A stretch of DNA of 64,000 bases from Ceratodon purpureus (taxonomy: Eukaryota > Streptophyta > Bryopsida > Pseudoditrichales > Ditrichaceae): positions 1,685,852 to 1,749,851 of the forward strand of contig CM026426.1 in the NCBI GenBank assembly GCA_014871385.1, written 5' to 3'. The position numbers and the translations under genes were made by a program. Positions 1 to 64,000 of this stretch are shown here, one piece after another. Every line of letters starts with the position of its first letter. The stretch's first letter is position 1. The notes under the pieces are model-generated. The model was not told where the DNA came from. It saw only the letters and a program-made list of their open reading frames with translations, and ran no database searches.

Positions 1-469
<469 letters not shown>

Positions 470-611
470 TTTTGACGTCCTTTGTAGTTTGCAATTCGTC
501 CTGGAATTGCCTTGGTGCTTAATGTCTGGATCATAGGTGTGCCGAGCGCCTGTTGGGACGGGTGGTCTCGCGTGGGAGTTGGGCTTGTCTTCTGGGTGGT
601 GCTTGATCACT

Positions 612-1865
612 TTAGAGGGCTGCGATGGCAGCTGCTACTCCTCGATGAATCTGGTTGTGCTTGGACCTTGATGTAGCGGAATGCGGGTAGACGTCATAAA
701 CAGTCTTTCCTAGAGTCTTGTTGCAGGCGGGGCAGTTGACTTGATCCGCTTCAGGGTACCGAGAAGCTAGGTCAATGTTATATTTGAAATACTGTTTTAC
801 CTGCTCTATGGCAGTTTCTAATTCTTCCTCGGCATCACTGGCGTCACTTGCTTCTGTTTCCAAGCTATATTCTTCTTCTAGGCGTTTGAGAGCATCCTTG
901 TGAAATTTAAAAGGATGGGGCCGAGAATTTACCGGATTCATGGGCTGACTTGGCTGCTCCGTGTTGTGTACAGGGAGGTGCGGTGACGCCTGAGGAGTCT
1001 CCTCGTTGTCAGTGAGCAAGTCAAGAATGTCAACACGCTCAGCTAGATCATGGAAGATGGGCGGCGTGGTTACCGACTGGGACGGCCCTGGCCCTATGAT
1101 GATGCGCAAAGGTTCCTCGTCAGTCGGTCGTGGTGGTGATTAGTATATCTCCTTCCCCTTGTATGACTCTAGCATGTCATAGTTTTGCTGGTCGTGATCG
1201 ATAGCCTCCGAATCTGGCTCGGATTGTTCCATCTCTAATACGGCCATGGCTTTGTCGATGCATGTATCCAGGAATTCGGCTGAGGGCTCCTCGGTTGTCG
1301 GAGGCTGCAGATGAAGCATGTAAAAGACCTTGGTGGCTATGGCGCAAGTAGCAGCATGGACCCATCCAATTTTGTTGGCCTCAAATGTCTCCAGCATCTG
1401 CTCTAGGTCTGCCCTTTCTTTCTTCAACTCCTCTGTTTCCTCGTGTGTGTGCTTTGGGCGCTGAACTGCTTTGTTGGCGGTGAGTTGTTTGTATTTAGCA
1501 AGGTAGTCGCTGTTGAGCTGCTCCAACTTTTGAATCTTGCTCTGCAACCACGCCTTGTCCTTGGCCAGCAGGTCTACCTGTTCCTATGCGTTGGTAAGCT
1601 CCAGCTCCAAACCTCTTACCTGGTTGCGTAGGTTCGTCAATGTGGTGTGATTTTCTTCTATCTGCTGTTTGAATTCTGCTCGAGCTGTCTCTAATGCCAG
1701 GTTTGCTTGTGCTTGGGCGGCTTGGATGGCGTGGCTGGCTTTGCGCTTGGCTCTCTCCTCCTGTTCTTGGTATGAGTTAGCCAACCCCTTCTTCTCCTGT
1801 TCTGTTTTGTGCGAGAATTGCAGGAGAGCTCCCAACGTTTCGGTCAATGCTACTGTCTCCGACAT
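612..1865 (-). pseudogene. Extra 3' reading frames of the gypsy element (coiled-coil)
   Basis: Between integrase and the 3' LTR the minus strand holds three successive reading frames (about 1584-1865, 1140-1547 and 612-1109). The first two are rich in Glu, Lys, Gln and Ala with heptad-like spacing, as expected of a long coiled coil. The last contains a CPAC pair followed by histidines (CPACNKTLGKTVYDVYPHS), which may be a small zinc-binding site. Some plant gypsy lineages carry an extra ORF here, but I do not recognise this one. Part of a fossil element. Confidence 0.55.
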
Positions 1866-2549
1866 CCGAGGCCCCCAGGCCGGATCCTTTGCTATCGCAC
1901 TTCAGATGTCAGCTCCAACACTCGTTGGCGCTTGGCGCTTGGCCTTGGCGTAGCTGTCTCGGGAGGAGGTATGGCTGCCATCTCCCTCTAGATGTCAAGG
2001 AAGGAACCTGCAGCTGGTGGTCGGTTATGGTGTTGGTGGTAGGCAAGGAAATGCGTGATGTAAGCTGTCAGGAACAGGCCGATAGGGCTGGAGTACTCGG
2101 GTGATCTTCGGTGTCCACGCAGCTGCATTCAGAAGTGCTCATCGACCAATACCCCCTAGTTGATTTTTTCTCCTTGGTCGGCCATGAATAGCAGGGACAG
2201 TTGAGCGCATGTGATCCCGTTACAATCGTTCAAAAAAAAGACCTGGCTCAGAATGCCCCTCATCCTCGCAAACCATGGTTCAGCCAAAATCTTTCCTAAA
2301 ACAAAGACGTCATAACGATTGTCATCGCGAAGAGTACCAGAGTCTCGACATGCGGCTGTGGATATGCGCAAGCTGGGATCCATTCGGTGAAGCCTGTCCC
2401 GTTCCACCCGAAGAACGCATGCTGATAGCGGCTGGAGTAGACCACGCGGATGCCTTCGACGTCGCCAGCCGGGTAAGGTTCGTCTTCGCTCTGTTGCCTT
2501 AGGGACTGCACAAATGCATTGCAATAGGCAACGTTGGTCTTGCCCTCCA

Positions 2550-4318
2550 TCAAGCTCCAATACTTAACCATGCCTGTCTTTGTGGTCCATACTTCATCTG
2601 CCCTGCGCTTCCACTCGTGGGAACATGGAATGGCGGCATCGCCTTCTGAGGAGCAGGGGGAACCATGGCGACAACGGCGCAGAGGCAGTGAAGGAGCGTA
2701 TGCGACAGCAATGGGCTAAGAGGGGAGCAAATGAGAGAAAGAATGAGGCGTGCCAGGCTCCCAAACGGCTCGGGGAGTATAGCGAGTTGTGGGGAAGGGA
2801 GTGAAGGGAGGTCAGGGGACCAACTGGGAGGGGTGAGGGGAGGAGAAGAGTTACTTGGTGGCTGGGATGGGATGGGTGGTGTTTCATGATGCGCCAGCCC
2901 AGGCTCCTTTGGCGGCTGTGAGAGGTTCTGATGGGACTGGACTGTCTGTGATGATGGTGGCGGCGCTGTCCGCCTAAGACGGCGGAGATGAGTGGCTGCT
3001 GTCATGTCAACTGGTTGTCCATGATTGTCCCTGGTGTGCCTGGAAAATGGGATGGCTTGGATCAAATTCACACGTGTCTGAGGGATGCTGGAGGTGGATG
3101 GGGGCAAGGTGGAGACATCCTGATCATCTGTATTGGGAGTGTTGGCGTCCAAGTTAGACTCCGCTTCTCTGGAGAGGTAGCTATGAATTTCTCCTAAGCT
3201 AAGAGTCGGTGACAGTTGTGGTGTGGCCGCGTGGTAATGTTTTAATTTTGCTGCATTGACCATGGTGGCGTGGGCGTCATAATTAGTACTGTTAATTAGT
3301 AACACTGTGTTATTTGGTAGTACTAATTGGACCCTGTATGGGCCATGCCAAATGGACTCGAATTTTGGTCGTTTTAAATTGGGATCTCTGGGACACCATA
3401 AGAAAAGGTCACCCTTTTGGAAAAGCCTGGGCGGTTGCGAGGCCTGAAAATACTGCGCGCTGAGTTGTTGTTTATGAGCTATGTTGTTTAATACAGACTC
3501 CTGGAGTTCCTTGATATGGTGTATATCTTGCAATTGAGCGGCTAACACCCGGTGTGGAGTGTAATCTCGTGGCTGCAGACTTTGGAACGTAGGAGCAATA
3601 TATTCCGTGGGCAACAAGGATTGAGTACCATAAACTAACTCAAAGGGGCTGAATTGTGTGGCTGTCTTGGTAGCTACCCGGTATGCCCATAAGGCAGCTG
3701 GAAGGCAGTCGTCCCAGTAGACCTTGTTGGCGTGGACAAACCGTTTTAGCATATTTATTAATGTTTTGTTGGTCGACTCTGCCTGTCCGTTGCCTTGAGG
3801 ATAATAAACGATGCTTGTGCGGTGTTTAATTATGTGGTTGTCCATGAGTTCATCACTGAGTTGACAAAATGAAAACCTTGATCAGACATGATCTCCAAGG
3901 GACATCCAAACCTGGTGATAATATGTTCGTAGATGAAGGTTGCGGTGACTACGGCGGTATTTATTCTCAGCGGCTTGGCCCCTACTCACTTGGTGGTGTA
4001 ATCAGTGGCGACCAGTATGTATTTGAATCCTTGCCTTGTTATGGGTCGGATTGGGCCTACGAAATCCAGGCCCCATTGCATGAATGGTCCCAATGGCGGT
4101 ATTGACTTCAATGGAACTCTGCCTTGATATTGAAAGTTTGTGGTAGCAATCTGGCACGCATGACATTTTTTAACATAATCATGGACGTCCTTGTGTAAAG
4201 TTGGCCACCAGTACTTGGCAGTTAGAATCTTTTTCACCGTAGTGTCGGGTCCTTGGTGACCACCAGCCGGGACATCATGTAAGTGAGCTATAATCTCCTG
4301 TTGCTGGTCTGGGACCAC
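2550..4318 (-). pseudogene. Gypsy integrase region
   Basis: The N-terminal part (3986-4318) has the HH-CC zinc domain signature ([12 protein letters not shown] followed by CHACQ) and then WGLDFVGPI of the catalytic core. The later part (2550-3845) has the YYPQGNGQAESTNKTL block typical of gypsy integrases, followed by the C-terminal WHGPY segment and a long Pro/Ser-rich tail. It would insert the cDNA copy into host chromatin. Fossil copy. Confidence 0.9.
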
Positions 4319-5793
4319 ACAAATCCGCGTTTCTCCGTCTGGACCCGTCGGTAGAGCTGTCCCTCAACAGTGGTGTAGGGAAGAGTGTTGCGAATAAAAT
4401 TAATTTTTCTGGTGCTTGAGACATCGATGGGAACTTGCTCGGTTGTTAAATACTGCAAATACGGTGATCGCCAGTCTTTGTTTTTCTCTGGTGCAATTGC
4501 GGCTGTTTGAATATATGCATCATTGAATGAGTCGTCAATGCCGTCCATGGTAGCTGTGGTGTCTCTGGACAGGTAATCAGCTATGATGTGGCGCTTGCCA
4601 GGGATATAGACGACTTCGAAATCGTATTCGAGGAGAATCATAATCCATCTGGCTACCCTTCCACTGACCAGTGGTTGATTGACGAGGTAAGAAAGGCTAT
4701 GATGATCCACGATGAATTTGAATTTATTTCCGAGAAGATAATGTCTGAATTTTTTGACAGCATAGATCATGGCTAGAGCTTCTCTCTCCGTGGTAGAATA
4801 GTTCTTTTCGGCTGTGTTTAGTAACCGGCTTGCGTAGGCTACCGGCTGGTCATGTTTGCCTGTGACGTTCTGGGCTAACATGACACCTACGGCGACGTTG
4901 GAGGCATCGGTGTGCACATGAAAGGGTTTAGTCCAATCTGGGGCAATGAGTATAGGCGCATTTGAATAGGTGACCTTAGTTTTTTCCAATGCCTCTTGTG
5001 CCTCCGATGTCCAATCTTGGGGATAGTTGTATCTGACGTGGTTCAAAGCTGTAATCGGAGCAGTTGTATGGGCCAGCTTTTCTATATAAATTCTGTTAAA
5101 CTGGACTAGGCCGAGGAGGCGCAGGACTCCTTTTTGATTGAGAGGTGGAGTCATTTTGACTATGTCTTTTATTTTTTCTAGATCCGGTAGCTTACCATGT
5201 TTACAGACTATGTAGGCCAAGATGTTACTTGCAAAGAATAGGAACATGCATTTATCGGCATTGAGATTGACCCCGTTGGCTCTGCAGGCATCAAAGATTT
5301 GTCGTAGATGGGAAATATGGTCTTTCATGGAGCCATAGACAGTACCATCATCAAGGTAAATTCGAAAGAATCGTTTTATATATGGGCGGAAGATAAGTTC
5401 CATGACTCTCTGAAATGTCATGGGTGCGTTCTTGGCACCGAATGGCATCCTCTCGAATTGGTATGGTCCCCATTCTGTGGAGAAGGCCGTTTTATTTTTA
5501 TCTTGGTCGGCCATGGTTACCTGATAGTATCCTAAAAAGGAATCTAGAAAAGAGTACATCTTGTGGCCGGCCACTTCATCAATGATTTCTTCCATATAAG
5601 GTAGGGGATAATGATCTTTTCGTGTGGCAGCGTTAAGTTTACAAAAATCGACACATATCCTGAGAGTACCATTTTTTTTTGGTATGATGACCATCGGTGA
5701 CAACCACGGTGCTGAATCTATAGGTGAGATAACTTTTTCTTGCAATAGTTTGTCTAGTTCAGCTTTGACTCTCGTTGCGTAGTTAGGATTCAT
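4288..5793 (-). pseudogene. Gypsy reverse transcriptase and RNase H
   Basis: About 500 codons. Seen in order: the fingers segment with LRICVDFCKLNAATRKDHYPLP, the SFLDSFLGYYQV block, FERMPFGAKNAPMTFQR, the catalytic YLDD box, and an RNase H domain with HTDASNVAVGVML and the TTEREALAMIYAVKKFRHYL block. This is the standard Ty3/gypsy polymerase order. It copies the element RNA into DNA in virus-like particles. Fossil copy. Confidence 0.95.
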
Positions 5794-5945
5794 CCTATAT
5801 CTGCGTTGCTGTACTGGATGTGCGTTTGGAACTAAGTCAGTTGTATGTTCTGCTAACTGGGTAGGAATGCCTTTGAGGTCTTTGTGGTTCCAGGCATATA
5901 TGTCCTGATACTCGCGGAATAATTCAATGGCAGCGTGTTTGAGCT

Positions 5946-7232
5946 CTAGTGGTGCCTCGGCGTTGATTTTAACAAACTTTGGTTCGGCTGTGGTCCCAAG
6001 TTGACTAATTCCACCTTATCTTTGGCGCCATGAGACCAACCGTTGACAGTGTGCTGTTTTAATGCTTGGGACGCCGGAGGAGCGCTGACACTGACTCTCC
6101 CCTGGACTTCATTACTGAAGTGGGGAGGAATGTCAAGTTTCTCTCGTTCTGGTGCCAGACTGGCGAGGTGTATTTCCGCTAGTGGTACTAGATTGGGGTC
6201 AGCTTGTAGAACCAACGCCTCCTACTCTAGTGACAATCCTTTCAGCCAATTAGTTCCTGCAGTGTGTCGTATTTGGTTTGCTTTGGCTCGGGTTACGCAA
6301 CTATCGATAGGGATAATAATGGTTTTCCCTTGCCGATGTATCCGAATCTGGTTTCGGGCCCAGTCGTGGAGGGCGTTCATATCCCGTAGCCATGGTCGTC
6401 CAAGTATGATTGGGAAATTACTGCGATCGGGCATTTCAATGATGACAAACGTGGCGGGTGTTGTAATGCCATGTGTAGTGATTGCTACCGAGGACAATAT
6501 TCCCAATGGAGTCACAGGGGCGTCATTGGCCATTCTTAAGATGAATTGCGCTGCTTTGGCTCGAGGGAGTCCCAAGTTTTCTCTCAGCTGGTTGCTCATG
6601 ACATTAACGCCTCAGCTACCATCAACTAACACGTTGGTTAGTTCATAATCCCCAAGCTGGATTCGGATGACTGCGGCGTCGGGGTCCAATGTCGTGGAAT
6701 TAACTTCGATTACCTTAGGATCCTTAGGTACAGCAGGGGTTGCGGCATGTTGTAAATACTTGTGAAATTCGGGACTGATCTCTATCAATTTGGACAACGT
6801 TATGGTAACATTGGTATTGTCGGCAATCTGCTGCAGGCTGACGGAAGGTGGCGTCTCCAATTCCTTTTGTAGGTTACTCCATATCTGGTGCAATGCCTAA
6901 TAGTGATCAGGTGAAAACGGTTTTCTGTGCTCAGTGACATGGTCATCTGCTTTAGAATTGGGGCTTGCCTGTGACCTAGTAGATATGGCAGCCGCGGTTA
7001 TTGCTGCTACTTTAGCTCCTGCTCCATGGACTTCGGTGATTGTGACGCCTCCTCTTCTTGCAGATGGTCCTTGGTTGTCCTTAGGTGGAGTGTTGGTGTT
7101 GGGCGACGCCGCTGTCCATCGTTGGCATACCAGAGGACAATTAATTCGACGATGATGGAGTGATCCGCATTCCCAACAGCCGTCATTGCGTGCTGGTTGG
7201 AATGCATCGACCTCTATCTCATCTGCATGCAT
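5946..7232 (-). pseudogene. Gypsy zinc knuckle and aspartic protease region
   Basis: A CCHC-like nucleocapsid knuckle (CWECGSLHHRRINCP) lies near 7160-7232. Downstream, the LTNVLVDGS segment around 6612-6893 matches the active-site region of retroelement aspartic proteases, and the frame at 6222-6599 has the IILGRPWLRD block found at the end of such proteases. Fossil. Confidence 0.8.
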
Positions 7233-7388
7233 GGCTGCTGTGGACGGTCTTGGTCATCTATTGTCGTGAGAGCGTGGGTTGGTGTTGGCAAACCAGCATC
7301 GCCCACCGTGTATCTTACCACAGTTGGTGCATCGGACCGGGGTGACTCTTACGTTAGGCCGTAGGGCCGGTAGTGGTAGTAGTGGTGT

Positions 7389-8243
7389 TTATAGTTTGTG
7401 TAACGCCCTCAGCTCACGACTGATATCATTAGCTACAACAAGAATATCCTGAAATTTTTGAACCCCTCGAATCACAATGCCTTGTTGAATCCATGGCAAC
7501 AGACCTTTTTTAAACCACTCGCACAAGTAATCTTCTTCCGGCTTTCGATTAAGTTTGTCAGCCAATTGCTTAAATCTGTCATAAAATTTGTCAAGCGGTT
7601 CGTCCTTGCTTTGAGTAATGCTACGAAGAGCTCGTAAGATTTCCGAGCTTGTTTTCAATTTCCTAAATTTGTAAAAGAAACTGGCTTCTATCTCTTCCCA
7701 TGACGACAGAGGGTGTTCTGTTTCGAAATCTATATACCAATTTATGTGATTTCCTTGTAAGGTTGTTCCAAAAATGTTTTGGAGGTCTGCTGGACTGGTG
7801 ACACCGTTGGTTCGAGCTATGACTCAAAATCTTCTTATGTCCCAATCAGGGTCAGCGGTATCGTCGAACACTGGGTAAGGGATCTTTGGCAGCTTGGTAT
7901 AGTGGTCGTGACTTCCCATACTGTGAGATGTGGCCGCAGTTGGGTTTTCTCTTGGGATTGTGGCAGATCGTAACCCTTCCTCGGGTATTTGCGAGGCTTG
8001 GGCTGCTTGGCCAAGGGGTGATATCTCTACCGGCCGTGGTGTTCTGCTACTTTGTAAGTTGTGATACTGCACACTAAGCAGTTCTAGCTTCGCATTAGTG
8101 GCGTCATTTTTGGCAGCAGGGTCAGTCATTTGCTGTTTCATCCATTGTAAAAGTTCTCTAGTACCTTCTTGGTCATTTTGTATAGTAGCGTCCTCGCCGT
8201 CAGTGATGCGGGCTCCTTCTGCAGCTACCTTTCTAGGGGGCAT
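7389..8243 (-). pseudogene. Gypsy gag region
   Basis: The N-terminal frame (7824-8243) starts MPPRKVAAEGARIT and is polar. The second part (7389-7658) has the LDKFYDRFKQLADKL and WFKKGLLPWIQ pattern of the retrotransposon gag domain, which forms the particle shell. Fossil. Confidence 0.8.
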
Positions 8244-8311
8244 ATTGTAAGCAATATCGTAGCCTTCGTGTTTCTTTGTTCACACTTCTATCCCCAACAT
8301 GGTCGCCAAAA

Positions 8312-9131
<820 letters not shown>

Positions 9132-11960
9132 AAGTGGTCTTGCTTACTGGGACGACAAAACATCCACTCCCCACGTAACACGTCACGGTATGGGTTAAAT
9201 ACAAACTTTGGCCTAGAATTGTGCGGATCGCAGAAAGGAGAAGGGTCCACTTCATCATCATCCTCAGGACAAATATCCGGATCCCGTATAGAATTGTCCT
9301 CTGCATCAAATGTGGTGACGTGGTCTCGTTTCCAGTCTGAGATAGGCCAAAAGTCCTTTCTTTAAGGTGGCGGAATTAGGAGGGAGTGGCTCATTGACCT
9401 CCTTTAAAATTTGCTCCCAATATTGTACATATGGTACATCTCTAGTGTGTATTTCTTATCCTGAGCCATGCCATTTCTCCAGTACTAAATTTACTTAGAT
9501 ATTCTACTTTTAATGAAATTTCTCTTCTCTGAACACTCCTCTGGTTGTGTCACCTCTTTATCTGCGTTCTTCTTGCCGTCATTGACTTCAACACTACCCC
9601 ATAAGTGCTTATAAGGAACCGGTTTGGGATCACCAACGGGCAAACGTGGTTTACCCTCTTTGTCTGCCTTCCACATATTCACGGGTTTGCCAGGTGGGAG
9701 CCATGACGGACGAGTTGCACGCTTCTTGTACCTCATCACTGGCCACCCCGCATCCTCCCCATCCTCCACTACATAGAACTTAAAAAGATGCATTTCACTA
9801 TGACCTTCTATAGCGTTACTACCGTCGTGATGAAAATCAGCAATGTAACTTTTGAAGTCTGCCACTTCCTGAACAACCTCTAGAATAAAGGCAATTGTCT
9901 TCTGTGAATCCATGAATGCCTTCATAAGGTCGGCAAGGCAGTATGTGTTCTTCCGCTTGATGAGCTTCAAAAGGTGACCGAAGTGGGCGTCGATGTCCTC
10001 ATGTGTGTGTCCCACAGTCAAGAAACCAACTGTAACTTCCTTGAATATTCGCTTAGTTGACAGCAACGAGTAGAGAGCTAGAAGAAAACGGTTCTTGTTG
10101 TCCTTAGCTGAATTGTCAAGCTGGAGATACAACTTCTTTGGCAAAGGAGCGGCAAGCCTACCAGACAGAGGTGGAGGGAGTGGCCCTTCTCTAGAAGGTG
10201 GAATTGAGGGGATGCAACGTGACGTTCCATGCATTAGCGCTTCAAAGAATTCATTCTGTGGCGAAGCTTTGAAGAGTGCTTTTGTCTCCCAGACAGGTAG
10301 TCTCTCCAAGGCACCGAATACCCTGAACAATGAGGAGATTGTGAAATTCGGGTCTCCTGGCCATAGGGCAGTTGCATAGTGTGCGTAGGCACCATCTCTA
10401 TGTCCGTGAGTCAGCATTCCAGTACAGGAAATCGGAATTTGACCAAGCCCTGCCGTAGCCTTCGTGATACGTTGCATCCGGGGGATCGTTGTTTTTGATG
10501 TGTCCATCTTATCGTGTATGATGCATAGGAACTGAGTAGGACTCTGTATAGATTGGGTTGTCCATCCGTAATAAATGTTGCGACAAGCTCGTTGATAGTT
10601 CAGATGCCTAATCCTATCCTCTGTTAAGCTCTGCCACTCGTCCAACCCTCTAGGATACTTTGCAATGAGTTCAACGAGGAAGTCACACTCAGTGCACTTG
10701 GAGAAATTACTTCCTACTGCCTTGACCTCAACGTTGCGGAAGTACTCCTTCCTCATGCCACTAACTGGGGACTGCAAAATTGGCTACGCGTTGGACTGCT
10801 CATTAACCTGGGTAGCACAGAGTGAAGCCGATCTGTTGGCCAGACTGTGATCCGGTCAGCGGGCCGCCGACGTTTAATAATAACTAATATTCACGAAACT
10901 ATCCATAGTGAAAGAAGAAGAGGAAGAACTTACGGCGTTGGCCATTTCGCGCATGTGATTCCAGTTCTTGGCGGATGGAAGTACTTTGAGTGCGCCCACT
11001 CTCTTCTTGCCAATCATCCAAAACTCATTGGGCATTTGGTTCGCATTCTCATTAACGATAGTGGTCAATGTTGCACGTGCCTGAATTGTGTGAATATGGG
11101 GACACCAGAATTTCCATGACTCCCATTGACACGGCCACTTCTCGCCGAAGCCTTGTAGCTGTAGTACGCGGATTTTGATACTCCATGAATAATATACCAT
11201 GCCACTTCGCACACGTCGACGTTTGCTAGAGTAACATAGAGCTTTCGCTTACGTGGTACAGTTGCAAGTGCCCTTGCACCGCGAAGGCCATCTCTCGCCT
11301 CGCCTCGCCTCACCTCAAAGGTTGTGGCGTAAATTCTACAACAAATACGCACATTATCTTCCCATCTAAACGTCTGGCAACATCGGTCCTTGCAACACCG
11401 CTTTGAGCTCACGAGACGCCATTCAGCAGGCACAACCATTTGTCGAAGCTTAGTAGAGGAGACGTCATCTTTTTTGCAAACTTTCCTCCTCACCGATCAA
11501 TAGGCATTCTTCGGAACACCATCTAGACCATTGTCCGCGTCGGCGTTTGCTGAATTCTCGGAGCAGTATGTAATTATATCAGAGAGAAGGTGACCCCCTT
11601 CCAATCGTGTGTGAGTCAGACGCCATCTAAGAGTTGTCATTTGTAGATGATCGTCTTTAGAGACGAAGAGAACCCCAACCTCTGTATCTCCTAGGACTTC
11701 ATCATCACATGCCTCGTCCGGTAAACATACTTGAATCATTGCTCTATCATGGATTGAGAGGTCATCATTAAGAAGTTCGACATACCGATTTCTCCAGAGG
11801 TGGCGGTCGGGATATGAAGCGTCTGGAGTGGAAGAAGTACCCAAGGTCCCGGATTCCGGACCCCCATTATGATCATGCGTGTCTACGTCGGATTCCCCTT
11901 GTTCAGACTCATTGTCGTCACTGCTGCTATTTGTTGGAGACCTAGTCCCCTGATCCTGCT
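9132..11960 (-). pseudogene. DUF7869-like (transposase-like) gene of element A
   Basis: Multi-exon, minus strand. Seen in order: an acidic Ser-rich N-terminus (about 11850-11950), a CCKDRCCQTF segment (about 11390), the VCEVAWYIIHGVSK segment (about 11175-11215), an exon with NENANQMPNEF ending in a GTAAGT donor near 10934, then a long frame at 9491-10777 with LDNSAKDNKNRF (about 10112-10150) and VGHTHEDIDAHFG (about 9985-10010). From memory these last two match the conserved core of DUF7869, a transposon-linked domain thought to have an RNase H-like fold; function unproven. The acidic C-terminal part continues to 9132, where the gypsy LTR cuts it. Frame changes near 9366 and 11497 indicate decay. 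One 17-base palindrome lies in the intron at 10855. Confidence 0.7.
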
Positions 11961-14941
11961 CAGACGGAAATGTATTTCAAAATGCCCGACGGCATAGATA
12001 AGATAATATCTTGGTATGAAGATGAGGGCATCCACTGGTACACTATTGGAGGCCAGCACACACACGAGGCTTGTCAAGACTTGGGAGAGAACAAACCACT
12101 TGAGTCTCCTATGCGGAAATACTTCCTCAACCACGATATAATCCCTGTATGGTCTAAAGACAAGGATACCTTCATTAAGGTCTCTAACGCATTGAACATC
12201 GAGGTGAAGGATAAGGTTGCCGAAGTAATCTATAGGTCCCTACTGGAGAAGATGCGCGCCAAGTGGAGCGAGAAGGGGAGGATTGACAAAAAAGCGGACT
12301 ACAACGCATAGAAGGTAAGTTACTGCTTCTTCTTTTTCTATTGTTCACTTGTAGTTTAAACTTGTTGGCGGCCCGCCGACGCTCATATGGCTTTCCATAT
12401 TGTAGAAGACAGATTGATTTATCAACTTCATTTCCTTTTTGCCTACAGGACTTCTCCAAGGAGTACCGCAGTCTCATCCTCGGTAAGACCCTTGCTGCGC
12501 AAACGTGGAAGCTGCCCTTAGTCTTTGTATCTGAGGAGCATACAACAAGTGGCAATTGGTCTTCAATGCCTGGGAGGAGGGGAGGATCATTGAGGAGGAT
12601 GGTTTGAAACTAGGATTTCCCAGAAAGCCAGCCCGCTGGGACATAACGTGGAACGACTTACTGTGTGTGATCGGTCTTCGAGACCACGAATGCAAGAGGC
12701 TGGCCAAGGAAATTTTTGACCTGAAAGTATACATCAAGGTCACTGGGAAGGAGCTAGTCCAACGGGATGGTATACCATTGCACGATTGGTGTTAACAAGT
12801 CAAATACAAGTATATTGTCAGGAACGAGCTCATGAACATTTACAGGGGCTTCGCACTCCGAAAACCTGGGAACGCGAAGTATATTGAGTGGAGCTTGAAT
12901 GATTGGAAATCCCTTCAAGCCGAGAAGGGTTTCAATGGAACAATGATTACCAATAAATTGGGCTGACTCGGAAGATAGTCCTGAGGGCAAGGAGTGGCTT
13001 CAGGGACAACATAGTGAGACAACACCAATACACGGACAACATCAGAAATATTCAAGGAAATAGTCCAAAAGTATTGGAAGGTGGATGTGGACCACTCGTT
13101 GCAGTCCGGAGTACAATTCGATGCCCAAATCGCTGAGGACCTAGAGGAAGTGTGCAAAGTTCTTGACATTCGCGGACCTTTCCCCTTTGACAAGGGGCAG
13201 AGTGAGATGTTTGTATTCTTTGGCTTTGACTAAGCGGGGAGGGAGATGTACATTCGACATAAGGGCATGTGCAAAGCCGCTGAGAGAATTCACCGTGAGG
13301 TGGTGGAGGTCTTTAAGGAGGATGAGTCACTAGAATCAACTAAGGTGTTAAAGCTTGTCACCCCCTCGCTATGGCTACTCGACGCTGACTCCAATCACCA
13401 ACTTCAAATCGTGTCAAGTTAGACGAATAGTTCGTGGAAGGTGCATACAATGCAATACCTTCCCGATAGTTCCGCTGGGTTCCAAAGAAGTTCTTTCATT
13501 GACTCAAGGCCCAATGTTTATGTGTCCCTTATGTATTGGAATCCAGTAACGGCCGGGGATACATGGAACACCTTCTCGGAATTTACTGGTTTGAAACGGC
13601 CGCTTCATCCATATGTGGACGAAGGAGAAGACGGTCAAGGGGAGGAATGGTCTGGCAGTGGGAACTGCCATGCTAGCTACTCTTACCTCCAGTCTCTTTT
13701 GGAGAAAGCGATGCAATCAGAGGACGTTCGGGTGATCAACGTCTAGGGAGGTGGGAACGTCACGGCCCTTGCTCTAGTAAGTCACTGTTGTCTCTCTCTT
13801 AGGTAGTTAGTTGTTTGCTCATGGATCGTCGGCGGGCAGCCGACGCTCACTGCATCCTTTGTGTTTCTACTGTACAACTGTTCCTTAACCATTTTGTCTT
13901 GTACTTCCGCAGAAAAACCATTTGATCGTGATAGAGATCGTGCGTACCGAGGAAGAGAGATACGACGCGCAATATCGGGTCAGGAGTATGACGTTCATTC
14001 TGGGCGTTTATAACGTGCCCTTAGAAGCTCCCGTCCATAACACGCATGGCGGGGCAGGCCCGACTGTCTCCTCCACTGCTAGAGCTACGATGGCCACTCT
14101 CACACCTACCGACTTGGCTGTGAATGGAGAGGAGGCCCATTTGATCGGGAAGGGTGGATCTATGGTTTCATAGAAGACTGCGGGGGTTCCGGCACTGAAC
14201 CTTCTAGACTCCAACAACGATGGCGACGAGCCACCAAACGAGCACGACCCAGACTTCGAAGCTAAAGCTCCCCTTCCAACTGGAGAAGTTGAGGTACAGG
14301 ACAGATACGATGAAGAGGTGGACTACGAACCAGAACCCGACGAGGTACCGCTGGAAGATTCGAATCCTCGTTACGTAAATCCACCACTGTCGCAAGTTGT
14401 AGGGGAGCAAAGAACAGACTCCCGTGGATTTGGTAATAACTCTCCTACCATACATGAGTAGGAGACTTCTACTACGGAGCCACCGGTTGAGTTAGACCAG
14501 GCTAGGCCTGTAAAAACGATGCAAGTTCCTCTATCATTGAGGCCTGAACAGGAGCTCGTTGTTCGTGTTGCACCAACTCAGGAGCCTGCAGTGAGCATTG
14601 AAGGGCAGGGGCCTCCTGCGCTAGTCGGCGGGCCGTTGACGGGAGACGAGCAAACTTCATCTAACCCCCCTGCCAAGTAAAAGAGGAAAGTAATGACAAT
14701 CGCATTTGTCAAGGATGGTGTGAAGGGCGCAACTCGGATGATTGGCCCAGCTGAGAACCCTCAAGGCAAGACACGCGTAGCAAAGAGAAATAAGACCGAT
14801 GATACGGCTCAGGCTTCTTCACTTTCGGGCAACATTTTCCGCGATTCCGGAGGGATTCAGGAAGGGGAAGAGTCATCTGGAAAGGGCAAACGGAAGGTTC
14901 CATCGAAAAAGACTTCATCCAAGAAGGGCACATCTGGGTAA
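11961..14941 (+). pseudogene. ParB-like / DNA methyltransferase-like gene of element A (decayed)
   Basis: The first visible exon starts after an AG acceptor at 11960 and encodes WYTIGGQHTHEACQDL (about 12030-12080), which resembles the ParB GxHR-type motif. Further exons start near 12448 and 13441. At about 13690-13776 the protein reads SLLEKAMQSEDVRVINV, a stop, then GGGNVTALAL. After an intron with GTAAGT and TTCCGCAG ends it resumes at 13915 with KNHLIVIEIVRTEEERYDAQ. This is the motif I and following strand of a beta-class amino-methyltransferase. The C-terminal part (to 14941) is acidic, then Lys-rich. Several stops and frame changes (near 12540, 12795, 12965, 13230, 13745, 14171 and 14459) show decay. 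The order of parts matches the better kept gene of MULE-2 at 44800-52929. Confidence 0.6.
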
Positions 14942-15245
14942 CAGCACCTGAGTCCAAAACATGTCAATGCTCCAAAGGGCGTGATGTCACCTCCGCGGGC
15001 ATTCATTAAGGGGCATAGGGCCAAGAAGACGAGGGGAGGTCAGTAAATCAACCAATGGCCAAGTCCATCTTTTAGTGTAGTGTTCCGGCGCTAGGATTGT
15101 GTTAGATGTTTGTAATGCCAAATTTTATATAAATCCTCGGTAAGTGCCAAGTTCTAGGCTTTCTCTTTCTATAAAAAATGTTGCTTGGATGTCTGCTGTC
15201 CGCCGACCGTCGTCCTAACCGTCACGTTTGTCTTCTGCTTCGTTT

Positions 15246-16028
15246 GCTGTCACTCCATAGTCCGCGGACAAGGAAGTCCAAGGAAAACTACGCGAAGACA
15301 GATCCAGTGCAGGTCTAGAGCAGGGTCCTCCACCTCTCAATGCAGATCACATAGCCCCAGAACAAGCTAGTATTCAGATACACGATTAAGTGTTGAAGTA
15401 CTTTCTGATTCTGGATATTAATGGCCTGCTTTTACTTCAGAGGAAGGTGGGCGCTCAATGGAATACTAGAGTTGGACCGTGTTTAGTGGAGTTCCTAGAG
15501 TTCTGCCTGGACAATTTCGAGGTGGTCTTTTGGAGCTGCGTTCAGGCAAAGAAGTTCAGATTACTGTGGACAGTGTTGCACCAGCGCTGTCCTCGTCTAG
15601 ATGCTGAAGTGTGCTACAAGTTCGACCAGAGTTTCTGCGAGACTTGCGTATATAAGGCTGGTAGGGAGTTTTATTCGAAGAGATTCCAAACCCTCTTTGA
15701 CCTCGATGACGGGCTGAAGGGGACGGGGGCGTCTTCAATTAACAGTCTCTTGGTGGATGATTCCCCATATAAGAACATCGCAAACACTTGTTGGAACGCT
15801 GTGCACCCTACATCATATGCCTTAGAGTCGAAGGAGTTGGAACATAAGGGGAACTATCTAGTGGAAGAATTGATTCCTTGGCTTACGCAATTGAAAGAAT
15901 CCAAACTTCCCGTGCCCGAGTACTACCAAAAACACTCCGAATTTGGTCAGCCTCGTCTGTTTCCGGGGGATGAAGCTTATAGTCTCTTCTCTCCACACAT
16001 CGACTGCCCTAAGCAAAAGAGGACATAG
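15246..16028 (+). pseudogene. NLI/FCP1-type HAD phosphatase-like domain, copy 1
   Basis: The core frame (15390-16028) has FLILDINGLLL (about 15402-15435), EFLEFCLDNFEVVFWS (about 15490-15537) and LLVDDSPYKNI (about 15748-15780). These are motif I, motif II and motif III of the NLI interacting factor-like branch of HAD phosphatases, which includes RNA polymerase II CTD phosphatases. In place of DxDx(T/V) it has DINGL: the nucleophile Asp is kept and the second Asp is Asn, as in a plant-specific group whose activity is unknown to me. An upstream in-frame stretch from about 15256 ends in TAA at 15387, just before the domain, so it is probably dead or needs a splice there. Likely captured from a host gene. 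Confidence 0.75.
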
Positions 16029-16288
16029 GACTAATAGAAAGTGGTTTTGATAACATGTACATGATTCAGTCGGCTGCCCGCCGATGGGATCTTCATGTAT
16101 GGAGAACTATACAGTAAATAAAGCTTTCCTCCTTTTAAGTATATGAAAACGGAATTTTGTGTCGAGACTGTGTATTCTGTCGTGGGTGTCTTATTGCATC
16201 TTCTATTGTACACCACAGTATGTGCGAATTGTAAGCACGTATTTGATCGCCGCTGTTTACTTGGAATTTGTCCTTCACTGTTCAAGAG

Positions 16289-17172
16289 TCACTGGAGGAT
16301 GACTCTGAAATTGAAGTTCACCAGCGACCTTCCCTTTTTAGTATGCTCTTGGAGCAGAACCCAACATCTCCTGATGGTGATGCTAACAAAGAAGAGTCTC
16401 TGGCAACAGAAGCCGAGAATGAAAGTGATGGTGAGGATGAGTACAACTATCCAGTCGGCGGTCCGCCGACGGCATCTGCAGCACATAGCTCCGGTCGGTG
16501 TGCTATGGCTTCCACCTTGTTTTTCAATACCAACACTGGAATTCCGCGCACCGGTTCTCTGCGCAATGATGCCGTCACTATCAGCACTGAAATTATCGCG
16601 CGTAATATTAAGGTACCTCTCCTACAATACTACCTTGTCCTAAACATTAAGGGATTGCTCATAGCGAAGCACCACGGGTATATCAGTACTGACCTGAAGA
16701 CGAAAATTCATATCCGGGCTAGACCTGGACTTCTTGCATTTCTGGAGTTCTGCTCAGCAAATTTTGAGGTAGTCTTCTGGTCCACAGTTTCTAAAAAAAA
16801 ACTTGATCGTCACTACTAGAAGCTGTTAGCCATTCATCCATTGCTCAAGAGAAATCAGAGACGCCTTCCAGGATACTAGTTTGATATCTCAACAAGAAAT
16901 AATTCTAGCGGAAATCGGGAGTACTTGTTGAAGCGCTTGGATAGACTTTTCTGCGACACTAGGCTAATGGCTCGATCAGGCGCGAGAGTTCGGAATACCC
17001 TATTGGTAGACAACCGCCTTATAGAAATGTACTGAATCATCCATTTAACGCTGTCCATCCTAATACCTCAACCCACCTCCGTTCCATATTTAACTAGGGT
17101 AGTAACACCTTTCCTTGCAGGACTTAAGTAGTCTGGGTTGGATGTCCAGGAGTATTGTAGGAGGAATTTTTG
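16289..17172 (+). pseudogene. NLI/FCP1-type HAD domain, copy 2 (decayed)
   Basis: A tandem, more decayed relative of copy 1. An acidic N-terminal stretch leads to YYLVLNIKGLLIAK (about 16622-16665) and FLEFCSANFEVVFWSTVS (about 16738-16790). Later frames hold LFCDTRLMARSG and a LLVDNR piece with a following NAVHPNT. Both Asp of motif I are gone (LNIKG), and there are stops at 16817 and further on and at least two frame changes. A perfect copy of the 17-base palindrome lies in its acidic part at 16454. Confidence 0.65.
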
Positions 17173-18402
17173 CGTGGGGTAACCACGTCTTTTTCCAGGG
17201 TCTCGCGAATACCAGAAGTGTAGGGAGGTTATTCCTTCTCATGCATGCGAGTTTGACGTGCCAAGCAATCTTGGATCTTGGTTTGTGAATTTACCTTGTC
17301 CTCCTGAGGCCCCTGGTAGTGACATCGTCGGCGGTTCGTCGACTGATTAGAGTATAATTTATCGGAAATAGTTTTTAATTAGCACATATGAAACACTACA
17401 TTCTTTAGTTAAATACGCTAAGACTATTTCCTTTCTCAACTTCCGTGTTCAGAATAAACAGGTTGAGATTTTTTTACTGTAACTTCTTTCAACGTGTTTT
17501 GGAATATAGGAACACGTAATACATAAATCTACGAAATAATGTTATTCGACAACGTTAATCACGAATTGATACCATAGTGCTTTGTTCCAATGCTTCAGCG
17601 AATTCAATTTCATACACTTTCACAGATCAGAATCTCATCTAATTTGTTTATGATAAAACACAAGTTCAACAAAATACTCTTGATATTACATAAAATCATT
17701 CAGGAATGAACTATCTCTTCGACAGGATTTGATTAAACCTGAAGTATTTAATATTTTTTCAACCTGTTGTGTAGTATAACCCAACGAATAATTTTAATTG
17801 TCATTTAATTGTGTAATCATGCATTGCTACTGAATGTCATTATGTCCAACAGAGAAAATGCAAATCTCTCATTACATTATTTTAATTAACTTGTAGTCGA
17901 TAATGAATCAGCCTAATTTGATTACCCAATTACTTATATCACTACCCTTAACTTATTCATACATAAATCACAGTGTATCGACCTGTACAGCACTCCAACT
18001 GGATATACTAAACTCATGCCAATGAACATACAATCCTACTATTACAATTCCAATTAAAAAATTAAAAATTTAACAGAAAAGAAATGCTCTCATCATAGGG
18101 GAATTACATCAGTTTCACTTGGACAAATAAAACTTGTTTTTTTGAAATCATAAAATGGTTAATGAAGGGTATTTATTTGTAAATTTACAGTTTGATTCTA
18201 GTTATTTGGTTATTTATTTCTATCTAGATTCGTCATCTCTGTTTTATTCAGTAACATTTACAGTCTAGTAAATCATCAAACCTGCAATGATAATCAAAAC
18301 ACAAGGAGTTGTTGTCATTGAAGTAATACCCATCGGTGCCCTACTGTATCATAAGATCATATTTTTTAAAATAAAACACAATTGTGATATGAATAACCAG
18401 AC

Positions 18403-21400
18403 CTACTCTGTGACTTTTCTTTTGCCTTTGTTTCGATTCTTTCTCCTTTCATTTGCTTGGGAAGTTTGTACGGTTGGTCGTACTGCTCTTCTTCGTTCCG
18501 CTAATTCAAAGCTCTGCAGTGCAATGGCATTCTCAGTGTCATTGAGCACTATTGCACCAGCGAGGTCTGGCTCTGTTGGAGGATTTGTAAATGTACTACT
18601 TGGTACCGCTCCTGCTGACTGTACAGTAGTAGTAATGAAAACATCGTCGTCCTCTTCAACTTTCCTCCTAGATCTGGCCTCCTTCCGTAATATCACTTTC
18701 CAATCAGTTCCAGGGGGGTGTAGGTCATCATCGGAAAAGAACACTTGCGTACATTGACTAGGGAAGACATAAGGATCTACCGACCTAGGTGTGTTGTGTC
18801 TAAAATTTACTGTTAGAAATCCATCTCCATCACGTACGTATGTACTGTTCCCGTGAGTGTCTGTACGTTTTTTCCATGTGCACGAGAAAACCACAATTGG
18901 AGTTTTTATATCACCATAGTTTATAAGGAGAATATCTTCCAAAATTCCGACGTAGTCCAATCCTGTACCAGCAGATTGATCGTTCGCCTCTAAGCACGCC
19001 ACCCCAGCGTCAAAATTAGTTAAGCTTCGGCCTACTTCGTCGTCCACTCTCCAATGATTTCCATACGCCTTCATTTTTGCATAGCGTTTACAAGTCATGG
19101 AGGGTGGATTTGAAAGTAATACAGTGTCCGCTTCATCGGCGACTTGCATGTCCAATTCCTGCGAGTGAATAGTTCGTTGCATCCAAATATCCACGGGGCC
19201 AACTTCGCCTCCACTGGATTCCCAGAGCTCTTCCCACTGCCTGTATCATTTAATGTACAAATGTTAGAAACTGACATACAACTGTGCCAGGGAACAGAGC
19301 CCCAGAAATTTTTAGCTTTTATATCGAAGACTAAATTAAATTAACCAATAAGCATATAGTTAAATAAAACTAAATAAACTTAATCATAGTCTAGGTTTCA
19401 CTTTTAAATAGAACAATTAAGACTTGGTTCAGATCTATTTGTGATATAAATGTGAAACCCTGTTCTCAAATTCAAGATGATTATTTGCTTAGCAGTGACA
19501 AGTATACATATGTCAAAATGGTTTTCAATGACTTATTTGTAGCTGAATAATCTAATTCGGTATTGATAAATATATATATACGTTTAGAATTTTCTTATTT
19601 CTTTAAAAAGGAATGTCTGTCAGTGCTGTCACTCAACAAATAAAAATAAAACTGAAAACAAATGAAAACGACGAAAAAGAAAACGGTGGAAGAATAAAAA
19701 AATAATACAAGAGGAACACAACAGATAAAAAATATATTCAAACCATAAGGACCTCAACGATGTCTGTTCTGTAACATGTAGTTGTTCACTTTTAAGTTGA
19801 TTATTAAAAACTAAATTTCAACTGGAGTTTGGATTAAGACTCACCAACAGAACTAAACAGAAAATAAGCGTACTAGTATTTTATGTTTTTAATACACCAC
19901 TTACAGTTACATACAGAGTTCACATTAACTTAACTTTTCAACGACTTCAAAGAAACAAGCCTTTACAGAATACAGTGCATCATAAAAAAACATCTTACTG
20001 TTTCTTATATGAGGGTGCAGAATCAATACCAGAGTATTAATTCAAAATCAAATGCATCAATACATTTAAGGGGTTTAAGATATGAAAACTCGAGTCACAG
20101 CACATGAAGTTAATTTTTCAAACATAAAATGAAACACTATTGAAATTTGAAGGTACCTGTAATATGGAGCTGTAAGTGTGTTATTTCGCAAAAAAAATTT
20201 GTGGATGGCATCCCTTTGTGATCTCGTTAGAATCAGGTCAGTATGACCTCCCTCTAATTCTTCGAATTCGGCACAGTCTTCTGGATCGGCGTCCCAAACG
20301 CGTCGTCTAACCACATCAAATCCATGCATGTAAGAGGTAGCGAACCCCATAGTCTCTTCCAATAAATACCCATGTGCAATAGAGGCCTCAGGGCGAGCGC
20401 GGTTTTTCACATGACTCTTAAGTGTCATCATTGTCCTTTCGATTGGATACATCCATCGTACCTGTGCTGGTCCCAAAATAATCAATTCCTCTACCAAGTG
20501 CATTGGCAGATGGGACATTATATCAGAAAATGTAGGTGGAAAAGTCATTTCCATAAGGCACATTGTAATGGCCACGTCTTCTCGCAAGTTTTCTTCATAC
20601 GCAGGATCCCAAACTTTGCAGCAAATTCGCCTAAACACTCGACAGGCTCTCATAATAGCCAATCTGGTATTCGGTTCCATTAAACCCCTTAAAGCCAATG
20701 GTAACAATGTTTGCATTAGAATATGATAGTCGTGGGATTTGAGTGCCCCAAATTTCTTCTCACGAATATGTTGACCGATCTCTGAACAATACCCAGATGG
20801 CACTTTCAACTTCTCTAGTCTTGTACAAAATATATCAAACTCTTCGGCGGTGAGAACATAATTCGCTTTTGGTTTCAGCATTCGGGAAGGGTTTCTTGGG
20901 TCCCTAGTCATCCACAAATGTGGCCTGATTCCTTCTCTCTGCATATCTCTCCTTACTCTCACACTATCCTTTTCTTTCCAACCACATATAGTTTTTAATA
21001 AATTTTCTGCAAAATTTTTCTCGCAGTGCATAATGTCCAATGTATTCCGAATTTCCAAGTGCTGCACATGAAACCGAGACATGCTAAAAAAATTCCATAA
21101 GTACACGTATGATATCTTTGCATTCATGTATCTAAATCATACAATGCTAAGAAACGAAGTATGTTTACGAAAAAAAAAGAAAAAAAATTATTATTTAACA
21201 TTAAATAAAATAAAAAAATAGAAAATAAGAAGTGAAGAAAGTGCATGCAAGACTCACCTCCCAATAAGGTAATTCAAAAAAAATGCTCCCCCTTTTGATC
21301 CCGTGTTTCTTAGAGGGGTCAACTGTGTTTTTATTTTGCTCTTCCTCTGAAACTTTTGTTCTTTTCCTTTTCCTCTTTAATGGTTCGTTCGTTGTGGTTA

Positions 21401-23252
21401 CTCCTTCTTGTCTTGCCCTTTTATTATTTAAGAACTCCTTATATTCTGTCAGAGCTGCTCGCTGCTGAGATGGGTTTTTGGCAATAGGGGCGTCTCGTGT
21501 TTCTGGCAGTCCGTCAAAGAACTTGTTGTATTCGTCTGATCTTATGTAATGATCATTTCTTACCCAGCGTCTGGCGTCTCTGTACGACATTTTTCTACTC
21601 TCGTACATGTACTTTCTCCTTAGTTGGTCACCACACGGTGGACACGCCGCATACCCTTGATGAGCGGCGCCCGCGACAGTTCCATACCCTGGAAAGTCAT
21701 GAGTGGTATACAGAACAGCTGCTCGTAGCTTGAATATACGTTCGCTTTCAGGCTTCAGTACATCATATGCAGGAACCCCTTCCCATAAATCCTTCAGCTC
21801 ATCAATTAAAGGCCTTATCCAAACATCAAAAAACTCAAACGGTACCTGTGCTTTTCCAGGAATGATCAAAGTTAACATTGTAAAAAATTTCTTGGTTATT
21901 AGCCAAGGAGGTAAGTTTAGGAAAGTCACTATCACAGGCCAAGCTGACCATGTGGACTTGTGGAGTTTGAAAGGACATATACCATCACAAGAAACTTGAA
22001 TGCGCACATCTCGCTCGTCCCTCTCAAATCCTTTAGTATCAAAAACTTGGGGATCGATATGGTCTAATTTTTTCCAAGCCCGAGAATCCGCAGGGTATCT
22101 GACTTTCCCGTCTTTGCTTGGATTTTCCATGTGCCATCGCATTAATTGTGATAGTGCCGGAATACGATAAAAACGTTGCAGTCTGGGGTTATAGGGAAAT
22201 GACGAAGTACCTTGAGCGGCCTTGTTCGATTGAACATGTCTTTGAACCTTGCAGCTTGACAATGTGGACAACAATCTAATTCTTTAGTATCTGCCCCGTC
22301 AAATAGTGTGCATCCATTTATGCAACCATCTATATTCTTGAAATCTAGTCCCAAACGCTTTGTTAATGTCTTCGCTTGATACAATGATCCTGGTAAGCAA
22401 TTATCAGGCGGTAATAGATTTTTCATTGTGGCAAATATATCATCCGCCGCCTTCTCCGTTATTCCCGAATGTGTGGCAACTAAGTTTACTAACATCACTG
22501 TTGCCCCAAGTTTTGTATGCCTTGAACCATCAAATAGTAGTTTCATTGCATCCTCTAATGCACGAGCATCTTTAATTCTTTCCTCTTCAATTTCGGATCT
22601 GTCTATATTAGCTCGGAAATAGTCTTGAGAATTTTGCCCAATGTCTGCTGTTTCAGACTGTGGCTCCACTACATTGGATGCTGACTCATCATGATGATGG
22701 GGGTTGAAATCATTATGTTGTGACCCATGCTCACTTTGTGCAAATTCAGGGGTATGATCTGTCTCATTTTGTGCACCAGTATTACTAGGTCCACCTTCAT
22801 CTCCAGCATTGTTTATTCCGATAATTCTGTCAGAGTCTTCCAATGCTGACATTGTGATTTCGTTGAGCCTTTCTTCTCTGTCAGCAATTTCTTGGACCTG
22901 TTGGAACATGTCTTGTACCATATTTCGCACTTGAACTCCCGAGTCTCGTTCTTGGTCATGTCGTGTAGCTGCAGCAACCTTTGCAGCAGCATCTGCTTCC
23001 CATTCGTCGTCAGATGAATCAGGTGCCTGAGGTCCTCTAGATGTTCTACAATCTGGTGATCTTCCCCATCGCAGTAGATGTCTTTCAATTTCCTCCAGTT
23101 TGAAAGGGGATCCAACTCCTCTATGTCGCTTACAAGGGCATGGAATTCTGATTAAACCATATAGAGATGCCCTCTCTTTGTCACGGATCCACAGTTTATT
23201 GTCACGTTCTCTAATCCGCCTTCTATCCGTGAGTGGTAATCTAATCGTCATC
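18403..23252 (-). CDS. CACTA transposase, tnpD/tnp2 type (one frameshift)
   Basis: Exons by eye: 23252-21258, 21061-20157 and 19240-18403. The first starts after an ATTGCAG acceptor and has the transposase-associated IRIPCPCKRHRG zinc motif. Then come the tnp2 core with KVRYPADSRAWKKLD, VSCDGICPFKLHKSTWSAWP (Asp at about 21985) and DFPGYGTVAG, then NTLDIMHCEKNFAENLL. A DUF4218 block follows (HLPMHLVEEL...VRWMYPIERTMM, about 20440-20520). The last exon carries the DUF4216 block with WKKRTDTHG and DPYVFPSQCTQVFF and a basic tail. The enzyme cuts and joins CACTA ends. One frame change lies near 22200, between LRHFP and YNPRLQRFYR; otherwise the frames stay open, so decay is recent or the break is a sequence error. 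Confidence 0.88.
19241..20156 (-). other. Large intron of the tnpD-like gene
   Basis: AT-rich, about 0.9 kb, bounded on the minus strand by a TTACAG/GTACCT donor and a GATACAG/GCAG acceptor. No gene seen inside. Confidence 0.6.
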
Positions 23253-26200
23253 CTGCAATCAAAATAGCGATTTCTTAGTAATTGGAATTTGAATATCAAC
23301 TACCTAAATAGCTGCTTTACTTTTTCCTTTAATTAATCCCCTCGTAAATTAACCAAAGGATACAAATGACAGTCCTGACTGCTTGTCTGTATGTAACTGC
23401 AAAGGCAGTCAATTATTAAAATTCATATCTATAAGTATCTAGTAAGTATACGTATGAACCACCAATTAATGGTGGGGCTCCACACAAATAAGAGTCATTG
23501 GAAACTATCAATGAATTCAAACTTTCATAAAAACATGGCAAACTCTTAAAAGTAAATTTACAAACTTAGTTGACACAGATAAGCATCAGATATTGAAAAC
23601 TACATTTCAGATGTTATAACATTGAATTTGTTACCTTGAAATTACGACTGGAAATTGGAGTTCAGGTATGTTTCAATACTGAATTCAGTGAATAGTAATA
23701 ATAATGATGAAGTGGTATTCTGCAAGTACTGGACAAAAAGTGATTGGCAGTAAGCGAGGTAGCGGGAATGTACTATGCCAACAGAACAAGACGCTCAGCA
23801 AATAAAATATAACAGAACAAGACGTTCGGTGAATAAAATATATAAAGACTGTTATACAGGAGAAAAGTAATAATCCATTGAGACTACTCTTCTTATATAG
23901 TTTTCATTTGAAATTACATACACTGAAATGAGAGTAAAGTAAATGTGAGCGGAAAAAGTAAAACAAAATAAAGTAAAAGAATTTTGAAATAAATAGTTGA
24001 TCAACCTAGCCTAGTAGTAAACACACAGTTCCCTTTCAGTCTTTTGCTTTCCCTTGTGACCAGCTGTGTCGTCTTCTGGCCGAGTTCCCGTACTTTCAAC
24101 ATATCAGAGAACTGTTGGTTAAAGTTATAAAAAGGAAAAAAAAAAAAAAGAGAAAAGAAAATTGACACTATAGTTTCTGTCTAAACGGTATTGACTAATT
24201 TTAACTGAAGGGAAAAAACTAGAAGCCATTTAACATGAGAGTTACATATATAACCTGAGAATACCTGGTTTTGGTGTTTCCGGAAAAAAATTTAGAAAAC
24301 AAACATTCGAAAGTTGAATAGAAATACCCATTACGTACCTAGAATTCTGTGTATGGTTCATGAACGGAGATTAGGATCACTTTTGGTTCTATTGTTAATT
24401 CAAGTAATGGACAATAAATATGCGACAAGTTGATGAGAAGAGGTTAAACTCTTAAAAATGAATGCCAGCGTGCACAGTTGCAGGACAGTACAGTGCTATC
24501 AATAGAACTATACAATTTATTTTATTACATATTTTTCATGACAAAAAAGTAAATGAAAAATTACTTGCAAAAAAGCAAACAAAAAAACTGATGAATGAAT
24601 AATGTAAAATACATTACCTATCTAGGTGTTTTTTTTTTTTTTACATATTGGTTGATGGTTGATGGACAACAAAAACATTTAATGAATGAATTTGAAGAGA
24701 AAGTACTTATGTCGTGGTATGCATGCTTGCAATGGTATTAATGGTAAATATAGACAATTTTAGAAATTGTTAGCAATTGTATTGTTTAAATAATTTTTTT
24801 TTTTTAAGTCTTCTTTACGATGATATGACCTTATATTCTTTGGAGTTTTCAATATCAACGAAATCCTCGCCTTTAGAATGGAAGTATAAATTCAAATTCA
24901 AAGTAGTATTATTTAAAATATATATGGAAGAAGATCACTATTAAACTTTATAAAGTACCATCCGCACTAAAGTGGAGTACTGTGCGTAGACAAACATTAG
25001 GAGAAAAATCAGGTCACAAAAAGGCCGTGTAAGCGGCACGTGAGAGAAAAAAACGGGCGCTGCCCGCGTACTTTTTGACATGGCACTGGCTGTGCCACCT
25101 TGCTGCCAGCAACCGCCACGGGGGCTCGAACCAATGACCTCCGAGGGAGGCGTGTGGAGGGCACATCTACAGTGTCGGGCTGACACAACCTGCCCACTTG
25201 GGACCAAAGCCCGAGTTGAGGCATTCATGTCTCACCTAATATTCCGAGGACCTTTGTTGTGAGTGCGCCACGCAGTTCTGTGCGGGCAGCAACTCTGGCA
25301 TCCGCTGCCAGCGGCAGAGGTGCCCAAAGTAGGGAGTTCACCTAGAAAGGGCAGGCTTACACGGCCTTATTTTGAGCTCATTTTTCTCCTAATGCATGTT
25401 TCTTTGAGTACTAAGAGGAATAAGAATGGTATTCCATGCGTCTCCTTAAAATAGTATTGTTTACTAACAAGAGCTAATGTAAGGGCAGTTATTAAAGTAG
25501 AATAAGTTGGACAGATTTAGAGAAAACTTCCCAAATTTAGAGACATTTGGCCAAAATTAGAGAGATGGTGCATTAGTCGTAAATAAGCTCGCCACATTAA
25601 GGAAACATTTTTTTAATAGTAAGATAATTATGTACATTACTGTTTTATCAATTACATTTTCTTATTAAAGGAAAATAATCAACCACGAAATACCAACATT
25701 AAGCAGACAATACAGAACTTTAAGTAAGTAGTAATTTTTGCAAAGACATATTATTAGTACAAAACACTTAGTACTTTTTTGAAGAGAAGTAACGGAAACT
25801 GTAATAAAAAAACATTTTACTAATACATCTGAAGACTAACAGTTATACTAAACCAAATGAACTTGGGAACAGAGAACAGAAATACATAATAATACACTTA
25901 GAGATAGTTTGATAGGAGTACAAGTAACATGAGTAGCCAAGTTCTATTCACATTACCAGAATATTTTCCATTCACACGTAAACTTCCACATGATCGTCTG
26001 AGTTGTTATTTAGAACCCAACTACAACATGTCGATCCAGTTTACATGGATTTTTTGGGAATATGATTTTTGTATTCTACCATAGAAGAACCGAACATTGG
26101 ATCGTCAAACCACGTCGTTAATAACTTCAGTACAAGAGGCGTTGTGTATGATGTATAAATGAATTTAAACATATTGAAAACAAAATCAGTGATACCTTCA

Positions 26201-26697
26201 GTCATGCCATTTGTAAATGTACATCACCGAAATATATACAAAAAAAAAATATTTGGAAGCAGTAGGCATTTGATGATTCCGCAGATATCACTTTCTCAAC
26301 TCTACAAGCAGCTAGAGTTTGAGTATTAATTAAACTATAGTACAGAGGTTCAAGATTAAGGCAATAAACGAATAACCGAAATATTTGAATCTCTTTTTCG
26401 AAGCTGAAGGCGACGATGAAAAAAACGAGGGCCGAGTATGAACTGGAGAAGTTTCTAAAACGAGAGTTACTTCAGAGTCTGTACGAGAGATGTTGGTACC
26501 CTAGGTATGTTCTCGTAAAATTCGACCGATTCCTGAAGGAGCGCATGCTTCATAAATGAGAGAATCCAAAGCAATTTTGCTACGCATGGCGACTTAGAGA
26601 TACATTACCCTGCTAAACCCAGTTTCACATGCTAGGAAGCCATCGCTGTTGCTTTCAGTAGTGTACGCTTCGGAGTCTGTACTGCTTTGTTTCTGTA
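23253..26697. promoter_or_regulatory. Spacer between divergent tnpD-like and tnpA-like genes
   Basis: About 3.4 kb of AT-rich DNA between two genes that run away from each other. It should contain both promoters, but I can name no specific site. A 480-base inverted-repeat element lies inside it at 24956-25432. Apart from that I see nothing coding. Confidence 0.4.
24956..25432. mobile_element. Miniature element with ~75-base inverted ends and a tRNA-like B box
   Basis: The ends match in reverse: TACCAT, then AGTACT, AAACA, TTAGGAGAAAAAT and GGCCGTGTAAGC on the left (24956-25032) recur inverted on the right (25351-25432). The GC-rich middle, read on the minus strand, contains GGTTCGAGCCCC, a good pol III B box, as in tRNA-derived SINEs. 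Such a mix suggests a MITE that carries or captured a SINE. No clean target duplication was found. Confidence 0.6.
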
Positions 26698-29600
26698 ATG
26701 TCTCGTGAATTTGCTGGTGGAGATGGTAGCGACGGAACATCAGGAAGGTCATCATCTGAGAGCAGTGAGGAAGAGGAAAACGAGTACGAGATGTTCTGGA
26801 GGGCCACAATTGCAAGTAATATGGCCAGGTTCGAGGCGGTTCAGAAAGCAGCCGATGATCTGTAAGTACCAAAGAATTTACGAAACCCTATTTTAGTATT
26901 CTATGCGTGTTCAATTTACAATGTCGAGTGCTTTTACTGTGTAGTAATTGCATCCCCTAGGTTATTTTTCTCGAAGTATGTGCCTTAAGAATGATTAGGG
27001 TTTTCAATATACACCCTTTTTTAAATGTTCAATTGTAAGAGACGTACTGCAGTGCCGTAGACGCAGTCGTTGTGAATAGTGATGTGGTTATGTCGAGCAG
27101 GAATTTCGACATTCGTAGTGTCTCTAAAAAAAGAAATCCAAAACCGAAGGAACAGGCAGATACAGAGAGACGTCGCAGCTGTAGAATAGTAAAGAAAACT
27201 ACGGTGGATAAAACTAAAAGAGACATTTTGAAGGAACCTGATGATCGTCCAGTGGATGAGGATGAGTTAAGTGAGCAGCTGCTGCGCCATGAAGAACACG
27301 GTAACCTTTACACCCTACTCAAGTCAACATTTTTTTATCTTATTTCTGCAGCGATGACTGTAAACTCATATGTACCTACTTTCCTATTCGTTTTCATACG
27401 TTCAATGAAGAAATTCTATGGCCCCTTAATTCTAAATCATGTATGATGTGTATTTACTAGAGTACAGAATCTGGGTTTGGGGTATAAATGTTTTCGGAAT
27501 CTGAAATGAATCAATGAACGAGCACGGGGTTTGCACGGGGTTTGCCAGGTAAATTTAATAACAAATAAACGAGCATGGTATTTCATCTCTGAAATAATGT
27601 TCATTTTGTTTTGCATGCATTTAGATTGCTTTCGTATAGACTCTTTGTATTCGGTTCTCTTTAATTTCTTAAAAAAATGAACTAGAATTCTCAGATTGCG
27701 AGGCAGTACGAGGCAGTGAGAGGAGTCCCCACGATCACGACAGAGCTCGCAAGAGGTACAAACAATCCAATGTGAATGTGAAGACAGGAGAGCAAAGCAG
27801 TCGCTGGAGAAATGCACCACCCGAGGAAGGTATAACCGTGATTCCAATGTCATCATCACAGAAAGGGTACTCGGAGAGGTTGGTTACACCAAGAGCGCCG
27901 AGTCAGTTCCAGGCTCCTGGCAGATGGGCGTGGGTACCTATTCCTCCACGCCATCAAGTTCTAGGTATGTACGATTCGATGTATGATTTTTCACAGGGGA
28001 CGATACCACCTAATTGGCACTCTGAAAACCATGCCCAAAATCCTGGAACAAACATCGAAGAGAATACGAAGGCAGATTCAATGAAAGCTAGTGATGACTG
28101 TCCTTCTTCTTTGAAAGAAGAGTCTGTGAAGCGAAGAGTCTGAAGGTCCAGAAAAAAAGAGGCAGAGGAGGAGTCCATACGACGAGAAGATGCAGGGTTG
28201 AGACCGTATGCAGTACAGGTACGATCCTCCGGACTTATTGATGCTGGCTGTAAGGGGCACTTGGAGTGGCAGCAATTTGTACATGATATGACACCACGTA
28301 TGTTAGACATGAGTGTCATTAAATACGAGGACCAACTGGAGAGTTCCAGAAAGATGTTAAGAGAAAGCTTATTCGCAAAATTCGAGTTTTTGGATCATCA
28401 AGTGACGGAGAGATCATTCGACACTATGATAAAAACCTGGCTGCGTAGAGACCGGGAAAGAGTCAAGAGGTTTCACTTTGGGAAAAGCAAGGCACCAGAT
28501 AAATATCTTCCGAATCAATGGGAGGCTTTGAAGCAGTACTAGGGCACGGACAGTTCGAAGCAGAAATCAGAGAAAATGGCGGAGACCCGTCGCAAAGTTG
28601 GTTACAACCCCCGCGTTGGTAGGCACGGCTACGCAGGCAAGGAAGCGCAGTTGGTAAGTTCTCGAACTTGAGAGAGTTGCATCCACAAAAAACTGAACAG
28701 GTTTCCCATTCCATATTGCGGAGGTAGTGGAAAATCTGACGGTGCGTACTCTAATATTTACCAAGTCTTTGATCTCACATCTCAATGCTATTTGGACTTG
28801 AGTACGGTACGGGAATTAACGTTGATAATTAGTGATGCACAGAAGAGCAGTTCCTCAAAACCCCCAGGTGTCGCAGACAGAGCCGAAAATCTAGAGTCGT
28901 CTCAGGACAATCCTCCAAGTTCGGTAAGGCACACAGACTTAGCGTATCTCGTTTGTTTGGTAAATCTGTAATATCAGTCTCCCTCAGCATATGTAGTGTT
29001 TGTTGTCGGTTTGTAAGGGAGTTTGTATAATATGTCTTAGAATTACATGTGGAAAGTGTTGATTTCCATGGTATAACATTTTTATTTGCAGGAGCTTGCA
29101 ATGATAGGGGTGCATGGGATGATCTCTCAGGAGACTAAACTCTCATGTTTGTCGTAATTAATTTTAAATGCATTTTTTTTTAAAATTCAATGCTGGAAAT
29201 CATTGACTGCTGGTTCCCTCTGGGTATTGTCACTCTGTGCTAAGTGTTCGGTATTAGATTGCTGGTAGTGTTTTCTTTCTATGTCGTTCATATTTGTCAC
29301 TAGTATTTCACAATCTTTACTGTAAATAATAGAGCACAAATAACTAGTCGACTGAAGTGAATCGAGTATGTGTCCACTTCAGAACATGGAGAAACAGCAG
29401 GCTTGGCGATTATCAACGATGGAACGTAATCAAGTTGAGACCAATAAAAGACTAGACGAGAGCAATAAAAGACTGGATGATGTTCTGAAGACTAACATGA
29501 ACCTGCAGCAAATGCTTTTGTCTGTCTTGAGTAACATATCAGGTAAAGATAATAGAAAAGATGGTATTGCGGATAGCTGCACTGTACAGATACGAGGGGA

Positions 29601-31864
29601 GACATCAGAGAATGGAGCGGGGAACATACCCGGCGTGAATGCTTCTTCGGGAGAAAAAGAATACAGCGAACAATGGTGGAACGATTTAGATCGCAAGTCC
29701 GGTGATGAAGGTGCTGTAAAAAATGTAGAGAGGAACGAGGTTTCAGCGTCTGGAAGACCACAATCGCAGGTGAGCCTCAATATAAACCGGACCTCATTTG
29801 ACATAAATTGAATTCGATTCCAAAATGTACAAATAAGTGATGGTTTTATTCTAATGATGTATATTTTTTTAAACAAAATTTGAATACCAGTTTTTTTTGA
29901 TATATAATTTGGTAGTGAGTGTTTCATGGAATTCATACCAACGACATGTGAAGGTGAACGCCGTCTGCTTACTTTCTTGAATAATCTGCTTAGACGCTGG
30001 ATCATGTATATTAACAGGAATATTGTTTTAACAATGATGCAGATTGTAATTCCACGATGTTGAAATTCATTTGCAATTTGGGAAATTAGTAACTGGACTC
30101 TTTTGGTTATGTCGTGTATATTACTGACTTCGTGGGAATGTTGACAACGACCCGGAGATTGTTCTAAGCTGGGATTCTTTTTCTCTGGAATTGTGACAGA
30201 AACGAACGATGAAATCAAGGAAAACAAACAGAGATCATAGAGAGTTTTCAGATGAAGAGAAGGTAATCTGAGTTGAAGAAATTTTGCAGAATGCTGTTGT
30301 TGTTTATGTCTATTCTGAGAACGTAAAAAAACCAGAAACATATGAATTTCTTTACTCCTTTTTTAATTTTCTTGACGGCATGATCAGTACTTTGTAGAAG
30401 AAGACAGGTAGCCGACTTAGTGTGTTTCAATGTATATGGTAATTTTTGAAAAACATGAATAAAAGGTTAAAAAAATCAAATTAAATTAAAAGAACAAAAA
30501 ACCGAATGGTACTGTCTTACAATGTACACTTGTATGCATTGTCGTGAAGAAGCTGTAAAACCTGTTTTCCTGTGTTCGGAATCAATGTTCGAATCAAAAG
30601 AAGTCATGAACATGTGAATGCTCTCAAGTTCTTTAACAAACAGGTAAGCATATTATGTTCGACTGAAAATCTAAACTGATATGGAGTTGTCGTTTTCGTT
30701 ATCGACAAATCATTTCACTGAACCATTGCAGATCATGCGTAGTATCCTTAGCTTTCTTATGGTATTTGTGTGCAGGTTGAAACTCCGATATTGGAAGTGT
30801 CGGGGTCTATGAAAGAAAGAAAGGTAATCGACCGAACCTGTACACTAGATCTTTGAGTTTTTTTAATATGAATTTTATTATGTACCGTAGAGGTTCTCTT
30901 TATGTTTATAATCTCATCTTGTTCGAAAGCAAACCATCTGATAATGCACATGACGGTATTGTTCGAATGATAAACTCATATCTTTCTTTAAACGTGCTTT
31001 GTGTATATTTTAATTGTTTTGTCTTTGCATCTACTACTCTGTGCGTTTCGCATAACTTATCTATTCATGTGTTTTGACGAACATCCTAGCAAATTCTGTA
31101 TTCCTGACTGCTTGTCTGTATGCAGCTTAAGTCGCAAACTGTAAGTCGACACTGTTATTTTAAGGAATGTTATGACCAACTAAGTTTATGGTAGTACACA
31201 GAGTAATTGTATTCCATAAATACTGTACATTTAATCTAATTGAAGGTGGTCGCTGGTAGTACACAAGCGATCGAGGGTTGAGTAGTGATTGAGTGAAGAA
31301 GGAAAAATTAGATCTTTTTTATGCAACAGAAATAAGATGTTTTTTTGGACTGCAAGTGCTACGATTTGAATCTTAATCATCTTTCATTAACTTTATCTTG
31401 AATGTGAGACGCAGATGAGGCTTTCTTCAGAAAAGGGGAGGCGTGCCATACATGGTGAAAAAGGAAAGGTACGTAAGGGACTCAGACTAAGTTCGGCACA
31501 CGAATGTACATGGCATTATGTTAGGACATAGAGTAAATTTCGTGATGTCTGGGAAAGAGATCCATACAGCGTTCACACTCTGACATTATATGTTTTGCAG
31601 CTTCGAATAGGAGACAGAGTATGGTTGGGAGACACAAAAGACGGAAACATTGAAGTGGCAACAGGAACTGTTATTGGATTCGCTGGGCAAGGTGTTTTCC
31701 ATACTCGTCCAATTCCGGAGGACTACATCCGTGTCAACATTGAAGAGGTATTTAAAAATATTCCACTCATGTTCCCTGTCGAAGACGCTGATCAACTAAA
31801 CCTTGATGACGCACGGGGTTCAAGTGTGCTATGGCATGCTGGACTCACTTCAGCTAAAGAGTAG
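26698..31864 (+). CDS. CACTA tnpA-like gene (Transposase_24 / En-Spm accessory protein)
   Basis: Many short exons. Exon 1 (26698-26861) starts MSREFAGGDGSDGTSG and ends in GTAAGT. The next, from about 27100, is basic (KKRNPKPKEQ). Later exons: about 27690-27964; about 28155-28651 with SRKMLRESLFAKFEF and then KYLPNQWEALKQY, a TAG, GTDSSKQKSEKMAETRRK; about 28835-28919; 29368-29769 with a coiled coil; small ones near 30201-30261, 30777-30822 and 31411-31469; and the last at 31600-31864 with GNIEVATGTVI and IRVNIEEVF. The W..YW..NR.K block is the Transposase_24 pattern, and the last exon matches the C-terminal domain of plant TnpA-like proteins. TnpA proteins bind subterminal repeats. The TAG at about 28540 stands where Trp is usual, so this copy may be dead. 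Confidence 0.72.
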
Positions 31865-33560
31865 CTGTATAACATTCCGATGTGATCTTTGGAATGCACA
31901 ATACAGAGGTGGCATGTGTTTGGACCCTAGTCAGTACAGTTTAAGCTTCTTAGTGGAGTGTACTATGTAGACGTCTGTGAGTACAAGCCGTAGTAGTGTT
32001 ATGTTACGACTCATTGGTTCGCTATTCTGAGTCCCTATCAATGTCGTTACATTTTAGTTTATAAGCTTATCCATAAGAATAGGAGCACTGATGGTGCACA
32101 GAATTAAAGTGTAGTCTCAGGCCCAGACGTTGTGAACAGGGCACTCTATGTTAAGGATACACTATTTTATATACCGTAATATACGTATACCGGAATATTG
32201 TTTTTTTGCATTTACATGAGTAACCGAGAACGAACTAACGCGTGTCCAAATTAGCCACACGGTTTCTCTGAATTTAAATAATTAATTATTTGCTCTTCAG
32301 CATTCATCAAATTAATTGTAATCTAAACACGTGTCAGTAGCGGACTGGAAAACAACAAGCACGACCAGAAGTGATCGAAATACAGAACCGTCGCTCACTA
32401 TGACACGTGACGAACCACGGTGACGCGGTCCACGCGAAGTTCGGTAAGAACGAACAGTCCAGTGGGTTGGATTCGTTGATTCCGGGTTCGAACCTGGTCA
32501 TTCTCACCATGTTCGTAAGAGGATCATAGTGGACGTTCTAAAAAATTCTGATTTCCCGAGAATTCCTATGTAAGTCTTGTTGATTAAGGCATGTACTGCG
32601 TTCTCTGATTTCGCAACTGCCGGGGCTTCCGCGCCTTCGCGGCAAAACTGGTCCTCAACGACTCAGACCAGTTAATGACAGGGTCATATGGACAGGAACT
32701 TTCCAAGTCATTTTTTGTACCAGAGAGTCTCAAATGACGTAAAAGACAGTCCTTAATGCAGTCTTTAATTCTCGAATTTCTACTAGTGTTGTGAAATGTT
32801 ATACATGACACACATTATTAAGCATGATAGCTCCAAGTGGATCCATGTCGATTCTTCGAAAAAAAATCAACCACAAATAAAAGCTGGCACAACATAAACT
32901 GATATCGTTCACGCACGAAACAAAACGTCCCATTAATTGATATGCAAGAATGTAAACTTTTATATAAAGATGTTTGAAGGTTATTTATTTGAAGCCCTTA
33001 ACTTCTTTAAGTACATGGTAGACGAGCTCGAAGAGCAATTGAAGGTTGCCTTCATGTTCGAAGAGGGGCATTCTCTACATATTTAAGCCGATCTTGTTCC
33101 TTCATTGTCTAACTCTTAATCGTCTGACCCTGAATCATTGTTACGTAAGGGTCCTTGACCTCACCTGAAGGTATCTTATATAGTCCAACGCACCACGTCT
33201 TCAGACCAACAATCCACTCTAATCTATCCTCTACATGACGCTTCCTCGCCCTACACACACATCTTAGCGCCCAACATACTTGAAAATTGGTAATCCAGAT
33301 GTAATGGCCATTAAGATTGCAGCAACCCTTTGCAAGAGAGGGTTTCCATCAACATTGGCCTAAGCTTAGTTAACACAATGTCCTCAAGCAAATTGTCTAT
33401 AAGCAACTTCTCTACTCTTGGCGGATAGCATTGGTTGGAACAATGACTGGAAACGTCTCCGTGTTAGTCGTCCTTAATGATAGGGTATGGTACCCGCCTG
33501 TTATGCTTTAACTAGTATGTCACCGCCCGCAATCTTTCCAAATGCACCACGAAGTTCATT
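31865..33560. other. No gene seen; possible CACTA right end
   Basis: AT-rich spacer. A CACTA-like end may lie at 32770-32790 (see the element entry). A pol III-like B box (GGGTTCGAACC) sits near 32487, but the surrounding bases do not fold into a full tRNA. Confidence 0.4.
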
Positions 33561-34262
33561 TTCTCATGGATGAAGTGAACCTCTACATTATCCTCCTCAG
33601 ACACTATCGTAATTGGTATCATTTAGAGCTATTAGAAGATTTGGTGGGATTATTGTCAATAAAGATGGCTTATCCTTCAATTGTTAGTTCCACGGACTAT
33701 GAAGAAGATACAAAGTTTTCTAGTTGTGTTAGATACTATTGATGATTAATAGAATTTTATGCAAAACGCCCTACCTCTCTCACAAAGCTACTTCAGAGGA
33801 ACATGGAAATTAATATGGACTGCGATACGTCAAGAGGCTTCTGAGAAGCTAAAGGTCACCCTATCATTTGAACCTATCCTTTCAGCACCTAGAAGGGATC
33901 AGATTTTTCATGTTACACTTGATGCATCTTGATGGTGCTAGGTACAATCTTGTAATAGGAGGGAAGTGAAGGTGGAGAGAAACCTCTATTTTCTAAGTCA
34001 ACAAATGAATGTAGCAAGAAAGGACTACACCACCACAGAAAGAGAAGCATAGGCGGTGGTATATGCTTGCTAGAAATTTTGTCATTACTCGTAAGGGTAC
34101 AAGACCATTTTCCACACGAATCATGATACCTTCAAGTATGTGATCAACAAGCCCAATATTGCAATGTTGATTGCTACAAGGATCTTCTTGCTTCAAGTAT
34201 TCAGCTATGAAGTATTGGTAAAGCCTAGCAAAGCCAACTAAAATGTATGTTACCTTTCTCAA
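33560..34262 (+). pseudogene. Ty3/gypsy RNase H fragment (fossil)
   Basis: Plus-strand pieces resemble the end of reverse transcriptase and RNase H of a gypsy element: a LSQQMNVARKDYTTTERE segment near 34005-34060 and a following region that matches the substrate-binding end of RNase H. It is short, badly broken and old-looking. A 23-base stretch at 33580-33602 recurs exactly at 40985-41007, so both may be pieces of one family. Confidence 0.65.
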
Positions 34263-34930
34263 TTATATGAAGGGAAACCTATCTTAGATATCTAACCTCG
34301 ATACCTAAATCAGTTTGCATATCTCACCCTCCTTGGAAAAACCAAAATAACTTGAAAATAGTAATGTTGGACCCTACACTTTCTAATGGCGGCATGCAAA
34401 TATTTCTCTTAAGTGACCTACCACAAACTGCTGGCAAATTTTATTGATATCACGTTCACGTCTCTACTATTTGTTCGAGTCTCGTTGTGTGTATCTGCAC
34501 AACAACATGCGTGGTGGAGCATTAAGGTTTTGTGATTGTGGCTATCGTGGTAGAGCCCTCTCTAATGGTACAGGCAGCTCTGTTGGGTTTTGTGGGGGTG
34601 GTCGACGAGTGACTGCTTCTATAGTAGTTGCTCTTTGTGCGAGCCAAAAATTGGTTGTACCTTAAATTTCATCCTTTGTTCAGCAGCCTACCTCAATACC
34701 TGATACGTTTGATCATGGTACATGCCCTTGTAATCGTAAACGCAAAGCAAAGCCAGAATCTTAGCAAAGGCGACAATGCACATACATGATGCGGCTGGTG
34801 AAGAATTGCAGCTGCTCCGAGAAGTGCATCACCATGCCCAATGTAATCTCCCCATTGATTAGTACAATTTATTGTAAACAGTATGAAGACATTCGGAACT
34901 GGGCTACCCACTTCTCTCACTTTGCATCAA
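34263..34930. other. No gene seen
   Basis: Between the RNase H relic and the DUF7869-type remnant. Short open frames only, with no recognisable protein. Confidence 0.4.
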
Positions 34931-34933
34931 TGA

Positions 34934-36660
34934 TTGTTGTTTCAAAGTACACATAAGGTTCACATCAATTTCCTTTTCCTATCTCTAGCCTTGACGCAGT
35001 TAAATTTTTCAATTTACAGCATTGCATTCATGACCATGTTTGATTTCGGATCCATTAAGCTATCAAAGATAATAAAGCAAATGACTGGAAGATATAATTA
35101 TGCTCTTAATGGTCATGCGGTCTGTGTTCCAAGCATTGGTGTTGTCAACCAAGGTTGCAACTCTCTCAATGTGAGAAAATGTGTTGATATTGATCACATC
35201 AATGTCGATTGATTATATGTTCTACATGTTATCAAAAGGCACAATATTCCCAGCCACTATCTTCAAAGCCAATTGTCGACAAAACTCACCTACATGCTAT
35301 TGTTGTTGTTCATAATGAGGTATGGAAGGGATTCATGCGGCAACATCATTCGTAATCATTCTAGAGGATGATTGCGGCCAATGACAGCCAAGTGCAATTC
35401 AATCCAAACCATCTCAAATCTATTATCACACATTGAAGATTCCATGATCTGTTCACTTTGAAATTTGGCTACTTGTGTTTTTACAAACCAACGACAGACA
35501 AATGTAGGACTAGTTTGTTGTGGAAAGCCTACATTGACTTGCTTGGAAGCAATGAATTTATGGCTGCAGCAATTGCCGACTACAAACACCACTGCTTGAT
35601 GGCCCAAATGGGTTACCAAGTCATTGCCTTTGATAGCAAAAAGGCAATGGAGTCTTGAAAATGCGAGTCACGCAATCGATCAAAATAGATCGATTTGACC
35701 ATCAAAAAAAGTTCAATGTCCCATACTTGGTGACAAAGCAAGCTTGCTTTGGCCATCAACTCAATGTGTTCAATTTTGGAGTGTTCAACGTATACTTGGG
35801 GAAACATCACTTTCACTTGTGGTTTGAATATGATGGTGCGTATGGATCTGATGAAACCATTGCTTGTTTGATTAATTTGCTAGAAAATGAAGGTAATGCA
35901 ATGGGACTGGGAATTTAGAACCTGATCTCCAATTCTTGTGGCAACCAAAACAAGAACCAATCTATGTTGTCATTTGCTTCTAAGCTGGCACGTGTGGGAT
36001 GTCCTTTCCATTAATTTAACAAGGTCAGCATCAAGTTTCCAAAAGTCAGGCACACCTTTTTGCCAAACGATTGTGACTTTGGCGTGATTTCTGAGTATGT
36101 ATAGCGTCATGACTACTACGACCCCAACAATCCCTACAAATTGATTAAGAATGCTTTTCGTGACAAGGATCCGCAAAAGGTGATAGTGATGACCCGTGAC
36201 AAGTTCTTGAACTATGATGAGCACTGTGAAGCTCGCAATAAGAACAGCCTATTGAAGGCCAAGTTTCTTGGCAGCATCAATTAGAAATATCCCATCCCCG
36301 TCAACTTGAAGGACAATGCGTAGTGGATCAACTTTGGTCGATACCAAGACTTGTCGCAAATTGGCAAAATGTAGATTTGGAATTCACTTATAACAACCAA
36401 AGATTGGCAGAATTATTACACTTTTTAACCCGACAGCAATATTCAAAATGTCTTCTTGCAAATAAAAAATGACCCGCCATGCTCATTGGATGCCGTCAAG
36501 ATGCAGTCCTGCGTCAAACTAACAGCCTCAATTCTGGTTAGATTTTGTCACATGTATCCCGCGCCGCAACTTCTTGACCTTCAAGAAGAGCAGCTCGTTG
36601 TTACAGCAATGAACGAGTCTATAAGGGCATCAAAAAAAGTATTAGAATAAATCTTGACCA
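34934..36660 (+). pseudogene. Second DUF7869-type remnant
   Basis: Plus-strand frames give, in order, YNYALNGHAVCVPSIGVVNQ (about 35095-35160), FYKPTTDKCRTS (about 35476-35515), FGVFNVYLGKHHFHLWFEYD (about 35770-35840), SCGNQNKN (about 35930-35960), and FPKVRHTFLPNDCDFGVI (about 36035-36090). This is the order found in animal- and plant-type DUF7869 proteins: VC segment, FxPKxDxC, YNFGxH, CGGQNKN, then GHTFLPxDxDFG. It is a different branch from the copy at 9132-11960. At least five stops or frame changes break it. Confidence 0.55.
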
Positions 36661-37129
36661 GTTTGACTGTTAGTCTCAAATGCATATTAAGTATAGTAGT
36701 GAAGCATCAACTTCTTCACGAAAACTTGAACTGGGTTTTTTATTTTGAATATAAGCAGTTCGAGGTGTTTAAATGGAATTGTTTGATGAAGGACTTGTGG
36801 TTACTCATGCATTTAAAAAAGGAGAAGAGATGATGAGTAACGTACAAGAAAAGCTCCAAGTCAAGTTTCAATAGATATCAATTTCTGAGGAATCTATGAA
36901 CACACCTAGCCAAATGTATTTTAAACCAGTTTGGTTTTTCTATAGAGGGTGAGATATGCAAAAGTAGAGGAAAAGACAGCGGAAGATACACAAGAAGATG
37001 TACGAACCACGTCGCAAAGATACCAGCCTCTAGCCTGCCTTTGACTTTTCACCTAATTTCTAGGGCACCTCCACCACTTTCTCAGAAAGGTGAGAAGCGC
37101 CTCCATCTCCATCACTTTTTCCCCAAAAA
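36661..37129. other. No gene seen
   Basis: AT-rich, no recognisable coding sequence. Confidence 0.4.
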
Positions 37130-37340
37130 TTGCAAGTTAGTCACTTGAACACCCCTCTTGCACCGGATGTCTCGAAGAAAGTGGATGGCATTCGGGTATT
37201 TTCCAAGCCTTACGGGCATAATGAGCAAGAAGCGCCGCTTGTGGCTGTGCTTTTGCCTCCAAACCATGTGGCCCATCGTTTGAAGATGAACTTAAGAAGC
37301 TTAAGGCCAAGTTGAAGAAGCAGAAGGTTAAGAAGTAGGA
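37130..37340 (+). pseudogene. Small relic reading frame with Lys-rich end
   Basis: Starts MQVSHLNTPLAPDVSKK. After a frame change near 37279 the bases encode FEDELKKLKAKLKKQKVKK and a stop at 37338. This could be the tail of the preceding DUF7869-type element. Not recognised. Confidence 0.3.
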
Positions 37341-39161
37341 TTTTGATTAGATCTTAATTTTGGATTTATTAGGCAAGTAATTTGGAAGCAATGCATTGGT
37401 GGCATTTGTCTTTTTGCTTAGATTTATCATTGGCTCTTAATTTGAAACTAATGGGTTAGTTGTCAACCTGTGATTCTAATCTTTGCTTTGGTGGTGTAGT
37501 GGATGTCTTTTTGATATAAGAAAGGATCATTTTGGCAACTCTTGTAAAAGTTTGTCGTGTAAGTGTTATTCTTTTGTTTTAGATCTTATGTATACTTTAC
37601 TCACGATTTGAATCATGTCTTGAATTCATGAACAATACAAGTGATCCATCCTTCCTCTTTTGATATTATATGGCTGGTAAGCAATGTTTGGTCACTGAGT
37701 AGGTAGTTACGTTAGTATATAATTATTGGTCATGAGGTCAATGACAATCCTTATTTAGGTACCTATGTACCAAGGTCTGTTTAAAATGCCCTAGCTTTAT
37801 GCGTAGTATACACTTCATAGAGTTTGGCAGTGTTAGAGCGCCCATATCCTACGCATGGTGCATAGGATCTTGCTTTTGGTGTAAATGGTGTACATGTTCT
37901 TGTATCAAGTATGGTGTACATGTTTTCTTAAGGAATGGGTGGAAACGCCATATTTGAGCTGATTTGCTAGCTAGGGAAGACCAAGTGTAGAAAAGAAGAA
38001 AGACGAAGAGAAGAAGTAGAAAGAACACCACTTTATTGTTGGAGGTAATCCCTACATATATGGTAGTCTTCTTTCCATCCAATCTAGCCAAATTAGGCTT
38101 TGACATAGAATGAGAGTAGATAGACGAGTCAATAGTAGAGGGACGTTCTACGCTAGCCATCCACTTGCCCAAACCTACATGTAGACATATATGTCGATAT
38201 TAAGTAGACGGTCTAGGGTCCTCATGTGCCTTCCATGAACTATAGGTTGGAATCTACTACGGACGAAAAGAATCATCTTTTATCCCTGCCAAAGTATTGG
38301 TTATCGAGGAATAGCGATAAACAATCTCACTCTATGTGATCTGTAGAACAACAGACGCTACCTATTGCAAAGGTAGGATCTATGACTTTGCTTTCTTTTA
38401 TTGTACAATAGCCGTTGGTTCTTCATGGAAACAAACTTGGCATGGTTTTGACGTGCTACACATTATTTTTGATAAATTGAGTGGATACAAATCTATTATG
38501 TTGCAACAATCATCATGACTATAAAATAATATACAAAAAGACAATTTGTCATTTTATGTCAAGTTGTTCTACCTTATTAATGATAGTATCTATTCACAAT
38601 ATAAATTAGAGAACTCAAGAATATTTGAAGTTTCAAATTATTGATTATTACTTAGGATAATTTTGGTTTTTTCTCAATTAGTTCTTCTATTCTAGAGAAA
38701 TGATTATAGAACTACATTGCTTGCTTTTAAAGTTGTGGTTTGTCATGTTAGAGAGCTTTAACAGTTTGAGCAAAACATTAGTAATGCCTAAGGTGGTTCT
38801 TCTTATCTTCTACTATATGGATGTATACATGGGATGTTTTTCTTATTACTTTTTCTTTTTGGATCTTGTCACTAGAATTGACAATTTTTAGTTGTATTTT
38901 AATGACATATGCTAAAGATAATTAAGACTTATCATATGACCAAAGTCAAAATTGATATCGAAAGATTACAGAAGTCATTTGATTAATCTATATCAATAAA
39001 ATAACCATGTGTGTTTGGATGTGAATTCCACAATGAACCTTACATGAAACACAATTGATTTGTCTTTTCAAAACATGCAACATTTTTCACTACTTCAAAA
39101 GTTGTTTATGTATTATTTTAAAAATTCAAATTATCTACTATGTATGTTTTGACACTGTCTA

Positions 39162-39241
<80 letters not shown>

Positions 39242-39717
39242 GCAATTTATAAATGCATACATGATTTTTTTTCAAATCCTTCAAATCTTGGTATGTTTTT
39301 CTTTAAATATAATTTAAAGTTATTTTAGATATGAACTTGAATCTAAAACTAATATAGTCAATGTAAATATAATCTGCCACATTATGAAAATTTCATATAA
39401 TGATGTGTATATTTTCACAAAGTCTATGTATTATCATGCTTTCATATTTTCATTCAATCACAGTAATTTTTAATACAAGTTAACAATAACTTCAAAAATT
39501 TATGTGTCAATTATAGAAAACTTGTGTAAAACTTTGCATGCCCAATAGAAAAATCTTAGGATAATACTATATTAAGCAATGATTCGTGGTGATTCATAGG
39601 CCACCACATAATCTAGTTCAATGTTAATAATTTTATAAGCCAACCTTTTATTGTCTAATTTTTCATAATGTAGGTATCAAAACATTAAAACTAAAATTTA
39701 TGTTTTCTTAATTATAG
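37341..39717. other. AT-rich stretch without recognised genes
   Basis: A few short open frames, none recognisable. A short direct repeat of TGGTGTACATGTT lies near 37888-37925. From about 38500 the DNA becomes markedly more AT-rich than its surroundings, up to about 40900. Confidence 0.5.
39166..39239. repeat. (AT)n microsatellite
   Basis: About 37 AT units without interruption. Confidence 0.97.
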
Positions 39718-39914
39718 GTTATAGATATGGAAAAAGAAAAAGAAAGAGCAATGCGGCAAATTGAAATTTTAAAACTATATATTGAAACTCTCAAAAAAGA
39801 AATTGAAGATTGGCAAGAAAAGACAAAAAAAGCTGAATCAAAATATGACGAAGTTGAATTAGAGTTGGAAGGAACAAAAGACATGTTAGCATCCAAAAGA
39901 TCTGAATGTGAAAG
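39718..39914 (+). CDS. Orphan coiled-coil exon
   Basis: Bounded by a TTATAG acceptor at 39717 and a GT donor at 39915, open in phase 0. It encodes VIDMEKEKERAMRQIEIL and about 47 further residues rich in Lys and Glu with clear heptads, so it should form a coiled coil. No partner exon is recognised nearby. It could be an internal exon of a large gene with long introns, or a piece carried in by rearrangement. Confidence 0.4.
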
Positions 39915-41249
39915 GTATATTTATATTCATATACAAAATTTAAATTTTAATATATTTATATATTGAAGATCAAATACATTGTTATTGGTCTTTGTAGATC
40001 ATATGTACGTAAAAATTCTATTCATTAACAAAATCTAATACAATCTTACATAATATTGTTTAAGTGACCAAGTTATATCAAACTTCTTGTATACATCATA
40101 TTTTATGAGTTCTTATTAATCATAAGCTTACATCAAATCATAAAGTTCATACAAAGTTTCCATTTGATAGTTAAGCCCATTGATGGGTATTAAAACAGTT
40201 TTATTTAAATATATATAGTTTTTAATTATTATAAAATAATTTTACTGATTTTTTGATGTTTTAAGGATTTATATAAAACATCATAAAATGGTTGAGTAGC
40301 TATATGAAAACCTAGTATACGATCAATACATTACAAAGGATTTTTACAAATTATGTTTATTAAGCAATGATTAACTGTAGTTGTAAATAATAAGGCCAAA
40401 GCAAGAGTTGTGAACATAAAATAAGATTATAATGATATGTTTCAAGGTGTAAAAGAATGAAATAATCACGGTTCATCTTTGAAATGGTCTCAAAAATTTA
40501 ATTGCACTAATTGATGTTTGAATATGTAAAAGTCTTTTCAAAAAGAATTCTAATTTAACCCATAGATGTATAGAAACGATTCTTACAAGATCAAAATTTT
40601 AAATTTTTAAACCAAATTTTAATAAATTAATATAATTTTTTTTTGGAAGTTCGAGAGTTTCTATCTTTGAACATTGCATACAAAAAGATGATTATTTATT
40701 GGTTATTAGCTTTATAATCATTGCATTCACTTATGTTTTATGTCTTATTTCAAATTAGAAGCAACTATTGGACATTATATTAAAATGAAAATAATTTAAT
40801 TAATAAAAATTAATTAAATTTGAGGATTTGGATATTATAGTTATCCACCTTAATTTGAGATACCTTATAGTTATCTTTTACAAATGTTAAAACCATTGAA
40901 ATTACCTATAATGGTCTTCAATTGGAAGTAACTTGCCATGATATAAATGTGTATGTTTATAATTGTTTTGGTTTGACATGTTAGCCTCTACATTATCCTC
41001 CTCAGACCTTGTAGTCTGTGGGTTCCATTGACTCCACTCAATGTGCAAACCCATTAAATTTTGGCACTTGTAAAGGAAAAACCCAAATCGCGAGTAAAAC
41101 AAAGTCCACCACCTTTACCGATGGTAGTGCACTCCCATTGATTCCAAAAGTTCTCTACTTTGGGGAAAAAGTGTATGTGCCCTAGCATAGGAGCAGGTTC
41201 TCTCATTGTGGAGGTGTGCAGCTAATGTGCGAAGTAATGTAGCTCCACT
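39915..41249. other. AT-rich stretch, no genes seen
   Basis: The only notable piece is 40985-41007, identical to 33580-33602 (see the gypsy relic). Confidence 0.45.
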
Positions 41250-41473
41250 ATGGAGACTCCCGTCTCTATAATAACCCCCTGTGGTTTAATTGCCCCACCT
41301 TCGAATAGCCGTGCCAGCGCGAGACGCACGAGACTGGCCCCACGGCCCTCCTTTACCTTCTTTTCCTTCTGAGACTGATTTCTTCCGCACGGTCTCGGGT
41401 TTTTTTCTGTTCAAAACGTGCCCCTGTCTCGCATGGGCCCTCCGCCATGTACGTCATGTTCAGCCCCGTGCTA

Positions 41474-41605
41474 CCTCGGCAGTCTCGAGACCCCCTTCCA
41501 CATCGGCAGTCTCGAGACCCCCTTCCACATCAGCAGTCTTGAGACCCCCTTCCACCTCAGTTGTCTGGAGACCCCCCTTGCCACCTCGGTAGTCTTGCCA
41601 CATCA
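41474..41605. repeat. ~31-base tandem repeat, about 5 copies
   Basis: Units resemble CAGTCTCGAGACCCCCTTCC plus a CTC(GA) or CATC(GA) linker. The core GTCTCGAGAC is itself a palindrome of the MULE-1 hexamer. Confidence 0.9.
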
Positions 41606-42157
41606 CCCTCAGTCTCGTCTGTGAGGGCCTTATCAAAGAGGGGGTATACGAGTGGAGACGCACCTCCCCCTTGTTGTTTTTGTCTCTCTGAAGCGATGTT
41701 GAGACGCTAGTAGATTCCTTTAGGGTTATTGTAGGGAGCCCAAATTCGAGGTGTGATATGGATTTTTTGGCTGCATCCTTTGTTTAACAGGTTGTTGTCG
41801 ATCTTGACGCATCTTGGATTAGTGCATACGAGCGACAATTCATTTTACAAAATCTTATCCCACTTCAACTCATTCGAGACCAGGTCCAACAATGCTCTGA
41901 TGGTCCTTTCACGAACAAGGATCTGAAGTGGGATTACAAGGGTTTGAAGCGTGGTGCTGCGTTGCCTATATCCCGTGGCTAAGGTACGAGGACTTTGTGC
42001 TAGGCGAGTCCTCAAAGCGGTCCAATGTGCAGATGAAGTTCCTCAAGCGCGAGACAGAGAGACACAAAGGATCCCATCCGCGACTAGACACTCCATTGTT
42101 GTCCATCAGATATGCTATATTTTGCTAGGTTGTGTATTAGTACTTTTTTTACTGTAG

Positions 42158-42270
42158 AGATGGGTCTCGTGCATGATTTGTAGTGACGGGTCTTGTGCAT
42201 GATTCTGTAGCGATGGATCTCATGCATGATTCTATAGCGTTGGGTCTCGTTCATGATTCTGAAGTGACCC
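42158..42270. repeat. ~28-base tandem repeat, 4 copies
   Basis: Units like GGGTCTCGTGCATGATTCTG, each carrying GTCTCG or a one-base variant. It lies between two coding blocks of the MULE-1 transposase. Confidence 0.85.
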
Positions 42271-43133
42271 TTTCGTTGTCTACTAGACTAGAGTGTGAGT
42301 TTGGGTCTCAAGACAAGATATTTTGGAAGTCACTGAAGAGATGATGACGCAACGACAAAAGTACACGAAGAAAGGTAAAAACATTCCACACGGGCTTGGT
42401 CGGAGGGGACCGAGACTCTCAGCGGCTATGAAGGAGGGGTCTTGGAAGCGTGGCTGCAAGTGTGCCATTTATGTGAGATGGGTGTTTTATCTCCGAGACG
42501 TTGTACAGATTGTCCTTCAAAATCCTTGCCACACGAATGGTGAAGGACTGATTGTGCACGGTATGGTGAAGGATGGCGAGAGGTCTCGCTTCACATCCAA
42601 CATGTCTCCCGAGACAAGAGCATTTGTGGAAGAGAACCTGTGTCTCGGTGTCTTGATTGCGAAGATTAAAAGCATGCACATGAAATTGGTGTTGAAACTG
42701 CGGGCTTAGGGCGCCCCTCCCTCCCGGAATCACTTCATATAAGACTGGAACATCCGCAACATAGCGGTGAAGGTGAATCAGGCTGTGTACCAAAAGGACG
42801 AGAACGACGTTGAATTGGTCCGCATGTGGATTCAAGCAAATCGAGACATTGTGTTCTACTATCAGGAACTGAACTCTAGCCTTGTTCCGGGATCTTTAAC
42901 GAGTGACAACATGCCATTTGTTATAGGCATTCAAACTAATTTTATGTTCCAAATAATGCTTGAGCACGGCCAAAATAGTGCCGTCTCGATTGATGCAACG
43001 TTTGGTACAAACGAGAAGAAGGTAAGCTATTATTCGGTCAGGTATCAAGATGGTAGGAAAAACAGGTTTTTGTGTCTCGTAGATAGGCAAGACAGATCTT
43101 TACATGTGCTAAGATCTTTTCAATGCAGTTTCC

Positions 43134-43142
43134 ACTATACAC
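43134..43142. repeat. Target-site duplication of MULE-2, left copy
   Basis: ACTATACAC, identical to 58860-58868. Nine bases is the length typical of Mutator-like elements. Confidence 0.93.
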
Positions 43143-43265
43143 GGGGAAAGTTCGTATGTGAGCGGAGAGCGTAGAGCGGAGAGCGGAGAGCATAGAATGG
43201 AGAGCACAGAATTGACAATTAGCAAAATTTTTAAAAGCAAAGTAGACCCTATAATTGTGGGAAAT
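43143..43265 (+). repeat. MULE-2 left terminal inverted repeat
   Basis: It starts GGGGAAAG, then GTATGTGAGCGGAGAGCG and repeated GAGCGGAGAGC units to about 43213. Weaker matching continues inward (GACCCTATAATTGTGG at about 43246), paired with GACCCTATAACCGTGG on the complement of the right end. Confidence 0.88.
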
Positions 43266-43545
43266 TACTAAATTAAGGCTTGATTTTGACACTTTTTTTA
43301 GAAAAAGAGTATATTACCGTGGAAATCAGGGTTATCTCTGGTATGAATTTATTACGTTTGTTCTCTTAGATACAAATTAGGGCTGATGTCATGATGACGT
43401 CATGCATATATTTTGTTAGATTTGTCATGGGTTTAGGCAAGATACAATGATCAGGCGTTAAGTTTTAGATCAAACAAATAATTCTTTCGTAGGATTATGT
43501 AAATGCACAAGGAAAAAAACAAATTTGAAAGAACATAAAGGAGGC

Positions 43546-44502
43546 AAGGTTTCAAAACTTCCTGGAATATTTCAAAATTCGTGTATAATATCTTAACTGC
43601 TGAAACCAAGATATACCTTGTTAGAGTCCTTGTCTTCATCAAAGATTACTCTGTCTACCTAGGCAACGAAGCATCTTCATTTGAGTGATACAAGTAGGAG
43701 ATTTTTCATCATGAAACAGCACTTGGTAAGCAAGGTTCTAGAGAAGGAGGTCACTCTTGGTTTCTTTAGCTTGTTTAGGGGTGGCGTATTAGGATAGTGA
43801 CACGGTCCTTGGCATTCTGTGCTGTATGCGAAGGTAGCGTAGGAGTTCGGGGGGGTCAATCTGCAAGCTTCCGTGGAACGTTTTAAGACTACAACAATTT
43901 AGTGTGTTGCGCGATGCCGAAGGTGTGTAATGCGAGATCGAGGAGGACGAGAGCGGCTGTAGGCTTGCCTCCAAAGGCACCGGCGAGTTATGAGGAGCTG
44001 CGGCCGTGGCTGCTGGAGGTGGAGCGCGCCAGGGAACGAGGCATGGACCTGCCACCGTTTAGGCACATCGGAAGCCTCCATGTTGGTGAAGGTGAATGGC
44101 GTTGGACAGTGCTTTGTACCAATGAGCTTCTCCGTATTATGGAGTTGTCTCTAATCCCGTATCCCTTGCTATCGAACGTCGATGAGAATCCAGTTGTTCA
44201 GCTGCCCGAAGTGATCATATCGGATGGCGAAACTTGCTGGTTTGATATGGACAAGAGTTGGACTGTATATCCTCCGAAAGATTAGTACTGTGAAGTCTAG
44301 TGGGGTGTTCGAATACATTCCTTTAGATTTGGTCCCTTATTGGATCTAGATACGAGTATTCCAGCACGATGGTTTAAGATAATTTAGACGATTCTAGGAA
44401 TAAGACAACTCGAAACCAACTAAAAGAAATGGTCTTAAAAGTTCGTGGAATATTTCAGAGTTCGTGTACAATAATGGAGTAGCAGAAACCAAGATGTACA
44501 CC
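43546..44502. repeat. Imperfect ~72-base direct duplication
   Basis: Bases 43546-43616 and 44430-44502 share GGAATATTTCA, TTCGTGTA and GAAACCAAGAT in the same order. They flank the 127-residue frame at 43902-44285. Confidence 0.65.
43902..44285 (+). CDS. Hypothetical 127-residue protein of MULE-2
   Basis: An open frame starting MCCAMPKVCNARSRRTR with a basic N-terminus, then YEELRPWLLEVERARERG and VGEGEWRWTVLCTNELLRIM, ending WTVYPPKD. The residue mix and codon use look like a real protein. It is not recognised. It lies between the left end and the 3' end of the minus-strand gene, and could be a small accessory protein or a captured exon. Confidence 0.5.
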   Translation: MCCAMPKVCNARSRRTRAAVGLPPKAPASYEELRPWLLEVERARERGMDLPPFRHIGSLHVGEGEWRWTVLCTNELLRIMELSLIPYPLLSNVDENPVVQLPEVIISDGETCWFDMDKSWTVYPPKD

Positions 44503-44799
44503 AAGTCAAGAGTAGGTAACATGGCTATGGAAATGTGGGATTTTGAATGATTAAAAAATAAATTACAGCGCAATTAAAATTTTGAGCATTTCTTTTGTAA
44601 CATTTCATTCTTCATATTATATTTTGAGCATTACAGTTGTGACATTCCATCCTTTACCAACACGGAGAGGAATTGGAAATAAGAATCATACCAAATTTAG
44701 GTTTAGGGTAGTAGAGTAGACGAAGGATTACGCAATGAACTCCAATTAAATCAAATCAAATCAAATGAAAACAACAGTAGACCGAAGCCTCCTTCAAAC

Positions 44800-47700
44800 T
44801 CACAACATGCTACAGTCGCTACTTTCACTCTCAGAACTAGATGACTCTGAATCTCCTTCTACCGCCTCGTCATCGACGAACAGAAGGGCCCTGGGATCAA
44901 AAGTAGTTGGCCGACTAGGAACATATGTTAGGGCTCCAGATTGAAACGCCTGTGCTAAGCCCTCTGCGTAGTCCGGAAGTATGAAAGGCTGAATCGGGCT
45001 GGAATGAAGACGCCACGATGGAGTAGACACTGCTCTTGGCCCACGTGGCGGTGTTGCTGAAACTACTCTGCAATAGAGAACCGATTGTGGTTACATCGAG
45101 TACGTAGAGCTGCAAAGAGAAGTAATGCTTGGATAATTTGAACAAAGAATAGAAGACTTACACCACTTATCAGGCCTTGGTCTCTTTGGAGGGGCTTCGC
45201 CTGCTGCTGCCGGCCTAGGATGCTTAGGAGGGCCCATGGCGGATGGTTTGAGAAGGGCGTTGAATATGGCTTCGTCCTCCTCAAAAGCGAGAATGTGACG
45301 ACCAATAGCCTGGGAAGCCTTGATGGAGGCCCCTGAAACTCGGAGAGAAACAAAGAAATGAGAAACTGTGGGAAAAACAAGAGGAATAATTAAGCAGAGA
45401 TATGCATGAATAGTTACCTGTTCCAGCATTCCAATCAAGAACTATGTCGCTGGGCTTCGACAGCTCCTCAATTATGCCCTGCATCATCTCAGGGGATTTC
45501 TCCCTTGGGCCTCTCCACGGCACCTCCCCATTCATGAGCTGCGATTCCACATCGGTGAAGTTGAAAATAGCATCACTCTCGGTAATGTTGAGGAGCCCAT
45601 GTATCAGCTCGGATTTCTTCGTCTGGAAGGAGAAAATACTGCCTCTACGAACGTAGACGCGAATCCAGAACCGCATAGTCTGCAGTCAAGCAAAACTACT
45701 GAGTAAAATTAAGCGGAAGGGTTATCAGTAAGTAAAGAGAAGGGTATGTTTAGGGAAAGTACCAAGTTCTCGGGGTTCGTAGGAGAAGTAAGGCCGAGGA
45801 CATTGACGCCCCACCAGTCCTTGAAAAGCACGTAGTCACCACCAGCAGCTTCTTCGTCGATATCCTTAGCCAGCTTCTGATCAGTGTTGTAGATGAGGCA
45901 GATGGCACCATCTTTCTGCAGGTAATTATCTGCAAAATGGAAGATGTCGAACACATAATCCTTCTCGCGAGAGTTCCAAGGCGGAATACTCGTGGGGGGA
46001 ACGGAAACGGATGGGACCGGAAGATTCTCAGGGATGTCGGCAATGATCAAGTCGACTCCCAGATGGTCCTCTTGTTTGCACTGGTCCGGAACTCTGTTTT
46101 TGCGGCCTGCTCCAAACTTGAGGAAACAAGAAAGCAGAGTTAGTAACTACATAGCGAGTAGAGGTGGCAGAATCCATTGAATGTCAAAATATCGGAACAT
46201 ACCTTGCGAATGAAGTCTTGAGTCTTGATCCAATCCGGGTCGCCACCTTTTCTCTCCTGTCTCTTATTTCGCCGCAACATGGAATCCACAGATGAGTTGA
46301 AAACAGAAACATGTGTGGAAATCGAAGCTCCAGCGGAAGAAGTTGTTTGAGGATATAGTTTGGCCTTCCTCTGCTCAAGGAGACCTCTGGTGATCTCCGA
46401 AGCACTGATCGAGGAAGGACTCGGTGAAGAAGTTGAAGAAGGCTTCGTAACCACATTACCTGGAGAGGGCTCTGGTGCCGTCTGCTCTGGAGCGGATGAC
46501 GCCGCACCAGTTTGCTGTGAAGCTTGTGAATGTGATCGCAAAGATTTCAGACGCCGAGCTCTCCCTTTCTTCGGTGGAGGAGCCGATGATTGGTCTTCAG
46601 GGCCTTTGTCATCTTCAGGACCATCCACCGTCTCTTCGACCACCACCTCACCCCCATCGTGTAAAGTCTTGACGTTCACCTCCGAGTCAATTGTGAAACC
46701 ACGATAGCAATCAAGATACTAGCATCCAGCATCCAAATGAGGAGCTTTGTACCTTTTCAACTGCTGGGGAGAATAGATACACTGGTCCGAGGTTGTTTGC
46801 GTCCAAGCACGGAAGTAGTTGGGGAGCTGCTGGACGGTGATGGCCCCCTTCAAAAGAAGCTCTCGCTTGAAGTACCTAAGGGATGAAATTTAGAAGGTTA
46901 GTAGCATAGAAAGCTATAGCAAATAATAATATGCAAATGCAAAACAGTTACGTAACATACCGGAAAATAACCCGTTTGACAACTTCAGCAGTTCCAGGGA
47001 ATTTAGCAAAGTTGGACTTCTTGTCGAAGGGCTTCTCAGCCTTCTTTCCAATGAACGTAGGGAAGGCCTTGTCCCATAACATAATACGTGAACTCTCGAC
47101 ATAGTCGCCCGGCTGTTGGACCTCAGGACATGCCCTCCAATCGATCTTGAGGTTCTCCGCCTTAAAAATGTCCTCGACCTCGTTGACGACGGCTTCCTCC
47201 AACTGTAATACAGAATTCAAATAAGTACCAATGAGAAAAGAATTCAGAAAGCATGTTTTAATTGGTAAGGCATATTTTGAAACCATACCCCAGCCCAGAA
47301 TGAAGCCCTGTTCAACCAAGGGTCGAAATCAGTATCCTTGAATCCGGGCGGTGGAAATCTGTAAGATATTCTGGAACTCAGAGATGAGTTCCACCACCTC
47401 AGCCACCGAACCTTGTATTTGGGCTCAACGGCCGCCGGACAGATCTTCTGGAGCTTATCGAGGGACATCTCCGGTTTAGAGTTTAGACTGTAATGCCGAT
47501 TGATCTGCCAGGTATATAGAAGTATTAGAAAATATTATATCAAAACATTGTAACAATTCCAAATACTTAACTGAAATTCAATGAAGGTGTTACCTCATTT
47601 AGGAAGTCATCTCCGTTTCTGGGATTTGCAATTGCCAAGTACTTGGTGAAGTCCTTATTCTTAATGGAGTCCACCATTTTCTCAGTCCCGTCATTCATGA

Positions 47701-50700
47701 CATCCCAAACCGCAGATGCAGTCTGTTCATCCGCCGGCGTCTTCTCCTTGTAGGCCTTAGCTGCTTCATCCGAGGCCACAGCAATTTCCCGCTGTAGAAG
47801 GATGACTAATTTTTAGAGAATTCATAAATGAACGAAATAAAACTTTCAAAGAATGAGTGGAGATAAAACGACCGAAGACAGAGAGGAGTTATAACTTACT
47901 CGGTAAAGAAATGCGATGAAAACTCGAGTAGTCAAGGGAAACCATGACGGGTTCGGTGGCTTGTTCTTCAAACAAGCATCGTATTCTTCAGGGTTCAGGA
48001 GGTCCTTGAACTCCTCCAGCTTCATCATACCGAATGAGCGGATTCGAAACAATTTTGCTGGGAGATTACTCTTCACGTGGTCATTCTCAGTCGACCTGAA
48101 TATCAATTTAGTAAGTAAGTGTAAAGAAATATGATAGAAAAAGACTTCAAATGGATAACAAATAGTAAAGAGTTTTAAACGTACCAGTTGATGTCGTGCA
48201 TGGCATGCAAGAGATTGCCCACATGGCCACGGGGGTCAAGTACAATGCAATGCACTGAGATGTGCCAGGATGGGTCGTCCTGATGATGCTTGTTGATATG
48301 CCGGAGCCATGCGGAGAGGCGATGGTTACCCTCCCAGACAAAAAACATCTTGTGCGAGAACTGAATCAAGTCCTCGTCACCAGAGATATCATCATCAAAA
48401 CGATCACTCGCTGCCCTCCAGAAAGGGCTCCAAGTGGCCATGACCTCCGCCGTCACATTCTTCGTTTGCTCTTCAGTGTTGTACATGGAGATGTACATGA
48501 CGCGGTCCCCATCTCTGTATCCCTTAACAAACTCCCGCTCCAAGTGTTGTACCCCCATTTCACCCACTGGTCGAACCTTGGCCATTGGGATCATCCTGCA
48601 TAGGGGCACAAGCATTCTCGACTTATGCGTGGGTTTGATCCTGAGGTTGTTGATGACAGCGTTGGAGTCCAGCTTGTATTGTATACGATGCTGCAATTCT
48701 CCTTCTATAGCAGTCTTCAAGTCAGTTGGGCAAGATGGTTTTGCCAACACATCTTGTGTTTGAGTAACCTGCCAAGAGGTGTGCAGATTAAGAGAGGAAT
48801 CACAATCAAAGGAAGTCATGCAAAGAATACAAGTATGTAAAAGAAAGTAACAATATATCTTCATACTGTCATTTCTTTTGTAACAAATCAATCGTCATCT
48901 GCGCTTGGGGGAACTATCTACGTGATGCTCGACTATAGTACTCCTTAGACTGTCTACAGTTCCAGTGACGGCGCCTCCTCCAAAACCGCCTGGTTTGCTG
49001 AACTGGGCACGGCAGAATTGCCGGTAGAGCAAACACCACATGGGCTGGCCTTCTGACTCTGATAGGCGAGGAAGGAGAGGGTGGAGACATAGGCGGTGAG
49101 TCCTCTAGAGGGGAAGTGGGCATGTAGGCCAGCGACGTAGGCTCATACACTGGCGAGGTGGGCAAGTACACGGGAGAAGTAGGCATGTACTGTGGAGAGT
49201 GGACCTCAAAAGGTCCACTATCTCCAACTACAGGGTTGTCTACATCACAGGTACAATAAGGCTGATCAAATGAATCTAAGAGATCAGAAACATTGATAAC
49301 TGAAATAGGGGAGGTCGCGGACATCTCAGGAGCATCTGAATATACCTAGAGTAGAAGAAATGAATAGAGGGTTATATACCACTTTAAAAATATATGTAAG
49401 CAATGAATCAAAGAACAGAAGTCAAGTACGTAAAACTAGTAACGTACCTCGGTCTCAGCTGGAGTTGGGACTTCACGTTGACTTCCCATATTATCCTCAG
49501 AAGATTCCTAATTCATACACAAAGAAATTGACTATGAATGAAAAAACAACTATAAAGACAATTAAATGTGAATAATCATCCATCAAACCTCCATTCACTA
49601 AAAAGGATTAACACAATACTAAAACAAATAAATCCAGAAGCTCAACATAAATTACAACTACACCTTACTAATTTAACGCATAAAAAGAAATGCTCGAGGG
49701 GGAGCCCGAAGCTACTGTCGTCAACGACAGTAGCAGGAGCCTCCTCATTTTCCTTTTTTTTAATTTTGCAAAGTGCTTCATCGGCCCACCCCAAGGGGGC
49801 GAGCCTCGGCAGCGGGCATGCTCGAGGGGGAGCCCCAAGCTACTGTCGTCAACGACAGTAGCACGAGCCTCCTCATTTTTCTCTTTCTTTTTTTTGGAAA
49901 AGTGCTTCATCGGCACACCCCAAGGGGGCGAGCCTCGGCAGCGGGCATGCTCGAGGGGGAGCCCCAAGCTACTGTCGTCAACGACAGTAGCACGAGCCTC
50001 CTCATTTTCCTTTTTTTTAATTTTGAAAAGTGCTTCATCGGCCCACCCCAAGGGGGCGAGCCTCGGCAGCGGGCATGCTCGAGGGGGAGCCCCAAGCTAC
50101 TGTCGTCAACGACAGTAGCAGGAGCCTCCTCATTTTCCTTTTTTTTTATTTTGAAAAGTGCTTCATCGGCCCACCCCAAGGGGCGAGCCTCGGCAGCGGG
50201 CATGCTCGAGGGGGAGCCCCAAGCTACTGTCATCAACGACAGTAGCAGGAGCCTCCTCATAATCCTTTTTTTTTATTTTGAAAAATGCTTCATCGGCCCA
50301 CCCCAAGGGGGCGAGCCTCGGCAGCGGGCATGCTCGAGGGGGAGCCCCAAGCTACTGTCGTCAACGACAGTAGCACGAGCCTCCTCATTATCCTTTTTTT
50401 TAATTTTGGAAAATGCTTCATCGGCCCACCCCAAGGGGGCGAGCCTCGGCCGCGGGCATGCTCGAGGGGCAGCCCCATGCTACTGTCGTCAACGACAGTA
50501 GCAGGAGCCTCCTCATTTTCCTCTTTCTTTTTTTTTGAAAAGTGCTTCATCGGCCCACCCCAAGGGGGCGAGCCTCGGCAGCGGGCATGCTCGAGGGGGA
50601 GCCCCAAGCTACTGTCGTCAATGACAGTAGGTGGAGCCTCCTCATTATCCTTTTTTTTAATTTTGGAAAATGCTTCATCGGCCCACCCCAAGGGGGCGAG

Positions 50701-52929
50701 CCTCGGCCGCGGGCATGCTCGAGGGGGAGCCCCATGCTACTGTCGTCAACGACAGTAGCAGGAGCCTCCTCATTTTCCTCTTTCTTTTTTTTTGAAAAAT
50801 GCTTCATCGGCCCACCCCAAGGGGGCGAGCCTCGGCAGCGGGCATGCTCGAGGGGGAGCCCCAAGCTACTGTCGTCAACGACAGTAGCAGGAGCCTCCTC
50901 ATAATCCTTTTTTTTAATTTTGAAAAATGCTTCATCGGCCCACCCCAAGGGGACGAGCCTCGGCAGCGGGCATGCTCGAGGAGGAGCCCCAAGCTACTAT
51001 CGTCAACGACAGTAGCACGAGCCTCCTCATTATCCTTTTTTTTAATTTTGAAAAGTGCTTCATTGGCCCACCCCAAGGGGTGAGCCTCGGCCGCGGGCAT
51101 GCTCGAGGGGCAGCCCCAAGCTACTGTCGTCAACGACAATAGCAGGAGCCTCCTCATTTTCCTTTTTTTTAATTTTGAAAAGTGCTTCATCGGCCCACCC
51201 CAAGGGGTGAGCCTCGGCCGCGGGCATGCTCGAGGGGCAGCCCCAAGCTACTGTCGTCAACGACAGTAGCGGGAGCCTCCTCATATTCCTATTTTTGATT
51301 TTGAAAAATGCTTCATTGGCCCACCCCAAGGGGTGATGCTCGGCCGCGGGCATGCTCGAGGGGGAGCCTGTCTCTCTCCCTAACTCTCTCCCTGTCCATC
51401 TCCCCGCGGCCACTCCCTGTCCCTCTCCCTTACCCTCCCCCTGCCCATCTCTCTCGCGGCTATTCCCTGTCCCTCTCCCTTACCCTCTCCCTGCCCATCT
51501 CCCTCGTGACTATTCGCTGTCCCTCTCCCTAACCCACTCCCTGTCCATCTCCCTCGCGGCCACTCCGTGTCCCTCTCCCTAACTCTCTTCGTGTCCATCT
51601 CCCCGCGGCCTCTCCCTGTCCCTCTCCCTAATCCACTACGCAATCCAATCCCCATCCCGCACCCAATTCAAAACCCACAACCCGAACTTAGAACCCGAAG
51701 CAAACAATCAACCCACAACCCGAACTTCCAACCCAAAACCCACGATCCAAAGCTACAACAAAAACCCCAAGCAGCAACCTTGACTCGCATTGCACCCATG
51801 TCAATCCGCAAAGAGGTTCCAATCCCCATAATCCTCAACACCCAGCACTTAGAATAATCATCTCATAATCATTATTTGCCACATCCCCATCAATCCGTAC
51901 GACAAAATCCGTACCCCAAGCATTCAAACCGCATTACACCAAGCAATCATACCTCATCTCCATCTTCCCGTTCTCCCTCCTCATCGTCCTTATCAGTTCT
52001 CTCCTGCTCCTCAGGAAACCCAGGCGGCGCGAGCTGCTCCTCTGCTCCTCCGAGCTCCTCCACCGCCATCTCGACAACAGCCTCCTCCGCGGCCTCTGCA
52101 CCGACCTCCGCCTGCTCCTCACCTGCTCTCAGAAGCCCTGCCCTCACCTGCTCCTCCCTCGCAGCCATTGCAAACCCTCCTTCTCCTGCTCCCAATATCT
52201 CGATTCTCGCTCTCCTCGCGATGGCAGCCAAATGGTCGAGTTCACGACCCTCTTCAGAAGGTGAGTCAAAAGTCCGATCTCCCTCTACCCTTATCCTTTG
52301 GTTACTCTACACATTTATTTTAAACATTTACAGTCGTGAGTGCTACCGTATGTGAGTTTAAGCAGATGCTTCGGTACTTTAGATTGATTCATTGTCAATA
52401 GAAATGCGTCTACTCTTTAGAATGTTGAATTAATTTAAACAATGCACAGCAGTCAAGACGGTGTAAAAATGCTTACCGTTCCGGAGTTAAAATGTAAATT
52501 TGTTTGAGATCCCAACTCCCCTGTCAAAATTTCATTGAAGCTAATAGACGGTTGCGGTGACTCAACTCTTTGACTACAATTAAAAACTAATTCTTCCGTC
52601 ATGGCCTCAAGTGCTTCTCCACTTAAACCTACCTCCTGCTCGTGATTACTGACTACGGTGTTCTCTAAATACTCTTCCTTGTCCTCCACTATAGAGTCTA
52701 GAATGACTTTGCGAATGCTAGAAAATTTCAAGGCTAATGGCAGACCTGCTCCTCTCCTTTTCAGTGGTGCACTCAAATGGTCACCTTCCAAAACTACCTT
52801 CTTACGTGACTCTCTCCTCTTCCTCGCTCTCCTATCCGTAAAATCTGTACGACCTGATTTTCGTCTACATTTAGGAGTAACATAAGTGGAGGGAGATGGC
52901 CCTCCACTCTGCTTCATGTGTCTAACCAA
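44800..52929 (-). CDS. ParB-like / beta-class DNA methyltransferase-like gene of MULE-2
   Basis: About fifteen exons on the minus strand, all open. Likely upstream exons: 52929-52479 (ends in GTAAGC) and about 52260-51953 (acidic, ends in GTATGA). Then 49495-49448 (MGSQREVPTPAETE), 49345 onward with four YxPTSPx heptads (49189-49106), about 48774-48184 with MIPMAKVRPV and EGNHRLSAW (48308-48334, ParB-like), and eight or more short exons. Near 46119-45763 lies VDLIIADIPEN, where DPPY (motif IV) is expected. At 45676-45427 come PWRGPREKSP and DIVLDWNAGTG (motif I), and at 45341 onward IGRHILAFEEDEAIF. Motif IV before motif I marks the beta class, and ParB plus this fold is known from bacterial and phage proteins. 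DIPE in place of DPPY suggests lost or altered catalysis. It ends with SSDCSML at 44800. Confidence 0.75.
49106..49189 (-). other. RNA polymerase II CTD-like heptads in the ParB/methyltransferase-like protein
   Basis: Four units in a row: YMPTSPV, YLPTSPV, YEPTSLA, YMPTSPL. They match YSPTSPS except mainly at the second position. A SP/PP-rich stretch follows. Confidence 0.85.
49688..51365. repeat. 13-copy, 128-base minisatellite with a hairpin in each unit
   Basis: Units start at about 49711, 49839, 49968, 50096, 50223, 50351, 50479, 50608, 50736, 50865, 50993, 51120 and 51247, with a period of 127-129. Each holds two 11-base arms, GCTACTGTCGT and its complement, around a CA centre, then GGAGCCTCCTCAT, a T-rich tract, GTGCTTCATCGGCCCACCCC and GGGCATGCTCGAGGGG. 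Arms are conserved better than the T-tract. The array lies in the predicted first long intron (51952-49496) of the minus-strand gene. The open frames seen in it on both strands are by-products of the repeat. Confidence 0.95.
51366..51640. repeat. CT-rich tandem repeat
   Basis: About five imperfect units built from CTCCCTGTCCATCTCCC and GCGGCCACTCC. It adjoins the hairpin array without a gap, in the same intron. Confidence 0.9.
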
Positions 52930-53464
52930 AGGAAGAACTCTCTCACAAAAAGGCTCTCTTGAGAACTTCCTCCCGGCTTAAATACCTATAACGTACAGCC
53001 CAAAAAAGATATAGAATCTTAACCATTGACACATTTCCTACCCTCTCTATATTAAGAGTAACAATAACAATTCTATAAATGAAGTAAAATTTAAAATATC
53101 AACCTTTTAATAATAAATCTAAATCCAAGCACACTATAAATTAAAAGATCTGATTCAAGCACTTCAAAGCATGCTTATTTTCATATTTATTGTTTTAAAT
53201 GTACAATTAAAATGACGGCTCATTCTAATCTTATAAAACAGCATGACAAATAAAATCCGCTTCACGATTCAAATTGTTAAAGTCTAGTTCTAAAATTCTA
53301 TCGTCATATACTTAGACCTGCAAAAAGTGGCATTGTAATTAGTTAGCGCCGTCTCTCTTAAATCTTACATTTGTTACCTAACAGAATGAATCATTCTCCA
53401 GCTGTTCACATAGACATTCCAACCTGAATAAAATGATCAACAGCGATGCATCATTCCTCTCACT
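52930..53464. promoter_or_regulatory. Spacer between divergent MULE-2 genes
   Basis: About 0.5 kb, AT-rich, between the presumed start of the minus-strand ParB/methyltransferase-like gene and the plus-strand transposase. It probably holds both promoters. No specific box can be named with confidence. Confidence 0.4.
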
Positions 53465-56400
53465 TTGATCTCACGATATCGCTTCGCTACTTCACTCACT
53501 CTTCTACTCTCTGCGTCTGCAAGCATGGGGATGCTCTGTCTGTATGCCCAAGGCATGGGCATCCCTCTTAGGTTTTGCGTAGATGACGATGGTCTAGCTA
53601 CAGTTTCCTCTCTTCGCCTTAGTCTTAGATTCCAATTCCGTGAGGATTCTATCAGTATAGAGGAGGAGATCTTTGATGACGTTACTGCGGAGGTTACCCA
53701 CACCCTCGGGCAACCTTCAGTGAGAGATGAAAACAATATGTTGCAGTGGAGACTCTTCCCTGGGTCCTATAGAGTCTATGGTCTTACTGATTCTCTGATG
53801 GCTGCATCCACTGAGATCCTCACCCCCCGCCGCTCTTCTACTTGCACAATTCAGACTCCCTTACCTCGTGATGTCAAGATCAAAGTCGAGCCCGGTACTG
53901 AGACTTCCGATGTAGAAAAACCTCCTCCTCCGTCCGTCATATCCCTCTCCTCTGATGATGAATTCAGTCCCGTCAAGTTGGTGCTTAAGGTCCACGCTGA
54001 TGCTCCTCCTTCCAATGTCTCCCCTCCATTGTCCCAAGTCACAGTTAGCATTGTTCCGCTCCTTAAGGAGATTGCTAAGACGCGTGGGTCCAAAAACATT
54101 TTGAAGAAGATAGACTATTCCACTATTAGACACGAGAGAGTAGAGTACTTGCCTGCGAAGTTTGATGGTCCGGTTCTTTTTAAGTTGCCACCAGCTGCTG
54201 TAGGATCCTCTAAGCTCGCTGCCAAGTCAATGCAGGGAATGGACAAACGATACGACGGACACTTGTGGACCAAGACCATCACAACAAACATCAAAAACGA
54301 CTTCGGACTCTCTTTTCGAAGTTCCACCAGCGTCGGATGGCTGCGTTGCACGAACGAGGAGTGTGACTTCCTCAAGCGTGTTCCCAAGATCTTCGAGGTT
54401 AACGAGACTGAGTTCGAAGGCTCTACCCTGCAAGCTTTTCTCATGGATCAGCCTCCTCCATCTGACTCCACGCTAGTGTGCAAGGTATGTAAAGTACCTC
54501 CATCATGTGTAGCTACATGCGAGGCTAAGATTTATTACGTTGTGGGCAAACCTAATCAGACTAGAGCTTGTATTCACATAGGAACATATGATCATCCTAT
54601 GAAAGTAGGAGACTACAGAGACTCTAAAGCAGAGATTAGTAGCTTAATAGAAGAGCAGGTAGAGATGAACAACAAAGCAACAAAGAGCGCCGTTGTCCTG
54701 GAGGCGAGCAAACTCCTCATCGGGAGCTACCTTCTACAGCCCGAGGATGCACCACCGAGGAAGCTGACGATGGAGGAGCTGGTTCCTATTTTGGATCGTT
54801 GCAAAGACATGGCGTCACCAAACATCCGCAACAAAGTCGCCACCTTCAAAAAATTCAAAAGGTACGGAATCATGGACGGTATTACCAAGCTCCGTGGAAA
54901 CAGTCTCTGGGCGTATGTCCAGGAGAATAGGTTTCCTGGTCAGGGATCTATACGTGACAAAGTCTTCGTCTTGAAAATGTCGGAGGTCGGGCCGGGAAGT
55001 GGTGTCGACTTGGTCAGCCGAATGCAAGCTGGTGGAGATTTGGAGAACGCATGGATCATGTTCAACCATGTTAAACGCGTGAAAGATCGGTCGACGATGG
55101 CGTGCCATATGTACGACGCCACCTACTGCCGCGTGATGACAATCGCCACTTGCGACATGCAGTCCGAAGACACGGAGGCCCAGCTCGTCTTCTGGAAAAA
55201 CCTCAACCTGGTCATGAAGATCAATGGCGTTGCAGCGCCGAACTTCAAGGGGTTCATGGCGGATAACGCACATGCGAATTGGAATGCAGTGCGAATCCTT
55301 TACGGCAATGGCAACAAAGAAGACCCAATGGAGGACCGGGAGAGGTCGTGCTTGTTCCACTGGACTCAGAACATGGTGGCGTATACGCAGAAGCACTTCC
55401 CCGAAGAACTCTGGGAACAGCACATGAAGATGTGCACTCAGTACAAGAATGCGACCAGCATGGCAGAGGCGGAAACTCTGTACCACGCGTTGCGAGCATG
55501 GTGGGCATCCACCGGGGTCGTTGGCGAGAGCGGGCTCATTAAACTCGATCAGTGGCTGTCATTCTGGCACCACCGCTTCCACCAGTGGGGGGGATTCACG
55601 ACCGAGGTATTATCTCTGCACTCTGTTTTGATGTTTTTGATACTGGTTTCCTAGCCCTAACCTACAAAACTCTAATCCGTGAATCTAACGTCACCTACTG
55701 TCAAATCTGCAGAAATTCACGAAAGAAGAACTCACAGAGATGCCCACCTGTAACCTCGCCGAAACAGTTCACAACAAGTGGCTCCAAGCTTCTGGAAACA
55801 ACGAGAACGACCTCTACGTTGCTACCGTGGACGATTTCGTTCGGGCTTTTCTTCAGGTTGTTAACTACTACCAGTTCCTCAAAGGTGACGTCGGCGGAAC
55901 AGGACCGTCCAAGAAGGAACTCACGCTCCGGATGGCTGAACGCAACGCGAAGAAATGGGGAAATCCTACACTGCTCGATAAGCCCATGCTCGATATGCCA
56001 GGCGCGGATGAGTTCTGCACCCGCCAACCTATCATGCCTGGAGCGGAAGTCTTCGGTTCACAGAAGCGAAAAGCCGACGTCCCCATCGGAGCTGACGAGG
56101 AGTCTCATCGCCCGGACAAGACAAACTTCTCACGCCCAAGAGGCCCAAGACGTGCCGTCAGGGCTCGCCCTATGCAGATGCCCGTCATTGTGGAAGACGA
56201 CTCCGAACACGACACCGAGGTAGAAGGTACCCAATCTCCTGCCCAGGAAGTTGATTCCCCTTTACCTTCACCTGTGAACAAGGGCGGCATTCGCCATGTC
56301 AACGCGGTTGAAGAAACCAAGGTCGACGTGAACGAGTGGCACATTTCCAGACTTCACAAACTTTCTGCGAAGTGCTGCTTGGCCCAAAGAGCTGAAACGA

Positions 56401-57206
56401 AGAAGAAGTGCACTGAGAGAATCGTCAGGGGGCCCCATTGCACAGCTGCACCGACCTACACTGGGCTTTGGACTAACTATCGCAGGAACACAGTCGAGAA
56501 GACAGAGTTCTTCTTCTGCTCCGACGATATTGAGCGCTGCGTGAAAGGCTCTAAGCGCAAGTGGGTAGCGCATTACTCAAAGGACTAGGAATTCCCCTCC
56601 ATTCCAGAGGTCTAGCCAATGAAACTAGGTACTAACCTAAAACTGACTGAGATTCTTGCCCTCGAAGCAGCAGGCTTTCAACTTCCGCCGAAGAAACCGG
56701 TCTCCCCAAGACGCCTCTTCTCCTCTGCCCCGCCCCCTACAAATCTCAGCTCGGTGTCAGTCCCTGCAGACGCTGACCGCTACCCAGGCAAGAGAGACGG
56801 CAAGATGGTGAAGCGCACTGCCAGTCGTCCCAATCCGGCGCAGCGACTCTCCATGGGCTCCTCCGAGTCACTCAAAGCGCGCCTCCGTTCCGTCACCATG
56901 ATACGTGAGCCGGGCCACGGTTGCATCATTGGGCTGGATTCGGGCGTCGCTCCACACATCACACGGTACCAGATTACTATCAGTTCTTACCCTGGTTGCA
57001 CTTGTCCTGCATTCCAGAAGACGATGACTACGTTCCGAGGCAGGACTCAGTTCACGTATTGTAAGCACCTTTACTACATACTCTTGAAGGTCTGCAACCG
57101 TGATCCCGAAGCCGAGCTATTCATCCATGCGCCTACCTTTAGCTTCAACGAGGTCAAGCTTCTCCTAGAGAGTGGAATCTTGCGTCACCCCTTGGCGAAG
57201 AAGTAG
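53465..57206 (+). CDS. MULE-2 transposase with SWIM finger
   Basis: Exon 1 is 53465-55606 and exon 2 runs from 55713 (GAG/GTATTA donor, CTGCAG acceptor) to a TAG at 56588. The same frame continues after a second TAG at 56619-57206. Seen: IKVE (residues 139-142, a sumoylation consensus) and VISLSSDDE (158-166, a SUMO-interacting type motif); CTNEECDFLKR and VCKVPPSC cysteine pairs; Asp551 in HMYDATYC; Asp600 in FMADNAHANW; CLFHWTQNM; WLSFWHHRFHQWGGF; Glu731 in NLAETVHNKW. That gives a D-D-E triad with ExxH after the last Glu, as in MULE transposases. The last part has CTCPAF and YCKHLYYILL, a CxC...CxH SWIM zinc finger. It cuts and joins the element ends in the nucleus. Whether the SWIM part is joined by splicing or read-through of TAG is open. 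Confidence 0.85.
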
Positions 57207-57460
57207 GTAGCCCTCCTACTTTAGAACTGCCATTCCCACAATGGCCATTTGTCACGTAGTGAATGATTTTAGTAATATACCATGTACTAAGTCAGCTATT
57301 CAGAAGCTGTATTGACTTTTTCATTATATTAAAGGTTTTGTCGTTCACATTGATTGCATTCTATTTCAATACGTTCTATCTTGAACAAGTGCACTATATA
57401 CCTCGTATACTCTGACATGTACCCTTTATTACAGCAAACATATACTTGTTATTAGATGTC

Positions 57461-57913
57461 CTAATCTTCAAACCTAACACGTTTAGGGTTGCCCACTACA
57501 CTATCAGCAGGATTGCGAACCTCTGACTGTACTACATGACAAACTACATTCGCGTTCACTTTCGTTCCCACACTTGGCAAGTGTCCTTGGTATGAACGTT
57601 TCAGCAATGGCCCACCTCCCCGCCTCCGATTCACTGATTCCCTGGAATAGGTTCCCCTTGGGATCTTTCCAACCTTGGAGTATGCATGAGGTTGCAAAGG
57701 CACATCTGCGTTCTCCTCCAACACTCTGATATCATCCGAATTTTCTGAACGTGGAGGGTCAGCTCTTACATCCGGTTGTACGTCAACATCCGTTGTCAAA
57801 GGACGCCCTTGGCTGTTGGCCATCACCTCTTCTTCGTCCTCGACCTCAACATATGGTTGAAATGGACAAACATCGTCAGCAAGTGATACAACAATATCTC
57901 TAACGTCTTCCAT
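57461..57913 (-). CDS. Hypothetical 150-residue acidic/basic protein of MULE-2
   Basis: An open frame MEDVRDIVVSLADDVCPF, an acidic first half (VEVEDEEEV), and a second half with NRRRGGGPLLKRSYQGHLP and a basic end (NPKRVRFED). The KR-rich, Gly, Leu-Pro-Leu pattern loosely recalls LKRRGAGLPLALK in the exon at 52479-52929, so the two may be related. Not recognised. Confidence 0.45.
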   Translation of the reverse strand: MEDVRDIVVSLADDVCPFQPYVEVEDEEEVMANSQGRPLTTDVDVQPDVRADPPRSENSDDIRVLEENADVPLQPHAYSKVGKIPRGTYSRESVNRRRGGGPLLKRSYQGHLPSVGTKVNANVVCHVVQSEVRNPADSVVGNPKRVRFED

Positions 57914-58111
57914 AACTGCTGTCCCGCACTATGGAAAAGAGCTTCACAAAACACCAACAGAAAAGAGGAAGAGACATACAATAATCCCACCTTAAATATC
58001 CGTGAAGATGATGCTTGGCGCCCTTGAAAATCGGCTTTTCATTGATTTGAAAGTTGTCGTCCTAAAATGAATGAAATAGGATGAGGGTTGAGCAGAAGTC
58101 ATTTAGCATTT

Positions 58112-58144
<33 letters not shown>

Positions 58145-58157
58145 AAATTATAAAAGC

Positions 58158-58192
<35 letters not shown>

Positions 58193-58640
58193 ATTTATAA
58201 AAAACGAAATTAGAAAAATAAAAGTAAACAAAAGGAAAAATAAATATTAAGGTTGAAAAAAATATGAAGGCGATAGAAAAAATAAAAGAGAAAATCAAAT
58301 GAAAGAGAATTAAAGGAAAGGACTCTTTTGACCCCTTTAACAAGATAGATAGAATAATGGAAGTTAATATAAAAAATAAAAGAAATAAAAAAGTTGTAAG
58401 GCATGTAGACTATGGCGGATGAATTCTAGCAATGTTAAGGAAATTAAATGTTACTTGATTCCTTTTAAGAGGTTCAATACCAATACATTTTAAGTAGTAA
58501 TTTGCATATAAATTTGAGGAGATAAGGGGAATTAATGTATGCCTGAACTAGTTTGAAGGAGCTCGAGCATAGTAATTGGTGCACGCTATAAAATTAATCA
58601 CCAAGATTAGAGAAAACGAACTACAAATTCAATGAAAATA
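57914..58640. other. Poly(A)-rich stretch without genes
   Basis: Two long A-runs (about 58119-58141 and 58159-58191) and A-rich DNA inside the right end of MULE-2. Nothing coding is supported. Confidence 0.6.
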
Positions 58641-58859
58641 CTGTAATTAGTCCACGGTTATAGGGTCAATAAAATTACTAAAATTAGTAACTTTCCAAAA
58701 ATATACTAAGAATATTCGAATCTTCTAATTTTATAATTTATTTTTAGTAAAAAATCTGCTATTTTAAGGTTCTGTCCCCCATTCTGTGCTCTCCGCTCTC
58801 CAAATCTGCGCTCACCGCTCTCCGCTCTGCGCTCTCCGCTCACGTACAAGCTACGTCCC
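58640..58859 (-). repeat. MULE-2 right terminal inverted repeat
   Basis: Read on the minus strand it starts GGGACGTAGCTTGTAC, then GTGAGCGGAGAGCG and further GAGCGGAGAGC units, as at the left end, with weaker matching farther in. Confidence 0.88.
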
Positions 58860-58868
58860 ACTATACAC
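58860..58868. repeat. Target-site duplication of MULE-2, right copy
   Basis: ACTATACAC, identical to 43134-43142. The MULE-1 reading frame resumes right after it. Confidence 0.93.
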
Positions 58869-60899
58869 CATGATGATCTTTGACAAATGGCAAAATGGAT
58901 GCCCGGGTGCTTACGTGGTGACGTCTCGCAGTAAGCACTTGGATCTTGCTCTGTTGGTGCTAGCCTTGAAGACCAAAATGGTTGCAGCTCTTCCTGAGTG
59001 GCGTCCAAATTGCTTCATCGTCGACGATGCCCAGGTGGAGATAAACTGCCTCAGGTATTTTTTTTAAACTCTTCCCCTCCAGTGGTTTTTTTTTTAAATT
59101 TATTTTTTGTTCACCCTTCTTCTTTCTTCTTGTTATTATTTATCTTTTATTTTTTTCTTTATTTTTTTTCACCCCTCCTCTTTCTTCTTCTTCTTCATCT
59201 TATTTCGAGACAGATTCTATTTGTTTTTTTTTCACCCTTCTTTGTTCTTCTTGTTTTTATTCCTTCTTTCCATTTTTTTTTAATTATTATTTTTTTAAAT
59301 ATTTTTTAACCCTTCCTCTTTCTTCTTCTTCTTCTTATTCCGAGACAGAGTTTATATGTTTTTTTTCCACCCTTCTTCTTTGTTCTTGTCTTTAATCACT
59401 TTTTATTTATTTATTTTTTCACCCCTCGTCTTTCTTCTTCTTCTTATTCCGAGACAGATTTTCTTTTTCTATTTTCCCACCCTTCTTAATTCCTCTTGTC
59501 TTTAATCCCTTTTTATTTTTATTTTTATTTTTTCACTCTCTTCTTTTCTTTTGATGTTATTCGGTGAGAGATTCTTTATGTTTTTTTGTTTCACTGTTCT
59601 CTTTCTTCTTGTTCTTATTTCCAAGACAGATTCCCTCTTCTGTATTGTCTCGTTCTTTTCCATTCCGAGGCGCAGGCAGATATGGCCCAAATGCTTGGTG
59701 TTTCTCTGCCTATGGCATGTGCCTGAATCATGGCAGAAAAACGCTTGATCCAAAACCAAATGAATCGTCACGTGTGCATGGGCACTTCACGAGCTCGATA
59801 AACTCATTTACCTCTCGAAATCACCTATACCGGGGATGTCATTACTAGAGTATGCGAGACAGAGGTTTTCTTTCATCATAACCAAAGTGTCTGGTGCTAC
59901 GGCGTTCTGGAGCTATGTAAAAACAACGTGGATGAATAAACTTGACATGTGGGTGACAAGTAATTGCAATATCCTACCTGCAAGGTAGGATACAAATGTA
60001 GCAATCGAGTCGTCCCATAGTAACCTGAAGGCAGTGTTAAAAGCATCTCACGGAAGGCTTGTAGGGAGACGTGTGAACTGGCTTATTGATAAATTGACGA
60101 ATGATGTCATAAACGGATACAAATTTAATGCGTACGTGAAAGAAAACGGCTTCAAAGGCAACCGGAAGAGGGAACGTGAGGGAATAAATTCACTTCTACA
60201 AGCCCAAAAGATCCCAAATCACTGCATCTCACTTCCAACCAAAGCTAGAGAACCGGCTTATGTTTGTTCTAGCAAGAGGCCACACCTTTTCTATGCTGTG
60301 CATAATCCCGAGACAAAGCGGGGATGTTGTGATTGCCCTCACTCAATGAAGGGCAATCTGTGCAAACACTAGTTAAAGGTGCTTAGGATGTTGCGTCCTA
60401 ACCTTGCTAAAGGAGACATCGTGAAATGTGTGGGACTCTTTATGGTACGTCTTGAGGCGGTTTACCGCAGCTAGAACAGTTCCCCGAACTACCCGAATTT
60501 GAACCCGAAGTAGAAGCCGAGACAAAACAGGAGCCTTCCCCGAAAACCGTCTTGCTCGAGGCCGAGCGAGAAGGTTCACGTCCCCCCCCCCCCCCCCCCT
60601 ACAAAAAACGAAGACGAGTGTCTCGACGACAGCATCGACCGTCTGGTGCCGCCATCCATGACCGAGTCTCAAAGCACCGTCTTCTGAAGAGGCACTTAGA
60701 GGACAAGCTACGCCCTATGGATGCCAGACACGCTGCTATGGAGCTTCAAATAGCACGAGGTGTGCTTCATTCGGCACAAAGGGAGGATGCACAGTTCATT
60801 GGAAACGACGCAAACGATAGCATGACTCCTCGCCGGCGCCGAGACATTTTAAGTAGCCCTTTCAGCTCCTCTAAGAACACAAGACAACGCCTCTAAATT
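58869..60899 (+). pseudogene. MULE-1 transposase, C-terminal half
   Basis: It resumes with MMIFDKWQNGCPGAYVVTSR and NCFIVDDAQVEINCLR (second catalytic Asp, codon 59023). An intron follows (59055 to about 59675) and then QIWPKCLVFLCLWHVPESW. A frame change and a stop occur near 59748-59985. From 60007 it has NVAIESSHSNLK (third catalytic residue, Glu), RRVNWLIDKLTNDVI, and the SWIM finger CCDCPHSMKGNLCKH at 60325-60369, then a TAG. The Pro- and Arg-rich tail KKRRRVSRRQ continues to 60899. With the N-terminal half it is a typical MULE transposase, now inactive through several stops and the MULE-2 insertion. Confidence 0.88.
59055..59675 (+). repeat. T-rich tandem repeats in a MULE-1 intron
   Basis: Three to four imperfect units of about 110-130 bases, each with CACCCTTCTTC, TTCTTCTTATTCCGAGACAG and a T-run. 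The CGAGAC word is conserved while the rest drifts. Bounded by CAG/GTATTT and GGCGCAG. Confidence 0.8.
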
Positions 60900-61257
60900 T
60901 GCAAAAGGTATCTACATTCAATTAAAATCACAGGCGATTTGTGTAGCAATATTCTCCGCATGAAACATCCATGAATGGGGAGAGTGACAATGGGAATAGG
61001 GGAAGGCTTCGAGACAGTGAGATGATGAACCGAAGACACTTTGGTGTAGTGTGAATTAAATTCTTATACAAAAAAAGGTTTCAGTCTCGTAGTGAATACC
61101 TACATTGTTTGGTCTTTGCTATACCTCTCGCTATACATTGATGAAAAAAACACCCCACGATGCACTAAAAGGAAAATCTATGCTTGATATGTACACCTAA
61201 ACGGCGCAAGAGAAGCTCTGTGTATTAAAACCCCCCGCATCCTATACCGCAAAATAC
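60900..61257. other. Spacer between convergent MULE-1 genes
   Basis: It separates the transposase end (plus) from the end of the Ulp1-like gene (minus). It carries two CGAGAC/GTCTCG copies. No gene seen. Confidence 0.5.
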
Positions 61258-63960
61258 TTACACTCGGCGTGAATTCCTCATGACAAATTGTGGAGAGCCT
61301 TCAATCTCGCCCGAAAATCCTGCCTCAACTTCAAATCGGCTGCCTACCTTGCCTTTTTTTTCCACCTCCTCTTCTGACTCTGGAAACGAAGGTGCCCGAA
61401 CATCAACATCCCGTACGGCTTTGATGGGCCCCAAAACCTCGTCAAGACCGTATATGATGCAATCACCTTCCTGTCTCGCCCAAGTCGGTATAGTGGTTTG
61501 CCGGTCATCCACTCTATTCTTGTAGATGTTTGGCCGGTTTAGTGGTCATGGATACCAATCATCTGGCCTGACTGTCTCGCAATACAGGAGCTGCAAAAAA
61601 AAAGAGCCGAGACAGCTCCATCCCATTGTTGCCATTCCATACTGTCCCAGATGTTCGACGACTTGAAGAGGTTAGGGTCCCGCACTTGCAATCCCGGTAC
61701 TGCAAGTACTACAAAAACATAGTGATCAGCAGGTAGCCGCACTCCCAATCCGCTTTTTGTCCCGGACCCTGCACTGATCTCCATGGCCGAGTGACGAGCA
61801 TGACCCACTCTCTCGAACCTGGCCTAAGACCTCACGCTACACCCCATGCAGACATGACAATGAGGAAAAACTCATCGAAGGCCTTCGTGTGGTGTACCTG
61901 GTTCCGGGTCCCCATCAAGTACGTCCCTTTGTTGTCCACAACTAAGAGACTCCAGTGTTGCTTGTCCACATACGAAACAATGAGAGTGTTCTCTCTACCC
62001 GAGACCCCTTCCAGCCACTTCATTCCGACGTCACCCATCCACTCCCAACTGCCTTGATTTTCGCAAATGAAAAAGAGGAGTAACCCAGTCAGCTGAGCGC
62101 TTGCGACGTGGATCTTTTCCTTAAGCCACTAAGGAGATCATAGTGCCAATGAACAGAGTCAAAGCTCCAGAAAATGGTCTTCCAGCATTTGAGACGCGTT
62201 CATTATATACTCCCAGTCTTCCCGATTGGTGGGGACTACAACTTGGCACCGCAGGCCTCCTGAGAAGAACACTTCCCAGTCAATCTCCACGGTCTCGCTT
62301 CCACATGTATCTCCAGATGGCTTCTTTCTGGGCTTCAACCTGATGTTCAACTCCTTCAAGATAGCGGACCATGACAAGGCTGCCACTTCTTCCGCGAACT
62401 CATTCCCCATTTCCCCCAGTGACGCAGTACTCTCTCCCAATGAAACCTCGGGATTCATGAATCTGTATTCAAGTTGCCTTGGTGGATTGATTTAGAACAC
62501 CATCGGGTCTTGTTCAGCCAATGCTGGTGTCCTCTGCTGCACCAACGCGAGACCTAAATCTAGGGTTGCTCGAGCGGCAAGGGGCTGCGGTACCAGTGAG
62601 TCTTGCGCGTGTCCAAGTTCGTCAGACTCCTGGAGCAACAAGGCCTGCTCCTGCGCTGCTGCACCAAGCATGTGCATGGGTCTCGAGGAACCTTCTTGTT
62701 CTCTCAGGCCTCCGCTTGCTTGACCACTTAAACTTGAACCAAGACGAGGCCATTTGCACATATCCCACCTCTTCTTAGCGACGTACCACACCGTCGTCGA
62801 GACATTATCCGAGCACAAAATTTCGTCTCGGAAACCCTTAACTGAAGCTGCAGCTGCAAACGTTGCTCTTGTTAGATATTACGTAATCCATCAGATTAAC
62901 CAAACTACTTGTAACATACAGTATTCAGCAAATATGCTCCAGTCGAAGCTGCAATGAAAGGCTTCTTAGGACTAGCGGCGGTGATCAGGGCCCTTGCCTC
63001 TTCTCTTACATGCTTCCATGTCAGTGGTGGCATCCTCCGAGACAGCAGACTGTTGTTTGTACACATGTGGTACAGAGGATGCCACCCCCACACGCATCTT
63101 TCCATGTCCACCGCTATTGTCTCGTCCCGCCGACGTACTTGGTCTCGTACCGCCGACGTCCTTGGCCTCGTACCCACTCCTCCCACTCTCAACGGATACG
63201 GTTTTGCGTCTCTTCCTATCTCGCGAGATGCTCGGTAATTACGGCCATATTAGCAAAATACCTATGCGTCTCAACGCATTCAGTACGTTTCTGCTAGCCT
63301 TGGCATCTCCACCCTCCAGACACGATATGGTGTCATTCACCTTCTGCACATCCTCGACCGTGTACCTCTCCGGTTGGTGCATAGGAGCCGAACATATAAA
63401 TATAACACGAAAACTGCTAGAACGGGTTACATCATTTCCGTCGAGACACCCTAAGCCGTCCTCACTACAGAGCAGTTAATTGTTCACCTGGCGTTTCAGA
63501 CGAGAAAATTTTCCTTCGGCCTCGCATAACGCATCCTCAGAGGTCTCCAGCTTCTGAATGGCCAAGACCTTCTGCAACATCTCCTCAGCTGTCCAGGACG
63601 TGCACGCCCTTGTCTTGTCCCTCGTGAGAGCGCAGTCCGTATGAATGGCGAGACCGGTTCACGGAAGCGGAGTTGGTGGTGGAAGGATGACTTCTAGGAT
63701 TTCTGTCTCAGGGCCTGTTGGAATCGCATGAGGACCTCCACGCGCTGCAATCTCAAGCGCTCCCTCTCCGAGACGGATTCCTTCTCTCCCGGAAATTCAC
63801 CCGAGACTTTTGAGAGAGCTTCCTTGGCTACCATAGCATCACCTTGGTAATTGGATTCCATGTCTTGGACACTATAGTCAACCTTCACTGACTGACCCTA
63901 ATGCAGAACTGTCTTGCATTGTCTCCGCCCTCGGCTCGTCTCTAGCCATGCCTTCTTGAC
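61258..63960 (-). pseudogene. Ulp1-like (C48 cysteine peptidase-like) gene of MULE-1
   Basis: Multi-exon, minus strand, with visible pieces at about 63960-63697, 63600-63488 (AEEMLQKVLAIQKLE, coiled, ends GCCAG/GTGAAC), about 63470-63240 (APMHQPERYTVEDVQKV), 62458-62159, 62038-61832 and 61808-61258. The piece at 62038-61832 has VSYVDKQHWSLLVVDNKGTY, like the His-Trp region of Ulp1/SENP peptidases. The next has LPADHYVFVV and WDSMEWQQWDGAVSALFFC, like the later Gln-x-x-Asp-Gly-x-x-Cys-Gly block but without the catalytic Cys. Ulp1-like genes are known passengers of plant MULEs (KAONASHI type). The active-site loss and frame changes suggest a dead or non-catalytic protein. Confidence 0.45.
63118..63168. 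repeat. Short tandem duplication around GTCTCGTNCCGCCGACGT
   Basis: The unit is repeated about two and a half times, again with GTCTCG at its head. Confidence 0.7.
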
Positions 63961-64000
63961 CCAAATCAATGACTATTCCACTGCTGTCACCTCCACAGCT

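Follow-up and report, generated by a model that had tools for sequence, protein, structure and literature searches.

The window, a 64,000-nucleotide stretch of contig CM026426.1 of the moss Ceratodon purpureus, contains a large DNA transposon of Mutator-like anatomy. It belongs to a two-gene family, with a transposase on the plus strand and an accessory gene (gene 2) on the minus strand arranged divergently (Table 1). In both of the copies for which both ends were read, inverted ends are accompanied by an 11-bp target duplication, within the 9–11 bp expected of Mutator-like elements. The left inverted repeat starts identically in 5/5 left ends read, the window's included, and homology to the window element in a second copy (C1) starts no more than one base from the boundary at 43143. 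At 43143-58857, the element exceeds the 44800..52929 covered by an earlier, sequence-only reading of this DNA.

Table 1. Features of the transposon, with positions in the window.
Feature	Position	Strand	Remarks
Whole element	43143..58857	.	15,715 bp; basis: inverted ends and 11-bp duplication
Left target-site duplication	43132..43142	.	CCACTATACAC, 11 bp
Left terminal inverted repeat	43143..43196	.	GGGGAAAGTTCGTA...GTGAGCGGAGAGCG
Gene 2 exon 14	44800..45065	-	C-terminus, acidic, serine-rich
Gene 2 exon 13	45162..45332	-	Motif I (remainder); motif II, acidic (AFEEDE)
Gene 2 exon 12	45418..45679	-	Motif I region, WNAGTG
Gene 2 exon 11	45763..46116	-	Methyltransferase motif IV region, DIPENLPVP replacing DPPY
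Gene 2 exon 10	46203..46875	-	In-frame TAG at 46719-46721 in window copy
Gene 2 exon 9	46961..47202	-	
Gene 2 exon 8	47289..47504	-	
Gene 2 exon 7	47594..47791	-	
Gene 2 exon 6	47900..48095	-	dN/dS 0.07, lowest of nine exons tested
Gene 2 exon 5	48185..48768	-	ParB-like (GNHR); dN/dS 0.14
Gene 2 exon 4, as spliced to exon 5	49058..49345	-	AGA/GT donor; without splice, stop at 48914
YxPTSPx heptads	49109..49189	-	RNA polymerase II tail-like; RNA_pol_Rpb1_R E 6.1, not significant
Gene 2 exon 3	49448..49507	-	
Tandem array, exon 2-3 intron of gene 2	49690..51368	.	13 units of 128 bp, each with CTACTGTC-N6-GACAGTAG or near match
Gene 2 exon 2	51953..52306	-	Acidic, poorly conserved; 33% identity in C1 copy
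Gene 2 exon 1	52477..52917	-	MKQSGG..., basic N-terminus; splice sites, phase; 74% identical in C1 copy
Transposase exon 1	53525..55606	+	Basis: at least 64 scored copies, this one included
Transposase exon 2	55713..57205	+	SWIM-type finger near 56980-57100
Right terminal inverted repeat	58805..58857	.	
Right target-site duplication	58858..58868	.	CCACTATACAC, 11 bp

The earlier assignment to the Mutator-like elements holds for the ends and the duplication, and a weak, sub-threshold SWIM-type zinc finger in the transposase (PF04434, E 0.0087, 16.0 bits against a cut-off of 19.6) points the same way, but the MULE transposase profile of Pfam (PF10551) gave no hmmscan match to transposase exon 1 and part of exon 2. 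Across the genome, PF10551 was found at 93 places among the 150 of 384 candidates scored, none of them inside the window. The family is abundant and young, and the transposon has been recently active. Scoring among 2,764 candidates gave at least 64 copies of transposase exon 1, a lower bound; the other 63 are 94–96% identical to the window's, and 63 of the 64 contain no stop. The window copy itself carries three nonsense codons in total, one in gene 2 exon 10 and two in transposase exon 2 (TAG at 56586-56588 and at 56613-56615).

Gene 2 belongs to the element's regular make-up. At least 38 copies were scored among 5,660 candidates, likewise a lower bound, and the gene is paired by coordinates with a transposase in at least eight copies besides that of the window. 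Moreover, two further transposase copies absent from the gene 2 list were opened and both have gene 2, which rules out its being confined to the listed elements. A literature search of limited reach found no earlier description of such an element.

The predicted gene 2 model comprises 14 exons with GT-AG introns, running from 52917 to 44800 on the minus strand; exon phases agree, the joints between exons 4 and 5 and between exons 13 and 14 having been chosen so as to keep the frame. All of the peptides quoted in the sequence-only reading were recovered in minus-strand reading frames of 44800-48894, with MIPMAKVRPV, EGNHRLSAW and SWHISVHCIV together in exon 5, and DLIIADIPEN, REKSPEMMQGIIEEL with DIVLDWNAGTG, and IGRHILAFEEDEAIF in exons 11, 12 and 13, respectively. 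Since the gene 2 exons recur, at 56–98% identity, in at least some 35 copies within this one genome, and nine of them are under purifying selection (dN/dS 0.07–0.43), these peptides are not chance reading frames. Searches with the gene 2 product found no match in a protein database (7,998 candidates scored), and a scan of viral contigs returned nothing informative. The sequence-only reading did not include the conservation across the family, the window copy's nonsense codons or the palindrome array described below.

Reading through exon 4 leads to a stop in 24/24 copies, at an identical position in 21, so that the link from exon 4 to the ParB-like exon needs the alternative donor inside exon 4 (phase 0), whose GT is kept in 24/24 copies. 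Given this stop, gene 2 may produce two transcripts. The number of YxPTSPx heptads varies among copies.

A beta-class DNA amino-methyltransferase fold had been proposed for the later exons, and the profile searches place one firmly within this eukaryotic DNA transposon. The window product scores 32.9 bits against PF01555 (N6_N4_Mtase; curated cut-off 26.7), five of five copies are hit at E 1 or better (best 4e-10), and methyltransferase models of PHROG, NCBIfam (below NCBIfam cut-offs) and PADLOC also match. The alignment with CcrM spans most of the domain, profile positions 18–225 of 234, with DIPENL falling on the CcrM DPPYNL and WNAGTG on the later FxGxG position; motif IV precedes motif I, as originally read. 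The change from DPPY to DIPE is likewise real, and it is a family trait, since DPPY occurs in 0/21 copies and D[IV]PE in 20/21, which rules out the decay of a single copy. Only the degraded copy L052 departs from D[IV]PE, reading DILE, and the catalytic (D/N/S)PP(Y/F/W) is missing in all 21. The methyltransferase exons (dN/dS 0.31–0.43) are less constrained than exon 5; the value for exon 11 is 0.43 with 20 copies and 0.76 when only seven close copies are used. These motif counts strengthen the idea of poor or absent methylation, and the gene 2 protein probably does not methylate.

The ParB domain proposed for exon 5 did not find comparable support. Among 14 copies scanned with Pfam to E 10, none had a ParB match, and the only return was a sub-threshold DUF5397 in 11 of the 14 (best E 0.023). 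A profile search of the PDB with exon 5 retrieved no ParB chain, the sole match being a ribosomal protein (E 0.15), and the exon 5 sequence matched nothing in the PDB. Profile–profile comparison by hhalign with four plasmid or phage ParBs (one, from Vibrio, partial) gave a probability of 0.1 per cent, and tblastn of the exon against plasmids and phages produced matches only at E 4 or worse. Searched against the whole genome to E 10, PF02195 had 0 matches; the same profile matches in 11 of 14 control genomes. An AlphaFold2 model of exon 5 alone, built without an alignment, reached a pLDDT of 39; the strand–helix order is no more than compatible with the ParB/sulfiredoxin fold. As judged from its sequence, exon 5 would resemble ParB in motif only, through the GNHR-type motif and the order of strands and helices.

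The dyad array of the exon 2-3 intron is under compensatory constraint. All 13 dyads of the window (up to 4 mismatches) lie in this mid-element array and 0 at the element ends; genome-wide, CTACTGTC-N6-GACAGTAG occurs at 3,431 sites and the reversed-pattern control at 0. Array unit length and sequence turn over between copies while the dyad is retained. The dyad has changed on both sides in 4/9 pairs (0/500 shuffles), a comparison in which the relatedness of copies is uncorrected and the pairs were named from the same sequences as tested. It counts one dyad per variant and omits L068 (other spacing), L065, L067 and one-base variants within arrays. A divergent lineage carries another dyad, TGTCTGCT-N5-AGCAGACA. 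Among divergent copies, L067 has an array in which no dyad was detectable and L065 a weak dyad only (7/100 shuffles equally good), and in L066 and L071 the 2.2 kb that was read contains no array. L028 was counted as a miss, having been scored on a 98-bp period without the dyad, though the dyad is in the region. Overall, the array looks like a self-recognition signal of the element.

We tentatively favour, at somewhat less than even confidence, a VANC-like role for gene 2, as an accessory, probably non-methylating protein that would recognise its own element and counter silencing. VANC binds motifs tandemly arrayed in noncoding parts, its own intron included, according to the portion of the VANC report drawn on here (PMC5735166). 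On this reading, the gene 2 protein would bind, as a dimer, the dyad array of the large intron of its own gene, a probably non-catalytic methyltransferase pocket may hold target bases or AdoMet, and host silencing (5mC) would thereby be kept off the element, as by VANC on Arabidopsis VANDALs. That the dyad is bound by the accessory protein, and not by the transposase or a host factor, is a guess. The protein could instead be a transposition helper, binding dyads and ends and aiding the transposase in cutting and re-inserting, with silencing not its target. Maize MURB is a second gene of this kind, and gene 2 is the regular second gene of an abundant young family, but the window dyads all lie mid-element and the ends share a different repeat, GAGCGGA; we regard the helper role as unlikely. 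We are about equally doubtful that the arrays have nothing to do with gene 2, being a selfish satellite, hairpins of the intron RNA, or a feature connected with splicing or small RNAs. The arms would fold in RNA too, as a stem of 10 bp closed by a 4-base loop, and arrays can expand greatly; the array sequence listed at C1:2.468-2.483 Mb exceeds 15 kb and adjoins both a transposase and an exon 1 belonging to this family. Against RNA, G-T/U cells make up only 1/126 among the dyad pairs, where RNA helices usually have more, and the spacer is present in either orientation between the arms, a difference that alters an RNA loop but not a DNA dyad.

An active DNA methyltransferase, methylating A or C within its own element for protection or activation in spite of D[IV]PE, is a still weaker prospect. 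The protein retains the GTG of motif I, an acidic motif II and the motif IV Asp, DIRS retroelements are known to carry Dam-like enzymes and retrotransposons to carry DNMTs (PMC5890265, in part), and the bdelloid N4CMT is a captured bacterial enzyme that is active. The aromatic position of motif IV is nevertheless Glu in 21/21 copies, and replacing the Ser and Tyr of SPPY abolished N4CMT activity (both N4CMT points from part of PMC8885841). We give similarly little credence to a captured phage-type protein, a ParB-like clamp or nickase joined to a dead methyltransferase, whose targets would be the coevolving palindromic arrays of its own gene; cruciform nicking by its ParB-like part would cause the repeated inversion of the spacers. 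Least probable by far is a ParB-type partition or clamp system, in which the ParB-like domain would load at parS-like dyad arrays and spread or tether the element. The motif resemblance, the dyad arrays and the adjoining parS and parB of phage P1 speak for it; the failure of PF02195 and hhalign to recognise the exon speaks against it, as does the lack of a ParA match among the part of the element ORFs scanned with Pfam.

If the favoured anti-silencing role is true, a plant DNA transposon has made a weapon out of a methyltransferase fold that no longer methylates, and the VANC-type silencing arms race of flowering plants is also run in mosses, via a different protein and dyad sites. The arrays, with their compensatory changes and inverted spacers, provide a ready test of what binds or processes them, and the family offers a DPPY-less beta-class methyltransferase fold under selection, in copies with synonymous divergence above 0.5.

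Several known systems resemble the moss element in part. ParB–methylase fusions of bacteria and phage (Bce_0392; polyvalent proteins) also place a ParB-like motif before an amino-methyltransferase in one protein (PMC5512222, in part), whereas the moss gene is spliced and eukaryotic, has lost the catalytic motif, has a ParB part that is a motif resemblance, and encodes several hundred residues of unassigned sequence between the two parts. CcrM, DpnA and MboIIA (PF01555) have the fold and motif order in common with the moss protein, which differs in reading D[IV]PE for DPPY and, at motif I, WNAGTG, FEWSAGTG/FEWSTGTG or WKAGTG. Methyltransferases captured by eukaryotes or their transposons include bdelloid N4CMT and those of DNMT- and Dam-bearing retrotransposons; N4CMT, however, retains SPPY, the DNMTs of retrotransposons are 5mC enzymes, and the sections of PMC8885841 and PMC5890265 used here name no Mutator-like DNA transposon. 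VANDAL21 and VANDAL6 of Arabidopsis, with VANC, are likewise autonomous DNA transposons with an extra gene, whose motifs form tandem repeats in introns and other noncoding parts with fast repeat turnover (PMC5735166, in part). The moss element is likened to VANC by description, not sequence, and VANC21 motifs are short and in a single orientation, whereas the moss site is a dyad.

The genome searched comprised 362 Mb in 151 contigs, with the window lying on contig C6 (110.5 Mb). The element is flanked on both sides by an 11 bp target duplication, CCACTATACAC, and bounded by terminal inverted repeats. In a second copy, on contig C1, homology starts at most one base from the start point of the window element, and the flanks (CCTGTGTGCCC on both sides) are also 11 bp. 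Left ends begin with GGGGAAAGTTCGTA in all five examined, the window counted. The element is inserted into a ZSWIM/MULE-like transposase gene, pieces of which lie at 42743–43131 and 58869–59060 (PF21056, the ZSWIM1-3 RNaseH-like profile, E 0.0024, below cut-off).

Coordinates of features within the element.
Feature	Position	Strand	Remarks
Terminal inverted repeats	left start 43143; right end 58857		left begins GGGGAAAGTTCGTATGTGAGCGGAGAGCG
Short ORF MPKVCNARSRRTRAAVG...	43887–44285	+	within the element; Pfam scan without match
Gene 2	52917–44800	-	14 modelled exons, GT-AG introns, phases consistent; two exon joints picked so that the frame holds
Heptads YMPTSPV/YLPTSPV/YEPTSLA	49109–49189		similar to the RNA polymerase II CTD consensus
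Transposase	53525–57205	+	
Short ORF MEDVRDIVVSLADD...	57480–57930	-	close to the right end; Pfam scan without match

The transposase occurs at no fewer than 64 genome places including the window's, the others being 94–96% identical (64 of 2,764 candidates scored), and its exon 1 is free of stops in 63 of the 64 scored. Since the Pfam search gave no MULE match and only a weak SWIM finger (E 0.0087), we describe the element as Mutator-like in its anatomy and assign it to no family; the class proposed by the sequence-only reading is backed by the inverted ends and the 11-bp duplications of two copies, and not by a MULE transposase profile. The C1 copy also holds sequence similar to the minus-strand short ORF near the right end. 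In the window copy, gene 2 has a TAG in its exon 10 and the transposase has two in its exon 2; this copy is probably dead. Related copies have sense codons at these positions, and copies free of all three stops exist.

A genome search with the gene 2 core product returned at least 275 matches, with at least about 35 gene copies among the matches listed (38 of 5,660 candidates scored). By coordinate comparison, eight transposase places lie 6–9 kb from gene 2 copies in divergent orientation, the window being the ninth, and gene 2 was present in both of two further transposase copies opened, each absent from the gene 2 matches listed. Because of this pairing in further copies, gene 2 appears to be a regular component of the element rather than a one-off capture. 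Selection was examined across exons 5–13 by pairwise Nei-Gojobori dN/dS (pairs with dS 0.05–1.5), the sets including stop-bearing sequences with the stop codons alone skipped (five copies for exon 5, one each for exons 6, 8, 9 and 12, two each for exons 10 and 11). The ParB-like exon 5 (28 distinct sequences) had a ratio of 0.14 and exon 6 one of 0.07; the values were 0.20, 0.17 and 0.25 for exons 7, 8 and 9, and 0.27 for exon 10 (10 sequences), with 0.43, 0.31 and 0.35 for exons 11, 12 and 13 (20, 18 and 17 sequences).

The 2.4 kb intron between exons 2 and 3 of gene 2 contains 13 units of 128 bp, each bearing the dyad GCTACTGTCGT-TG-ACGACAGTAGC, exact or with one or two changes. The C1 copy has 13 units of 201 bp with an almost identical dyad. 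GA-rich tandem repeats adjoin both arrays (12/50 bp at 51367–51637 in the window, 38 bp in C1). Among genomic regions of the family (L numbers), the dyad core, with at most one change, was found in 24 of 25 adjoining exon 3, and an array in 17 of 18 tested, L030 lacking one in the stretch examined; none was found in the 2.2 kb examined of L066 and L071. Unit lengths range from 86 to 235 bp. The unit-consensus dyad was equalled or beaten by at most one of 100 shuffles in 14 of 17 arrays, the exceptions being L065 (7/100), L067 (100/100) and L028 (81/100, where the period scored misses the dyad). Outside the dyad, most of the 66 pairs of twelve units shared no sequence at E 0.1; 21 gave some match, of 49 bases at the longest, and a few arrays are therefore related to one another. 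Across 14 distinct dyads, both-sided changes were seen in four of nine dyad pairs (e.g., CTAC/GTAG to CCTC/GAGG, CCAC/GTGG or CAAG/CTTG), exceeding all 500 shuffles and all slid controls, which ignore relatedness and use hand-picked dyads. The pattern CTACTGTC-N6-GACAGTAG occurs at 3,431 genome places, against none for the reversed control and about 0.08 expected from base composition. On C1, a dyad run of more than 15 kb (2.4678–2.4829 Mb; L075 from 5271 onward) adjoins a transposase and exon 1 of the same family; dyad arrays can grow to satellite-sized blocks. A divergent copy, L051/L068 (exon 5 75% identical), carries a different dyad, TGTCTGCT-N5-AGCAGACA.

The six central dyad bases occur in both orientations inside one array in 9 of 28 regions, amounting to about three array types, as six are near-identical copies. 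The orientations mostly sit between similar flanks, L038 being the exception, and the copies L028 and L029 differ in spacer orientation. Such inverted spacers could arise by cruciform formation, nicking and resolution, or alternatively by gene conversion between palindromes.

Read through, exon 4 runs into a stop in every one of 24 copies; 21 share its position, and it comes earlier in L030, L032 and L038. Changes between copies are mostly synonymous as far as this stop, and the following 140 bases are variable, with frame-breaking indels, despite which the acceptor ahead of exon 5 is conserved. A phase-0 GT (AGA|GT) lies within exon 4 in all 24. The simplest model is alternative splicing, which would give a short protein with YxPTSPx heptads, whose number differs from copy to copy, and a long protein with the ParB-like and methyltransferase parts; two separate genes in place of one alternatively spliced gene are possible. 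By eye, the final 75 bases of exon 4 before the stop (48914–48990) show less third-position variation than the coding stretch immediately upstream, as if they carried a second signal.

The amino-methyltransferase fold proposed for exons 11–13 was borne out. The window exons scored 32.9 bits against PF01555 (cut-off 26.7), and the five copies scanned all matched this profile with E no higher than 1, the best value being 4e-10. A PDB search with a five-copy profile hit DpnA at E 7e-5 and CcrM at E 7e-4; the alignment to CcrM covers profile positions 18–225 and places DIPENL on DPPYNL. Two phage records aligned over 92–96% of the domain at 21–23% identity with E only 0.4, and matches with better E-values (to 2e-5) span about 40% of it. 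Among 21 copies examined for exon 11 (22 rows, one copy being in two), D[IV]PEN was present in 20 and DILEN in the degraded L052, with DPPY in none; motif I varies as WNAGTG, FEWSAGTG/FEWSTGTG and WKAGTG. The change from DPPY to DIPE is therefore a property of the family; the poor or absent methylation read from it is an inference. Glu replaces the catalytic aromatic residue, which argues for a non-methylating protein.

The order of exon 5, MAKVRPV, helix, VMYISMYN, VWEGNHRL, helix, WHISVHCIV, in our view resembles ParB/sulfiredoxin domains, and EGNHRL is unchanged across 14 aligned copies. Pfam gave no confirming match (DUF5397 alone, sub-threshold), and no support for ParB came from a PDB search of exon 5, tblastn against plasmids and phages, hhalign or a whole-genome PF02195 search; AlphaFold2 of exon 5 without an alignment gave pLDDT 39. 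The ParB identity given to this exon from its motifs is unproven.

Methyltransferases within eukaryotic transposons are already known: DNMTs are described in dinoflagellate and charophyte retrotransposons and Dam-like enzymes in DIRS elements (PMC5890265). A captured bacterial N4C enzyme is described in bdelloids (PMC8885841) and a ParB-methylase in bacteria (PMC5512222). A literature search of limited specificity found no DNA transposon of the moss element's kind. The anatomy is close to that of VANDAL elements, whose VANC proteins bind short motifs that form tandem arrays in noncoding stretches, among them the intron of VANC itself, and cause loss of DNA methylation, the repeats turning over together with the protein (PMC5735166). 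By this analogy, we favour the gene 2 protein as a self-recognition, anti-silencing protein, a putative dyad binder that would recognise its own element via the array and counteract its silencing. Both systems have arrayed motifs in the accessory gene's own intron and repeat turnover, whereas the moss site is a dyad and the moss protein has a methyltransferase fold without DPPY.
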